From: an uncultured Oscillospiraceae bacterium
GTDB taxonomy: Bacteria; Bacillota; Clostridia; Oscillospirales; Oscillospiraceae
Assembly: GCA_947628185.1 (NCBI GenBank)
Contig: CANQYW010000011.1
Location: forward strand, 1-44,990
Reading direction: 5' to 3'
Length of the DNA stretch: 44,990 bases
The translations under genes and the position numbers were made by a program. Below are positions 1-44,990 of this stretch, one piece after another. Position 1 is the first letter of the stretch, and each line of letters starts with the position of its first letter. The notes beneath the pieces are model-generated. The model worked only from the letters and a program-made list of their open reading frames with translations, was not told where the DNA came from and did not search any database.

Positions 1-281
1 GCTTTCGTTTATGTTGGCGCTATTTCTATATTGTTGAAATAGCACTATCCTTCCCTATTTTTAAAACAAGCCCTAATTTAACGTACTGCAAGGAAAATGT
101 TTCACCACACGATATTATATCCCAGTATGCACTAAAACGCAAGAGGATTTCGGGGGCCGTATGTACATATTGATGTAAAAACCGCGTCTGAAATTCGAGC
201 TACCCCATGGACAAACGGCGCGTTATGGTATAAAATAGACGGCAGCGAAATAAATTATCCTGCGGGAGGAGTGGAGACTCG
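1..281. other. AT-rich intergenic region upstream of the MFS gene
   Basis: No gene is visible here. The stretch is much richer in A+T than the rest of the window. An 8-bp inverted repeat, GCTATTTC (19-26) and GAAATAGC (35-42), could fold into a hairpin at the end of a transcript arriving from the left, but no clean T-run follows it. The right end holds the likely promoter of the transporter gene. Confidence 0.6.
208..236 (+). promoter_or_regulatory. Probable promoter of the MFS gene
   Basis: TGGACA (208-213) and TAAAAT (231-236) are separated by 17 bp, a fair match to a housekeeping sigma promoter, about 45 bp upstream of the start codon. A GGGAGGAG ribosome site follows just before 282. TATAAA at 229-234 is an alternative -10 register. 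Confidence 0.5.
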
Positions 282-1499
282 ATGAAAAACGCGAAAAATG
301 ATATCTCTGTCAGGTGGCTGTACCTCGTCCTGGGCGTCGTCGCCCTGCTCTTTGGGGGCGTCATATACGCCTGGTCCATACTGAAAGCGCCCCTGGGGGA
401 CGCCTTCGGCTGGACGAACTCGGAGCTTGCTGTAAATTTCACGCTCACCATGTGTTTCTTCTGCCTGGGCGGCTTTGCCGGGGGCATGGTGAACAAGAAA
501 CTCGGCTCCCGGGTGACGCTCATCATCTCCGCCGCCGTCAGCGGCCTGGGGTTCGTGCTGGCCTCACGGCTCACAGGGGGACTCGCTATGCTCTACATAA
601 GCTACGGCGTCCTGGCGGGGTTCGGCATAGGCATAGCATACAATGTGATAATAGGCACGGTGAGCGCCTGGTTCCCGGATAAGAAGGGCCTCTGCTCAGG
701 GGCGCTCCTCATGGGTTTCGGGGCCTCGGCGCTAATCATAGGCAAGGCGGCCTCCGCCATAATAGATGGGCCCGGCTGGAGCACGGCGTACCTGGTCATC
801 GGCCTCGCCCTGGCGGCGGTGCTTGTGGTGACTGCCCTCATACTCCGTCTCCCGGAGCCGGGCACGAAATTCCCGGAGCCCAAGAAGAAAGCATCCGGCG
901 GCGGCGAGAACTTTGAGGCCCGGGACTACACCACCTCCCAGATGGTGCGCAGAGTCTCCTTCTGGCTGGCGTTTTTGTGCATTGTCTGCCTCTCCGCCGT
1001 GGGCAACACGGTCATATCCTTCGCCCGGGACCTCTCCCTCTCCATCGGGGCCAGCGCCTCCCTCGCCACGACCCTCGTGGGGGTGCTCTCCGTGTGCAAC
1101 GGCCTGGGGCGAATAGCCACCGGGGCGCTCTTTGATAAGCTGGGCCGGAAGAAGACGATGATATTCGCGAATATCCTCACCATCTGCGCCGCCGGGGTGA
1201 CGCTGGTGTCCGTCCTCGTCCACTCCCTGCCGTTAGGGGTCTTGGGGCTTTGCGCCACGGGATTCTCCTACGGCACCGGCCCCACCATCTCCTCGGCCTT
1301 CACCTCCGCCTTCTACGGCACGAAGTACTTCCCCCTCAACTTCTCCATCATGAACTTCAACCTCATGGGGGCGTCCTTCATGGCCACGGCCGCCTCCACG
1401 CTGCTGGAGTCCTCCGGCGCCTACATAGCCCCCTTCATACTCCTCCTCGCGCTGGCGGTGGTCTCGCTGGTGCTGGATCTGGCGATAAAGAAACCCTGA
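282..1499 (+). CDS. MFS transporter, oxalate/formate antiporter (OFA) type
   Basis: A 405-residue integral membrane protein of the major facilitator superfamily with about 12 hydrophobic segments and a charged central loop around residues 190-225 that separates the two six-helix halves. The N-terminal block (YAWSILKAPLGDAFGW) and the following Gly-rich helices resemble the OFA family, which exchanges or imports small monocarboxylates such as oxalate, formate or lactate. The loop between helices 2 and 3 (NKKLGSR) and its counterpart in the second half (DKLGRKKT) fit the MFS A-motif. The start at 282 follows a GGGAGGAG site by a good distance. The gene is alone in its transcription unit and ends at a strong hairpin terminator. 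The substrate cannot be read from sequence; a carboxylate is an inference from the family. Confidence 0.85.
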   Translation: MKNAKNDISVRWLYLVLGVVALLFGGVIYAWSILKAPLGDAFGWTNSELAVNFTLTMCFFCLGGFAGGMVNKKLGSRVTLIISAAVSGLGFVLASRLTGGLAMLYISYGVLAGFGIGIAYNVIIGTVSAWFPDKKGLCSGALLMGFGASALIIGKAASAIIDGPGWSTAYLVIGLALAAVLVVTALILRLPEPGTKFPEPKKKASGGGENFEARDYTTSQMVRRVSFWLAFLCIVCLSAVGNTVISFARDLSLSIGASASLATTLVGVLSVCNGLGRIATGALFDKLGRKKTMIFANILTICAAGVTLVSVLVHSLPLGVLGLCATGFSYGTGPTISSAFTSAFYGTKYFPLNFSIMNFNLMGASFMATAASTLLESSGAYIAPFILLLALAVVSLVLDLAIKKP

Positions 1500-1536
1500 G
1501 GAATTTTTGGGAAAATAAACGCACAAAACATATAAT

Positions 1537-1585
1537 ATGCCCCGTCAGGGCGGCAGGCGCCGGACTGACGGGGCATTATTTTTTG
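1537..1585. terminator. Rho-independent terminator, probably bidirectional
   Basis: A 12-bp perfect stem, ATGCCCCGTCAG (1537-1548) with CTGACGGGGCAT (1565-1576), is followed on the plus strand by TATTTTTT. It ends the MFS transcript. On the minus strand it lies just past the pyrophosphatase stop and is followed by a T-rich stretch, so it may serve both convergent genes. Confidence 0.85.
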
Positions 1586-1604
1586 GACAGGAGGCGAAAG
1601 CTTG

Positions 1605-3749
<2,145 letters not shown>

Positions 3750-3798
3750 GTGTTTACCCCCTAATACTACTCTATTTGCGGCGGAGCCGCTTGTGACC

Positions 3799-3827
3799 AT
3801 TATACAATATAGAGCCGGTCATATCAA
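3799..3827 (-). promoter_or_regulatory. Promoter of hppA
   Basis: Read on the minus strand, TTGATA (3822-3827) and a perfect TATAAT (3799-3804) are separated by exactly 17 bp. The -35 box overlaps the last codons of the upstream pectinesterase gene, so hppA has its own promoter. A small GCGGC-TCC-GCCGC hairpin (3779-3791) lies in the leader. Confidence 0.8.
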
Positions 3828-4679
3828 GCTTTTTGTCCATTTTACCCGTCCTGGGACGGAGGGGGACTCGTAGAAACGGGCGGTGCGGTCCCGGTCCGTG
3901 TCGTTCCACTTATCAAACCCCAGGGGGGATATGTGGGGGCTGTACTGGCAGTCCACGAACTTCGCAAGGCCGTAGTCCCGCCAGGGGCGGGCGAGGTAGA
4001 TGGAGCCCTCCCCGACGCCTGGGGAACAGGTGAAACGGCAGCGGCGGAAGAGGAAACCCTCCTCGTCCTCCATGGGGTGGGCCGGCGCCGCGGCGTACCC
4101 GGTGCCGCGGGCGTCGGAGAGGGAGCGGATCTCGCAGTTTTCAAATACCGCCTCGCCGCAGCCGAAGATGAAGTCCACCGTGCCCTCGATGAGGCAGTTC
4201 TCGAACCGCTGGCGGCAGCGGACGTCCCGGCGGAGGATGTCCGGGAGAAAACCGTCATATCGCTCAATGAGGTCCCTGGGGAGGGGACCCAAAAAGAGAG
4301 TGTCCTGGGTGGAGGAGAGGCGGCAGCGCTCCATCTTGAAGTCGTCGCCGTAGACCGTGAGGGCCACCTCCTGCCCCAGTTTCTCGGGGGAGAGGGCGTC
4401 ATTTTCCACCGCGAGGTCCGTCATTGTCACCCCGTCCGCGCAGACTGCCAGGGTCCAGGTCCGAAAAGTGTTGTACTCCACACCCTTTTCGTCCAGTTTC
4501 TTGGCGTAGTCGCCCCACACTATCCGGGTCCTCTCCGCGCCGGCTCCGCGTATCGTGAGGCCCGGCACGGTGACCATGGACTTCACCCGGTACTCCCCGG
4601 GGGCCAGGATCAACTCCTCTCCGGGGGCGGCGGAGGAGAAGATCTCCCCCAAATCGTCACTATTTGTGATATTTTTCAT
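3819..4679 (-). CDS. Pectin methylesterase (CE8), cytoplasmic type
   Basis: A 286-residue pectinesterase, which removes methyl esters from galacturonate residues. The start at 4679 (MKNITN) is preferred over 4694 because ATGGAGG at the upstream Met is itself the ribosome site for the second one. Family motifs are in order: QEVALTV (103-109), QDTLF with catalytic Asp126, GTVDFIFG with catalytic Asp169, and ARPW with Arg231. About 20 extra residues separate the two catalytic Asp blocks compared with plant enzymes. There is no signal peptide, so it should act inside the cell on imported oligogalacturonides. It is divergent from the ABC importer locus starting at 5037, which supports a shared pathway. 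No terminator is evident between it and hppA. Confidence 0.88.
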   Translation of the reverse strand: MKNITNSDDLGEIFSSAAPGEELILAPGEYRVKSMVTVPGLTIRGAGAERTRIVWGDYAKKLDEKGVEYNTFRTWTLAVCADGVTMTDLAVENDALSPEKLGQEVALTVYGDDFKMERCRLSSTQDTLFLGPLPRDLIERYDGFLPDILRRDVRCRQRFENCLIEGTVDFIFGCGEAVFENCEIRSLSDARGTGYAAAPAHPMEDEEGFLFRRCRFTCSPGVGEGSIYLARPWRDYGLAKFVDCQYSPHISPLGFDKWNDTDRDRTARFYESPSVPGRVKWTKSLI

Positions 4680-5036
4680 GGGAAATACCTCCATTTTCGT
4701 ATTATCTCCATTATATACCTAATTTGGGAACATGCACATATCGGTGATACAGAAAATCTGTTTTGTTCATAAAATTGACGGTTTCGTCTATATACATAAA
4801 ATGCGCCATCATATATAATAAAAACCTAAGTAAATTGCATCATTCTGGTCATGTTGCACATACATGCCATCGTCAATTTGTATAAATCATCAAAGAGAGG
4901 GTCGAGCCCCTCATTTTTCACACCCCATACCGGGCGGCCGTTGCTGGAAATTCATGTGCTGGCGATTTTGACATGATTTTCGGATACATATTCTGGACGG
5001 CCCAAAAAGACATTACATATCTGATCAAGATGAGTT
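4680..5036. promoter_or_regulatory. Divergent regulatory region between pectinesterase and ABC locus
   Basis: A 357-bp AT-rich stretch with no gene. It holds a plausible plus-strand promoter, TTGACG (4775-4780) and TAAAAT (4797-4802) with 16 bp between, which would give a leader of about 230 nt. A 9-bp perfect inverted pair, AAATTGACG (4772-4780) and CGTCAATTT (4871-4879), lies around it. A short hairpin GAGGG/CCCTC (4897-4912) followed by ATTTTT could be an attenuator in that leader. Confidence 0.5.
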
Positions 5037-5606
5037 ATGATGAACAGACAGCGCACCTTCAAGGAATATAAGATCATAGACCTGGGCCTCTGGGCCATCA
5101 TCATGGCCATATTCGAGTTTCTGATAGTCATGGCCAGGAACTGGTGGTTCCCCACGGAGATATACACCGTCTCCCTGGAGGCGGCGGTGACGGCCATCGT
5201 CTTCATGCGGTGGGGGTTCTGGGGCGGCATACACGCCCTGGTGGGGGGATTTGTGTTCTGCACTTTCTCCCAGGGGAGCCGCGACCAATACATTATATAT
5301 TGTTTAGGCGACCTTCTCTCAATGGTCGCGGTATTCATGCTCAGGGGACTGGGCAAGGAGCGGGTGAGGCAGGATGTGCGTCTCACATTGCTCTTCGCTT
5401 TCTTAGTACAGTTCCTGATGCAGGCGGGGAGAGCGCTTGTGGCGCTGGCCTTCGGCAACGCGCCCGGTGTGGTGTTTGGATTTTTCACCACGGACAGCCT
5501 CTCCTACGTATTTACTCTTGTGATCATCTGGATAGCGCGAAAGCTGGACGGTGTCTATGAGGATCAAAAACATTACCTTCTGCGTCTAAACGCGCCGGAG
5601 GAATAA
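5037..5606 (+). CDS. Unrecognised integral membrane protein, first gene of the ABC locus
   Basis: I do not recognise this 189-residue protein. It has about five hydrophobic segments (roughly residues 16-32, 43-58, 60-75, 85-100, 112-135 and 148-167, some short), a basic loop GKERVRQDVR and a charged C-terminal tail. Its size and compact membrane pattern recall the S components of ECF vitamin transporters, but no signature residues support that. Start is 5037 or the adjacent ATG at 5040; the ribosome site is weak. It ends 15 bp before the first permease gene, which has a very strong ribosome site, so the two are cotranscribed. It is best seen as an accessory of the sugar importer. Confidence 0.7.
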   Translation: MMNRQRTFKEYKIIDLGLWAIIMAIFEFLIVMARNWWFPTEIYTVSLEAAVTAIVFMRWGFWGGIHALVGGFVFCTFSQGSRDQYIIYCLGDLLSMVAVFMLRGLGKERVRQDVRLTLLFAFLVQFLMQAGRALVALAFGNAPGVVFGFFTTDSLSYVFTLVIIWIARKLDGVYEDQKHYLLRLNAPEE

Positions 5607-5621
5607 AAAAGGAGGTAAAAA

Positions 5622-6677
5622 ATGAAAGTTAGGGCAGCGGATTTTCTCGATTACGATCAGGAAAGAGGCGTATATAGAGAAAATCCGGAACAGCTCGTCC
5701 GCGACGATGTGGAGAAGCACTACTGGCTCCATGTGGTCCGTGCGATCATCAAGGACTGGCGTCTATATCTGATGCTCGTCCCGATGCTCCTGGTCTTCCT
5801 GTTTTGGCGGTACCTGCCGATGTACGAGCTCCTGGGCTGCTTCAAGGTGGACAACAGCGTCTTGTCTGTCTCCGATCAGATGTTTTCCGGCTTCTCGTAT
5901 TTCAAACGTCTGCTCTTCGCGGGAGACTCCACTTCCACGGATTTCTGGAGGGCAATGCGCAACACCTTCATCACCAGCTTCTATGGACTGTGCTTCGGAT
6001 TCCCGATGCCCATCATCTTGGCCCTGTTCTTCAACGAGGTCAAGTCCAACGGAGCGAGGAGTGTGTATCAGGTACTCACCTATCTCCCCAAGTTCATGTC
6101 CACAGTCGTTATGACCTCGCTGGTGGCGATGCTCGTGAAGCAGGGCGCTGTCACCACCAACATGGGTATCGTGAGCCAGGCTCTCGTTAAGCTGGGCGTC
6201 ATACCCTACGAGGTAGGACAGGCGGGCCTCTTGAACAACCCCAAGTTCTTCAGGACGCTCTATCAGATCAGCGGCATCTGGGAGGGTGCCGGTTATGACA
6301 GCATCGTGTTCTTCGCGGCTATCATCGCCATCTCTCCCACCAGCTATGAGGCCGCTCAGATAGACGGCGCCAACAAGTGGGCCCAGATGAGGTACGTGGT
6401 GCTCCCCAGTATCCTCTCCACCATCGTCATCATGCTCATAACCCGCATAGGTTCGCTCCTGAACGTGGGCTATGAAAAGGTGATGCTGCTTTACAACACC
6501 AACACCTATGTGACGGCGGACGTGGTATCCACCTTCGCGAACCGCTACGGAATGAAAGGCGAGGCCCAAACGGGACTTGCCGCCGCGGCCGAGATGATGA
6601 ACAACGTGATCGGAATGCTCCTCGTCATCGGCTCCAACACCATCGCCCGTAAGGCAACGAATACGTCGCTTTATTAA
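5622..6677 (+). CDS. CUT1 sugar ABC transporter permease, LplB type
   Basis: A 351-residue membrane subunit. It has a hydrophilic N-terminal tail of about 45 residues, then six predicted helices beginning with LYLMLVPMLLVFLFW. The cytoplasmic EAA loop that docks on the ATPase is present at about residues 242-262 (EAAQIDGANKW). This resembles LplB/YteP permeases of Gram-positive bacteria, a group that imports complex oligosaccharides including pectin fragments and often borrows a shared MsmX ATPase. The start follows AAGGAGG at ideal spacing. It pairs with the permease that begins 12 bp after its stop. The adjacent divergent pectinesterase makes oligogalacturonides a reasonable substrate, by inference. 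Confidence 0.9.
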   Translation: MKVRAADFLDYDQERGVYRENPEQLVRDDVEKHYWLHVVRAIIKDWRLYLMLVPMLLVFLFWRYLPMYELLGCFKVDNSVLSVSDQMFSGFSYFKRLLFAGDSTSTDFWRAMRNTFITSFYGLCFGFPMPIILALFFNEVKSNGARSVYQVLTYLPKFMSTVVMTSLVAMLVKQGAVTTNMGIVSQALVKLGVIPYEVGQAGLLNNPKFFRTLYQISGIWEGAGYDSIVFFAAIIAISPTSYEAAQIDGANKWAQMRYVVLPSILSTIVIMLITRIGSLLNVGYEKVMLLYNTNTYVTADVVSTFANRYGMKGEAQTGLAAAAEMMNNVIGMLLVIGSNTIARKATNTSLY

Positions 6678-6689
6678 AAGGAGGGCGCC

Positions 6690-7580
6690 ATGAAAAGAAA
6701 GCTTGAAATTACCGAGCTGATCTTCAAGATCATAAGCTACACCCTGCTTACCATCTTCGCTCTCGCCTGCCTCTATCCCTTCGTGTACGCCGTGTCGGCG
6801 TCTATCTCCGGCAGGTCCCAGGTGGAGTACAACGAGATCATCCTCCTCCCCAAGAATGTGCAGTTCGAGGCCTTCTCCATGATGTTCAAGAACAACATGT
6901 TCTGGACCTCCTACTCCAACACCCTGTTCATAACCCTCTACGGTACCCTCTGGGCTATGTTCACGGCGATCTTGGGCGGCTACGCCCTCTCCAAGAAGAG
7001 GCTGCTCTTCCGGAAGTTCTTCAACTTCTTCCTGGTCTTCACCATGTGGTTCTCCGCCGGTATCGTCCCCCAGTACCTGAACTACTTGGCCACCCGCAAG
7101 GTGTTCAACTCGATAGGTATCATGGACGATAAGTGGCTGGTGGTCATAGCGATGGGCATGGCGGCCATGAACATCATCCTGCTGCGTAACGCCTTCGAGG
7201 GCGTCCCCTCCGAAGTCGAGGAGGCGGCCATCGTGGACGGCGCCACAGAGATGCAGGTCCTCAGCACCGTGTACATACCCATGAGCAAATCCACCATCGC
7301 CACCGTGGCGCTGTTCTTCGCCATCTCCCGTTGGAACGGCTACTTCTGGGCACGCCAGATGATGTCCAACCCCAACGAGCACCCGCTGCAGGTCTTCATA
7401 CGTCTCCAGTTGGAGAAGTACACCGACCCCGAGCAGGTGACAGGCTGGAACGAGGTTTTCGCCACCGACTCCGCCATCTACGCCCTCATCGTCTGCTCCA
7501 TCGTCCCCATCCTCATAATCTACCCCTTCATCCAGAAGTACTTCGCCAAGGGCGTGAACGTGGGCGGCGTCAAGGAGTAA
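6690..7580 (+). CDS. CUT1 sugar ABC transporter permease, YtcP/AraQ type
   Basis: A 296-residue partner permease with about six helices. The EAA loop is at roughly residues 170-195 (EVEEAAIVDGATEMQVL). The long conserved segment near NIILLRNAFEG just before it is typical of LplC/YtcP proteins, which form heterodimers with LplB proteins. An AGGAGG site sits just upstream of the ATG. Its position between the first permease and the binding lipoprotein is the usual order for this importer class. The C-terminus (FIQKYFAKGVNVGGVKE) matches the common ending of the family, so the gene is complete. Confidence 0.9.
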   Translation: MKRKLEITELIFKIISYTLLTIFALACLYPFVYAVSASISGRSQVEYNEIILLPKNVQFEAFSMMFKNNMFWTSYSNTLFITLYGTLWAMFTAILGGYALSKKRLLFRKFFNFFLVFTMWFSAGIVPQYLNYLATRKVFNSIGIMDDKWLVVIAMGMAAMNIILLRNAFEGVPSEVEEAAIVDGATEMQVLSTVYIPMSKSTIATVALFFAISRWNGYFWARQMMSNPNEHPLQVFIRLQLEKYTDPEQVTGWNEVFATDSAIYALIVCSIVPILIIYPFIQKYFAKGVNVGGVKE

Positions 7581-7618
7581 ACACGGCGGTCCATTCACCG
7601 GAAGTCTTTAAGTCAAAA

Positions 7619-7634
7619 TTCGGGGAGACCCGAA
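7619..7634 (+). promoter_or_regulatory. Leader hairpin before the binding-protein gene
   Basis: TTCGGG and CCCGAA form a perfect 6-bp stem closed by a GAGA tetraloop, 16 nt upstream of the AGGAGG site of the lipoprotein gene. There is no T-run, so it is not a terminator. It could protect the 5' end of a processed, abundant binding-protein mRNA. Confidence 0.45.
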
Positions 7635-7663
7635 CAAATAAAAATTTTAGGAGGATTAAATCT

Positions 7664-9934
7664 GTGAAAAAGATCCAGAAGTTGCTCGCCGTACTTTTGA
7701 CGGTAGCGCTCATCGCGGCCCTGGCCGTGGGTTGCGGACCCAAGATCCCGACCGATAACAGCAACCCCAACAATGGCAACAACAACAATAACAACAACAC
7801 CCCCAGCGACACGAACACCCCCAGCGACACGAACACCCCCAGCGACACCAACACCCCGGGCGACACCAATACCCCCAGCGACACCACCACTGAGACCGTC
7901 GCGGACCTCTACACCAAGGGTTCCGTGACCCTCCGCATGGCCACCGGCTACAACAAGATAAACACCGGTATCGCCTTCGACGCGGACACCATCTCCTCCA
8001 ACGACGCCAAGGACGGCAACGCTGACGGCGCACTGACCCTCGCCAACGGCCAGACCTACCATAACGGCGACCTCAAGCCCACCTGGCAGACCATGCAGGA
8101 GCGCCTTGGGATCACCTTCGAGAACAAGTTCACCGGCGCCGGCTCCGCCTCCAAGGAGTGGGACTACTGGAAAGAGCAGCTCGGTGAGGTCGACATGGTG
8201 GCCGGCGGCGCCGCTACCCTGTCCGCCGCTGGTGTGGCCGGCGACCTCGTAAACATCGCCGACTACCTCGACAAGATGCCCAACTTCAAGGCCTACCTCG
8301 ATGCCAACCCCATCGTCCGCATGTCCATCGTGGGCGACGTTGACACCGGCGCCATCTACTACAGCCCCTACTTCGACGGTTCCAACGATATCGAGCGTAT
8401 GCCCCTTATGCGTGTGGACTGGGTCGAGAAGCTCCTGAACGGCGAGGGTGAGTTCACCGCCACCGCCAGCAGCAAGACCGCCACCCCCGCTTACACCCCC
8501 TTTATGCCCACCTCCGGCAAGATCGAGATCGACGTCGTCAAGGCTGACGGCTCCGGCGTCGAGAAGGTCACAAAGGATTACGACACCGCCGGCAACATCG
8601 TCCAGAAGATGAACGACGCCGGCAGCATGGACGGCGTGGCCGCTGTCAACATGCTCCGTACATACATCGACGAGGCCTATGGCGGATACTACGGCACCAA
8701 CCGCGCCGACCTCTTCATCGGCCAGAACGCCGCTTGGGACGTGGATGAGCTGGTAGCTCTCCTCCGCTGCGTCGTCGCCAACCCCCAGACCCTCAACGGC
8801 ACCGATCAGATCTTCGGCCTCTTCTCCCGTGAGGACAGCAACATGCAGCGCAAGGTTGATATGTTCCGTCTCGCCGGCACCCTCTTCGGTGTCCGCGGCC
8901 TTGAGTCCCGCAAGGATTACCTCTATGTAGGCACCGACGGCTCCCTCTATGACGCCCGCCAGATGCCCGAGACCTACGACGCCATGGCCAAGATGCACGA
9001 CATGGCCACCGAGGGCCTCATCTCCAAGTCTTTCCTCGAGAACTCCGACGAGAAGACCGAGACCATGCTGGAGAACGACCTCGGCTTTATGCACTACGAC
9101 TACAACCAGACCCAGACCCTCTACAACGAGACCAAGCTCGACAAGGCTGCCGGCGAGAAGTACATGGCCGTTATGGTCCCTGTGTCCCGCTGGTATGACG
9201 GCACCAGCGACGAGGGCGTCTACATGCGTTTCACCGAGTCCTGGCGTTCTGTTAAGACCGACGCCTGGGCCATCTCCAAGGCCGGCGTCAACGGCGACGA
9301 CAACAAGCTCTACGCCGCCCTCGCCCTCATCGACTACGCCTACACCAAGGAGGGCCAGATACTCCTCTCCTACGGCCCCGATGAGTTCATCAAGCAGGAT
9401 GCCAACGGCAACTTCGTGACCTTCAACTTCAACGGTGAGCAGTGGCCTGAGATCGCCGACGCCACCCGTGAGGAGCTCTGGGCCCTCGCCAACGGCAACT
9501 ACACCAACTACGCCCGTTACTTCCTGGGCTCCACCCTCTCCTTCCTCAAGAGCCAGTCCTTCGAGTTCCAGTGCACCTCTGATGCCGGCCGCGAGGGCGC
9601 GGGCTACATCTCCAACGCCATCGGCCTTGGCACCATCAAGCACCCCGAGCTCGCCCTCACCGAGAACCCCTGGTACACCTCCGTCCTCACCACCCTGCCT
9701 CTTGACGAGGGCCAGACCAGCACCGTGAACAGCTTTGCGGAGCTGGGCAGCAAGGGCAAGTTCGGCACCTCTTCCGACACCGAGAACGTCCTCATCGACA
9801 TCATCATCAACGGCTACACCGATTCCAACCTCTCCAGCGCCGATGCCGCTGCCGCCTACGTTGCGGATGCTTGGAACGGCAAGGCTTACCTCCAGATCCA
9901 GAACGACGCCTGGGCTTATGCCAAGGGCGAGTGA
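7664..9934 (+). CDS. Sugar-binding lipoprotein of the ABC importer, LplA-like
   Basis: A 756-residue extracellular solute-binding protein, much longer than ordinary CUT1 binding proteins (about 420-560). The start is GTG at 7664 because AGGAGG (7650-7655) precedes it and the signal peptide begins there. A lipobox LAVGC gives a lipid-anchored Cys near residue 25. Then come an Asn-rich run and five copies of a TPSDTN-like hexapeptide, a flexible tether of about 45 residues that lifts the binding domain from the membrane. The late segment YTKEGQILLSYG is typical of LplA-type proteins. Codon use is strongly biased to C-ending codons, as expected for an abundant protein. Ligand is unknown; pectin-derived oligosaccharides are inferred from context. 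Confidence 0.88.
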   Translation: MKKIQKLLAVLLTVALIAALAVGCGPKIPTDNSNPNNGNNNNNNNTPSDTNTPSDTNTPSDTNTPGDTNTPSDTTTETVADLYTKGSVTLRMATGYNKINTGIAFDADTISSNDAKDGNADGALTLANGQTYHNGDLKPTWQTMQERLGITFENKFTGAGSASKEWDYWKEQLGEVDMVAGGAATLSAAGVAGDLVNIADYLDKMPNFKAYLDANPIVRMSIVGDVDTGAIYYSPYFDGSNDIERMPLMRVDWVEKLLNGEGEFTATASSKTATPAYTPFMPTSGKIEIDVVKADGSGVEKVTKDYDTAGNIVQKMNDAGSMDGVAAVNMLRTYIDEAYGGYYGTNRADLFIGQNAAWDVDELVALLRCVVANPQTLNGTDQIFGLFSREDSNMQRKVDMFRLAGTLFGVRGLESRKDYLYVGTDGSLYDARQMPETYDAMAKMHDMATEGLISKSFLENSDEKTETMLENDLGFMHYDYNQTQTLYNETKLDKAAGEKYMAVMVPVSRWYDGTSDEGVYMRFTESWRSVKTDAWAISKAGVNGDDNKLYAALALIDYAYTKEGQILLSYGPDEFIKQDANGNFVTFNFNGEQWPEIADATREELWALANGNYTNYARYFLGSTLSFLKSQSFEFQCTSDAGREGAGYISNAIGLGTIKHPELALTENPWYTSVLTTLPLDEGQTSTVNSFAELGSKGKFGTSSDTENVLIDIIINGYTDSNLSSADAAAAYVADAWNGKAYLQIQNDAWAYAKGE
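7796..7885 (+). repeat. 18-bp tandem repeat encoding the lipoprotein tether
   Basis: Five head-to-tail copies of an 18-nt unit (AACACCCCCAGCGACACG and close variants) encode NTPSDT repeated. The copies are nearly identical at the DNA level, so length variation by slippage between strains is likely. The fourth copy carries a Ser to Gly change. Confidence 0.9.
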
Positions 9935-10004
9935 GATCTAAGTAGATCATAAGCACAGAACGACTCAAATCGCGCTAAAAAATTTAACGGATTTGCCGCT
10001 CAGT

Positions 10005-10026
10005 CCCGCCGGGGACACCCGGCGGG
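10005..10026 (+). other. GC-rich intercistronic hairpin after the binding-protein gene
   Basis: CCCGCCGGG (10005-10013) and CCCGGCGGG (10018-10026) form a perfect 9-bp stem with a GACA loop. No T-run follows, so complete termination is unlikely. A hairpin at this place commonly protects the 3' end of binding-protein mRNA and lowers expression of the genes behind it. The rest of the 124-bp gap shows nothing but the AGAGGAGG site of the next gene. Confidence 0.65.
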
Positions 10027-10058
10027 GCGGCCGGCAACTTCCCTAAGAGGAGGTTGTC

Positions 10059-10691
10059 ATGTATAAAAAGCAACTAAAAGCTCAAAAGATAGTCTGCCTT
10101 GTTGCCCTCATTGTGACAGTCATTCTGTTCCTCTACGCCCTGGGGCTCTCCACGGACCTCTATGACGCCCTCTATCCCGCCATGAGGATAAGGGTGGAGG
10201 AGGACGCCAACTCCCCCGAGGGGTATACCATCACCGCCACGGAGCGTTCGGTCTCCGGCGCAATGGTCTACTACAATATCCAGGCGTTCAACAAGGTATT
10301 GGTAAACTACAGTATAGTTTACATCATCCTGGCGGCGCTGCTCTTTGTGACTAACACCAGCATCCGCAGGAAGTATTACATCAGCAACTATATCTCCATC
10401 GGTCTCTTCACTGTGGCGAGTTTCTACATCCCCATCTTTGCCCACAGCTACATAGAGATCTTCAAGGCCCAGTGGCTGAACGTGGACTTCGCGGCCCTAA
10501 AGGAGTTCTCCGAGACCTACAAGTCCACCTACACCGAGTCCACGCTCTGGTTTGACCTCCACTATGTGGTGTTCGCCCTCATGATAATCGCGGCGCTGCT
10601 GCTGGTGGCCTGCTGCGTGTGGAAGATCCTCCTCATGAAGGACGAGCGCAAGCTCGTTGAGGAAGGCAAAGGAAAGAAGGTGAAGGCATGA
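10059..10691 (+). CDS. Unrecognised four-TM membrane protein (ABC locus, module 1)
   Basis: A 210-residue protein I cannot assign. Four hydrophobic helices are visible at about residues 10-30, 76-98, 105-128 and 164-190. A loop of about 45 residues follows helix 1, and a basic turn (SIRRKYY) separates helices 2 and 3, putting that turn and the Lys-rich tail (KGKKVKA) in the cytoplasm. YYNIQ stands just before helix 2; the next protein has the same motif at the same place. The start follows AGAGGAGG. Its stop overlaps the next start by 4 bp (ATGA), so the two are translationally coupled. Location behind the binding-protein gene and before an ATPase gene suggests an accessory membrane subunit. 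Confidence 0.75.
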   Translation: MYKKQLKAQKIVCLVALIVTVILFLYALGLSTDLYDALYPAMRIRVEEDANSPEGYTITATERSVSGAMVYYNIQAFNKVLVNYSIVYIILAALLFVTNTSIRRKYYISNYISIGLFTVASFYIPIFAHSYIEIFKAQWLNVDFAALKEFSETYKSTYTESTLWFDLHYVVFALMIIAALLLVACCVWKILLMKDERKLVEEGKGKKVKA

Positions 10692-11188
10692 GCAAGGTCA
10701 GCACACCCGAGGATAAGCTTATCGCCCGCGACAGAATGAGGTTCGTCAAGAACTCCGCCTGCGCGAACCTGTGCTATCTCGGACTCCTCTTTGACGTCTT
10801 CTACTTCGTGCTCATCTACCGCCAGGACGTGGGGCAGTACTACTACAATATCCAGATAGGCGCCTCAGTAGTCTATAACCTTATATTCATGCTGGCGGTG
10901 TTTCTCGCCTCCGAGGCGGTCAAGAACTACAAGAAGAACTACTCCATGATCCTCATTGTGGCGGGCGTCATGCAGGTAGTGAGGGTGTTCGTCATCCCCA
11001 CCGCCGCCCACGGCGCCACCACGCTGGTGAACGGTGTCGATACGCCCGTCATGGGCGACAGCACCTACACCCTGGCTCTTGTCTACCTCCTGGTCTCCGC
11101 CGCGGCGCTCATCTTCTCCGCCGTGCTCAACTACATCAGATGCACCGAGCTCGAGGCTCACCTCAAGACCCTCGAGAACAAGGCATAA
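10688..11188 (+). CDS. Unrecognised four-TM membrane protein (ABC locus, module 1)
   Basis: A 166-residue protein of unknown function. Four helices are visible at about residues 24-45, 57-77, 84-103 and 125-147. A charged N-terminal tail (EDKLIARDRMRF), a basic turn (KNYKKNY) between helices 2 and 3, and a C-terminal acidic/basic tail that could form a short coil suggest both ends are cytoplasmic. YYYNIQ precedes helix 2, as in the preceding protein, hinting at distant paralogy. It overlaps the previous gene by 4 bp and ends 12 bp before the ATPase gene, so the three belong to one translational block. Confidence 0.75.
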   Translation: MSKVSTPEDKLIARDRMRFVKNSACANLCYLGLLFDVFYFVLIYRQDVGQYYYNIQIGASVVYNLIFMLAVFLASEAVKNYKKNYSMILIVAGVMQVVRVFVIPTAAHGATTLVNGVDTPVMGDSTYTLALVYLLVSAAALIFSAVLNYIRCTELEAHLKTLENKA

Positions 11189-11200
11189 GGGGGTGAAGTC

Positions 11201-12274
11201 ATGGCTCAGTTGAATCTTCAGCATATCGATAAGATATACGACAATAAAGTTCAGGCGGTCTTTGACTTCAACCTCGACGTCAAGGACGGCGAGCTCATAG
11301 TCCTGGTAGGTCCCTCCGGCTGCGGAAAGTCCACCACCCTACGCATGGTGGCGGGCCTTGAGGATATCTCCAACGGCAAGCTCCTTCTGGACGGCCGTGA
11401 CATCACCCAGACCCCCGCGAAGGACCGCGACATGGCCATGGTGTTCCAGAGCTACGCCCTCTACGGCCACATGACCATCTATGAGAACATGGCCTTCTCC
11501 ATGACCCTCCGCAAGGAGGACCCCAACGTCATCCACAAGAAGGTCCTGGCCGCAGCCGAGATCCTCGGCCTCACGAGCCAGCTCAACAAGAAACCGGCCC
11601 AGCTCTCCGGCGGCCAGCGCCAGCGCGTGGCCATGGGCCGTTCCATCGTGCGTAACCCCAAGGTCTTCCTCTTTGACGAGCCCCTCTCGAACCTGGACGC
11701 CAAGCTCCGCGGAGCCACCAGGCGCGAGATACTGCTCCTCCACAAGAGGCTCCAGGCCACAATGCTCTACGTCACCCACGACCAGACCGAGGCACTGACG
11801 CTGGCCGACAGGATCGTCTGCATGTCCATGGGCCACGTCCAGCAGGTGGGCACGCCGCTTGAACTCTACGACTCCCCCAACAACGTCTTCGTGGCCAGTT
11901 TCATAGGTCTGCCGCCCATGAACTTCTACGACGTGAAGGTCTCCGGCAACGAACTCGTTGGCGAGGGCATAAAGCTCGCCCTCACCCCGGAGGAGAAGGC
12001 GACTCTCGCCGCCTATCAGGGCCGTGAGATCACCTTGGGCGTCCGCCCCGAGAACTTCACCGAGGGCCGGGACATCTCTGTGACCGTCACCAACAACGAG
12101 AACCTGGGTATGAACACCCTGGTCTACGGCCACGTGGGCAACACGGGCGTCAGAGTCACCGCCAAGCTCAAGGGCTGGAAGAACTACAAGGTGGGCGACA
12201 CCGCCTCCTTCGCCGTGCTGAGAAAGCACTTCTTCGACAAGGAGACAACAAACGCGATAAGGGGGGATAAGTGA
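11201..12274 (+). CDS. MsmX/UgpC-type ABC transporter ATPase 1
   Basis: A 357-residue nucleotide-binding subunit that powers CUT1 sugar importers. All motifs are intact: Walker A GPSGCGKSTT near residue 36, Q-loop MVFQSYALY near 84, signature LSGGQRQRVAMG near 132, Walker B VFLFDEPLSNLD near 158, and the switch His in THDQTEA near 193. Beyond residue 235 lies the OB-fold regulatory domain of MalK-like proteins. ALYGHMT replaces the usual ALYPHMT in the Q-loop. The start follows AGGGGGTG. The stop overlaps the next start (TGATG). This locus encodes its own ATPases although LplB-type importers usually share a distant one. Confidence 0.92.
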   Translation: MAQLNLQHIDKIYDNKVQAVFDFNLDVKDGELIVLVGPSGCGKSTTLRMVAGLEDISNGKLLLDGRDITQTPAKDRDMAMVFQSYALYGHMTIYENMAFSMTLRKEDPNVIHKKVLAAAEILGLTSQLNKKPAQLSGGQRQRVAMGRSIVRNPKVFLFDEPLSNLDAKLRGATRREILLLHKRLQATMLYVTHDQTEALTLADRIVCMSMGHVQQVGTPLELYDSPNNVFVASFIGLPPMNFYDVKVSGNELVGEGIKLALTPEEKATLAAYQGREITLGVRPENFTEGRDISVTVTNNENLGMNTLVYGHVGNTGVRVTAKLKGWKNYKVGDTASFAVLRKHFFDKETTNAIRGDK

Positions 12275-12876
12275 TGGCAAACAACAAATCAACTACTAAG
12301 ACCGCTCCCGCCAAGGCGAAGAAGGGGTTCGGTTACGTCTGCAAGGACGCGCTGCGTAAGTTCATCGTCAGCCTCAAGAGGCGCCCCCAGCGCATCCCCC
12401 TGGTGGTGTTTGTGATAGCCTTCATAATCTACTCCTTCCACCTCTCCGACGTCTCCGATACCACCGCCCAGCTCCAGGGGAGCAACATGGGCCTCGCCGG
12501 TTTCGCGGTGATGCTCCTCTCCATGCTCTCGCTGCTGTGCTTTAACAACGCCTTCCCCTACCGCAAGAAGGTGAATGTGCCGATGCTTGTTTTGTGCTTT
12601 GTGATGGTGGGCATAATAGTCTTTGCCGATGTCTACTACCTTGGCAGGATAGACGCCGCCCTCAATTCCTCCGGAAGCAACATCGACCTTGTTAAGAACA
12701 GTTTCATCATCTATGCTCAGTGGTACATCCAGCAGCACATCATCTGGCTCGCGGTTGGCACCGTGCTCACCGCCCTGTTGCCGGTGTACTCCAAGCTCCT
12801 CAGGAAGATCAACACTAACGTCGAGGTGGCCGGGAATGCCGAGATGGGCACTCTTGACCTCTCCGCCGACGCCTGA
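12274..12876 (+). CDS. Unrecognised four-TM membrane protein (ABC locus, module 2)
   Basis: A 200-residue protein of unknown function. A Lys/Ala-rich cytoplasmic N-terminus (residues 1-40) precedes four helices at about 42-58, 73-92, 102-123 and 153-173. A basic turn (FPYRKKVN) lies between helices 2 and 3, the same topology as the two proteins of module 1. The loop between helices 3 and 4 is about 30 residues. The ATG at 12274 is preferred to the GTG at 12271 because of spacing from GGGGGG. It overlaps the ATPase stop by one base, indicating coupling. A GC-rich hairpin follows. Confidence 0.72.
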   Translation: MANNKSTTKTAPAKAKKGFGYVCKDALRKFIVSLKRRPQRIPLVVFVIAFIIYSFHLSDVSDTTAQLQGSNMGLAGFAVMLLSMLSLLCFNNAFPYRKKVNVPMLVLCFVMVGIIVFADVYYLGRIDAALNSSGSNIDLVKNSFIIYAQWYIQQHIIWLAVGTVLTALLPVYSKLLRKINTNVEVAGNAEMGTLDLSADA

Positions 12877-12896
12877 GGCATCCCATTTACAGCATA

Positions 12897-12921
12897 GGGA
12901 GGCCCACGTCCTGGGCCTCCC
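12897..12921 (+). other. GC-rich intercistronic hairpin
   Basis: GGGAGGCCCA (12897-12906) and TGGGCCTCCC (12912-12921) form a perfect 10-bp stem with a 5-nt loop between two membrane-protein genes. No T-run follows. It may stabilise or separate transcript segments rather than end transcription. Confidence 0.65.
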
Positions 12922-12942
12922 GCCATTGAGGACAGGATCGCT

Positions 12943-13581
12943 ATGGCAAAAAAGAAAGGCAACGGGCATGAGGAGAAGGAGATACTCCAGCAGTCCGACT
13001 ACTACAAGCTGAAGACCAAGGCCGTTGACGACCTTGTGACGGCTAATAAGGATAACTCGCCCAAGGTGAGCGAGGAGGAGCTCCGCAAGTACCGTTCGGG
13101 CTCGAAACTCAGGATCGCGGACTGGGTCAAGATGTGTTTCATCAAGTTCTGGTTCGTGGCGGCGGTGTGCTTTTTCTTCATGTGGGGACTCAGCGCCTAC
13201 ATGGCCGATATGCTCGACACGCTCTTTGTCACTGGCATCGCCTTAGGGGTCGTGACGGATATCCTCACGAACAACGCCCTCAGGTTCTTCGCCAAGACGC
13301 CCGGCGGCAACGACCGCTGGATGATGTTCCCCAAAAAGGGCTACTACAGTTTCCCCCTGAACATCCTCTATGCGTTTCTCGTGCTCTTCTGCGTGTTCCT
13401 GACCTACTCAGTTTTGAACCGCGCTCTCATCGAGCTGACCCACGCGCCGGCGGACAGCATCCCCCTGGGCGTGGAGCCGATATTGTTCGGATTATTTTAT
13501 CTCGGTTTTGATCTGCTCCTGATCAAGATGAAACACCTGGCGCTTGAGATCTACCGCGACGCCCGGAAACCCTCCAGGTGA
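12943..13581 (+). CDS. Unrecognised membrane protein (ABC locus, module 2)
   Basis: A 212-residue protein I cannot assign. The first 60 residues are hydrophilic and strongly charged. Hydrophobic segments follow at about 66-88, 95-110, 140-162 and 175-197, and a Lys/Arg-rich tail closes the protein. The loop after the second segment (AKTPGGNDRWMMFPKKGYYSF) is likely cytoplasmic. It is the second protein of a pair in front of an ATPase gene, repeating the arrangement of 10059-12274. The start at 12943 has only a modest AGGA site. The gap of 91 bp to the next start contains no clear promoter. Confidence 0.72.
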   Translation: MAKKKGNGHEEKEILQQSDYYKLKTKAVDDLVTANKDNSPKVSEEELRKYRSGSKLRIADWVKMCFIKFWFVAAVCFFFMWGLSAYMADMLDTLFVTGIALGVVTDILTNNALRFFAKTPGGNDRWMMFPKKGYYSFPLNILYAFLVLFCVFLTYSVLNRALIELTHAPADSIPLGVEPILFGLFYLGFDLLLIKMKHLALEIYRDARKPSR

Positions 13582-13672
13582 CGGCAGTATATTTAAATCA
13601 CGGGCGCCCGGGGTTTCGCGAACTGAACTCTTGGCACAAGCTTCGAATACATGTGTAAGGAGACAGAAAAGT

Positions 13673-14776
13673 ATGTCATATCTGAGCCTCAAAAACATCA
13701 ACAAAATTTACCCAAACGGCTATCACGCCGTCCACGACTTCAACCTGGACATCGAGAAGGGTGAGTTCATCGTTTTCGTGGGCCCCTCCGGCTGCGGAAA
13801 GTCCACCACCCTGCGCATGGTTGCGGGTCTTGAGGACATCTCCAACGGCGACTTCCTCATCAACGGCCAGCGGGCCAACGAGTGGGGTCCCCGCGAGCGC
13901 GAGATAGCCATGGTTTTCCAGAGCTACGCCCTCTATCCCCAGATGACCGTCTTTGACAACATCGCCTTCGGCCTCACGCTCCAGGGCGTTGACGAGGACG
14001 TCATAAAGGAGAAGGTGGAGCACACCGCCAAGATCCTGGGACTCACGGACTACCTTGACCGTTTCCCCAGGGCCCTCTCCGGCGGCCAGCGGCAGCGCGT
14101 GGCCATAGGCCGCGCCATCATCCGCAAGGTGGGCGTGTTCCTGATGGACGAGCCGCTCTCGAACCTGGACGCCAAGCAGCGCGTCACCATGCGTTCCGAG
14201 ATAGCCCAGATCCACCGCTCCACCGGCGCCACCACCATCTACGTCACCCACGACCAGACCGAGGCCATGACCCTGGCCGACAGGATAGTCGTCATGAAGG
14301 ACGGTTACGTCCAGCAGATAGGCACCCCCTATGACCTGTACATGGAGCCGGTGAACGTCTTCGTGGCCGGGTTCATCGGTGAGCCCCCCATGAACTTCAT
14401 CCGGGGCAAGCTCAAGGGCGGCAAGGTGACATTCGGCAAGAACACCATGGACGTCACGGACCTCCTGGGCAAGGACGCCAAGAAGTACGAGGGCAAGGAG
14501 ATCGTCTTCGGGTTCCGTCCCGAGGGCATCGTCCTGGGCTCCGCCGCCGGCGGATACCACGTCAAGGCCGCCGTGGAGCTCACCGAGATGCTGGGCGACA
14601 ACACGAACGTCTACATAACGGCCGAGGACGACAAGGCCATACTCAAGGTGGACCCCCACGACGAGCCCGATGTGGACACCGAGATCGAGTTCACCATCCC
14701 CTACGAGAACGTGTACCTCTTCGACGGCGAGACCGAGAAGGTCATCAAGACCACCAAGGCCCACGCCGCGAAATGA
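13673..14776 (+). CDS. MsmX/UgpC-type ABC transporter ATPase 2
   Basis: A 367-residue MalK-like ATPase. Start at 13673 (MSYLSLKNI) follows AAGGAG; the open frame runs 43 codons further upstream but those residues are unlike the family. Motifs are intact: Walker A GPSGCGKSTT near residue 37, Q-loop FQSYALYPQMT near 85, signature LSGGQRQRVAIG near 133, Walker B VFLMDEPLSNLD near 158, switch His in THDQTEAM, and a C-terminal OB-type regulatory domain. It is closer to canonical MsmX than ATPase 1. Two complete ATPases in one importer locus suggests either a heterodimeric engine or two assemblies. It is the last gene before a strong terminator. Confidence 0.92.
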   Translation: MSYLSLKNINKIYPNGYHAVHDFNLDIEKGEFIVFVGPSGCGKSTTLRMVAGLEDISNGDFLINGQRANEWGPREREIAMVFQSYALYPQMTVFDNIAFGLTLQGVDEDVIKEKVEHTAKILGLTDYLDRFPRALSGGQRQRVAIGRAIIRKVGVFLMDEPLSNLDAKQRVTMRSEIAQIHRSTGATTIYVTHDQTEAMTLADRIVVMKDGYVQQIGTPYDLYMEPVNVFVAGFIGEPPMNFIRGKLKGGKVTFGKNTMDVTDLLGKDAKKYEGKEIVFGFRPEGIVLGSAAGGYHVKAAVELTEMLGDNTNVYITAEDDKAILKVDPHDEPDVDTEIEFTIPYENVYLFDGETEKVIKTTKAHAAK

Positions 14777-14795
14777 GAATACCTTAACTAACAAG

Positions 14796-14832
14796 AAATA
14801 TCGGGGTACGTCAACGTATCCCGATATTTTTT
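14796..14832. terminator. Strong bidirectional terminator
   Basis: A 15-bp stem with one G-T pair (14796-14810 with 14815-14829) and a TCAA loop ends in a T-run on the plus strand. The left arm begins with AAATAT, so the minus strand also ends in T-rich sequence. It closes the ABC locus and the convergent histidine kinase gene. Confidence 0.9.
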
Positions 14833-14841
14833 CGCTCTATT

Positions 14842-15894
14842 TTATATATCCTCCCGCATGAAGGAACTGTAGGAGAGGACGTCCGCCAGCTCCGTGAGGA
14901 ACACCTCCAGGGGATCGGTGTCCGAGATGGCGGTGGAGTAGTCGTTGAAGGACAGGGGGTGCGGGGTGCTGGGGAGGAACACGAGCATTCGGGTGCCGGT
15001 GTTCGTCACCGAGGCCACCACGTTCCCGTCGTACATGGCGGCTATCCGCTGCACAACCGGGAGGCCCAGGCCAACGCCGGCCTCCGGGTCCTTGATGTCG
15101 TACCCCTGCTTAAAGCGGGTGAACATGGGGCGGGAGGCGCCGCCGCCGTCGGACACCTCTATCATGGAACCGTCGTGCCAGGGGTAGACGTTCAGCGTTA
15201 TCTTGCCGCCGTGCTCGGAGAACTTTATGGAGTTGGAGACGAGATTCAGCACCATGCGCTCTATTAGCTGCTGGTCGCCGGTGAAGAGGCAGTCGGAGAC
15301 CTGGGGGGAGCAGACGAGCTCTACTCCGGTGCCCGCCAGGAGGTAGTTTGCCGTGACGGCCACGTCCGTGAGGAGCGTCACGAGGTCCAGGAGCTGGTCG
15401 TTTCTGTGGATCTTGTCGCCGAAGAGGAGGCTGTAGTTGCTCACCACCCGGGAGAGGGAGTGGAGGGACTTGCTGACCCGCGCCAGGTTCTCGTCGGCGG
15501 CGTGGACCCGCAGTTTCTGGAGTTTCATCTTGATGACCGCGAGCCCGGCGGTGGAGACGCCCAGCTGCGTGTTGAGATGGGGACAGAGCGCCGAGAGGTC
15601 GCGGCTGGCGCTGTCCTCCGGGGGGAAACTCACCGTTATTATCCTGAGCGCCCCGAGAGTCACCGCCGCCGCGGGCAGGAACTCATTACCCCGGCGCACA
15701 CTGCCGTAGACGATGTCCCCGGGGGTGTCCAGCAGCAGGGGGTCGAACCGGTCAAGAGCCTTGGCGTCCTGGAGCCGGCCGCCGAATAGATTTTCCGCCG
15801 AGGTGTTCGCGTATATGATTTTTCCGTTGCCGGCGGCGATGACCGCCTCGTCCAGCGTGTCAAAGAGCTTTGCGATCGAACTATTGAGTTTCAT
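14842..15894 (-). CDS. Soluble PAS-like sensor histidine kinase
   Basis: A 350-residue kinase with no membrane segment. Residues 1-75 look like a PAS fold (FDTLDEAVIAAGNGKIIYAN). A probable phospho-acceptor His106 lies in CPHLNTQLG, a variant H-box. The ATPase domain is clear: N-box LNLVSNSIKFSEHGG (Asn217 to Asn221 region), G1 box SDGGG near 248-252 and G2 box GVGLGL near 273-278. A tail of about 40 residues follows. Start at 15894 (MKLNSS) is preferred because GGGG lies 8 nt upstream; the longer frame to 15954 has no ribosome site. No response regulator lies next to it, so the partner is elsewhere. Cytoplasmic signals such as redox or metabolites are possible inputs. Confidence 0.85.
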   Translation of the reverse strand: MKLNSSIAKLFDTLDEAVIAAGNGKIIYANTSAENLFGGRLQDAKALDRFDPLLLDTPGDIVYGSVRRGNEFLPAAAVTLGALRIITVSFPPEDSASRDLSALCPHLNTQLGVSTAGLAVIKMKLQKLRVHAADENLARVSKSLHSLSRVVSNYSLLFGDKIHRNDQLLDLVTLLTDVAVTANYLLAGTGVELVCSPQVSDCLFTGDQQLIERMVLNLVSNSIKFSEHGGKITLNVYPWHDGSMIEVSDGGGASRPMFTRFKQGYDIKDPEAGVGLGLPVVQRIAAMYDGNVVASVTNTGTRMLVFLPSTPHPLSFNDYSTAISDTDPLEVFLTELADVLSYSSFMREDI

Positions 15895-15986
15895 AGGCAG
15901 CACCCCATTATGTGTCTGAGAGTTAGCTTTCCACGGATTTGCCCGAAAAAACATGGAGGATCTGGCGAAATGCCATTATATTTGTA

Positions 15987-16015
15987 ATATTATCAAATAA
16001 TGGGGAGCATTTCAA
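15987..16015 (-). promoter_or_regulatory. Promoter of the histidine kinase gene
   Basis: On the minus strand TTGAAA (16010-16015) and TAATAT (15987-15992) are 17 bp apart. The region is AT-rich and divergent from the gap promoter about 75 bp away. Confidence 0.6.
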
Positions 16016-16086
16016 TGGTTTTTGAGATAATGAGGAAAAAAGAGAAGAATTCATAAAAAGGTCTTTATTTTTTCCTTGAGAGAGGT

Positions 16087-16092
16087 TATAAT
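16087..16092 (+). promoter_or_regulatory. -10 box of the gap promoter
   Basis: A perfect TATAAT stands 58 bp upstream of the gap start codon. The sequence 17 bp upstream of it (TTTATT at 16064-16069) is a poor -35 match, so the promoter may depend on other contacts. The inverted repeat just downstream covers the expected start of transcription. Confidence 0.6.
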
Positions 16093-16095
16093 CAT

Positions 16096-16115
16096 ATTGT
16101 CAAAAGTGTGACAAT
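16096..16115 (+). promoter_or_regulatory. Rex-like operator in front of gap
   Basis: A perfect inverted repeat, ATTGTCA (16096-16102) and TGACAAT (16109-16115) with a 6-bp spacer, lies immediately downstream of the -10 box. The core TTGTCAA-4-GTGACAA resembles the published Rex consensus TTGTTAA-4-TTAACAA. Rex is the NADH/NAD+-sensing repressor of Gram-positive bacteria and commonly controls gap. Placement over the transcription start fits repression. Rex itself is not in the window. Confidence 0.6.
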
Positions 16116-16128
16116 CCACCGCAAATAA

Positions 16129-17163
<1,035 letters not shown>

Positions 17164-17197
17164 GACTGTCGGCAAAGGCCATTGAGCATCGTCTGCG

Positions 17198-17231
17198 TCT
17201 CCCCGCCCCTCCTGGGCGGGGAGATGCTTTT
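17198..17231 (+). terminator. Terminator of gap
   Basis: TCTCCCCGCCC (17198-17208) pairs with GGGCGGGGAGA (17214-17224), followed by TGCTTTT. The stem is very GC-rich and lies 35 bp after the gap stop codon. Confidence 0.88.
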
Positions 17232-17454
17232 GCGTGCGTCATAAATGAAATGTTATCCTCACGATAGGGCGCGGGGATTATCTCGAAGGTATCCGAAGGG
17301 CGCTGCAAGACCGTGAAACGATATCCGAAAGCAGGATTATTTTATAGCGATTTAATTGGCAAACGGTCCCAGGAATTCATGAAATGAGAGAAAAGCGAAA
17401 ATAATGATGGAAAACGCCGGGAACATCGGGGCGGGAATATCACAAAATCACTAT

Positions 17455-17487
17455 AACGCCGATGAAACTGTTTCACCGGCGTTTTTT
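17455..17487 (+). terminator. Terminator lacking an obvious upstream gene
   Basis: AACGCCG-A-TGAAAC pairs with GTTTCA-C-CGGCGTT across a single-base loop, with one A/C mismatch, and runs directly into TTTTTT. It is a textbook terminator, yet it lies 290 bp beyond the gap stop and 225 bp beyond the gap terminator. It may end a short untranslated RNA or act as backup insulation for the LacI-family promoter that starts 9 bp later. Confidence 0.85.
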
Positions 17488-17495
17488 CATGCCCC

Positions 17496-17524
17496 TTTAC
17501 AAAGCTAATGAATTATGTTATGCT
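17496..17524 (+). promoter_or_regulatory. Promoter of the LacI-family gene
   Basis: TTTACA (17496-17501) and TATGCT (17519-17524) are separated by 17 bp, about 55 bp upstream of the start codon. Confidence 0.6.
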
Positions 17525-17525
17525 T

Positions 17526-17537
17526 GTTTCGTGAAAC
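17526..17537 (+). promoter_or_regulatory. Inverted repeat at the LacI-family promoter, candidate operator
   Basis: GTTTC-GT-GAAAC is a perfect inverted repeat lying just after the -10 box, over the expected transcription start. Autorepression by the downstream LacI-family protein is a plausible reading. The arm order is the reverse of classical GalR/LacI sites, so this is tentative. Confidence 0.4.
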
Positions 17538-17579
17538 TAAGCTGGCAAATCGTGGAGCCCGCGTTATGAGGTGTTTACA

Positions 17580-18569
17580 ATGGCAGATACAAATTCACCT
17601 CCCACCATGAAGGACGTGGCGAGGGAGGCGGGGGTGGCTCTGGGGACCGTGTCCAAGGTCATAAACGGTATCCCCGTGGGTGAGAGTTACCGCGTCAGGG
17701 TGGAGGAGGCGGTGGCGAAACTCAACTACCGGGTGAACTCCTACGCCAAGGGTCTGAAGACCAACAAGACCTCCACCGTGGCGGTGATGGTGCCGAATCT
17801 GGTGAGTCCCTTCTTCGCGATGCTGGTGAACTCCATATACCGGGAGCTGTCGAATAGGAAACACAGGATGCTGCTCTTCGCCACGGACTTCGACCCCACC
17901 CAGGAGCAGGAGTATGTGATCCTGGCGGAGCAGCAGAAGGTGGACGGGATAATCTGTCTCTCCTACAACCCGGAGCTCAAGGTGGCGGAGAGCGTGCCGG
18001 TGGTGTCCATAGACAGGTACTTCGGCGGGCAGATACCCTGCGTCTCCTCGGACAATTTCGGCGGAGGCCGGATAGCCGTGGAAAAACTCTACGAGAACGG
18101 CTGCCGCAACCTGGCCTTCATGCGGATAGGCTCCAAGCTCACCAACGAGCCCAACAAGCGCAAGGAGGGGTTCATCTCCGCCTGCGAGATGAGGAACATC
18201 CCCTACACATTGAAGATAGTTGACGACGGCACGCCCTACTCCGCCTTCGAGGAGTTCCTGCAGGAGCACGTAAACGATGGACGCCTCGATTTTGACGGCA
18301 TATTCTGCGTGACGGACTCCCTGGCCTGCCGGATAGCGGGGTACCTGCGGGGCATGGGTATCCGTGTGCCGGAGGACGTGCAGATAATCGGCTTTGACGG
18401 CGTGAGGCGTTTTGGGGATCAGGAGTACTTCTGCTCCACCATCGTGCAGCCGGTGGATGAGATGGCGAGAACCTGCGTCGAGGTCATACTGGAGCGGGAT
18501 ATGGGCCGCTCGCCCTCCCTTGTGTGCCTGCCGGTGGAGTACGCCTACGGCGGCACCACGAGGTCCTGA
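17580..18569 (+). CDS. LacI/GalR-family transcriptional regulator
   Basis: A 329-residue repressor or activator. The N-terminal helix-turn-helix (MKDVAREAGVALGTVSKVIN, residues 10-29) and hinge helix (YRVNSYAKGLKTNKT, about 52-66) are typical, followed by a periplasmic-binding-protein-like sensor domain from about residue 68 (VAVMVPNLVSPFFAMLV) that binds a sugar or sugar phosphate. The C-terminal IGFDGVRRFGD block is standard. Start at 17580 follows GAGG at good spacing; a GTG at 17571 overlaps that site. The gene is alone, so its targets cannot be assigned from neighbours; the sugar clusters on either side are candidates. Confidence 0.92.
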   Translation: MADTNSPPTMKDVAREAGVALGTVSKVINGIPVGESYRVRVEEAVAKLNYRVNSYAKGLKTNKTSTVAVMVPNLVSPFFAMLVNSIYRELSNRKHRMLLFATDFDPTQEQEYVILAEQQKVDGIICLSYNPELKVAESVPVVSIDRYFGGQIPCVSSDNFGGGRIAVEKLYENGCRNLAFMRIGSKLTNEPNKRKEGFISACEMRNIPYTLKIVDDGTPYSAFEEFLQEHVNDGRLDFDGIFCVTDSLACRIAGYLRGMGIRVPEDVQIIGFDGVRRFGDQEYFCSTIVQPVDEMARTCVEVILERDMGRSPSLVCLPVEYAYGGTTRS

Positions 18570-18587
18570 CAGGAATTGGGCAATCCC

Positions 18588-18616
18588 TTGACTACCGGCC
18601 CTAATTGGGGTATCAT
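18588..18616 (+). promoter_or_regulatory. Promoter of the YcxB-like gene
   Basis: TTGACT (18588-18593) and TATCAT (18611-18616) are separated by 17 bp, a strong match to a housekeeping promoter, 43 bp before the start codon. Confidence 0.75.
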
Positions 18617-18659
18617 TAGGGGGAGATGAGCCGCCGCAGGCGGATAAGGAGGAGTGGGC

Positions 18660-19181
18660 ATGGAGCTCAAGGCGGAGAACGTTTTCACCGTGACTGAGGA
18701 TGTCTTTAAAGAGGGTATGCGCCGCATAATTCGGGACGAGTACGGCCCCATGGCCACGAAGGCCCTGGCGTTCCTCGTGGTGGTCTGGGTGCTCATGACC
18801 GTCTTCACCTTCTACATGAACGGCAACATAGTGCTGGCGGTGATGGAGTTCGTCGTCATAGCTGCCATCGCCGCCTGGATGGAGCTGGCCGTGCCGCACC
18901 GCCGGGCCAAGAAGGGCTGGGAGGCCGCCAAGCGGCGCTCCGGCGAGGGCATGACCCGCCGGACGCTCTTCTATGAGGACAGGCTGGAGGTGGAGGCCGG
19001 CGCGGTGGACACGCTGGTGGTGAACTACGAGGACGTGAGAAAGACCCTCACCACCAAAAACCTGCTCATAATCATAAACCGCGACAAGGTGGGCGTCATG
19101 GTGGCGCTGGACGGCTTTAAGCTGGGCGACAAGGACACCGTCCTCAAGCTCATTAAGGACTGGACGACAACTGAGAACTGA
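18660..19181 (+). CDS. YcxB-like membrane protein
   Basis: A 173-residue protein with two adjacent hydrophobic helices at about residues 35-55 and 57-78, then a C-terminal domain from about 95 (RRTLFYEDRLEVEAG...) that matches the pattern of the YcxB-like C-terminal domain: an F-Y-x-D-x-L strand, a tyrosine before the EDV segment, and a final G-D-x-D-x-V-L-x-L-I-K helix. The function of this family is not established. AAGGAGG lies 7 nt upstream of the ATG at 18660. It has its own promoter and terminator. Confidence 0.75.
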   Translation: MELKAENVFTVTEDVFKEGMRRIIRDEYGPMATKALAFLVVVWVLMTVFTFYMNGNIVLAVMEFVVIAAIAAWMELAVPHRRAKKGWEAAKRRSGEGMTRRTLFYEDRLEVEAGAVDTLVVNYEDVRKTLTTKNLLIIINRDKVGVMVALDGFKLGDKDTVLKLIKDWTTTEN

Positions 19182-19185
19182 AAAA

Positions 19186-19222
19186 CGCGGGACGCCACTT
19201 TGAACAGGCGTCCCGCGAAGTT
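19186..19222. terminator. Bidirectional terminator
   Basis: CGCGGGACGCC (19186-19196) and GGCGTCCCGCG (19207-19217) form a perfect 11-bp stem. TTTT follows on the plus strand and AAAAA precedes it, giving T5 on the minus strand. It separates the YcxB-like gene from convergent cysK. Confidence 0.88.
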
Positions 19223-19239
19223 TTAACTATATCGAAATA

Positions 19240-20169
<930 letters not shown>

Positions 20170-20240
20170 GTTTTGAGCTCCTTATTGTGTCTAAGTAAAA
20201 TATGGTATGATTTAAATTTGAGTAAATTACGAAATATTTA

Positions 20241-20268
20241 TTGAAAGGTTCGGAATAAAGTGTATAAT
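20241..20268 (+). promoter_or_regulatory. Promoter of the DUF5655 gene
   Basis: TTGAAA (20241-20246) and TATAAT (20263-20268) are 16 bp apart, followed within 5 bp by an extended AGGAGGAGGGG ribosome site. The transcript therefore has a very short leader. Confidence 0.75.
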
Positions 20269-20290
20269 ATAGTAGGAGGAGGGGAGATAA

Positions 20291-20689
20291 ATGGAGGGAC
20301 TCGAACAAATACCAGACGAGGAACTGATGTTTTTCAACAAATACCCGAGGCTCCTGCCGATATACATACGGCTCCGGGGGAAGATAACGGAGGAGTTCGG
20401 GGACGTGCGGATAAGGGTTTCTAAGACCCAGATATCCTTTTACAACAAGCACATCTTCGCTATGGCCTCGCTGCCGCTGCGCCGCCGCCGGGACTGGCCC
20501 AAGGAGTTCCTGATGGTCACCTTCGGCCTGGAGCACCCCAAGAGGTCGGACAGGATAGCTATGGCCGTTGAGGCGTACCCCAACCGCTGGACCCACCACG
20601 TCATCGTGGCGACGCCCAGGGACGTGGACGACGAGCTCATGGACTTCATAAGGGAGTCCTACTACTTCTCCCTGGGGAAGGACCAGTGA
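20291..20689 (+). CDS. DUF5655-like small cytosolic protein
   Basis: A 132-residue soluble protein. The central segment, VRIRVSKTQISFYNKHIFA at about residues 38-56, then a basic patch LRRRRDWP and a final acidic helix, resembles the DUF5655 domain, in which a K-T/S-Q-I-S-F motif is conserved. Function of this domain is unknown. The start codon at 20291 follows a strong purine-rich site. It is a single-gene unit, divergent from cysK. Confidence 0.65.
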   Translation: MEGLEQIPDEELMFFNKYPRLLPIYIRLRGKITEEFGDVRIRVSKTQISFYNKHIFAMASLPLRRRRDWPKEFLMVTFGLEHPKRSDRIAMAVEAYPNRWTHHVIVATPRDVDDELMDFIRESYYFSLGKDQ

Positions 20690-20716
20690 GAGAGTAACTT
20701 AGATATTAATAGAAAC

Positions 20717-20761
20717 GCGGGAAAGGTGACGCAGAGCTTAGTTTTGCGCCATTTTTCCCGC
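20717..20761. terminator. Probable bidirectional terminator
   Basis: GCGGGAAA (20717-20724) and TTTCCCGC (20754-20761) form the base of an imperfect longer stem, with GGTG pairing to CGCC further in. It lies between the convergent DUF5655 and acetyltransferase genes. T-runs are weak on both sides. Confidence 0.55.
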
Positions 20762-20768
20762 TGCCTTA

Positions 20769-21332
20769 TTATTTCTGCTCTATGAACTTCTTGACCTCCG
20801 CGGGGACGCCCGCCGCGAGGCAGTTGTCCGGGAGATCCCGGGTCACGACGCTCCCGGCGGCTATGACGCACCCGCTGCCGATGGTGACGCCCGGCAGGAC
20901 GGTGACGTTCGCGCCGAACCAGCAGTTATCGCCGATGTGTATGGGCCGGGCCTGCTCCAGGCCCTTATTTCTGTCGGCGTAGTTCATGGGGTGGGTCGCT
21001 GTGTAAAAGCCGCAGAAGGGGCCGATGAAGACGTTCCGACCCAGGTAGATGCCGCCGCCGTCCATGAAGTAGCACCCGTGATTTACAAAGTCCCCCTCGC
21101 TGAACTGGGTGTAGGAGCCGTAATCAAAATACACCGGCGCGAGGACGGCGAGCCCGTCCGGGGGCTGGACGCCCAGGAGTTTCATGAGGGCCGAGAGCTG
21201 TTCCAGGCTCCCGGGTTTTGAGGTATTGAAGTCATGGCACAGGGACTCGGCGCAGAGCCGCTCCTCGATGAGTTCCGGGTCGAAGTTGGCGTCGTACCAC
21301 TGGCCATTTTGCATTTTTTCTCTTTCAGACAT
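20769..21332 (-). CDS. Maltose/galactoside O-acetyltransferase-like protein
   Basis: A 187-residue hexapeptide-repeat (left-handed beta-helix) acetyltransferase that moves an acetyl group from acetyl-CoA to a sugar hydroxyl. The N-terminal mac-type helix pair is at residues 1-60, the catalytic His114 lies in YTATHPMNY, and the hexapeptide turns run from about 85 to 180 (IHIGDNCWFGANVTVLPG, TIGSGCVIAAGSVV). The C-terminal AGVPAEVKKFI is typical of the NodL/LacA/Maa group. GGAGG lies 7 nt upstream of the ATG. It is thought to detoxify or tag non-metabolised sugars, but the physiological substrate here is unknown. Confidence 0.88.
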   Translation of the reverse strand: MSEREKMQNGQWYDANFDPELIEERLCAESLCHDFNTSKPGSLEQLSALMKLLGVQPPDGLAVLAPVYFDYGSYTQFSEGDFVNHGCYFMDGGGIYLGRNVFIGPFCGFYTATHPMNYADRNKGLEQARPIHIGDNCWFGANVTVLPGVTIGSGCVIAAGSVVTRDLPDNCLAAGVPAEVKKFIEQK

Positions 21333-21388
21333 GGTGGATCCTCCAAAAAGTTATGGTCCCGCGCCGGTGTTCCGACGGCGCGAGCAGT

Positions 21389-21433
21389 AAAAAGCCCATC
21401 CCCGGAGCTGACACCCAGCCAAAGGAGATGGGC
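21389..21433 (-). terminator. Terminator of the HPt gene
   Basis: GCCCATC (21394-21400) and GATGGGC (21427-21433) pair. On the minus strand the second arm is followed by TTTTTAC, giving a usable terminator 18 bp past the stop codon. Confidence 0.65.
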
Positions 21434-21450
21434 GAGATCGTTATTTGAGG

Positions 21451-21813
21451 TCAGGGGTCGAGCTTTTTTAGCGTCTCAACGGTGAGGTTGTAGTCCCGCT
21501 CCAGGTCCGCGAAGAGCGCCTGGAGGTCGCTGGCGGCCCGAAGGTCCTCGTGCTCGGGGCGCAGGGGCTCGGTTATGGCCTCCACGGACCTCAGGAGTTT
21601 CTTAAATCCCAGGTTCGCGCAGACGCCTTTCATGGTGTGGGCGGCCCGGAAAGCCTCCGGCCAGTCCTCCTGGGCGAGGGTGCGCCGCAGGGTCTCAAAA
21701 TTGGGGTCGTTTAAGAATTTCAGGGCGAATCTCTTGACCATTCGCTCCGGCAGGCGGCCGGTGACGTCGGCGTAGTCGCCGCCCATGGCGGTATAACATT
21801 CTTTGAGGGTCAT
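21451..21813 (-). CDS. Free-standing HPt phosphotransfer protein
   Basis: A 120-residue four-helix HPt protein that relays phosphate between histidine kinases and response regulators. The phospho-acceptor His59 lies in AAHTMKGVCANLG, which fits the HxxKG-x4-G pattern. The start at 21813 (MTLKECY) follows AGGAGG; the frame extends 27 codons upstream without family likeness. The sequence FALKFLNDPNFETL before it matches the first HPt helices. It stands alone, so its kinase and regulator are elsewhere. The soluble kinase at 14842 lacks a receiver domain and is one possible, unproven partner. Confidence 0.85.
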   Translation of the reverse strand: MTLKECYTAMGGDYADVTGRLPERMVKRFALKFLNDPNFETLRRTLAQEDWPEAFRAAHTMKGVCANLGFKKLLRSVEAITEPLRPEHEDLRAASDLQALFADLERDYNLTVETLKKLDP

Positions 21814-21946
21814 GTTGTGCCTCCTTCGCTTATTTGTTAGTATGATGTAGTCCGCGGCGGGACAAAAAAGAGAGCTTATGCCATCTCCCCACATTGTAAC
21901 ACATGGCGGCGGTAAAAGCTACATGAAAATATAAAATTTCTGGCCC

Positions 21947-22489
21947 CTAAAGCTCCCTGAAGGGGATGAAGGGGCGGGGCACGTCGTCGGAGGGGATGAG
22001 GACCTTCTCCATCCAGATGACGTCCTCCCAGGCGCCCAGCTTGTAGGCGCACTTTGTGAACCGGCCGGCCTCGGCGAACCCCAGACTCCTGTGGAACTCC
22101 ACGCTCCCGGCGTTTGAGAGGGTTATGCAGGCGCTGACGGAATAGACGTCCTGACGCTTCAGATAGCCCTCCAGCGCCTCGTAGAGCGCCCGGCCCACTC
22201 CCTCATGCCGGGCCTCGGCGCGGACGTACACGCTCTCCTTGGCGGCCCAGATGTATGCCGCCCGGTCGCCGAAGGCGGCGGCGTAGGCGTAGCCCAATAT
22301 GACGCCCTCCCGCTCCGCCACGAGGAAGGGGTAGTCCGCGAGAGTGGACTCCACCCGCCGCCGGAACTCCCGGGCGTCCGGCGGGACGGTCTCGAAGGTC
22401 ACGGCGGTGCGCGTCACATATGGGGCGTATATCTCAGCTATGGCCGGGGCGTCCTCCGCCGTGGCCAATCGTACGCAAAAGCCGTCCAT
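21947..22489 (-). CDS. GNAT N-acetyltransferase, phosphinothricin-acetyltransferase-like
   Basis: A 180-residue GNAT enzyme. The N-terminus VRLATAEDAPAIAEIYAPYV and the segment TAVTFETVPP are typical of the Pat/YwnH (MddA) group, which acetylates small amine compounds such as phosphinothricin or methionine sulfoximine-like analogues. The acetyl-CoA loop is EARHEGVGRALYEAL, fitting R/Q-x-x-G-x-G/A. The late segment SAGSVEFHRSLGF is replaced here by NAGSVEFHRSLGFAEAG, the usual signature. Start at 22489 has a GGGGA site 8 nt upstream; the frame extends 24 codons further upstream without likeness. Substrate is unknown. Confidence 0.85.
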   Translation of the reverse strand: MDGFCVRLATAEDAPAIAEIYAPYVTRTAVTFETVPPDAREFRRRVESTLADYPFLVAEREGVILGYAYAAAFGDRAAYIWAAKESVYVRAEARHEGVGRALYEALEGYLKRQDVYSVSACITLSNAGSVEFHRSLGFAEAGRFTKCAYKLGAWEDVIWMEKVLIPSDDVPRPFIPFREL

Positions 22490-22586
22490 CTCCAGCGTCC
22501 CCCTGAAAAAACGTACTGACAGCGTAATCTTACAACAAACCCTCGGAAAACAAAAGGGCAAAAGCGACTAAATTCGGAAAATTTAT

Positions 22587-22615
22587 TGACTTGCATAGTC
22601 GAAATATATAAAATA
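22587..22615 (+). promoter_or_regulatory. Promoter of the zinc-ribbon membrane protein gene
   Basis: TTGACT (22587-22592) and TAAAAT (22610-22615) are 17 bp apart, 26 bp before the GTG start codon. Confidence 0.65.
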
Positions 22616-22641
22616 GGGTGGAGAGGAAAGGAGGGAGAGCC

Positions 22642-22914
22642 GTGAAGACCGTGAAACTCCACTACGTGCTCATCTGTTACTGCCTTGTGCTGGTGGTGGC
22701 CGCGTCGCTGGTGGCGGGCTTTTTCCACTCGTTCTACTTCATACTCTCGGGCGTCGCGCTGGCGGCGTATTTCATCGTGAACATACTGACGCTCCGCTGT
22801 CCCTACTGCCGGTGCTTTGTGAACCTGGATAAACTCATCTACGCCTGGCGGCACAACTACCACTGTCCCCACTGCGGCCACGAGATAATAGTGGTGACGA
22901 AAATAGACGAATAA
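22642..22914 (+). CDS. Small membrane protein with C-terminal zinc ribbon
   Basis: A 90-residue protein. Two hydrophobic helices at about residues 6-25 and 29-48 are followed by a short cytoplasmic domain with CPYC near residue 53 and CPHC near 77, a four-cysteine zinc-ribbon arrangement with about 20 residues between the knuckles. I do not recognise a named family. The start is GTG at 22642 because AGGAGG lies 7 nt upstream. It has its own promoter and ends at a hairpin. Such proteins are often of unknown function; a role in sensing or assembly at the membrane is conceivable. Confidence 0.75.
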   Translation: MKTVKLHYVLICYCLVLVVAASLVAGFFHSFYFILSGVALAAYFIVNILTLRCPYCRCFVNLDKLIYAWRHNYHCPHCGHEIIVVTKIDE

Positions 22915-22921
22915 ATTTTCA

Positions 22922-22964
22922 GCCCGTGGAGGATGGGTGAGCCCCATTCCCACGGGCGAATTTT
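22922..22964. terminator. Terminator between zinc-ribbon gene and purF
   Basis: GCCCGTGG (22922-22929) and CCACGGGC (22950-22957) form the base of a longer imperfect stem, followed by GAATTTTATT on the plus strand. On the minus strand the exit is AAATTT-rich too. It serves two convergent genes. Confidence 0.75.
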
Positions 22965-24357
22965 ATTCACGGACGTCCACCGGGTACTCCTCGGTGAAAC
23001 ACCCCTCGCAGAATCCGCAGGTGGCGTCGGGGGCGAGTTTCCTCAGGTTCTCAAGGGATAGGAACTCCAGGCTGTCCGCCCCCGCGAGCTCACAGATCTC
23101 CTCCGGCGTGTGGCGGCAGCTTATGAGTCGGGACTTATCTGGTATGTCGGTGCCGAAGTAACAGGGGGCTATGAAGGGCGGCGCCGTCACGCGCATGTGT
23201 ACCTCCAGGGCCCCGGCCTCCCGGAGGAGCCCGATTATCTGGCGGCAGGTGGTGCCCCGGACGATGGAGTCGTCTATCATCACGACCCGCTTGCCCTCCA
23301 CCTCGCTCCTGAGGGCGGAGAGCTTTATCCTCACCGCCTGTTCCCGGCTCGACTGGTCCGGGGTGATGAAGGTGCGCCCCACATAGCGGTTCTTCACAAA
23401 GCCCACGCTGTAGGGGATGCCGCTCTCCTGGGCGTAGCCCCGGGCGGCGTCGAGGCCGGAGTCCGGCACGCCGATGACCACATCCGCCGCCACCTTCGAC
23501 TGCCGCGCCAGGAGCCGACCGGCGTTAACCCGGGCCTCGTGGACAGACTGGCCGCATATCACGGAGTCGGGCCGGGCGAAGTAGATATACTCAAATATGC
23601 ACATGTGGCCCGAGCCCCGGCAGTTTGTACGGATGGAGCGGGCCTGGCCGTCGTGGACCACCACGATCTCGCCGGGGTCCAGCTCCCTCTCCACCGTGCC
23701 CCCCACGGCCACGATGGCGCAGGACTCGGAGGCGAACATTATGGCCTTGCCCTTCCGCCCCATGCAGAGGGGCCTAAAGCCCCAGGGGTCCCGGCAGGCG
23801 ATGAGCTTTTGGGGGGACATGACGATGAGGGAGAAGGCCCCCCGGAGGTCCCTCGTGGCCCGCTGGACGGCCTCCTCAACGCTGGAGGACCAAATGCGGG
23901 CCTGGGCTATGGAGTAGGCTATGAGCTCGGAGTCGCTGGTGGTGTGGAATATGGCCCCCCGGTACTCAAACTCCCGCCGCAGGTCCTCCACCCCTACGAG
24001 GTTCCCGTTGTGTACCACCGCCAGGGTGCCCTTCACGTACTTTATGGTGAGGGGCTGGGCGTTCTCCCGCTCCCCCGCGCCGGTGGTGGCGTAGCGCACG
24101 TGGCCCACCGCCATCGTGCCGCCCAGGCGCTGGAGCGTCTCCCGGTCGAATACCTCGCTCACGAGCCCCACGTCCTTGTGGAAGGACTGCTCCCTGTCGT
24201 TTATGGCCGCGATGCCGCAGGCCTCCTGGCCCCGGTGCTGGAGGGCGTAGAGGCCGTAATAGGTGCTCTGGGCGCAGTTCCCCGCGGGGTCGTATATCCC
24301 AAAGACGCCGCACTCCTCGTGGAGCGCCCCCGGGAGTTCAAAAGGACTCAGTTCCAT
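22963..24357 (-). CDS. purF: Amidophosphoribosyltransferase
   Basis: A 464-residue enzyme for the first step of purine synthesis, PRPP plus glutamine to phosphoribosylamine. The predicted catalytic Cys16 (HEECGVFGIYD) lies behind a 15-residue propeptide that is removed in B. subtilis-type enzymes. The glutaminase domain covers about 16-240 (GHVRYATTG; HNGNLVG; FHTTSDSE), and the phosphoribosyltransferase motif VVMIDDSIVRGTT follows near residue 360. Cysteines in SCRHTPEE and CGFCEGC near the end match the Fe-S cluster ligands of that subgroup. GGAGG lies 7 nt before the ATG. No other pur gene is adjacent, so purF is a single-gene unit here. Confidence 0.96.
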   Translation of the reverse strand: MELSPFELPGALHEECGVFGIYDPAGNCAQSTYYGLYALQHRGQEACGIAAINDREQSFHKDVGLVSEVFDRETLQRLGGTMAVGHVRYATTGAGERENAQPLTIKYVKGTLAVVHNGNLVGVEDLRREFEYRGAIFHTTSDSELIAYSIAQARIWSSSVEEAVQRATRDLRGAFSLIVMSPQKLIACRDPWGFRPLCMGRKGKAIMFASESCAIVAVGGTVERELDPGEIVVVHDGQARSIRTNCRGSGHMCIFEYIYFARPDSVICGQSVHEARVNAGRLLARQSKVAADVVIGVPDSGLDAARGYAQESGIPYSVGFVKNRYVGRTFITPDQSSREQAVRIKLSALRSEVEGKRVVMIDDSIVRGTTCRQIIGLLREAGALEVHMRVTAPPFIAPCYFGTDIPDKSRLISCRHTPEEICELAGADSLEFLSLENLRKLAPDATCGFCEGCFTEEYPVDVRE

Positions 24358-24399
24358 ACCCTGTCCTCCGAAAAATGGGTAAAATAGTTAAAATAGGTA

Positions 24400-24423
24400 A
24401 ACGGCGCCCAAATGGACGCCGTT
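24400..24423 (-). terminator. Hairpin between nagA and purF
   Basis: AACGGCG and CGCCGTT pair, with two more G-C pairs inside beyond a C/A mismatch. On the minus strand the arm is followed by TTACCTATTTTAACTATTTT. It lies downstream of the purF promoter, so it could act as an attenuator in the purF leader as well as a terminator for nagA readthrough. Confidence 0.55.
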
Positions 24424-24434
24424 GTCTATTACCT

Positions 24435-24462
24435 ATTATACCCCCTGGGGGAGTGTTTTCAA
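24435..24462 (-). promoter_or_regulatory. Promoter of purF with a palindrome in its spacer
   Basis: On the minus strand TTGAAA (24457-24462) and TATAAT (24435-24440) are 16 bp apart. The spacer contains CCCCCTGGGGG (24441-24451), an 11-bp palindrome that abuts the -10 box. It looks like a protein-binding site but resembles no PurR box I know. Confidence 0.65.
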
Positions 24463-24507
24463 GTGTCAAAATCGCACATATTTACTCATAAGTTGGGGGA
24501 TGAGCTA

Positions 24508-25659
24508 TCATAAATTGCCCCATGTCCCGTAGACGAGCTCCCCGGCCACGTATGTGGCACGGACGTTGAGCGCGCCGTCAAGGACAGTTATGTCCGCGTC
24601 GTACCCCGGCTCCAGGCGGCCCTTCGTCTTGAGCCCCAGGAGGGCGGCGGGGTTCTCCGTGAGGAGCGGGAGGGCCCTCTCAAGTCCCGCGCCGGTGAAA
24701 CGCATTATGTTGCGAAGGGCCTCAATGGATGTGAGGGTGGAGCCCGCCCGGACGCCTGTGGAGGCCAAAAGCGCGTCGCCGTTCACCACCACCACGTCGT
24801 TTATCCCCAGCTTGTAGTTCCCATCCGGGAGGCCCGCGGCCTCGATGGAGTCCGTTATGGCCACAACTTTGTCCCAGCCCTTGCACGCGAGGAGCATACG
24901 CACCGTGCCCGGGTGGAGATGGCGGCCGTCGCATATGGCCTCGCAGTATATTGGCCGCTCCAGGACGGCCCCCATAATGGCGGGGCGGTGCTGGTGAAAT
25001 AGGCCCATGGCGTTGAAGGTGTGGGTGCAGGAGGCGGCCCCGGCCTCGATGGCCGCTATGGCCGTCTCGTAGTCCGCACCGGAGTGGCCTATGGCCACGG
25101 GTATCTCCCGGGATATCTTGGGGATGGCGTCCAACACGCCCTCCACCTCCGGGGCCACGGTGATGTAGCGCACGTTACCGCCGGAGGCCTCCTGGTACTC
25201 CCTGTAGAGCTCGTAGTCACCGTGGCGCAGGAGCTCCAAGGGCATGGCCCCCTTGTACTCCGGGGAGAGGAAGGGCCCCTCCAGGTGGACGCCCAGGAGC
25301 GCCGCGCCGGTGACGGACCCCATGGCCCGCCGGGCGGTGTCCAATATCTTCAGCGTCGTCTCCCTGGTGTCCGTGAGGACACTGCAGAGCCAGCCGGTGA
25401 CGCCGTTGGAGGCGAAGAACCGGGATATCCTGTCAAATCCCGCCTCGTCGGCGGAGTTCACGTCCACGCCGCTGCCGCCGTGGGTGTGGATGTCGATGAA
25501 CCCCGGCACAGCCGTGCAGCCGCCGAGGTCGACAATCTGGGCCTCCGGGGAGAGGGGGTTACCCTCCGGCAGGATCTTGCCGTCCCGGACGTGTAACTCC
25601 CCCTCGCGGATGGCGCCGCCGGCGAAAATTTTGCAGTTTGTGAATTTTATATCGCCCAT
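24508..25659 (-). CDS. nagA: N-acetylglucosamine-6-phosphate deacetylase
   Basis: A 383-residue amidohydrolase that removes acetate from GlcNAc-6-phosphate. Metal and catalytic residues are in place: HTHGGSG near residue 58, Glu in GVHLEGPF near 125, His in IGHSGAD near 192, His in CTHTFNAM near 213, and the catalytic Asp in AITDSIEAAG near 268. It follows the NagB-like gene with a one-base gap, so the two are translated together. GAGG precedes the ATG. The operon starts with a CBM9-like gene at 27138. Acetylated amino sugars from host mucin, chitin or the cell wall are the likely source. Confidence 0.95.
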   Translation of the reverse strand: MGDIKFTNCKIFAGGAIREGELHVRDGKILPEGNPLSPEAQIVDLGGCTAVPGFIDIHTHGGSGVDVNSADEAGFDRISRFFASNGVTGWLCSVLTDTRETTLKILDTARRAMGSVTGAALLGVHLEGPFLSPEYKGAMPLELLRHGDYELYREYQEASGGNVRYITVAPEVEGVLDAIPKISREIPVAIGHSGADYETAIAAIEAGAASCTHTFNAMGLFHQHRPAIMGAVLERPIYCEAICDGRHLHPGTVRMLLACKGWDKVVAITDSIEAAGLPDGNYKLGINDVVVVNGDALLASTGVRAGSTLTSIEALRNIMRFTGAGLERALPLLTENPAALLGLKTKGRLEPGYDADITVLDGALNVRATYVAGELVYGTWGNL

Positions 25660-25660
25660 G

Positions 25661-26485
25661 TCACGCCTCGAAGGGCCTCGCGGCGGCCACAGAATTTGTC
25701 ATAATGACGGCGTCCGGGTGGCCCTGTAGGAGCGTCACGGGGAACTCAGCCGTCACCTCGCCGTAGGCGGCGCGGCGCAGGACGCCCCTGTGCCAGTCCC
25801 GGAAGACCCCCAGCCGCACGCGCCGGGCGGAGAGTATCTGCTTTATGCCGATGGTTATGGCGAGACGCGGCATCGCCTCTATGGCGCCGCCCCTGTCGCC
25901 GATGGCGTTGGCGGTGCGGGTCTCGGGGGTGAGCTCAACTACCCGGGTGCCGAGGGCGGCGAACTCCTGGGCGGTCAAATCGCTCCGGGCCTCGTTAAAG
26001 GCGAGGTGCCCATTAATGCCTATCCCGCCGAAACATGCGTCCACGCCCCCCAGCTCCTCGATGAGCTTGTCCACATGGCCGGGGTCCGCGGGGTCGGGGA
26101 AGACCCGCTGCTCCTGGGGCATCACGAGCTCGGGGTCCAGCTTAGAATAGACATTCCGCTCCATGAATCCCCGGAAGGAGAGGCCGGAGGAGAGGGGGAT
26201 ATACGTACCGTCGTCATTTAGGTACTCGTCCATGTTTATGAACCAGCAGTTTTTGAGGCTCAGCCGCTCCCGGTTCACCAGCCGGACGAATATGGGGTAC
26301 TGGCCCACCGGCCCCACGGGGCAGATGAAGACCGTCCCGCGGCCTGAGGCGTTGTTCTCCCGGATGAGGGAGACCATCTCCAGGGCCAGTTCATAGAACA
26401 CCTCCCCGGAGTCGCCCATCTTGACTATCGGTATCTTCGCGCCGTTCCCCAGCTCCTGGGGGGTGAGGGAATAGTAGTCCATCAT
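25661..26485 (-). CDS. Glucosamine-6-phosphate deaminase/isomerase-like protein, divergent
   Basis: A 274-residue member of the NagB/sugar-phosphate isomerase family. NMDEYLNDDGTYIPL near residue 90 keeps the general-base Asp of NagB, and GIGINGHLAFNEA near 160 matches the second active-site block. Two features are unusual. The phosphate-loop TGGTP of E. coli NagB reads PVGPVGQYP, and the Asp before the catalytic Gly-His is Asn. Length also exceeds many NagB proteins in the N-terminal half. Start at 26485 follows GAAGGGAG. Being sandwiched with nagA supports a role in amino-sugar use. It may deaminate GlcN-6-P or act on another phosphosugar; the chemistry is not certain. Confidence 0.8.
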   Translation of the reverse strand: MMDYYSLTPQELGNGAKIPIVKMGDSGEVFYELALEMVSLIRENNASGRGTVFICPVGPVGQYPIFVRLVNRERLSLKNCWFINMDEYLNDDGTYIPLSSGLSFRGFMERNVYSKLDPELVMPQEQRVFPDPADPGHVDKLIEELGGVDACFGGIGINGHLAFNEARSDLTAQEFAALGTRVVELTPETRTANAIGDRGGAIEAMPRLAITIGIKQILSARRVRLGVFRDWHRGVLRRAAYGEVTAEFPVTLLQGHPDAVIMTNSVAAARPFEA

Positions 26486-26512
26486 GAATCTTGCTCCCTT
26501 CACAAAAATTTT

Positions 26513-26546
26513 ATTAATGCAAAAATTAAATTAATGCAAAAATTGA
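26513..26546. repeat. 17-bp direct repeat upstream of the NagB-like gene
   Basis: ATTAATGCAAAAATTAA (26513-26529) is repeated at 26530-26546 with one change, and a third ATTAAT starts just after. The copies fill the short gap between the CBM9-like stop and the NagB-like ribosome site. They could be operator sites or simple AT-rich expansion. Confidence 0.8.
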
Positions 26547-26547
26547 A

Positions 26548-27138
26548 TTAATCGAATCTCAAAATGCCGAAATCCTGTTTCCTGTGGAAGTCCCGTGCGC
26601 CGCCGGTGATGGGGGACCAGCTCATGTAGTGGGGCGCGGCGGTGAGGTCGCCGCATTTATATACATTCGCCAGTACAGCGCCCTCAAAGGCGAAGTCCGG
26701 GAAGTAGAGCCGCAGGAGCCAGAGGGGGAGGGTGAGGCGAACGCCCCAGCCGCCGGGGACGGAGTAGGGGGCTATCTCGAGGGCGCCCGGGCGGGGCAGC
26801 TGGCGGACGCGGCGGGGCCGGGCCCCGCCGAAGGCCATGAGCATTGTGCCCAGGGGGTTGAGCTCGAAATTGAGGTACAGATCCCCCTCCGTGGGGCCAA
26901 AAAAGAACTCAAGGCAGCTGTCCTCACAGACCTCGCCCAGGGGCCCCCGGTGCTCCGCTCTAATATTCGGCTCCTGGGCCTCCATCTCAACGTACAGCCG
27001 CTCACCATCGTGAGCGGCGCGGAATTTGGCGGATATTGGGCACTCCGACAGCCAGCCCGTGTGGCTGAGGGACGCCCAGACCGCCCCGGAGGCGCCGCCG
27101 TGGGAGGCCGCAACCACTATATATTCCGGCTTTCCCAT
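26548..27138 (-). CDS. CBM9-like carbohydrate-binding protein
   Basis: A 196-residue protein with the pattern of the family 9-like carbohydrate-binding (CBM9_2/DOMON) domain: an early ligand strand, ISAKFRAAHDGERLYVEMEA (about 40-59), EDSCLEFFFGP (near 75), LYLNFELNPLGTM (near 90), and a late SWSPITGGARDFHRKQDFGILRF (near 175). There is no signal peptide, so it is probably intracellular, as many of these small stand-alone members are. Start at 27138 follows AGGAGG; the frame extends 11 codons upstream. It opens the operon with the NagB-like and nagA genes, 62 bp ahead of the former. Its exact role is unknown. Confidence 0.8.
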   Translation of the reverse strand: MGKPEYIVVAASHGGASGAVWASLSHTGWLSECPISAKFRAAHDGERLYVEMEAQEPNIRAEHRGPLGEVCEDSCLEFFFGPTEGDLYLNFELNPLGTMLMAFGGARPRRVRQLPRPGALEIAPYSVPGGWGVRLTLPLWLLRLYFPDFAFEGAVLANVYKCGDLTAAPHYMSWSPITGGARDFHRKQDFGILRFD

Positions 27139-27174
27139 ATGGGACCTCCTAAGGTTTGCAATAATATTCAAAAT

Positions 27175-27203
27175 ATTCTACCACAGATGAAAATTTTTGT
27201 CAA
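27175..27203 (-). promoter_or_regulatory. Promoter of the CBM9-nagB-nagA operon
   Basis: On the minus strand a perfect TTGACA (27198-27203) and TAGAAT (27175-27180) are separated by 17 bp, 37 bp before the start codon. It is divergent from the promoter at 27280. Confidence 0.82.
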
Positions 27204-27279
27204 TACGGTTTTTGGAATTTGTTGTCGTTTTGACGGGGAGAAATTCGTCTGCGGCGACAGTCATCCACTAAAAAAAGGG

Positions 27280-27308
27280 TTGATTTTTGTGCAAAATAGT
27301 GTTATAGT
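27280..27308 (+). promoter_or_regulatory. Promoter of the lipoprotein / giant surface protein unit
   Basis: TTGATT (27280-27285) and TATAGT (27303-27308) are 17 bp apart. Transcription would begin near 27315, giving a leader of about 57 nt with strong secondary structure. No other clear promoter was found until 43294 on this strand. Confidence 0.75.
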
Positions 27309-27327
27309 GTGCTGTAGGAATTTGGAC

Positions 27328-27390
27328 GGAGGGCCATGGCCCTCCAGCTGTGTCCCAGGGGGACGCAGCGAATGGGTGTTGGCACCCAGG
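27328..27390 (+). promoter_or_regulatory. Structured leader with successive hairpins
   Basis: GGAGGGCCATGGCCCTCC (27328-27345) is a perfect 18-bp palindrome. It is followed by GTCCC-AGG-GGGAC and by TGGGTG-TTGG-CACCCA around 27373-27388, close to the chosen start. The first hairpin buries a ribosome-site-like GGAGGG and an ATG. I could not match this to a known riboswitch class. Confidence 0.5.
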
Positions 27391-28223
27391 GACGGAAAGG
27401 GCTGGGCGGCGTGAGCGTAAAACAGTGGGCGGCGGCCCTGTCTTTATTTTGCTTTCTTTTTGGGATCGCTGGATGTACCCCGGAGGAGCCTACAGATGAG
27501 CGGGAACCGCTCCTGTACGTCAACGGGGAGGCGGTCTCGGAGGAGGAGATGGCCGTTCTGGATGGCGACACCGGCCGCGCGGTGCGCATGAAAGTTCTAC
27601 AGCAGTGGGCGGAGGAACTGGGTTACATTGACGGGTTTTCCTGGGACTCGATGCTCGAGGCGCTGGCTCGTGAGAACGAGAGCCGCGCCGAGACAGCGGC
27701 CAGTGGCGGTGTGGTCTACGGACCGGTGGAGTACACATCACTGCAATACTACTACATATTGATGGGCGACCTTGAGCGTCTCATAAGGGACGAGCTCTCC
27801 GCCGCCGCCACGCAGGAGGATCTCCGGACGTTCTACGAGGAGCACCTTGAGGACTACAGGGAGATCGGTGAGATAACCGCAGTAGTTACCGTTAGCACTG
27901 AGAAGGGAGAGGTGATAAGGGAGGAGACGGTGACACTTAGCCCCGCAAACTATCGCGTGATGTCCGAGCGCGACGAGCGCCTGACCTACGAGCTCTCCAT
28001 GCTCTGGGAGGGCCAGGAGGCAAACTGGACGGACGAGTACGGCCAGGTTTGGGAGCTCCGCTGCACGGGGCGCACGCCGGACACCTACGAGCCCTTTGAG
28101 GATATCTCCGGGGCCGTGGGTGAGCAGTACGCCGGTGAGCAGCTGGAGCTGGAGCTTGAGCGCCGGACGGATGAGAGCACCATTGAAGACTTGCGAATTA
28201 TCGAAGGGGAGGAAATGAATTAA
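27372..28223 (+). CDS. Lipoprotein, PrsA/SurA N-terminal-domain-like
   Basis: A 283-residue protein that is secreted and lipid-anchored: the signal region KQWAAALSLFCFLFGIAGC ends in a lipobox Cys. After it, REPLLYVNGEAVSEEEM and the helical region up to YYYILMGDLERLI and ATQEDLRTFYEEHLEDYRE have the pattern of the SurA/PrsA N-terminal chaperone domain. No parvulin domain is visible, so it would be a chaperone without prolyl isomerase. The start is 27372 (GGGGGA 8 nt upstream); GTG at 27411 would give a shorter signal peptide and 27336 is also open. Its stop is 3 bp before the giant surface-protein gene, making it a candidate dedicated helper for that protein's folding. Confidence 0.7.
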   Translation: MGVGTQGRKGLGGVSVKQWAAALSLFCFLFGIAGCTPEEPTDEREPLLYVNGEAVSEEEMAVLDGDTGRAVRMKVLQQWAEELGYIDGFSWDSMLEALARENESRAETAASGGVVYGPVEYTSLQYYYILMGDLERLIRDELSAAATQEDLRTFYEEHLEDYREIGEITAVVTVSTEKGEVIREETVTLSPANYRVMSERDERLTYELSMLWEGQEANWTDEYGQVWELRCTGRTPDTYEPFEDISGAVGEQYAGEQLELELERRTDESTIEDLRIIEGEEMN

Positions 28224-28226
28224 CCT

Positions 28227-31200
28227 ATGAAGAACACCAAGAAAATGTCCCTGAGGCTCCTCTGCGGGCTGCTGAGCTTACTGCTCTTCGTCAGCCCCCT
28301 GACGGGCGTGGTCTCCGCCGCCGAGGGCACAACTGCCCCGACGCATGTTGACCCGCTTGCGGACACCCTCATAAAGGACGGATTTAGCGATCCTACGAAG
28401 TGGGATATATTCAACGAAGGAACAACTAAGGTCGCTGACGGCAAGGCCACCATCAAGGGAGCCGGCCCAAACAACCGCCTTGGTTGGAATGAAGGCAAGC
28501 TTGAGGCCGACAAGTTCATGATATCTTTGGACGTGACGCCCAATATGGTGAACGAGAAAGGTCAACGCGCAGCTGACCTCAAGATAGTGTTCAAGGGCAC
28601 AGACCAGTATGAGGGCGATCGCCTCCAGGTACGGTTCAGCTTTGACGAGTCCCTTGTGCTTGTGGAGCGCCGTGCAAATACCGGGGGTAATACCTGGGGA
28701 AATGAAGACTATCGTGAGAGCTTTGAATGGAATCAGGGGGAGACCATCGGCGTTGATGTCCTCGTTGATTCCTCTACCAGCACCGTCACTGTTTACCTTG
28801 ACGGCGTAGAGGTAGCCAAGGCTGACCATGAGGACATCGGCACTATGGAACGGGGCTACTTCGCCATAACTGGGCAGTATCCCAACCAGGACTTCGTTCT
28901 TGAGAACCTTAACGTCACAAGCGCTGTAGTCGTTGAGGAGAAACCGGATGTCGGTGCTGATGGACATCTGACTCCTCTTGCTGAGACCGTCGTTGACGGA
29001 GTTCTCTTTAATGATACCTCTAAATGGACGCCTAAGGGTGCTGCGAAGGTGTCCGAGGATGGAAAGACCGTCACTATGAGTGAAGCTGGTCCCGATAACG
29101 GCATTGAGTACAACGAAGTCATAAAGGCGTCCGACTTCCTCATCTCCATGGACGTGACGCCGCTCATGGCCGCTGGTTCTGCGGCGGACTTCAAGGTGGA
29201 CTTCTTCAAGACCGCCGCACCCGGCACCGCTGGTAACCACGCCCAGGTGCGTTTAAAGTTCCAGAACAATCTCACCAAGATAGGCGTCACCAGCGCCAAC
29301 AACGCGGAGCCCAACGATCTCTCCGACGGGAACATTGATTTCCCCGAGGGCGTGACATGGACTACTGGCGAAAAGATTCCTCTTGATATCCGCGTGAACA
29401 GGGAGGCTGACACCATAGAGGTCTATATTGGCGGCACGAAGATAGCCAGCACCGCCAAGGGCGCTGATCTCGGCGTTTTCTCCCAGGGCTATTTCGGATT
29501 CTCCGCCCAGTATGGACAGCAGAACTTCAAGGTGGAGAACGTCAAGGTCACCGCTACTTCCGTGACTGCTACCCCCGAGGTAAACAAGACCGACCTCGCG
29601 ATAGCGGTTCGCGACGCCAAGGCAAACCAGGGCACCGAGAACACCGGCGATGTCTACACCGCCGACTCTTGGGCCGCGTACGAAGAGGCCCTCAAAGAGG
29701 CAGAGGCAGAGCTTGCAAGAACCGACTCAACTAATGAGTCAGTCAAAGCTGCTCTTGATAAGCTCACCGCCGCTGTTGCTGGCCTCAAGGTCAGTGCCAT
29801 CACCCATGCATTTGATCCTTTCAGCCGCGTGCTGGCGGATGACGACTTCAGCGACCCCAATATATCCAAGGGCAACTGGCATGACGGCACCAACGCCAAC
29901 ACCACCGTAACCTTCACCACTGACGGCATGACCGTCAAGGGCAGCGGCAAGAATAACTGGGTGGCCTGGTCCCTCAACACCATCAACGCCAGCAAGTTCC
30001 TCATCCAGTTCGACGTGACCCCCGGCGCGGGCAACAACAACGCCAACTTCAAGGCGGCCTTCAAGGCCCAGGGGCTCGACGGCGGCTCAGAGTGGCTCCA
30101 GCTGCGCGTGAGATCCAACTCCGGCCAGGAGCAGGCGCTCATTGAGCACACCACCAGCCACGACAGCAGCCAGGGCCAGCTCCACAAAGTGCTGGCGCAG
30201 ACACAGGAGAAGGAGTTCTCCTACCTCACCGTCCCCGGCAGGACTGCCGCCATCGACATCCTTGTTGACGGCGACACCATCACCCTGTATGTGAACGGCA
30301 ACAAGGACGCTGTCCTCACTGCTAAACATGATCTCGTTTCCAGCCTCGCCAACGGCTATGTGGCCTTCGAGGGCGAGTACCCCAACCAGGAGTTCACCGT
30401 CGATAACTTCAAGGTGAGCACCGACGAGACCCCCAGCGGCGAGAAGTACACCGTCAAGGTGGAGTCCTCCACCGACGGCAAGCGGCCGGACGCCACCGGC
30501 GGCACTGTCACCGCTGACAAGACCGAGGGCTACGACGGCGACCTCGTCACCCTCACCGTCACCCCCAAGCACGGCTACGTATTCGACCACTTCGAGTCCT
30601 ACAAGGCCGACGGCACCTCCACCGACGGGCTCCTCACCATCACCAACAACCGTTTCGTGATCTCCGAGAAGACCGGCAGCGTGACCGTTGTCGCCTGCTT
30701 TAAGACCTACGTGCCGCCTCGTTTCGAGCTCTGGAACGACGACTTCGACTACGAGAAGACAAACGAGGAGGGCAAGCACACCGGCCATATCGACAACGGC
30801 TACACTGAATCTGGCGTCGAGATAGTCGATGGTCAGCTCAAGCTCACAGGTTCCGTTCTCCCCAAGCTCGATTACGAGCGCCTTGACGGCGAGAACTACC
30901 GCATGAGCTTTGACATCAAGAAGGGCAACACCGAGAAGGGCACCATCCAGCTGGGATTCAAGGGTGCCTCCGGCACTGACGCCTCCAAGCGTTACGCCCT
31001 CCGTCTCAATGGCACCACCGTAGACCTCATTTACTTTGAGAATGGGAATGGTGCCAAACAGATAGGTACTCCTGCAAATCTCGCGGCTCCCACCGCTGAT
31101 GCCGTCTCCCACGTGGTCATCGAGGTGGTGGAGAACACCGTCACCCTCACCGTGGACGGCACCGTGGTTCTGACTGCCACTGTTGACGGCGATAACGCCA

Positions 31201-33854
31201 ACTGGAAGGACCTCAAGAACGTCCCCTCCATCTACAACATGACGAACACCGCTCCTGTCCTCGTCGACAATCTCCTCGTTGAGATCATCCCCACCCAGGT
31301 GGAGATCGAGGTCAAGACCACCCTCAACGGCAAGGAGGATCCCGACCACGTGGCCGGTTACTCCCGCGCCAACGTCCTGCGCGGCGTCGCCGGTGACGTC
31401 GTCACCATAGCCAACACCGTGAAGGCCGGCTATGCCGTGAAGGGTTACACCGTCGCCGAGCCCTACGCCGAGACCGTGACGGTCGTGGACGGCAAGTTCA
31501 CCATCCCCGCCAAGTCCACCGCGCCCATCGTGGTGACCGTGGATTACACCGAGGCGAAGGCCGAGGCCCGCGACTACTACATCGACTCCGTGGGCGGCAA
31601 CGACGCCAACCCCGGCACCAAGGAGGCCCCCTGGAAGAGTTTCACCAACCTCCAGAGCGCCGTCGTGGCCCCGGGCAGCAACATCTACCTCAAGCGCGGC
31701 AGCACCTTTGACGGCCAGCAGCTCAAGTTCCTGGGCAGCGGCGGCACGAAGGACGCCCGCATAACCGTCACCGCCTACGGCGAGGGCAACCTCCCCAGGC
31801 TCAACGGCCAGGGCAAGGTCACGAACGTGGTGGAGCTCTTCAACCAGCCCTATGTGACAATCGAGTACCTTGAGATAACGAACCTGGATCCCGAGTTCAA
31901 CTCCGAGTTCGGCCTCAACACCAGCAACAACAACTCCAAGACCCTCAGGGCCGTGAACGTCTTTGCCAAGGATTACGGCGTGGTCTCCGGTATCTACATC
32001 AGGAACCTCTACATCCATGACATCAACGGCACCCTGGGCAGCAAGTGGAACGGCGGTATATTCTTCGACGTCCAGGCTAACATGGGCGACGGCAAGGTCC
32101 TGGGCCTGCCCACCAAGTACGACGACGTCCGCATCGAGAACAACACCCTCATCCGCGTTGACCGCTCCGCCATCAAGCTCGTCAGCTCCTCCTGGTGCAA
32201 CCAGTGGGAGGCCAACAGCCCCAACGTCCCCGTGGGCTGGTACCCCTCCACGAACGTGGTGGTACGCGGCAACTACATGGAGTACATCGGCGGTGACGGT
32301 ATAACCGTCCGCGACACCGACGGCGCGCTGGTGGAGAACAACCTCAGCAAGGATGCCCGTTACCAGAACACCGGCTACAACGTGGGCATCTGGCCCTTCG
32401 AGGCGGCCAACACCGTCCTCCAGTACAACGAGTGCTACAACACCCACTCCGTCCAGGACGGCCAGGGCCTCGACTGCGACCACGCCTCCTCCTACTCCCT
32501 CATGCAGTACAACTACAGCCACAACAATGAGGGCGGTTTCATGCTGATAATGGCCGGCTATCCCAACACCGGCGTCACCGTCCGTTACAACGTGAGCCAG
32601 AACGACTACGACAAGACCTTTGAGTTCGCCCAGGGCGTCCCCAAGGGCACCATGATCTACAATAACACCCTCTACTCCGAGGAGGGCACCTCGAGAGGCA
32701 TATTCTTCCTCTCCAACACCGGCGCCTCCGGCACCAAGGAGAACAACAATAACCTCTGCGACGCCTTCATCTTCAATAACCTCTTCTACTATCCCGAGGG
32801 CCAGAGCCTCCTGGGCGGCGACGACACTCACGTCGGCTACCTCAAGGAGCACCTCAAGCTCTACAACAACGGCTACGCCGGCGGCGTGCAGGCCACTGAG
32901 CTCGAGACTAAGGCTGTCACCGCCAACACCGGCGACAAGGTCCTCGTGGCCCCCGGCACCGCCCCCGAGAAGAGCGCCGGCGTCATCAGCGCCCGCAACG
33001 GCAAGTCCGGCCTCCTCAACGGCTACAAGCTGGCGAAGGGCTCCGTCATGATCGATAAGGGTATCACCGTCAAGGAGGCCCTTGAGCACTTCGGCCCGGA
33101 GGTCACCGTGAAGGATGGCCGCAGCCTCTCCCCGCGTGAGGTCTACGACCAGAACAAGGAGAACTCCGTGTCCCTGTCCGTGGCCATGGGCGAGAACTTC
33201 CCCAGAGTCACCGGCGCGCGCTATGACACCGACTTCTTCGGCGTCACCGTAACCGGTACCCCCGACATCGGCGCCGCCGAGTACGCCGACACCGCCGAGG
33301 CGGCCATCTACTCCCTGTCCTTCCCGGGCACCGAGGTGGAGACCGTCTGGAGCAACGAGGATCCCACCCTCACCATCCCCAAGACCGTTCCCGAGAGCGC
33401 GGGTTATGAGTTCAAGGGCTGGACTCTCGACGGCGAGACCGTCTATCAGCCCGGCGACAAGATCACCCTCCCCGTGGACGGCAACTACGCCCTGAGCCTC
33501 AGGGCCGTCTGGGCCAAGACAGCCGTCAAGACCTACACCCTCACCGTTGAGTACGTGGACGGCAACGGCAAGTCCATAGCCAAGACCTTCACCAAGACCT
33601 ATGAGGAGGGCGAGACCTACAAGGTGACCCCGCCCGCCATCAAGGGTTACGACTACAAGGGCCTGGGCAAGGGCAGCGCGCCGCTCTCCGGCAAGATGAC
33701 CGGCAACGTCAAAGTGGTGCTCGTCTACGCCGCCTCCAAGTCCGACGAATCCCCCAAGACCGGCGAAGACCTCCTGCCGCTCATGATCCCCGCAGTGTTC
33801 GGGTTCCTGGGCCTCGCCGGAGCGATAGTCCTCCGCAAAAAAGAAGATAGGTAA
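28227..33854 (+). CDS. Giant wall-anchored modular protein with right-handed beta-helix domain
   Basis: A 1,875-residue surface protein. Order of parts: signal peptide (1-32); two LamG/jelly-roll-like modules (about 45-235 and 250-445) and a third after a FIVAR-like helical domain (FIVAR about 453-525, module 530-732), sharing the ending GYFAITGQYPNQ or variants; a beta-repeat (about 740-828); a fourth module (832-1020); a linker domain (1023-1110); a beta-helix domain beginning YYIDSVGGNDANPGT at about 1115 and reaching about 1685, of polysaccharide-lyase/hydrolase type; an InlB-type repeat (about 1694-1763); a MucBP-like domain (about 1767-1836); then SPKTGED, a hydrophobic helix and RKKEDR. 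SPKTG fits the (S/P)PxTG motif of C. difficile SrtB. Activity is unknown. GGGGAGG lies 14 nt upstream, inside the preceding gene. Confidence 0.88.
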   Translation: MKNTKKMSLRLLCGLLSLLLFVSPLTGVVSAAEGTTAPTHVDPLADTLIKDGFSDPTKWDIFNEGTTKVADGKATIKGAGPNNRLGWNEGKLEADKFMISLDVTPNMVNEKGQRAADLKIVFKGTDQYEGDRLQVRFSFDESLVLVERRANTGGNTWGNEDYRESFEWNQGETIGVDVLVDSSTSTVTVYLDGVEVAKADHEDIGTMERGYFAITGQYPNQDFVLENLNVTSAVVVEEKPDVGADGHLTPLAETVVDGVLFNDTSKWTPKGAAKVSEDGKTVTMSEAGPDNGIEYNEVIKASDFLISMDVTPLMAAGSAADFKVDFFKTAAPGTAGNHAQVRLKFQNNLTKIGVTSANNAEPNDLSDGNIDFPEGVTWTTGEKIPLDIRVNREADTIEVYIGGTKIASTAKGADLGVFSQGYFGFSAQYGQQNFKVENVKVTATSVTATPEVNKTDLAIAVRDAKANQGTENTGDVYTADSWAAYEEALKEAEAELARTDSTNESVKAALDKLTAAVAGLKVSAITHAFDPFSRVLADDDFSDPNISKGNWHDGTNANTTVTFTTDGMTVKGSGKNNWVAWSLNTINASKFLIQFDVTPGAGNNNANFKAAFKAQGLDGGSEWLQLRVRSNSGQEQALIEHTTSHDSSQGQLHKVLAQTQEKEFSYLTVPGRTAAIDILVDGDTITLYVNGNKDAVLTAKHDLVSSLANGYVAFEGEYPNQEFTVDNFKVSTDETPSGEKYTVKVESSTDGKRPDATGGTVTADKTEGYDGDLVTLTVTPKHGYVFDHFESYKADGTSTDGLLTITNNRFVISEKTGSVTVVACFKTYVPPRFELWNDDFDYEKTNEEGKHTGHIDNGYTESGVEIVDGQLKLTGSVLPKLDYERLDGENYRMSFDIKKGNTEKGTIQLGFKGASGTDASKRYALRLNGTTVDLIYFENGNGAKQIGTPANLAAPTADAVSHVVIEVVENTVTLTVDGTVVLTATVDGDNANWKDLKNVPSIYNMTNTAPVLVDNLLVEIIPTQVEIEVKTTLNGKEDPDHVAGYSRANVLRGVAGDVVTIANTVKAGYAVKGYTVAEPYAETVTVVDGKFTIPAKSTAPIVVTVDYTEAKAEARDYYIDSVGGNDANPGTKEAPWKSFTNLQSAVVAPGSNIYLKRGSTFDGQQLKFLGSGGTKDARITVTAYGEGNLPRLNGQGKVTNVVELFNQPYVTIEYLEITNLDPEFNSEFGLNTSNNNSKTLRAVNVFAKDYGVVSGIYIRNLYIHDINGTLGSKWNGGIFFDVQANMGDGKVLGLPTKYDDVRIENNTLIRVDRSAIKLVSSSWCNQWEANSPNVPVGWYPSTNVVVRGNYMEYIGGDGITVRDTDGALVENNLSKDARYQNTGYNVGIWPFEAANTVLQYNECYNTHSVQDGQGLDCDHASSYSLMQYNYSHNNEGGFMLIMAGYPNTGVTVRYNVSQNDYDKTFEFAQGVPKGTMIYNNTLYSEEGTSRGIFFLSNTGASGTKENNNNLCDAFIFNNLFYYPEGQSLLGGDDTHVGYLKEHLKLYNNGYAGGVQATELETKAVTANTGDKVLVAPGTAPEKSAGVISARNGKSGLLNGYKLAKGSVMIDKGITVKEALEHFGPEVTVKDGRSLSPREVYDQNKENSVSLSVAMGENFPRVTGARYDTDFFGVTVTGTPDIGAAEYADTAEAAIYSLSFPGTEVETVWSNEDPTLTIPKTVPESAGYEFKGWTLDGETVYQPGDKITLPVDGNYALSLRAVWAKTAVKTYTLTVEYVDGNGKSIAKTFTKTYEEGETYKVTPPAIKGYDYKGLGKGSAPLSGKMTGNVKVVLVYAASKSDESPKTGEDLLPLMIPAVFGFLGLAGAIVLRKKEDR

Positions 33855-33875
33855 ACTTTAAGAGCTAAACACATC

Positions 33876-33905
33876 GGAGGGGCGGGCAGTCCCGCCCGCC
33901 CCTCC
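33876..33905 (+). other. GC-rich hairpin before the aldolase gene
   Basis: GGAGGGGCGGGC (33876-33887) and GCCCGCCCCTCC (33894-33905) form a perfect 12-bp stem with a 6-nt loop. No T-run follows; the aldolase ribosome site begins about 15 nt later. It may partly terminate or protect the giant mRNA while letting some transcription continue. Confidence 0.7.
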
Positions 33906-33931
33906 ACGAAAAATGAAAGGAAGGTAATCAT

Positions 33932-35089
33932 ATGCCGTTAGTACCGATGAAAGCGATCCTTGACGCCACCGAGAAGTATAATTACGCCCAGGGGGCGTTC
34001 AACGTGAACGCCGTGTGCCAGGCAAAAGCAGTCATAGAGATCCATGAGACCTTCCGTGCCGCGGCGATATTACAGGGCGCGGATCTGGCCAACGCCTTTA
34101 TGGGCGGCCGGACGGACTTCGCCAACGGCACACTTGAGGACAAGAAGAAGGGCGCCCTCAATATAGCTAACGCCGTGAAGAAGTACGGCGAGAAGAGCCC
34201 CGTGCCCGTGGCGCTGCATCTCGACCACGGCAAGAATTTTGACTCCTGCGCCGCCGCCATCGCCGGGGGCTACACCTCCGTCATGATCGACGGTTCATCC
34301 CTGCCTTTTAATGAGAATGTAGAGCTCACCCGCGAGGTGGTGAAGTACGCCCACGAGAGGGGCGTCACCGTGGAGGGCGAGCTGGGAGTTCTGGCGGGCG
34401 TTGAGGACCACGTGTTCGCCGCCAACTCCACATATACGAACCCCATGGACGCGGTGGAGTTCTTCCGCAAGACCGGCGTTGACGCCCTGGCCATAAGCTA
34501 CGGCACGAAACACGGCGCCAACAAGGGGAAGGACACGGTCATCCGCAAGGAGATCGCCATCGCCACCAAGGAGTGCATGATGCACGAGGGGATAGAGGGC
34601 ACGCTCGTGAGCCACGGCTCCTCCACCGTCCCCCAGTACATAGTCAACGAGATAAACGCCCTGGGCGGCGACATACACGACGCCTACGGCATCAAGAAGG
34701 AACAGCTCAAGGAAGTGGCGCGCCTGGGCATCCGCAAGATAAATGTGGACACCGACATACGCCTCGCCGTCACCCGGAACCTCCGGGAGCTCTTCACCTA
34801 CGAGCCCAAGTACCGGGAGAGCGCCTCCATCGGGCCCATCTACGAACTCTTAGTGAAGAATCCCTCCGCCTTTGACCCCAGAGTCTTCCTGCCGCCAGTC
34901 ATGGACACCGTCATGTACGGCAACGTCCCCGACGAGGACGTGGCGCGGATAGTGGACTGCATCGAGCGGGGCGTCCGGGAGGTCGTGGGCACCCTGGTGG
35001 TGGAGTTCGACTGCGTTGGCAAAGCGCCGCTGGTGGAGCTCGTCACCCTCGACGAGATGGCCGAGCGCTACCGCAAAAAGGGAATATAA
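33932..35089 (+). CDS. Class II (zinc) fructose-bisphosphate aldolase, long form
   Basis: A 385-residue ketose-bisphosphate aldolase, longer than the common 285-310. Zinc and catalytic residues are visible: Asp and His in ALHLDHGKN (near 96), Glu in EGELGVLAG (near 150), His in YGTKHGANKG (near 190), His in VSHGSSTV (near 228), and NVDTDIR (near 270) for the substrate phosphates. It splits fructose 1,6-bisphosphate, or a related ketose bisphosphate, into triose phosphates. It heads a tight operon of PPi-type PFK, TIM and LarA-like genes with 9-12 bp gaps. GGAAGG precedes the ATG. Whether the substrate is FBP or a tagatose or other epimer cannot be read from sequence. Confidence 0.9.
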   Translation: MPLVPMKAILDATEKYNYAQGAFNVNAVCQAKAVIEIHETFRAAAILQGADLANAFMGGRTDFANGTLEDKKKGALNIANAVKKYGEKSPVPVALHLDHGKNFDSCAAAIAGGYTSVMIDGSSLPFNENVELTREVVKYAHERGVTVEGELGVLAGVEDHVFAANSTYTNPMDAVEFFRKTGVDALAISYGTKHGANKGKDTVIRKEIAIATKECMMHEGIEGTLVSHGSSTVPQYIVNEINALGGDIHDAYGIKKEQLKEVARLGIRKINVDTDIRLAVTRNLRELFTYEPKYRESASIGPIYELLVKNPSAFDPRVFLPPVMDTVMYGNVPDEDVARIVDCIERGVREVVGTLVVEFDCVGKAPLVELVTLDEMAERYRKKGI

Positions 35090-35101
35090 GGGGGAGGACC
35101 T

Positions 35102-36262
35102 ATGGGATATAACATACTCATCGCCCAGGGCGGCGGCCCCACCGCCGTCATAAACTGCTCCCTCCAGGGGGCCGTGGAGGCCGCAAGGGCCTCCGGGAAA
35201 GTCGATAAGATATACGCCGCCCGGTTTGGGGCGGAGGGGATACTCAAGGGCGACCTCATCGACCTCACGGACGTCCCCGCCAGCACCATCGCGGCACTGA
35301 GCCACACCCCGGCCTCCGCCATCGGCTCCTGCCGGAGGAAACTTGGCGAGGCGGACTACCCCACCGTCCTTGAGACGCTGCGCAAATACGAGATAGGCGG
35401 GTTCTTCTATAACGGCGGTAACGACTCCATGGACACCTGCAACAAGGTGAGCGCTCTGGCCCAGCGGGAGGGCCTCGACATAAACGTCATAGGCATACCC
35501 AAGACCATGGACAATGACCTTGTGCTGACGGACCACTGTCCCGGTTTCGGCTCCGCCGCCCGGTACGCCGCCATATCCGCCAGCGAACTGGCGCTGGACG
35601 CCTCGGGCCTGCCGATACACGTTGTTGTGCTGGAGCTCATGGGCCGGGAGGCGGGCTGGGTCACAGCCGCCAGCGCCCTGGCCGCGAAACTCACCGACTG
35701 CCGCGTCCTCACATACCTCCCCGAGGTCCCCGTGGACGAGGAGAAGATGCTCCAGGACATCGAGCGGGAGTACGCCAAGGGCCTCGGCCTCATCGTCACG
35801 GTGAGCGAGGGCATCTGCGGGCTTGACGGCAAGCCCCTCGCCGACACCGGCATTGTTGACGGGTTCGGCCACACCGTCCCCGGCGGCACGGCGCAGCACG
35901 TCTCGGATAATATCATCAAGAAACTTGGCATAAAGTCAAGGGCCGAGAAACCGGGCCTCCTGGGCCGGGCCAGCATACCCTACGCCTCCCAAGTCGACAG
36001 GCGCGAGGCATACGAGGTGGGCGAGTACGCCGTGAACGCGGCGCTCCGGGGCGAGACCGGCAAGATGGTGGCCATAGAGGCCGTCCGGGAGCCGGAGTAC
36101 GTGAGCTCCATGTCGCTGGTGCCCCTCGAGAAGGTCGCCAACGCGGAGAAGAAGTTCCCCGTGGAGTGGATAGTTGACACAAATAAGATCTCCGACAAGT
36201 TCTTCGATTACGCCCTGCCCCTCATGGGCGGGGGATTGCCGAGTTACGCGAAACTCAGATAA
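35102..36262 (+). CDS. 6-phosphofructokinase, probably PPi-dependent
   Basis: A 386-residue phosphofructokinase. AQGGGPTAVINC starts the donor site. The decisive positions favour pyrophosphate over ATP: the loop reads GGNDSMD (near 105), so the residue that is Gly in ATP enzymes is Asp, and PKTMDND (near 134) has the Lys used by PPi enzymes where ATP enzymes have Gly. The preceding Asp is Asn. MGREAGW near 180 and the TEGGTAQ-like PGGTAQHVSDN near 265 follow. It adds phosphate to fructose 6-phosphate reversibly and feeds the aldolase encoded 12 bp upstream. GGGGGAGG precedes the start. PPi-linked glycolysis matches the membrane pyrophosphatase at 1605. Confidence 0.88.
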   Translation: MGYNILIAQGGGPTAVINCSLQGAVEAARASGKVDKIYAARFGAEGILKGDLIDLTDVPASTIAALSHTPASAIGSCRRKLGEADYPTVLETLRKYEIGGFFYNGGNDSMDTCNKVSALAQREGLDINVIGIPKTMDNDLVLTDHCPGFGSAARYAAISASELALDASGLPIHVVVLELMGREAGWVTAASALAAKLTDCRVLTYLPEVPVDEEKMLQDIEREYAKGLGLIVTVSEGICGLDGKPLADTGIVDGFGHTVPGGTAQHVSDNIIKKLGIKSRAEKPGLLGRASIPYASQVDRREAYEVGEYAVNAALRGETGKMVAIEAVREPEYVSSMSLVPLEKVANAEKKFPVEWIVDTNKISDKFFDYALPLMGGGLPSYAKLR

Positions 36263-36274
36263 CTGGAGGAGCGC

Positions 36275-37108
36275 ATGAAACACATATACTTAAACCTAAA
36301 GCGTTTCGATACCCCGGTGGAGCTGGGCGGCGTCAACCGCCTGGCGCCGGTGGCGGAGTGGGGCCGGGCCGTTGTCACCGGCACCCAGGAGGCACTTCGG
36401 AAATATGACCCCGAGAAGGTGGAGTTCGTCCAGTACCTGCCGGAGGCGCATCTTTTGAGCGCCGTCGCGGCGAGGACCCCCGGCAGTCCCGTGAAACTGG
36501 GCTCCCAGGGCGTCTACCGCATGGACACTTCAGTCGGCGGGAACTTCGGCGCGTTTACAACGAATAGGACCGCCAACATCGTGAAGGCCATGGGGTGCGA
36601 GTCCACCCTCATCGGCCACTGCGAGGAGCGCAACGACAAGAAGGGCGTCCTACAGGAGGCGGGCGTCACGGACACTGCCGCCGTAAACAGGATATTGAAT
36701 CAGGAGGTCCTCCGGGCCCAGGCCGCCGGCCTCACCGTCCTCTACTGCATCGGCGAGACCAGCGAGGAGCAGCCGGAGTGGGAGAAGGTGCTGGGCGAGC
36801 AGCTTGACATCGGTCTCCAGGGGGCGGATAAGTCCCGGGTGGTCATAGGTTACGAGCCCGTCTGGTCCATCGGCCCCGGCAAGACCCCGGCGGGGAGAGA
36901 GTACATTCAGAAGATCGCGAGATTCGTAAAGGACCGCTGCGGCTGTGACGTGGTTTACGGCGGCGGCCTCAAGGCGGACAACGCCGCGATGCTCGCCTCC
37001 ATCCCGGAGATCGACGGCGGCCTCATCGCCCTCACACGTTTCACCGGCGAGATAGGATTTTACCCGGAGGAGTACCTTGAGATAATAGGGCTCTACCTGG
37101 GAGAATGA
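36275..37108 (+). CDS. Triosephosphate isomerase, divergent
   Basis: A 277-residue TIM-barrel isomerase. Catalytic residues are kept but surrounding motifs are altered: Asn and Lys in LNLKRF (usual NWKMN), His in IGHCEERN (usual GHSERR), Glu in YEPVWSIGPGKTP (usual AYEPVWAIGTGK) and YGGGLKADN (usual YGGSV). It is about 25 residues longer than standard TpiA. It may interconvert DHAP and glyceraldehyde 3-phosphate from the upstream aldolase, or be a paralogue acting on a longer phosphoketose such as an erythrulose phosphate. GGAGG precedes the ATG. The 12- and 9-bp gaps on either side put it firmly inside the operon. Confidence 0.85.
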   Translation: MKHIYLNLKRFDTPVELGGVNRLAPVAEWGRAVVTGTQEALRKYDPEKVEFVQYLPEAHLLSAVAARTPGSPVKLGSQGVYRMDTSVGGNFGAFTTNRTANIVKAMGCESTLIGHCEERNDKKGVLQEAGVTDTAAVNRILNQEVLRAQAAGLTVLYCIGETSEEQPEWEKVLGEQLDIGLQGADKSRVVIGYEPVWSIGPGKTPAGREYIQKIARFVKDRCGCDVVYGGGLKADNAAMLASIPEIDGGLIALTRFTGEIGFYPEEYLEIIGLYLGE

Positions 37109-37117
37109 GGAGGGGAC

Positions 37118-38620
37118 ATGAAACATTTCGAGTTTGAGTACGGCCAGGGCACCATGGGCGCGGATCTGCCGGACAGCACCGACGTCTTCATCCCCGGCGA
37201 GACCGTGCCGGATCCGCCCTGCCTCCCCCAGGACTGGGACAGCCTCTATAACGCGACGCTCGAGAGCGTCCGCAACCCCATCGGCATGAAACCCCTTCGG
37301 GAGCTTGCCGCCCCGGGGAAGACGGTCGTCATAGTCATACCGGACATCGTAAAGGGCGGCTGCCAGCCCACGAGCCACCGGAAGGTATCCATCCGGGTGG
37401 TCCTCGACGAGCTCTACGCCGGGGGCGTGGAGAAAAAGGACATTCTGCTCCTCTTCTCCAACGGCCTGCACCCGAGAGCCACCGTCAGCGAGGCCCGGGA
37501 GATACTGGGGGATGAGCTCTTTAATGAGTTCTACTGGACCCACCAGATAACGAGCCACGACAGCGAGGACTATGACCACCTTGTGGACCTGGGTTGCACC
37601 GCCCGGGGCGACAGGGTCATAATGAATAAGTACGTCTACGACTGCGACATACCCATCCTCATCGGCCACACCCAGGGCAACCCCTACGGCGGCTACTCCG
37701 GCGGCTACAAGCACTGCGCCACGGGTATCACCCACTGGCGGAGCATAGCCACCCACCACGTCCCCGACGTGATGCACCGCCCGGACTTCACCCCCGTCTC
37801 CGGCAAGAGCCTCATGCGGACGAAGTTCGACGAGATCGGTATGCTCATGGAGGAGAAGATGGGCCACCCCTTCTTCTGCTGCGACGCGGTTCTCGACACC
37901 AAGAGCCGCCAGATCGCCATATTCTCCGGCTACGCCAAGGAGATGATGCCCGCCTCCTGGGAGGTCGCCGACAAACGCACATACGTCCACTGGGCGGAGA
38001 AGAAGTATGACGTCCTGGTCTTCGGCATGCCCCAGAGTTTCCACTACGGCAACGGCATGGGCACCAACCCCATTCAGATGATGCAGGCCCTCTCGGCGCA
38101 GGTCATCCGCCACAAGAGGATAATGAAGGAGAACTGCGTCATAATCTGCTCCTCCATCTGCAACGGCTACTTCCACGACGAGCGCTGGCCCTATCTCCGG
38201 GAGCTCTATGAGATGTTCCAGCACGACTACATGAACATCCTCCCCGACATGAATAGGTACGGCGAGTACTTCGCCACGAACCCCGAGTATATTAGGAAGT
38301 ACCGTTTCTGCAACGCCTTCCACCCCTTCCACGGTTTCTCCATGATGAGCTGCGGCCATATAGCCGAGATGAACACCGCCGCCATCTACATCGTGGGTGC
38401 CCAGGAGCCGGGTATCGCGAGGGGAATGGGTCTCAAGACCCGGGCCACATTCGAGGAGGCTCTGGAGGACGCGAAACGGAAATTCGTGGGTCCCGACCCC
38501 AATATACTGGCGCTGCCCCGCACCTTCAAGACTGCCGCCGTCCACCTCTGCATGAAGGACCCGGCGCTTGACAGCGTTGACGAGCGCGGCAATACCCCGG
38601 GGGGCTGTGGGGGCTGCTGA
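37118..38620 (+). CDS. LarA-like (nickel-pincer racemase family) protein
   Basis: A 500-residue protein of the LarA/DUF2088 family, whose founder racemises lactate with a nickel-pincer nucleotide. PDIVKGG near 70 has the Asp but Lys for the usual Arg; GLHPRAT near 111 keeps His; IGHTQGNPYGGYSGGYKH near 185-202 keeps the second His and the cofactor-linking Lys; THHVPDVMHRPDF near 208-220 has candidate His. The usual YQAxK motif reads IQMMQA, so Tyr and Lys are absent. The tail ends CGGC. Relatives work on other 2-hydroxy acids. LarB, LarC and LarE, which make the cofactor, are not in this window. It sits right behind a glycolytic trio, 9 bp downstream. Confidence 0.78.
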   Translation: MKHFEFEYGQGTMGADLPDSTDVFIPGETVPDPPCLPQDWDSLYNATLESVRNPIGMKPLRELAAPGKTVVIVIPDIVKGGCQPTSHRKVSIRVVLDELYAGGVEKKDILLLFSNGLHPRATVSEAREILGDELFNEFYWTHQITSHDSEDYDHLVDLGCTARGDRVIMNKYVYDCDIPILIGHTQGNPYGGYSGGYKHCATGITHWRSIATHHVPDVMHRPDFTPVSGKSLMRTKFDEIGMLMEEKMGHPFFCCDAVLDTKSRQIAIFSGYAKEMMPASWEVADKRTYVHWAEKKYDVLVFGMPQSFHYGNGMGTNPIQMMQALSAQVIRHKRIMKENCVIICSSICNGYFHDERWPYLRELYEMFQHDYMNILPDMNRYGEYFATNPEYIRKYRFCNAFHPFHGFSMMSCGHIAEMNTAAIYIVGAQEPGIARGMGLKTRATFEEALEDAKRKFVGPDPNILALPRTFKTAAVHLCMKDPALDSVDERGNTPGGCGGC

Positions 38621-38622
38621 GC

Positions 38623-38642
38623 GGACCCCCGGAGAGGGGGGC
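38623..38642 (+). other. GC-rich hairpin between LarA-like and ABC genes
   Basis: GGACCCCC and GGGGGGCC pair around a GGAGA loop directly after the LarA-like stop codon. No T-run follows, so partial termination or RNA protection is more likely than full termination. Confidence 0.6.
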
Positions 38643-38685
38643 CGGAGGAACGATCAGCAATTCCCATTTGATATACCCAAATACT

Positions 38686-39495
38686 ATGAAAGAGAGTGAT
38701 GAAAAGTTGAAAGGAACTAAGAAGAAAATTACCATCAGCAACAAAGTATGGCTGCTCATCTCCTTCCTGGCCGCCATACTGGTCTGGTTCCTGCTCTCCC
38801 TCGGAGAGTCTACCGGACGTAGTTTCCCCTTCATCCAGCACACCTTCTTTGAGGCGATCCCTCTCATGGCTGTCGAGCGTAACGCCCTGTGGGGAGACTT
38901 CGCCAGCTCCATGATATGCGTCGCGGCGGGCTTTGCCCTGGGCTTTATCACCGCGGTGCCTGTCGCCTTCCTCATGGCCTGGTATGTGCCCGTGCGGAAG
39001 ATAATCGAGCCCTGGATAAACTTCATCCGTAACATCCCCGCCCTCGCCTACGCGCCCCTTATAGTCATCATGGTGGGCGTCGGCAAGAAGCCCGCTATAA
39101 TCCTCATCTGGATATGCACCTTCATGACCATGTGCATCACCATCTACGGCGGTATCCGGAACATAGATAACACCCTCGTCAAGGCGGCCAGGGTCCTGGG
39201 CGCCAACGATATGGACATCTTCTTCCGCATAACCCTCCCCGCCACCGTCCCCTTCATCATCACCGCCGTCCGCCTCGGCCTCGGCGCCGGCCTCACCACC
39301 CTTCTGGCCGCCGAGTCCACCGGCGCTCAAGCGGGTCTCGGCATGAGGATAAGGTCCCTCTCCGGGTCCTTTGAATCGGCCCCGATGCTCCTCTACATCA
39401 TCATCCTCGGCATTATCGGTCTCGTGCTCAACAAAATCGTCGATATAGTAGAAAGGAGGCTCACCTCATGGCAGGAGAAGAGAGAAGATCAGTAA
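38686..39495 (+). CDS. SsuC/TauC-type ABC transporter permease
   Basis: A 269-residue membrane subunit with about six helices. The EAA loop KAARVLGANDMDIFFRITLP (about residues 160-180) matches the SsuC/TauC/NrtB group that imports small anions such as sulfonates, nitrate or thiamine precursors. The chosen ATG at 38686 has only a weak site. TTG at 38707 (starting LKGTKKK) is an alternative, and the frame is open from 38668. It overlaps the ATPase gene by 28 bp. The unusual context, behind a LarA-like gene and before a hydrolase-like gene, points to a hydroxy acid or other small carboxylate rather than a sulfonate, by inference. Confidence 0.85.
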   Translation: MKESDEKLKGTKKKITISNKVWLLISFLAAILVWFLLSLGESTGRSFPFIQHTFFEAIPLMAVERNALWGDFASSMICVAAGFALGFITAVPVAFLMAWYVPVRKIIEPWINFIRNIPALAYAPLIVIMVGVGKKPAIILIWICTFMTMCITIYGGIRNIDNTLVKAARVLGANDMDIFFRITLPATVPFIITAVRLGLGAGLTTLLAAESTGAQAGLGMRIRSLSGSFESAPMLLYIIILGIIGLVLNKIVDIVERRLTSWQEKREDQ

Positions 39496-40262
39496 AGCTC
39501 CGCATTGATAACGTCAAGAAGGAGTACGTGGGAGAACACGGCACCACCATCGCCCTGAACGGCGTGACCCTGGACATAATGGAGAACGAGTTCATCTGCG
39601 TAGTCGGCCCCTCCGGCTGCGGCAAGTCCACGCTCCTGAATGTCCTGGCCGGCCTCCACGAGGCCACATCCGGCACCTGCTACCTGGACGGCGAGCCCAT
39701 TCACGGCACGGACGTCAAGCGCGGCGTGGTGTTCCAGCAGTACGCCCTCTTCCCCTGGCAGACCGTCATCCAGAACGTAATGTTCGGGCCCATGATGAAG
39801 AGGCTCCCCAAGGAGGAGTGCCTTGCCATCGCCCGGAAGTACATCAAGATGGTGGGCCTGGAGGACTTCGAGAACTCCTTCCCCAAGGAGCTCTCCGGCG
39901 GCATGAAACAGCGCGTGGCCATCGCCCGCGCCTACGCCAACAACCCCGAAGTGCTCCTCATGGATGAGCCCTTCGGCGCGCTGGACGCCCAGACCAGGGC
40001 CCAGCTCCAGTCCGAGCTCCTAAAGACCTGGGAGGAGGAGAAGAAGACCTGTTTCTTCATCACCCACGACGTGGACGAGGCTATACTCTTAGCCCAGCGC
40101 GTGGTCATAATGTCCGCCCGCCCCGGCCGCATAAAGAGGATCGTCCCCATCGACATCCCCTATCCCCGTGACCAGGGCACCAAGTCCGAGCCCGAGTTCA
40201 TGCGCCTCAAGGCGGAGATCTGGAACGAGGTCTATCAGGAGTACCTGGAAGTCCGCAAGTAA
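39468..40262 (+). CDS. SsuB/TauB-type ABC transporter ATPase
   Basis: A 264-residue ATPase. Walker A GPSGCGKSTL near residue 47, Q-loop VVFQQYALFPWQTV near 87, signature LSGGMKQRVAIARAY near 143, Walker B VLLMDEPFGALDAQT near 162 and switch His in FITHDVDEA near 198 are all intact. FPW after the Q-loop and the FGALD segment are typical of SsuB/TauB/NrtD proteins. AGGAGG inside the end of the permease gene precedes the ATG, so permease and ATPase are translationally linked. The C-terminal tail lacks the extra regulatory domain of sugar ATPases. Confidence 0.93.
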   Translation: MAGEERRSVKLRIDNVKKEYVGEHGTTIALNGVTLDIMENEFICVVGPSGCGKSTLLNVLAGLHEATSGTCYLDGEPIHGTDVKRGVVFQQYALFPWQTVIQNVMFGPMMKRLPKEECLAIARKYIKMVGLEDFENSFPKELSGGMKQRVAIARAYANNPEVLLMDEPFGALDAQTRAQLQSELLKTWEEEKKTCFFITHDVDEAILLAQRVVIMSARPGRIKRIVPIDIPYPRDQGTKSEPEFMRLKAEIWNEVYQEYLEVRK

Positions 40263-40331
40263 GCCCTATATATGTGCCTGACCGCGCAAGCGGAATACAT
40301 AACAGGTAAAATGAAAATTGGAGGAAAGAAA

Positions 40332-41333
40332 ATGAAAAAAATCATCGCAGTCATCCTCGTGGTGACAATGACCCTGGCCCTCTGCATCGGCCTCACCAGT
40401 TGCGGTGAGGAGTCCAGTGATGTGGACACCATCCGCGTCGGCTACATGGCCAACTACGCCTCCCTCTGGGCAGTCCTCACCGGTATCGAGAAGGGCTACT
40501 TCGCTGAGGAGAACCTGAAGGTCGAGCTCGTGGAGTTCGGTGACGGCGCCGCTGAGATCGCCGCCATGTCCAGCAACACCAGCGACCGCATCGACCTCGC
40601 CTACATCGGCAAGGGCGCCCACAGGCTCTGCATCATCGGCCAGGCCATCATCTTCGCCCCCAGCTCCGTCCACACCTCCGATAAGCTCGTCTGCGCCAAG
40701 GACTCCGGCATCCAGTCCGTGAACGACCTCAAGGGCAAGAAGATCGGCTACTCCGCCGGCTCCTCCTCTGAGACCACCATGAACGGCGCTCTGGCCGCCG
40801 CCGGCCTCACCCTTGACGATGTCCAGGCCTTCAACCTCGAGCCCGCCAACATCGTCCCCGCCATGGTCTCCGGCGATATCGACGTCGCCGTCACCTGGAA
40901 CCCCTACAGCTCCAACTGCCTTGCCCAGTGCGAGGGCTCCTACGAGATAGAGTTCTCCGACGGCTCCACCAACATGTCCAGCTGGATCTGCCTGCCCAGC
41001 TATGCCGAGCAGAACCATGACCTCCTGGTCCGTTACACCCGCGCCCTCTACAAGGCCATGGACTACGGCTCCGATCCCGACCACGCCGACGAGGTCGCCG
41101 GTTGGTGCGCCAACCAGACCAAGACCTCCAAGGACTCCAACCTCACTCAGTGGGGCGACGCCCATTGGTTCAACAAGTCCGAGGTCAAGGCCGCTCTTGA
41201 CGACGGCACCATGAAGACCTATTATGAGGGTGTTCAGAACGACATGCTGGCCGCCGGCAATATCACCGAGGCCGAGAAGAAGGATTCCTCCGAGTGGGTC
41301 CTCTACGACATCATGAACGAGGCCATGAAATAA
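40332..41333 (+). CDS. SsuA/NMT1-type substrate-binding lipoprotein
   Basis: A 333-residue lipoprotein of the SsuA/TauA/ThiY (NMT1) type. The signal peptide MKKIIAVILVVTMTLALC ends in a lipobox LTSC. VGYMANYASLWAVLTGIEKGYF and the KDLKGKKIGY-type segment (NDLKGKKIGYSAGS) are family hallmarks. Start at 40332 follows GGAGG; the frame extends 20 codons upstream. Codon bias toward C-ending codons suggests abundant expression. It completes a permease/ATPase/binding-protein set. The ligand is not deducible; relatives bind taurine, alkanesulfonates, nitrate or pyrimidines. Confidence 0.9.
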   Translation: MKKIIAVILVVTMTLALCIGLTSCGEESSDVDTIRVGYMANYASLWAVLTGIEKGYFAEENLKVELVEFGDGAAEIAAMSSNTSDRIDLAYIGKGAHRLCIIGQAIIFAPSSVHTSDKLVCAKDSGIQSVNDLKGKKIGYSAGSSSETTMNGALAAAGLTLDDVQAFNLEPANIVPAMVSGDIDVAVTWNPYSSNCLAQCEGSYEIEFSDGSTNMSSWICLPSYAEQNHDLLVRYTRALYKAMDYGSDPDHADEVAGWCANQTKTSKDSNLTQWGDAHWFNKSEVKAALDDGTMKTYYEGVQNDMLAAGNITEAEKKDSSEWVLYDIMNEAMK

Positions 41334-41368
41334 GCCTCACCCCTCAAACAAAGCGTAAGAAAAGATCC

Positions 41369-41397
41369 GGAAGGGCCCTGCTCGTCAGGGCCCTTCC
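41369..41397 (+). other. GC-rich hairpin before the DUF4838 gene
   Basis: GGAAGGGCCCTG (41369-41380) and CAGGGCCCTTCC (41386-41397) form a perfect 12-bp stem with a 5-nt loop. CTATGACAC follows, so there is no T-run. It lies 36 bp after the binding-protein stop and 41 bp before the next gene, a third example in the window of this layout after a highly expressed gene. Confidence 0.7.
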
Positions 41398-41437
41398 CTA
41401 TGACACAAAATTCGTGATTAACACGGGAGGCACAGGC

Positions 41438-43294
41438 GTGAAAGTACTCACAAATGGACCACAGGATATCGTCTCGGCGTTCGCCGCCGAGGAGCTCAAG
41501 AGCTATCTTGAGCGGATGCTGCCCCAGGAGGGGCAAATATATATCGCCCTTGAGGCCGGGGACAGCTCCGGCCCGGGCGCGGTGGAGAGTTTTCGCGTGA
41601 GCCTCACGCCCACGGGCGGCAGTATCTCCGCCTCCGTGCCGAGGGCGCTGCTGACGGGCGTATATGACGCCCTCCGGCGGCTCGGGTGCCGTTTCCTGGC
41701 CCCAGGGCGGGAGAACGAGCTGGTGCCGGAGATAGAGCCGGGGGACCTCCAGCTCCACTACGAGCACACCGCGTCCTTCGCGCAGCGCGGCGTGTGCATC
41801 GAGGGGGCGGACTCCCGGGAGAACATCTTAAACTTCATTGATTGGCTGCCCAAGGCCGGTTTCAACAGCTTTTTCCTACAATTTAAGTCCCCGTACATAT
41901 TCCTGGCCCGCTGGTACGAGCACCGGGGCAATCCCACGCTGCCGCCGGAGCCCTACACCAAGGGGGACGCGGTGGAGGACATGCTGGCGGCCCAGAGGGA
42001 GCTGCGCCGGCGGGGCATACTGCTCCACAAGGCCGGTCACGGCTGGACGGGGGAGGTGCTGGGGTTTGACGCCCTGACCTGGGATAAGTCCGCGCCCCTC
42101 GCGGAGGACCACAGGGCCCTCGCTGCGATGGTGGGGGGCGAGAGGGGACTCTTTATGGGCATCCCGGCGGACACGAACCTCTGCCTCTCAAATCCCGAGG
42201 CGGTGGACAAGTTCGCGAACCTCGTACTTGAGTACGCCAGGGAGAATTCGGACATGGACTACCTCCACATCTGGCTGGCCGACGAGTACAATAACGTCTG
42301 CGAGTGCCCGGAGTGCCGGAAGTCCACGCCCTCCGACCAGTACGTGGCGCTCCTCAACGAGATCGACAGGCGCCTCACCGCCGAGGGCCTCAGGACCCGG
42401 ATAGCGTTCCTCCTCTACCAGGAGCTCCTCTGGCCGCCGGTGCGGGAGAGACTTATAAATCCCGACCGTTTCGTCCTGATGTTCGCCCCCATAAGCCGCT
42501 CATTTGCCGGTTCCTACGGCGAGCCCGGAGGGAGACCTCTCCCGGAGTACCGTCGGAACAAGATTCGCCTCCCGGTGGACCTGGGGGAGAACCTTGACTT
42601 CCTGCGGGGCTGGCAGAGGGTATTTGAGGGCGCGAGTTTCGTCTACGACTACCCCCTGGGCCGGGCACACTACGGGGACGTGAGCTACGTCCACATGGCC
42701 CGGGTGATAGGCGGGGACATCCTGAGGCTCCGTGACCTGGGCCTCGGCGGGTACATGAGTTGCCAGGAACTGAGGGCGGGACTACCCAACTTCCTCCCAA
42801 ATTACGTCATGGGCAGGACGCTCCTTGATGAGTCGGCGGACACGGAGGCGGTCATTGAGGAGTACATCCGCGCCGCCTACGGCGAGGGCTGGGAGACCGC
42901 CAGGGACTACCTATTCGGCCTCTCGGACCTGGAGGCGGCGGACTACATAAACGGCAACGGCCCCCGGGTGGACCCCGCAATGGCCGCCCGCTTTGAGGCG
43001 ATGCTGGACCTCACACGCCGCTATGAGGGGCGGATACGGGAGCTCTTCGCCGGGTCCCGGGGCGTCTCCCGGGGCTATTGGGAGAGACTTCAGTATTTAA
43101 CGGAGTATGTCAAGCTATTCGCCGGGGCGCTATTGGCACTGGCCTCCGGCGACGCGCCGGAGAGCCGACGCCTCTACGGTGAGTTTGCGAAGTTTATCCG
43201 GGAGAATGAGCTAAACTTCCAACCCTGGCTCGACGTCTACAGGGTGCTGGAGGTCACAGGCAAGTATACGGGCCTTGAGTTCCCGGAGGAGTAA
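41438..43294 (+). CDS. DUF4838-like cytosolic protein, glycosidase-like
   Basis: A 618-residue protein with no signal peptide. The N-terminal part (residues 1-110) with AAEELKSYLERML and GVYDALRRLGCRFLAPG resembles the alpha-glucuronidase/GH20-type N-terminal domain that often precedes DUF4838. The DUF4838 core includes YLHIWLADEYNNVCECPEC (near 270-288), LNEIDRRLTAEGLRTRIAFL, and YDYPLGRAHYGDVSYVHMA. Its chemistry is unproven; relatives are placed near glycosidases. Start is GTG at 41438 because GGGAGG lies 7 nt upstream; the open frame extends 48 codons further. It closes the cluster and ends at a terminator. Intracellular action on an imported compound is inferred. Confidence 0.75.
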   Translation: MKVLTNGPQDIVSAFAAEELKSYLERMLPQEGQIYIALEAGDSSGPGAVESFRVSLTPTGGSISASVPRALLTGVYDALRRLGCRFLAPGRENELVPEIEPGDLQLHYEHTASFAQRGVCIEGADSRENILNFIDWLPKAGFNSFFLQFKSPYIFLARWYEHRGNPTLPPEPYTKGDAVEDMLAAQRELRRRGILLHKAGHGWTGEVLGFDALTWDKSAPLAEDHRALAAMVGGERGLFMGIPADTNLCLSNPEAVDKFANLVLEYARENSDMDYLHIWLADEYNNVCECPECRKSTPSDQYVALLNEIDRRLTAEGLRTRIAFLLYQELLWPPVRERLINPDRFVLMFAPISRSFAGSYGEPGGRPLPEYRRNKIRLPVDLGENLDFLRGWQRVFEGASFVYDYPLGRAHYGDVSYVHMARVIGGDILRLRDLGLGGYMSCQELRAGLPNFLPNYVMGRTLLDESADTEAVIEEYIRAAYGEGWETARDYLFGLSDLEAADYINGNGPRVDPAMAARFEAMLDLTRRYEGRIRELFAGSRGVSRGYWERLQYLTEYVKLFAGALLALASGDAPESRRLYGEFAKFIRENELNFQPWLDVYRVLEVTGKYTGLEFPEE

Positions 43295-43315
43295 ATAAAA
43301 AAGAGCAAAATAATA

Positions 43316-43346
43316 CCTCGGGAGAGCATTAAAACTTCTCCCGAGG
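43316..43346. terminator. Bidirectional terminator
   Basis: CCTCGGGAGA (43316-43325) and TCTCCCGAGG (43337-43346) form a perfect 10-bp stem. CATTTATT follows on the plus strand, and TATTATTTTGCTCTTTTTT on the minus strand. It ends both the DUF4838 cluster and the convergent oadB transcript. Confidence 0.85.
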
Positions 43347-43366
43347 CATTTATTATGGAGTTACGA

Positions 43367-44674
43367 TCAGCCGAAGACCTTGATGAGGAACCCGGCGGCT
43401 ATAGCGGAGCCGATGACGCCGGCCACGTTGGGGCCCATGGCGTGCATGAGGAGGAAGTTGCCGGGGTTGGCTTTCTGGCCCTCCATCTGGCTGACGCGGG
43501 CCGCCATGGGGACGGCGGAGACGCCGGCGGAGCCGATGAGGGGGTTGATCTTCCCGCCGGAGAGCTTATACATGATCTTGCCCACGATAAGGCCGCCGAC
43601 GGTGGAGAAACAGAAGGCCGTGAGGCCCAGGACGATTATCATGATGGTCCTGAGGGTGAGGAACCGGACGGCCACGGTGGTGGCGCCCACGCTTATGCCC
43701 AGGAACAGGGTGACGATGTTCATGAGGCCGTTCTGGGCGGTGTCGGAGAGCCTCTCGGTGACGCCCGTCTCACGCAGGAGGTTGCCGAACATCAGGGAGC
43801 CGATGAGCGGGGCGGTGGAGGGGACAAGGAGGATGACGAAAGCGGCCACAAGGATGGGGAACACTATCTTCTCGCTCTTTGAGACCTCGCGGGCCTGCTC
43901 CATCTTGACGGACCGCTCCTTCTCGGTGGTGAGCGCCCGCATGATGGGCGGCTGGATCATGGGTATGAGGGCCATGTAGCTGTAGGCGGCGATGGCGATG
44001 GGGCCGAGGAGCGCGGGGGCCAAGAGCGTCGTCGTGTATATCGCCGTGGGTCCGTCCGCGCCGCCGATTATACCGATGGACGCGGCCTCGTTACCGGTAA
44101 AGCCCAGGAGCACCGCTCCGAAGAAGGCGAAGAACACGCCGAACTGGGCCGCGGCGCCGAGAATAAAGCTCTTGGGGCTGGCGATGAGGGGACCGAAGTC
44201 CGTCATTGCGCCGACGCCCATGAAGATGAGGCAGGGATAGATGCCGGCCTTGACGCCGATGTAGAGGATGTCCAGGAGGCCGCCGTGGTGGATGATGTCG
44301 GTGAAACTAAGTTCCTCGATTATCTCAGGCTCCGCGGCGTCCGCGGGCAGGGAGGCCACGTAGTCCTCGTAGCTTATTACTTTGCTGTTCTCAGTGTCGT
44401 AGAGGATGGCGTCGTTGGCGGCGTCGTAGGGGCACTCGTAGACGTAGGCGTCCCACATGGGCATGTGGTAGAGCCCAGCGCCGGGGAGGTTCGTCAGGAG
44501 ACACCCGAAGGCTATGCCCACCAGGAGCAGGGGCTCAAACTTTTTCTTTATGCCGAGGTAGAGTAGTACAAAGGCCACCAGGATCATTATGAGGTATTTC
44601 CATCCGCCGTCGGAGAAGAAACGGACGAACCCCGAGTCCATCAGCAGGCCCTTTAAGGTTCCTAATACGTCCAT
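43367..44674 (-). CDS. oadB: Sodium-translocating decarboxylase beta subunit
   Basis: A 435-residue membrane subunit of the oxaloacetate/glutaconyl-CoA/methylmalonyl-CoA decarboxylase family, which couples removal of CO2 from carboxybiotin to Na+ export. GIIGGADGPTAIYTTTLLAP (around residue 215) holds the conserved Asp of the ion pathway, and about nine further hydrophobic stretches follow. AAGGAGG precedes the ATG. It lies 11 bp downstream of the biotin-carrier gene. The specific decarboxylase (oxaloacetate, glutaconyl-CoA or methylmalonyl-CoA) depends on the alpha subunit outside the window. Confidence 0.94.
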   Translation of the reverse strand: MDVLGTLKGLLMDSGFVRFFSDGGWKYLIMILVAFVLLYLGIKKKFEPLLLVGIAFGCLLTNLPGAGLYHMPMWDAYVYECPYDAANDAILYDTENSKVISYEDYVASLPADAAEPEIIEELSFTDIIHHGGLLDILYIGVKAGIYPCLIFMGVGAMTDFGPLIASPKSFILGAAAQFGVFFAFFGAVLLGFTGNEAASIGIIGGADGPTAIYTTTLLAPALLGPIAIAAYSYMALIPMIQPPIMRALTTEKERSVKMEQAREVSKSEKIVFPILVAAFVILLVPSTAPLIGSLMFGNLLRETGVTERLSDTAQNGLMNIVTLFLGISVGATTVAVRFLTLRTIMIIVLGLTAFCFSTVGGLIVGKIMYKLSGGKINPLIGSAGVSAVPMAARVSQMEGQKANPGNFLLMHAMGPNVAGVIGSAIAAGFLIKVFG

Positions 44675-44685
44675 GTGTATCCTCC

Positions 44686-44990
44686 TTACGCGAGGACCAC
44701 GAGGGGCGAGCCGGTCTCCACCGTGGCGCCTTTGCTCGTGACGACCTGGGCGACGGTGCCGTCGTGGGGGGCCATGATCTCGTTCTCCATCTTCATGGCC
44801 TCAAGGACGCAGAGGACGTCCCCGGCCTTGACCGCCTGACCGGCGGTGACGTTCACCTTGATTATAGTGCCGGGCATGGGGGCGTTCACGGCCTCGCCGG
44901 CGGCGGTGGCCACGGGGGCGGGGGCGGGAGCGGCAGGAGCGGGGGCGGCGGCAGCGGGAGCAGCCGGTGCGGCGGGTGCGGCGGGGGGAA
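44686..44990 (-). CDS. Biotin carboxyl carrier subunit of the decarboxylase (5' end off window)
   Basis: Partial gene, open at the right edge; about 101 codons are visible. The C-terminal 70 residues form a lipoyl/biotinyl domain with the biotin-lysine motif EAMKMENEI. It is preceded by an Ala/Pro-rich linker of at least 25 residues, reading AP and AA repeats to the window edge, as in glutaconyl-CoA decarboxylase gamma and related carriers. GTG at 44911-44913 is in frame but falls inside the linker, so it is not the start. It carries carboxybiotin between the carboxyltransferase and OadB. Confidence 0.9.

Follow-up and report, generated by a model that had tools for sequence, protein, structure and literature searches.

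A conserved ten-gene locus for a putative importer of pectic oligo-uronides with two ATPases and five additional membrane proteins

Type I sugar importers are described as a pair of permeases and a pair of ATPases that work with a binding protein. A stretch of 44,990 nucleotides from an uncultured Oscillospiraceae bacterium (contig CANQYW010000011.1, positions 1 to 44,990; referred to here as the window) encodes an importer locus in which two different ATPases and five further membrane proteins, designated A to E, accompany the permeases and the lipoprotein. The question that this locus raises is whether all of these genes encode parts of one importer and, if so, what that importer carries.

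Gene content and organisation

The genes were found to be in the order A, P1, P2, lipoprotein, B, C, ATPase 1, D, E, ATPase 2, and a gene for a pectinesterase lies next to them. Every gene that the original prediction had placed in this region was confirmed at its position. In window coordinates the features are:

3819..4694, − strand: pectinesterase (PF01095, E 6.6e-29), divergent from the importer genes; export signal not seen
5037..5606, + strand: A, membrane protein with an ECF S-component fold according to its predicted structure
5622..6677, + strand: P1, permease of the AlgM1/LplB type (PDB AlgM1, E 3.5e-63; PF00528)
6690..7580, + strand: P2, permease of the AlgM2 type (PDB AlgM2, E 7e-73; PF00528)
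7664..9934, + strand: solute-binding lipoprotein (weak matches to PDB AlgQ1/AlgQ2 over parts of the protein, E 1.4e-4 to 2e-3)
10059..10691, + strand: B, four-helix membrane protein of an unnamed family (AlphaFold2 pLDDT 93.0, pTM 0.84)
10688..11188, + strand: C, membrane protein of an unnamed family, predicted to have four helices; neither Pfam nor PDB gave a consistent match
11201..12274, + strand: ATPase 1, UgpC/MsmX type with intact motifs (MsmX 2.6e-103, AlgS 3.1e-96)
12274..12876, + strand: D, membrane protein of an unnamed family, likewise with a prediction of four helices; a GTG start at 12271 is also possible
12943..13581, + strand: E, membrane protein of an unnamed family, its cytoplasmic N-terminal part conserved; neither Pfam nor PDB gave a consistent match
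13673..14776, + strand: ATPase 2, UgpC type with intact motifs (NF008653, 448.6 bits against a cut-off of 432)

Both overlaps proposed for the locus were present: C starts at 10688, before the end of B at 10691, so that the two share ATGA, and ATPase 1 ends at 12274, where the ATG of D begins (TGATG; 12271 if the GTG is used). Among relatives the B-C overlap was 4 in 59/80 pairs, the gap between C and ATPase 1 was 12 in 52/77 and the spacing between ATPase 1 and D lay between −4 and +3 in 59/73. One locus (L095) encoded a natural fusion of B and C. ATPase 1 sits tightly between C and D, whereas ATPase 2 is set apart.

Conservation of the locus

Using C as bait, 80 loci were taken from 239 relatives; all 80 records were titled metagenome-assembled or uncultured, and a cultured carrier may be among the other 159. 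The ten genes were complete and in the same order in 57/80 loci. In the other 23 the genes found formed an unbroken run that stopped at the end of the locus, with 294 bases or fewer left there in 22/23 and 3405 bases in the remaining one (L098). Each gene was present whenever both of its neighbours were found: P1 in 61/61 loci, P2 in 65/65, the lipoprotein in 68/68, B in 78/78, ATPase 1 in 76/76, D in 76/76, E in 72/72 and A in all 57/57 loci having both pectinesterase and P1. The corresponding value for C (78/78) holds by construction, since C was the bait. The lipoprotein was encoded by 78/80 loci overall.

This supports the original prediction of a transporter that has two ATPases of its own as well as accessory membrane proteins, since these genes co-occurred in the loci examined. 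A survey of 295 genomes of the order agreed with this: P1 at an identity of at least 70% and C were detected in the same 7/295, such that an importer without the accessory proteins was not found among close orthologues. In eight loci encoding more distant LplB-type importers (L181-L188), a search at E 0.01 of every frame of at least 70 residues gave no match to A, B, C, D or E. The ten genes are one conserved unit, carried by some gut bacteria of plant-eating animals, and five more membrane proteins were kept with a type I importer in every fetched locus that covered their place.

Importer core and pectin context

Judging from the matches of its two permeases, the P1/P2 core is related to the alginate importer AlgM1/AlgM2. 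The lipoprotein has a probable GTG start behind AGGAGG and no Pfam match; a hydrophobic N-terminal segment was present in 67/70 of the lipoproteins.

The pectinesterase gene was present in 57/61 A-bearing loci and was divergently oriented in 55/57. Assigning families via one representative per cluster, GH28 was encoded by 57/83 loci, GH88/105 by 49/83 and KduI by 28/83. The GH28, GH88/105, KduI and SDR genes near such loci point to a locus that serves galacturonan use. It counts against this reading that in the window itself the interval from E to ATPase 2 is free of hydrolase genes; KduI, GH28 and GH88/105 genes of the same genome are on another contig. Judged from hydropathy alone, most of these enzymes lack an export signal, as no hydrophobic N-terminal segment was seen in 57/59 pectinesterases, 55/55 GH28 and 47/47 GH88/105 proteins tested; methylated fragments therefore probably enter the cell intact. 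The pectinesterase would then probably remove methyl groups in the cytoplasm.

A candidate importer of pectic oligo-uronides

The reading that we favour, to which we give a probability of about 0.7, is that the locus encodes a dedicated importer of pectic oligo-uronides, with an AlgM1/AlgM2-type core, two ATPases and A to E as accessory subunits. From the gene context we infer that the lipoprotein would catch oligogalacturonides, probably still methyl-esterified, and that the P1/P2 pair would move them across the membrane, with ATPase 1 and ATPase 2 most likely forming an unequal pair on P1/P2. B, C, D and E would be accessory membrane subunits around the permeases, and may make the passage wider or more stable for long chains. 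A would be an additional membrane subunit that senses substrate or keeps it next to the channel. In the cytoplasm, the chains would be degraded by pectinesterase, GH28, GH88/105 and KduI together with an SDR. A bolder reading, which we rate as less likely than not, is that of a hybrid ABC importer whose binding-protein-dependent type I core would be in physical contact with both the S-component-fold subunit and the B-E quartet; driven by the unequal ATPase pair, it would be a conduit for whole long methylated pectin chains. If the five proteins are subunits, the uptake of long charged chains by importers becomes open to testing, and a role would be found for four membrane protein families from herbivore gut bacteria that have no assignment so far.

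The two ATPases and the diverged loci

The motif residues of ATPase 1 were 98-100% conserved in 79 sequences, one Q-loop position excepted, and those of ATPase 2 were 92-100% conserved in 66. ATPase 1 scored 430.6 bits with NF008653, just below the cut-off that ATPase 2 passed. It counts against an unequal pair that ATPase 1 and ATPase 2 could each form homodimers, and that the same genome encodes a third MalK-like ATPase. The original prediction had allowed for a second export machine; this was rejected because both ATPases contain an OB_MalK domain above cut-off, the regulatory domain of MalK, and have importer ATPases of the UgpC/MalK type, not exporter ATPases, as their best matches.

L180 and G231 differ from the conserved arrangement. 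L180 is a paralogous locus that encodes P1, P2, the solute-binding protein, B, C, one ATPase, a D-like protein and E, and neither A nor ATPase 2; its neighbours are heparinase II/III-like and alginate-lyase-like genes. Its E homologue was matched at E 4e-12, its D-like gene showed no significant similarity to D and its ATPase, on a long branch nearest to 'other' ATPases, could be assigned to neither the ATPase 1 nor the ATPase 2 clade. G231 carries a diverged form on two contigs, in which A is kept beside P1, P2 and ATPase 2. Both speak for the importer reading, but the single ATPase in the L180 locus and the lack of significant similarity between its D-like gene and D count against it.

These arrangements bear on whether the operon encodes two machines, an importer of P1, P2 and the lipoprotein working with one ATPase, and a further transporter or sensor complex built from B to E with the other ATPase (or A). 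The embedding of ATPase 1 between C and D speaks for such a split, as does the position of ATPase 2, which stands apart and adjoins A in G231, and the available text of PMC11109136 describes the S-component fold from receptors and sensor kinases and from MreD as well as from transporters. However, the single ATPase in the L180 locus would need to serve both machines, and searches with B to E gave no permease family consistently. We consider two machines unlikely.

Protein A

The original prediction had noted a fifth membrane protein without a family at the start of the locus, and indeed A had no match above the Pfam or NCBIfam cut-offs. Its S-component fold is a prediction from structure modelling; no sequence-level link between A and S-components was found in Pfam or among PDB sequences. 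Neither this fold nor the pectin context had been part of the original prediction. No case of an S-component fold together with binding-protein importers or oligosaccharides was seen among the matches listed in literature searches.

A might instead be a conventional S-component of the ECF type that handles a small nutrient, uses the shared ECF module of the genome and only rides in the operon. All 10/10 locus-bearing genomes searched encoded an EcfT homologue outside the locus. In helix 1, residues 20 and 24 were both small in 50/63 A proteins (strict AxxxA in 28/63), a pattern that may or may not fall in register with the EcfT-docking motif of real S-components described in the available text of PMC11109136. 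Against this stand the presence of A in every locus having pectinesterase and P1, its tight spacing to P1 and its retention beside P1, P2 and ATPase 2 in G231, and an independent S-component therefore seems improbable. None of the proteins A to E matched CbiQ in Pfam.

Proteins B to E

That B, C, D and E belong to no named family was borne out, as none had a match above the Pfam or NCBIfam cut-offs; known unrelated families were looked for in Pfam, NCBIfam and PDB sequences and not found. Pfam and PDB sequence searches that included homologues gave nothing consistent for any of the four, and no PDB sequence was matched by B or C. Scattered Pfam matches of one or a few homologues were set aside (for example MreD for 1/55 E, DUF2569 for 3/48 B and ATG22 for 4/46 D), and weak matches to E in G1145, G479 and G625 were judged to be chance because their surroundings hold no such locus. 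The similarity of the predicted fold of B to claudin/TARP-like tetraspans may or may not exceed the helical-bundle background, and no such relation is claimed here.

Averaged hydropathy reproduced the layout proposed for B, C and D, with four membrane segments, basic ends and, linking helices 2 and 3, a turn that is basic too; four membrane segments were likewise seen in E, preceded by a long basic N-terminal part. The string YYNIQ is present in the B and C of the window, as had been noted, but it was rejected as a motif common to the two and is a coincidence, because an invariant Q is seen among B proteins alone and the string is not conserved in C. Profile-profile comparison between different members of A to E gave probabilities of at most 8%.

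ATPase 1 and ATPase 2, which are roughly half identical, each formed their own clade (support 100/100 and 100/99, respectively); their joining had 85/52 support in one tree and was open in two others. A module duplication giving (B, C, ATPase 1) and (D, E, ATPase 2), to which the similar layout of B, C and D and the identity of the ATPases would lend themselves, is thus very improbable, since the B, C, D and E profiles show no detectable relation, the ATPases are two clades without a supported sister relation and L180 has C-like and E homologues with one ATPase. The repeat in B to E appears to be one of layout, and common descent is not supported.

Comparison with known systems

No report of the ten-gene set was seen among the matches listed in literature searches. 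In Bacillus pectin operons, small membrane proteins of the DUF624/YesL type adjoin LplB-type importers. A to E resemble these in being small membrane proteins alongside such an importer, but neither they nor their homologues matched the DUF624 profile of Pfam. ECF transporters share the predicted fold of A with the present locus, which differs from them in its MalK-type ATPases, its solute-binding lipoprotein and the lack of a recognised EcfT.

The alginate system AlgM1-AlgM2-AlgS-AlgQ (PDB 4tqu and others) has a uronate chain as its substrate. The present locus resembles it in both permeases (E 3.5e-63 and 7e-73), in the ATPase (3.1e-96) and, going by weak matches, perhaps in the lipoprotein, and differs from it in having two distinct ATPases and five extra membrane proteins. 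In Bacillus subtilis, a Gram-positive, galacturonic acid oligomers are imported by YtcQP-YteP, which comprises a solute-binding protein and two permeases and most probably draws its energy from MsmX, a multitask ATPase (available text of PMC5730181). Accessory membrane proteins are not mentioned in that text, whereas the present locus encodes five.

Gene organisation of the importer locus

The ten genes from A to ATPase 2 were all encoded on one strand of the window, with a divergent pectinesterase gene upstream of A.

Pectinesterase gene and ten-gene set in the window
3819-4694, - strand: pectinesterase, upstream of A and divergent
5037-5606, + strand: A, membrane protein
5622-6677, + strand: P1, permease matching AlgM1
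6690-7580, + strand: P2, permease matching AlgM2
7664-9934, + strand: solute-binding lipoprotein with a lipobox
10059-10691, + strand: B, membrane protein
10688-11188, + strand: C, membrane protein
11201-12274, + strand: ATPase 1, matching MsmX and AlgS
12274 or 12271 (two possible starts) to 12876, + strand: D, membrane protein
12943-13581, + strand: E, membrane protein
13673-14776, + strand: ATPase 2, with a MalK OB domain

The lipoprotein sequence after the lipobox included a stretch of asparagines and a TPSDTN-like linker that was repeated. A PAS/HATPase protein (14842-15954) was convergent with ATPase 2. In two relatives, L065 and L093, the pectinesterase gene lay on the importer strand.

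Distribution and conservation of the gene set

C was present in 6/120 genomes at family level, in 7/295 at order level and in 1/398 of a phylum-wide sample, the one being the window's own genome. Class-level searches found B in 3/291 genomes and matches to E in 7/391, three of the latter being weak matches whose surroundings held no such locus.

The best 80 of 239 C relatives from a genome-collection scan were taken as loci, and their genes were called with one profile per gene. All 80 records were metagenome-assembled or uncultured, with labels including Oscillospiraceae, Lachnospiraceae, Butyricicoccus, Gemmiger, Christensenellaceae and Solobacterium. The complete set, in identical order, was found in 57 of these best 80; in the remaining 23 the detected genes formed an unbroken run that stopped at the locus end, and 22 of the 23 had 294 bases or fewer on the open side. 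The other, L098, retained 3405 bases 3′ of E; the median gap between E and ATPase 2 was 3544 in the loci. Throughout the best 80, any gene with both neighbours detected was itself detected. A single locus encoded B and C as a natural fusion in one reading frame (L095:9377-10489; 295.9 and 268.9 bits).

As the loci had been picked via C, a reverse test based on P1 was important. P1 at 70% identity or more occurred in 7/295 order genomes, the same seven that carried C. In eight loci where the P1 homologue had no more than about 41% identity, A, B, C, D and E were absent.

ATPases and membrane proteins

Catalytic motifs were kept in ATPase 1 (79 sequences) and ATPase 2 (66 sequences), and both had the MalK OB domain. 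In a tree with 13 rows left out they formed two clades, separate from the relatives' other MalK-like ATPases; one tree joined them as sisters at 85/52, but there was no supported sister relation. The two probably form an unequal pair. A third MalK-like ATPase was encoded elsewhere in the window's own genome.

Pfam and NCBIfam gave no above-cut-off match for A, B, C, D or E. Homologues of A (n=42), B (n=48), C (n=51), D (n=46) and E (n=55) had only weak Pfam matches, scattered over few members, and profile searches of PDB sequences with the five gave no match with an E-value below 0.088. The folds of A and B are structure predictions.

The content, order, spacing and co-occurrence of the genes are established, as are the core family and the intact ATPase motifs. 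B, C, D and E are probably physical members of the importer (probability about 0.65). For A, membership is favoured by a small margin. The roles of all five are putative.

A paralogous locus and a diverged form

G077, the genome of a relative, carried both the main locus (L011) and a paralogous one, L180 (G077:C4:53500-73000), encoding P1 (48% identity), P2, a lipoprotein, one ATPase and B-, C-, D- and E-like genes. With 295 further open frames serving as decoys, the B-like gene scored 17.3 bits, the C-like gene 15.0 and the E-like gene 40.1, the best decoys reaching 5.9, 4.0 and 3.6 respectively. The D-like gene had no score and was named by its position. Neither A nor a second ATPase was found in the 19.5 kb examined. 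Neighbouring genes encoded heparinase II/III-like, alginate-lyase-like, DUF4962, cupin and SDR proteins and an IclR regulator. This gene content indicates that B, C, E and an ATPase exist outside the pectin locus, and that A and ATPase 2 are a second, separable set.

Beyond the seven order genomes with P1 at 70% identity or more, an eighth, G231, had P1 at 59% identity. A short contig encoded its ATPase 2, adjoining A, as well as P1 and P2; D and E lay on a second contig, together with a GH28 relative at 58% identity across 505 residues. The parts of the set found in G231 were thus on two contigs, L179 (G231:C31) and L200 (G231:C91), neither of which showed the middle part. The G231 ATPase grouped inside the ATPase 2 clade.

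Neighbouring genes and likely substrate

In the E-ATPase 2 interval or nearby, 83 loci encoded GH28 (57/83), GH88/105 (49/83), KduI (28/83), SDR (13/83) and GH4 (7/83), as well as AraC regulators and esterases, clusters being named from one representative each. In the window's own genome KduI, GH28 and GH88/105 were at the start of a separate contig (L190, G000:C30:30-3138). By hydropathy, an N-terminal hydrophobic segment was absent from 57/59 pectinesterases, 55/55 GH28 and 47/47 GH88/105 proteins tested, and present in 67/70 lipoproteins. Because the pectinesterase and polygalacturonase thus appear cytoplasmic, we infer, as the best account, that methylated chains are imported ahead of digestion. 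The substrate is likely an oligogalacturonide.

Comparison with known systems

Among the papers listed in literature searches there was no account of the ten-gene set. Its nearest characterised relatives are the AlgM1/AlgM2 alginate importer, with which it shares the core, and YtcQP-YteP/MsmX of Bacillus subtilis (PMC5730181), with which it shares the likely substrate. Unlike both, it has two private ATPases and five additional membrane proteins.
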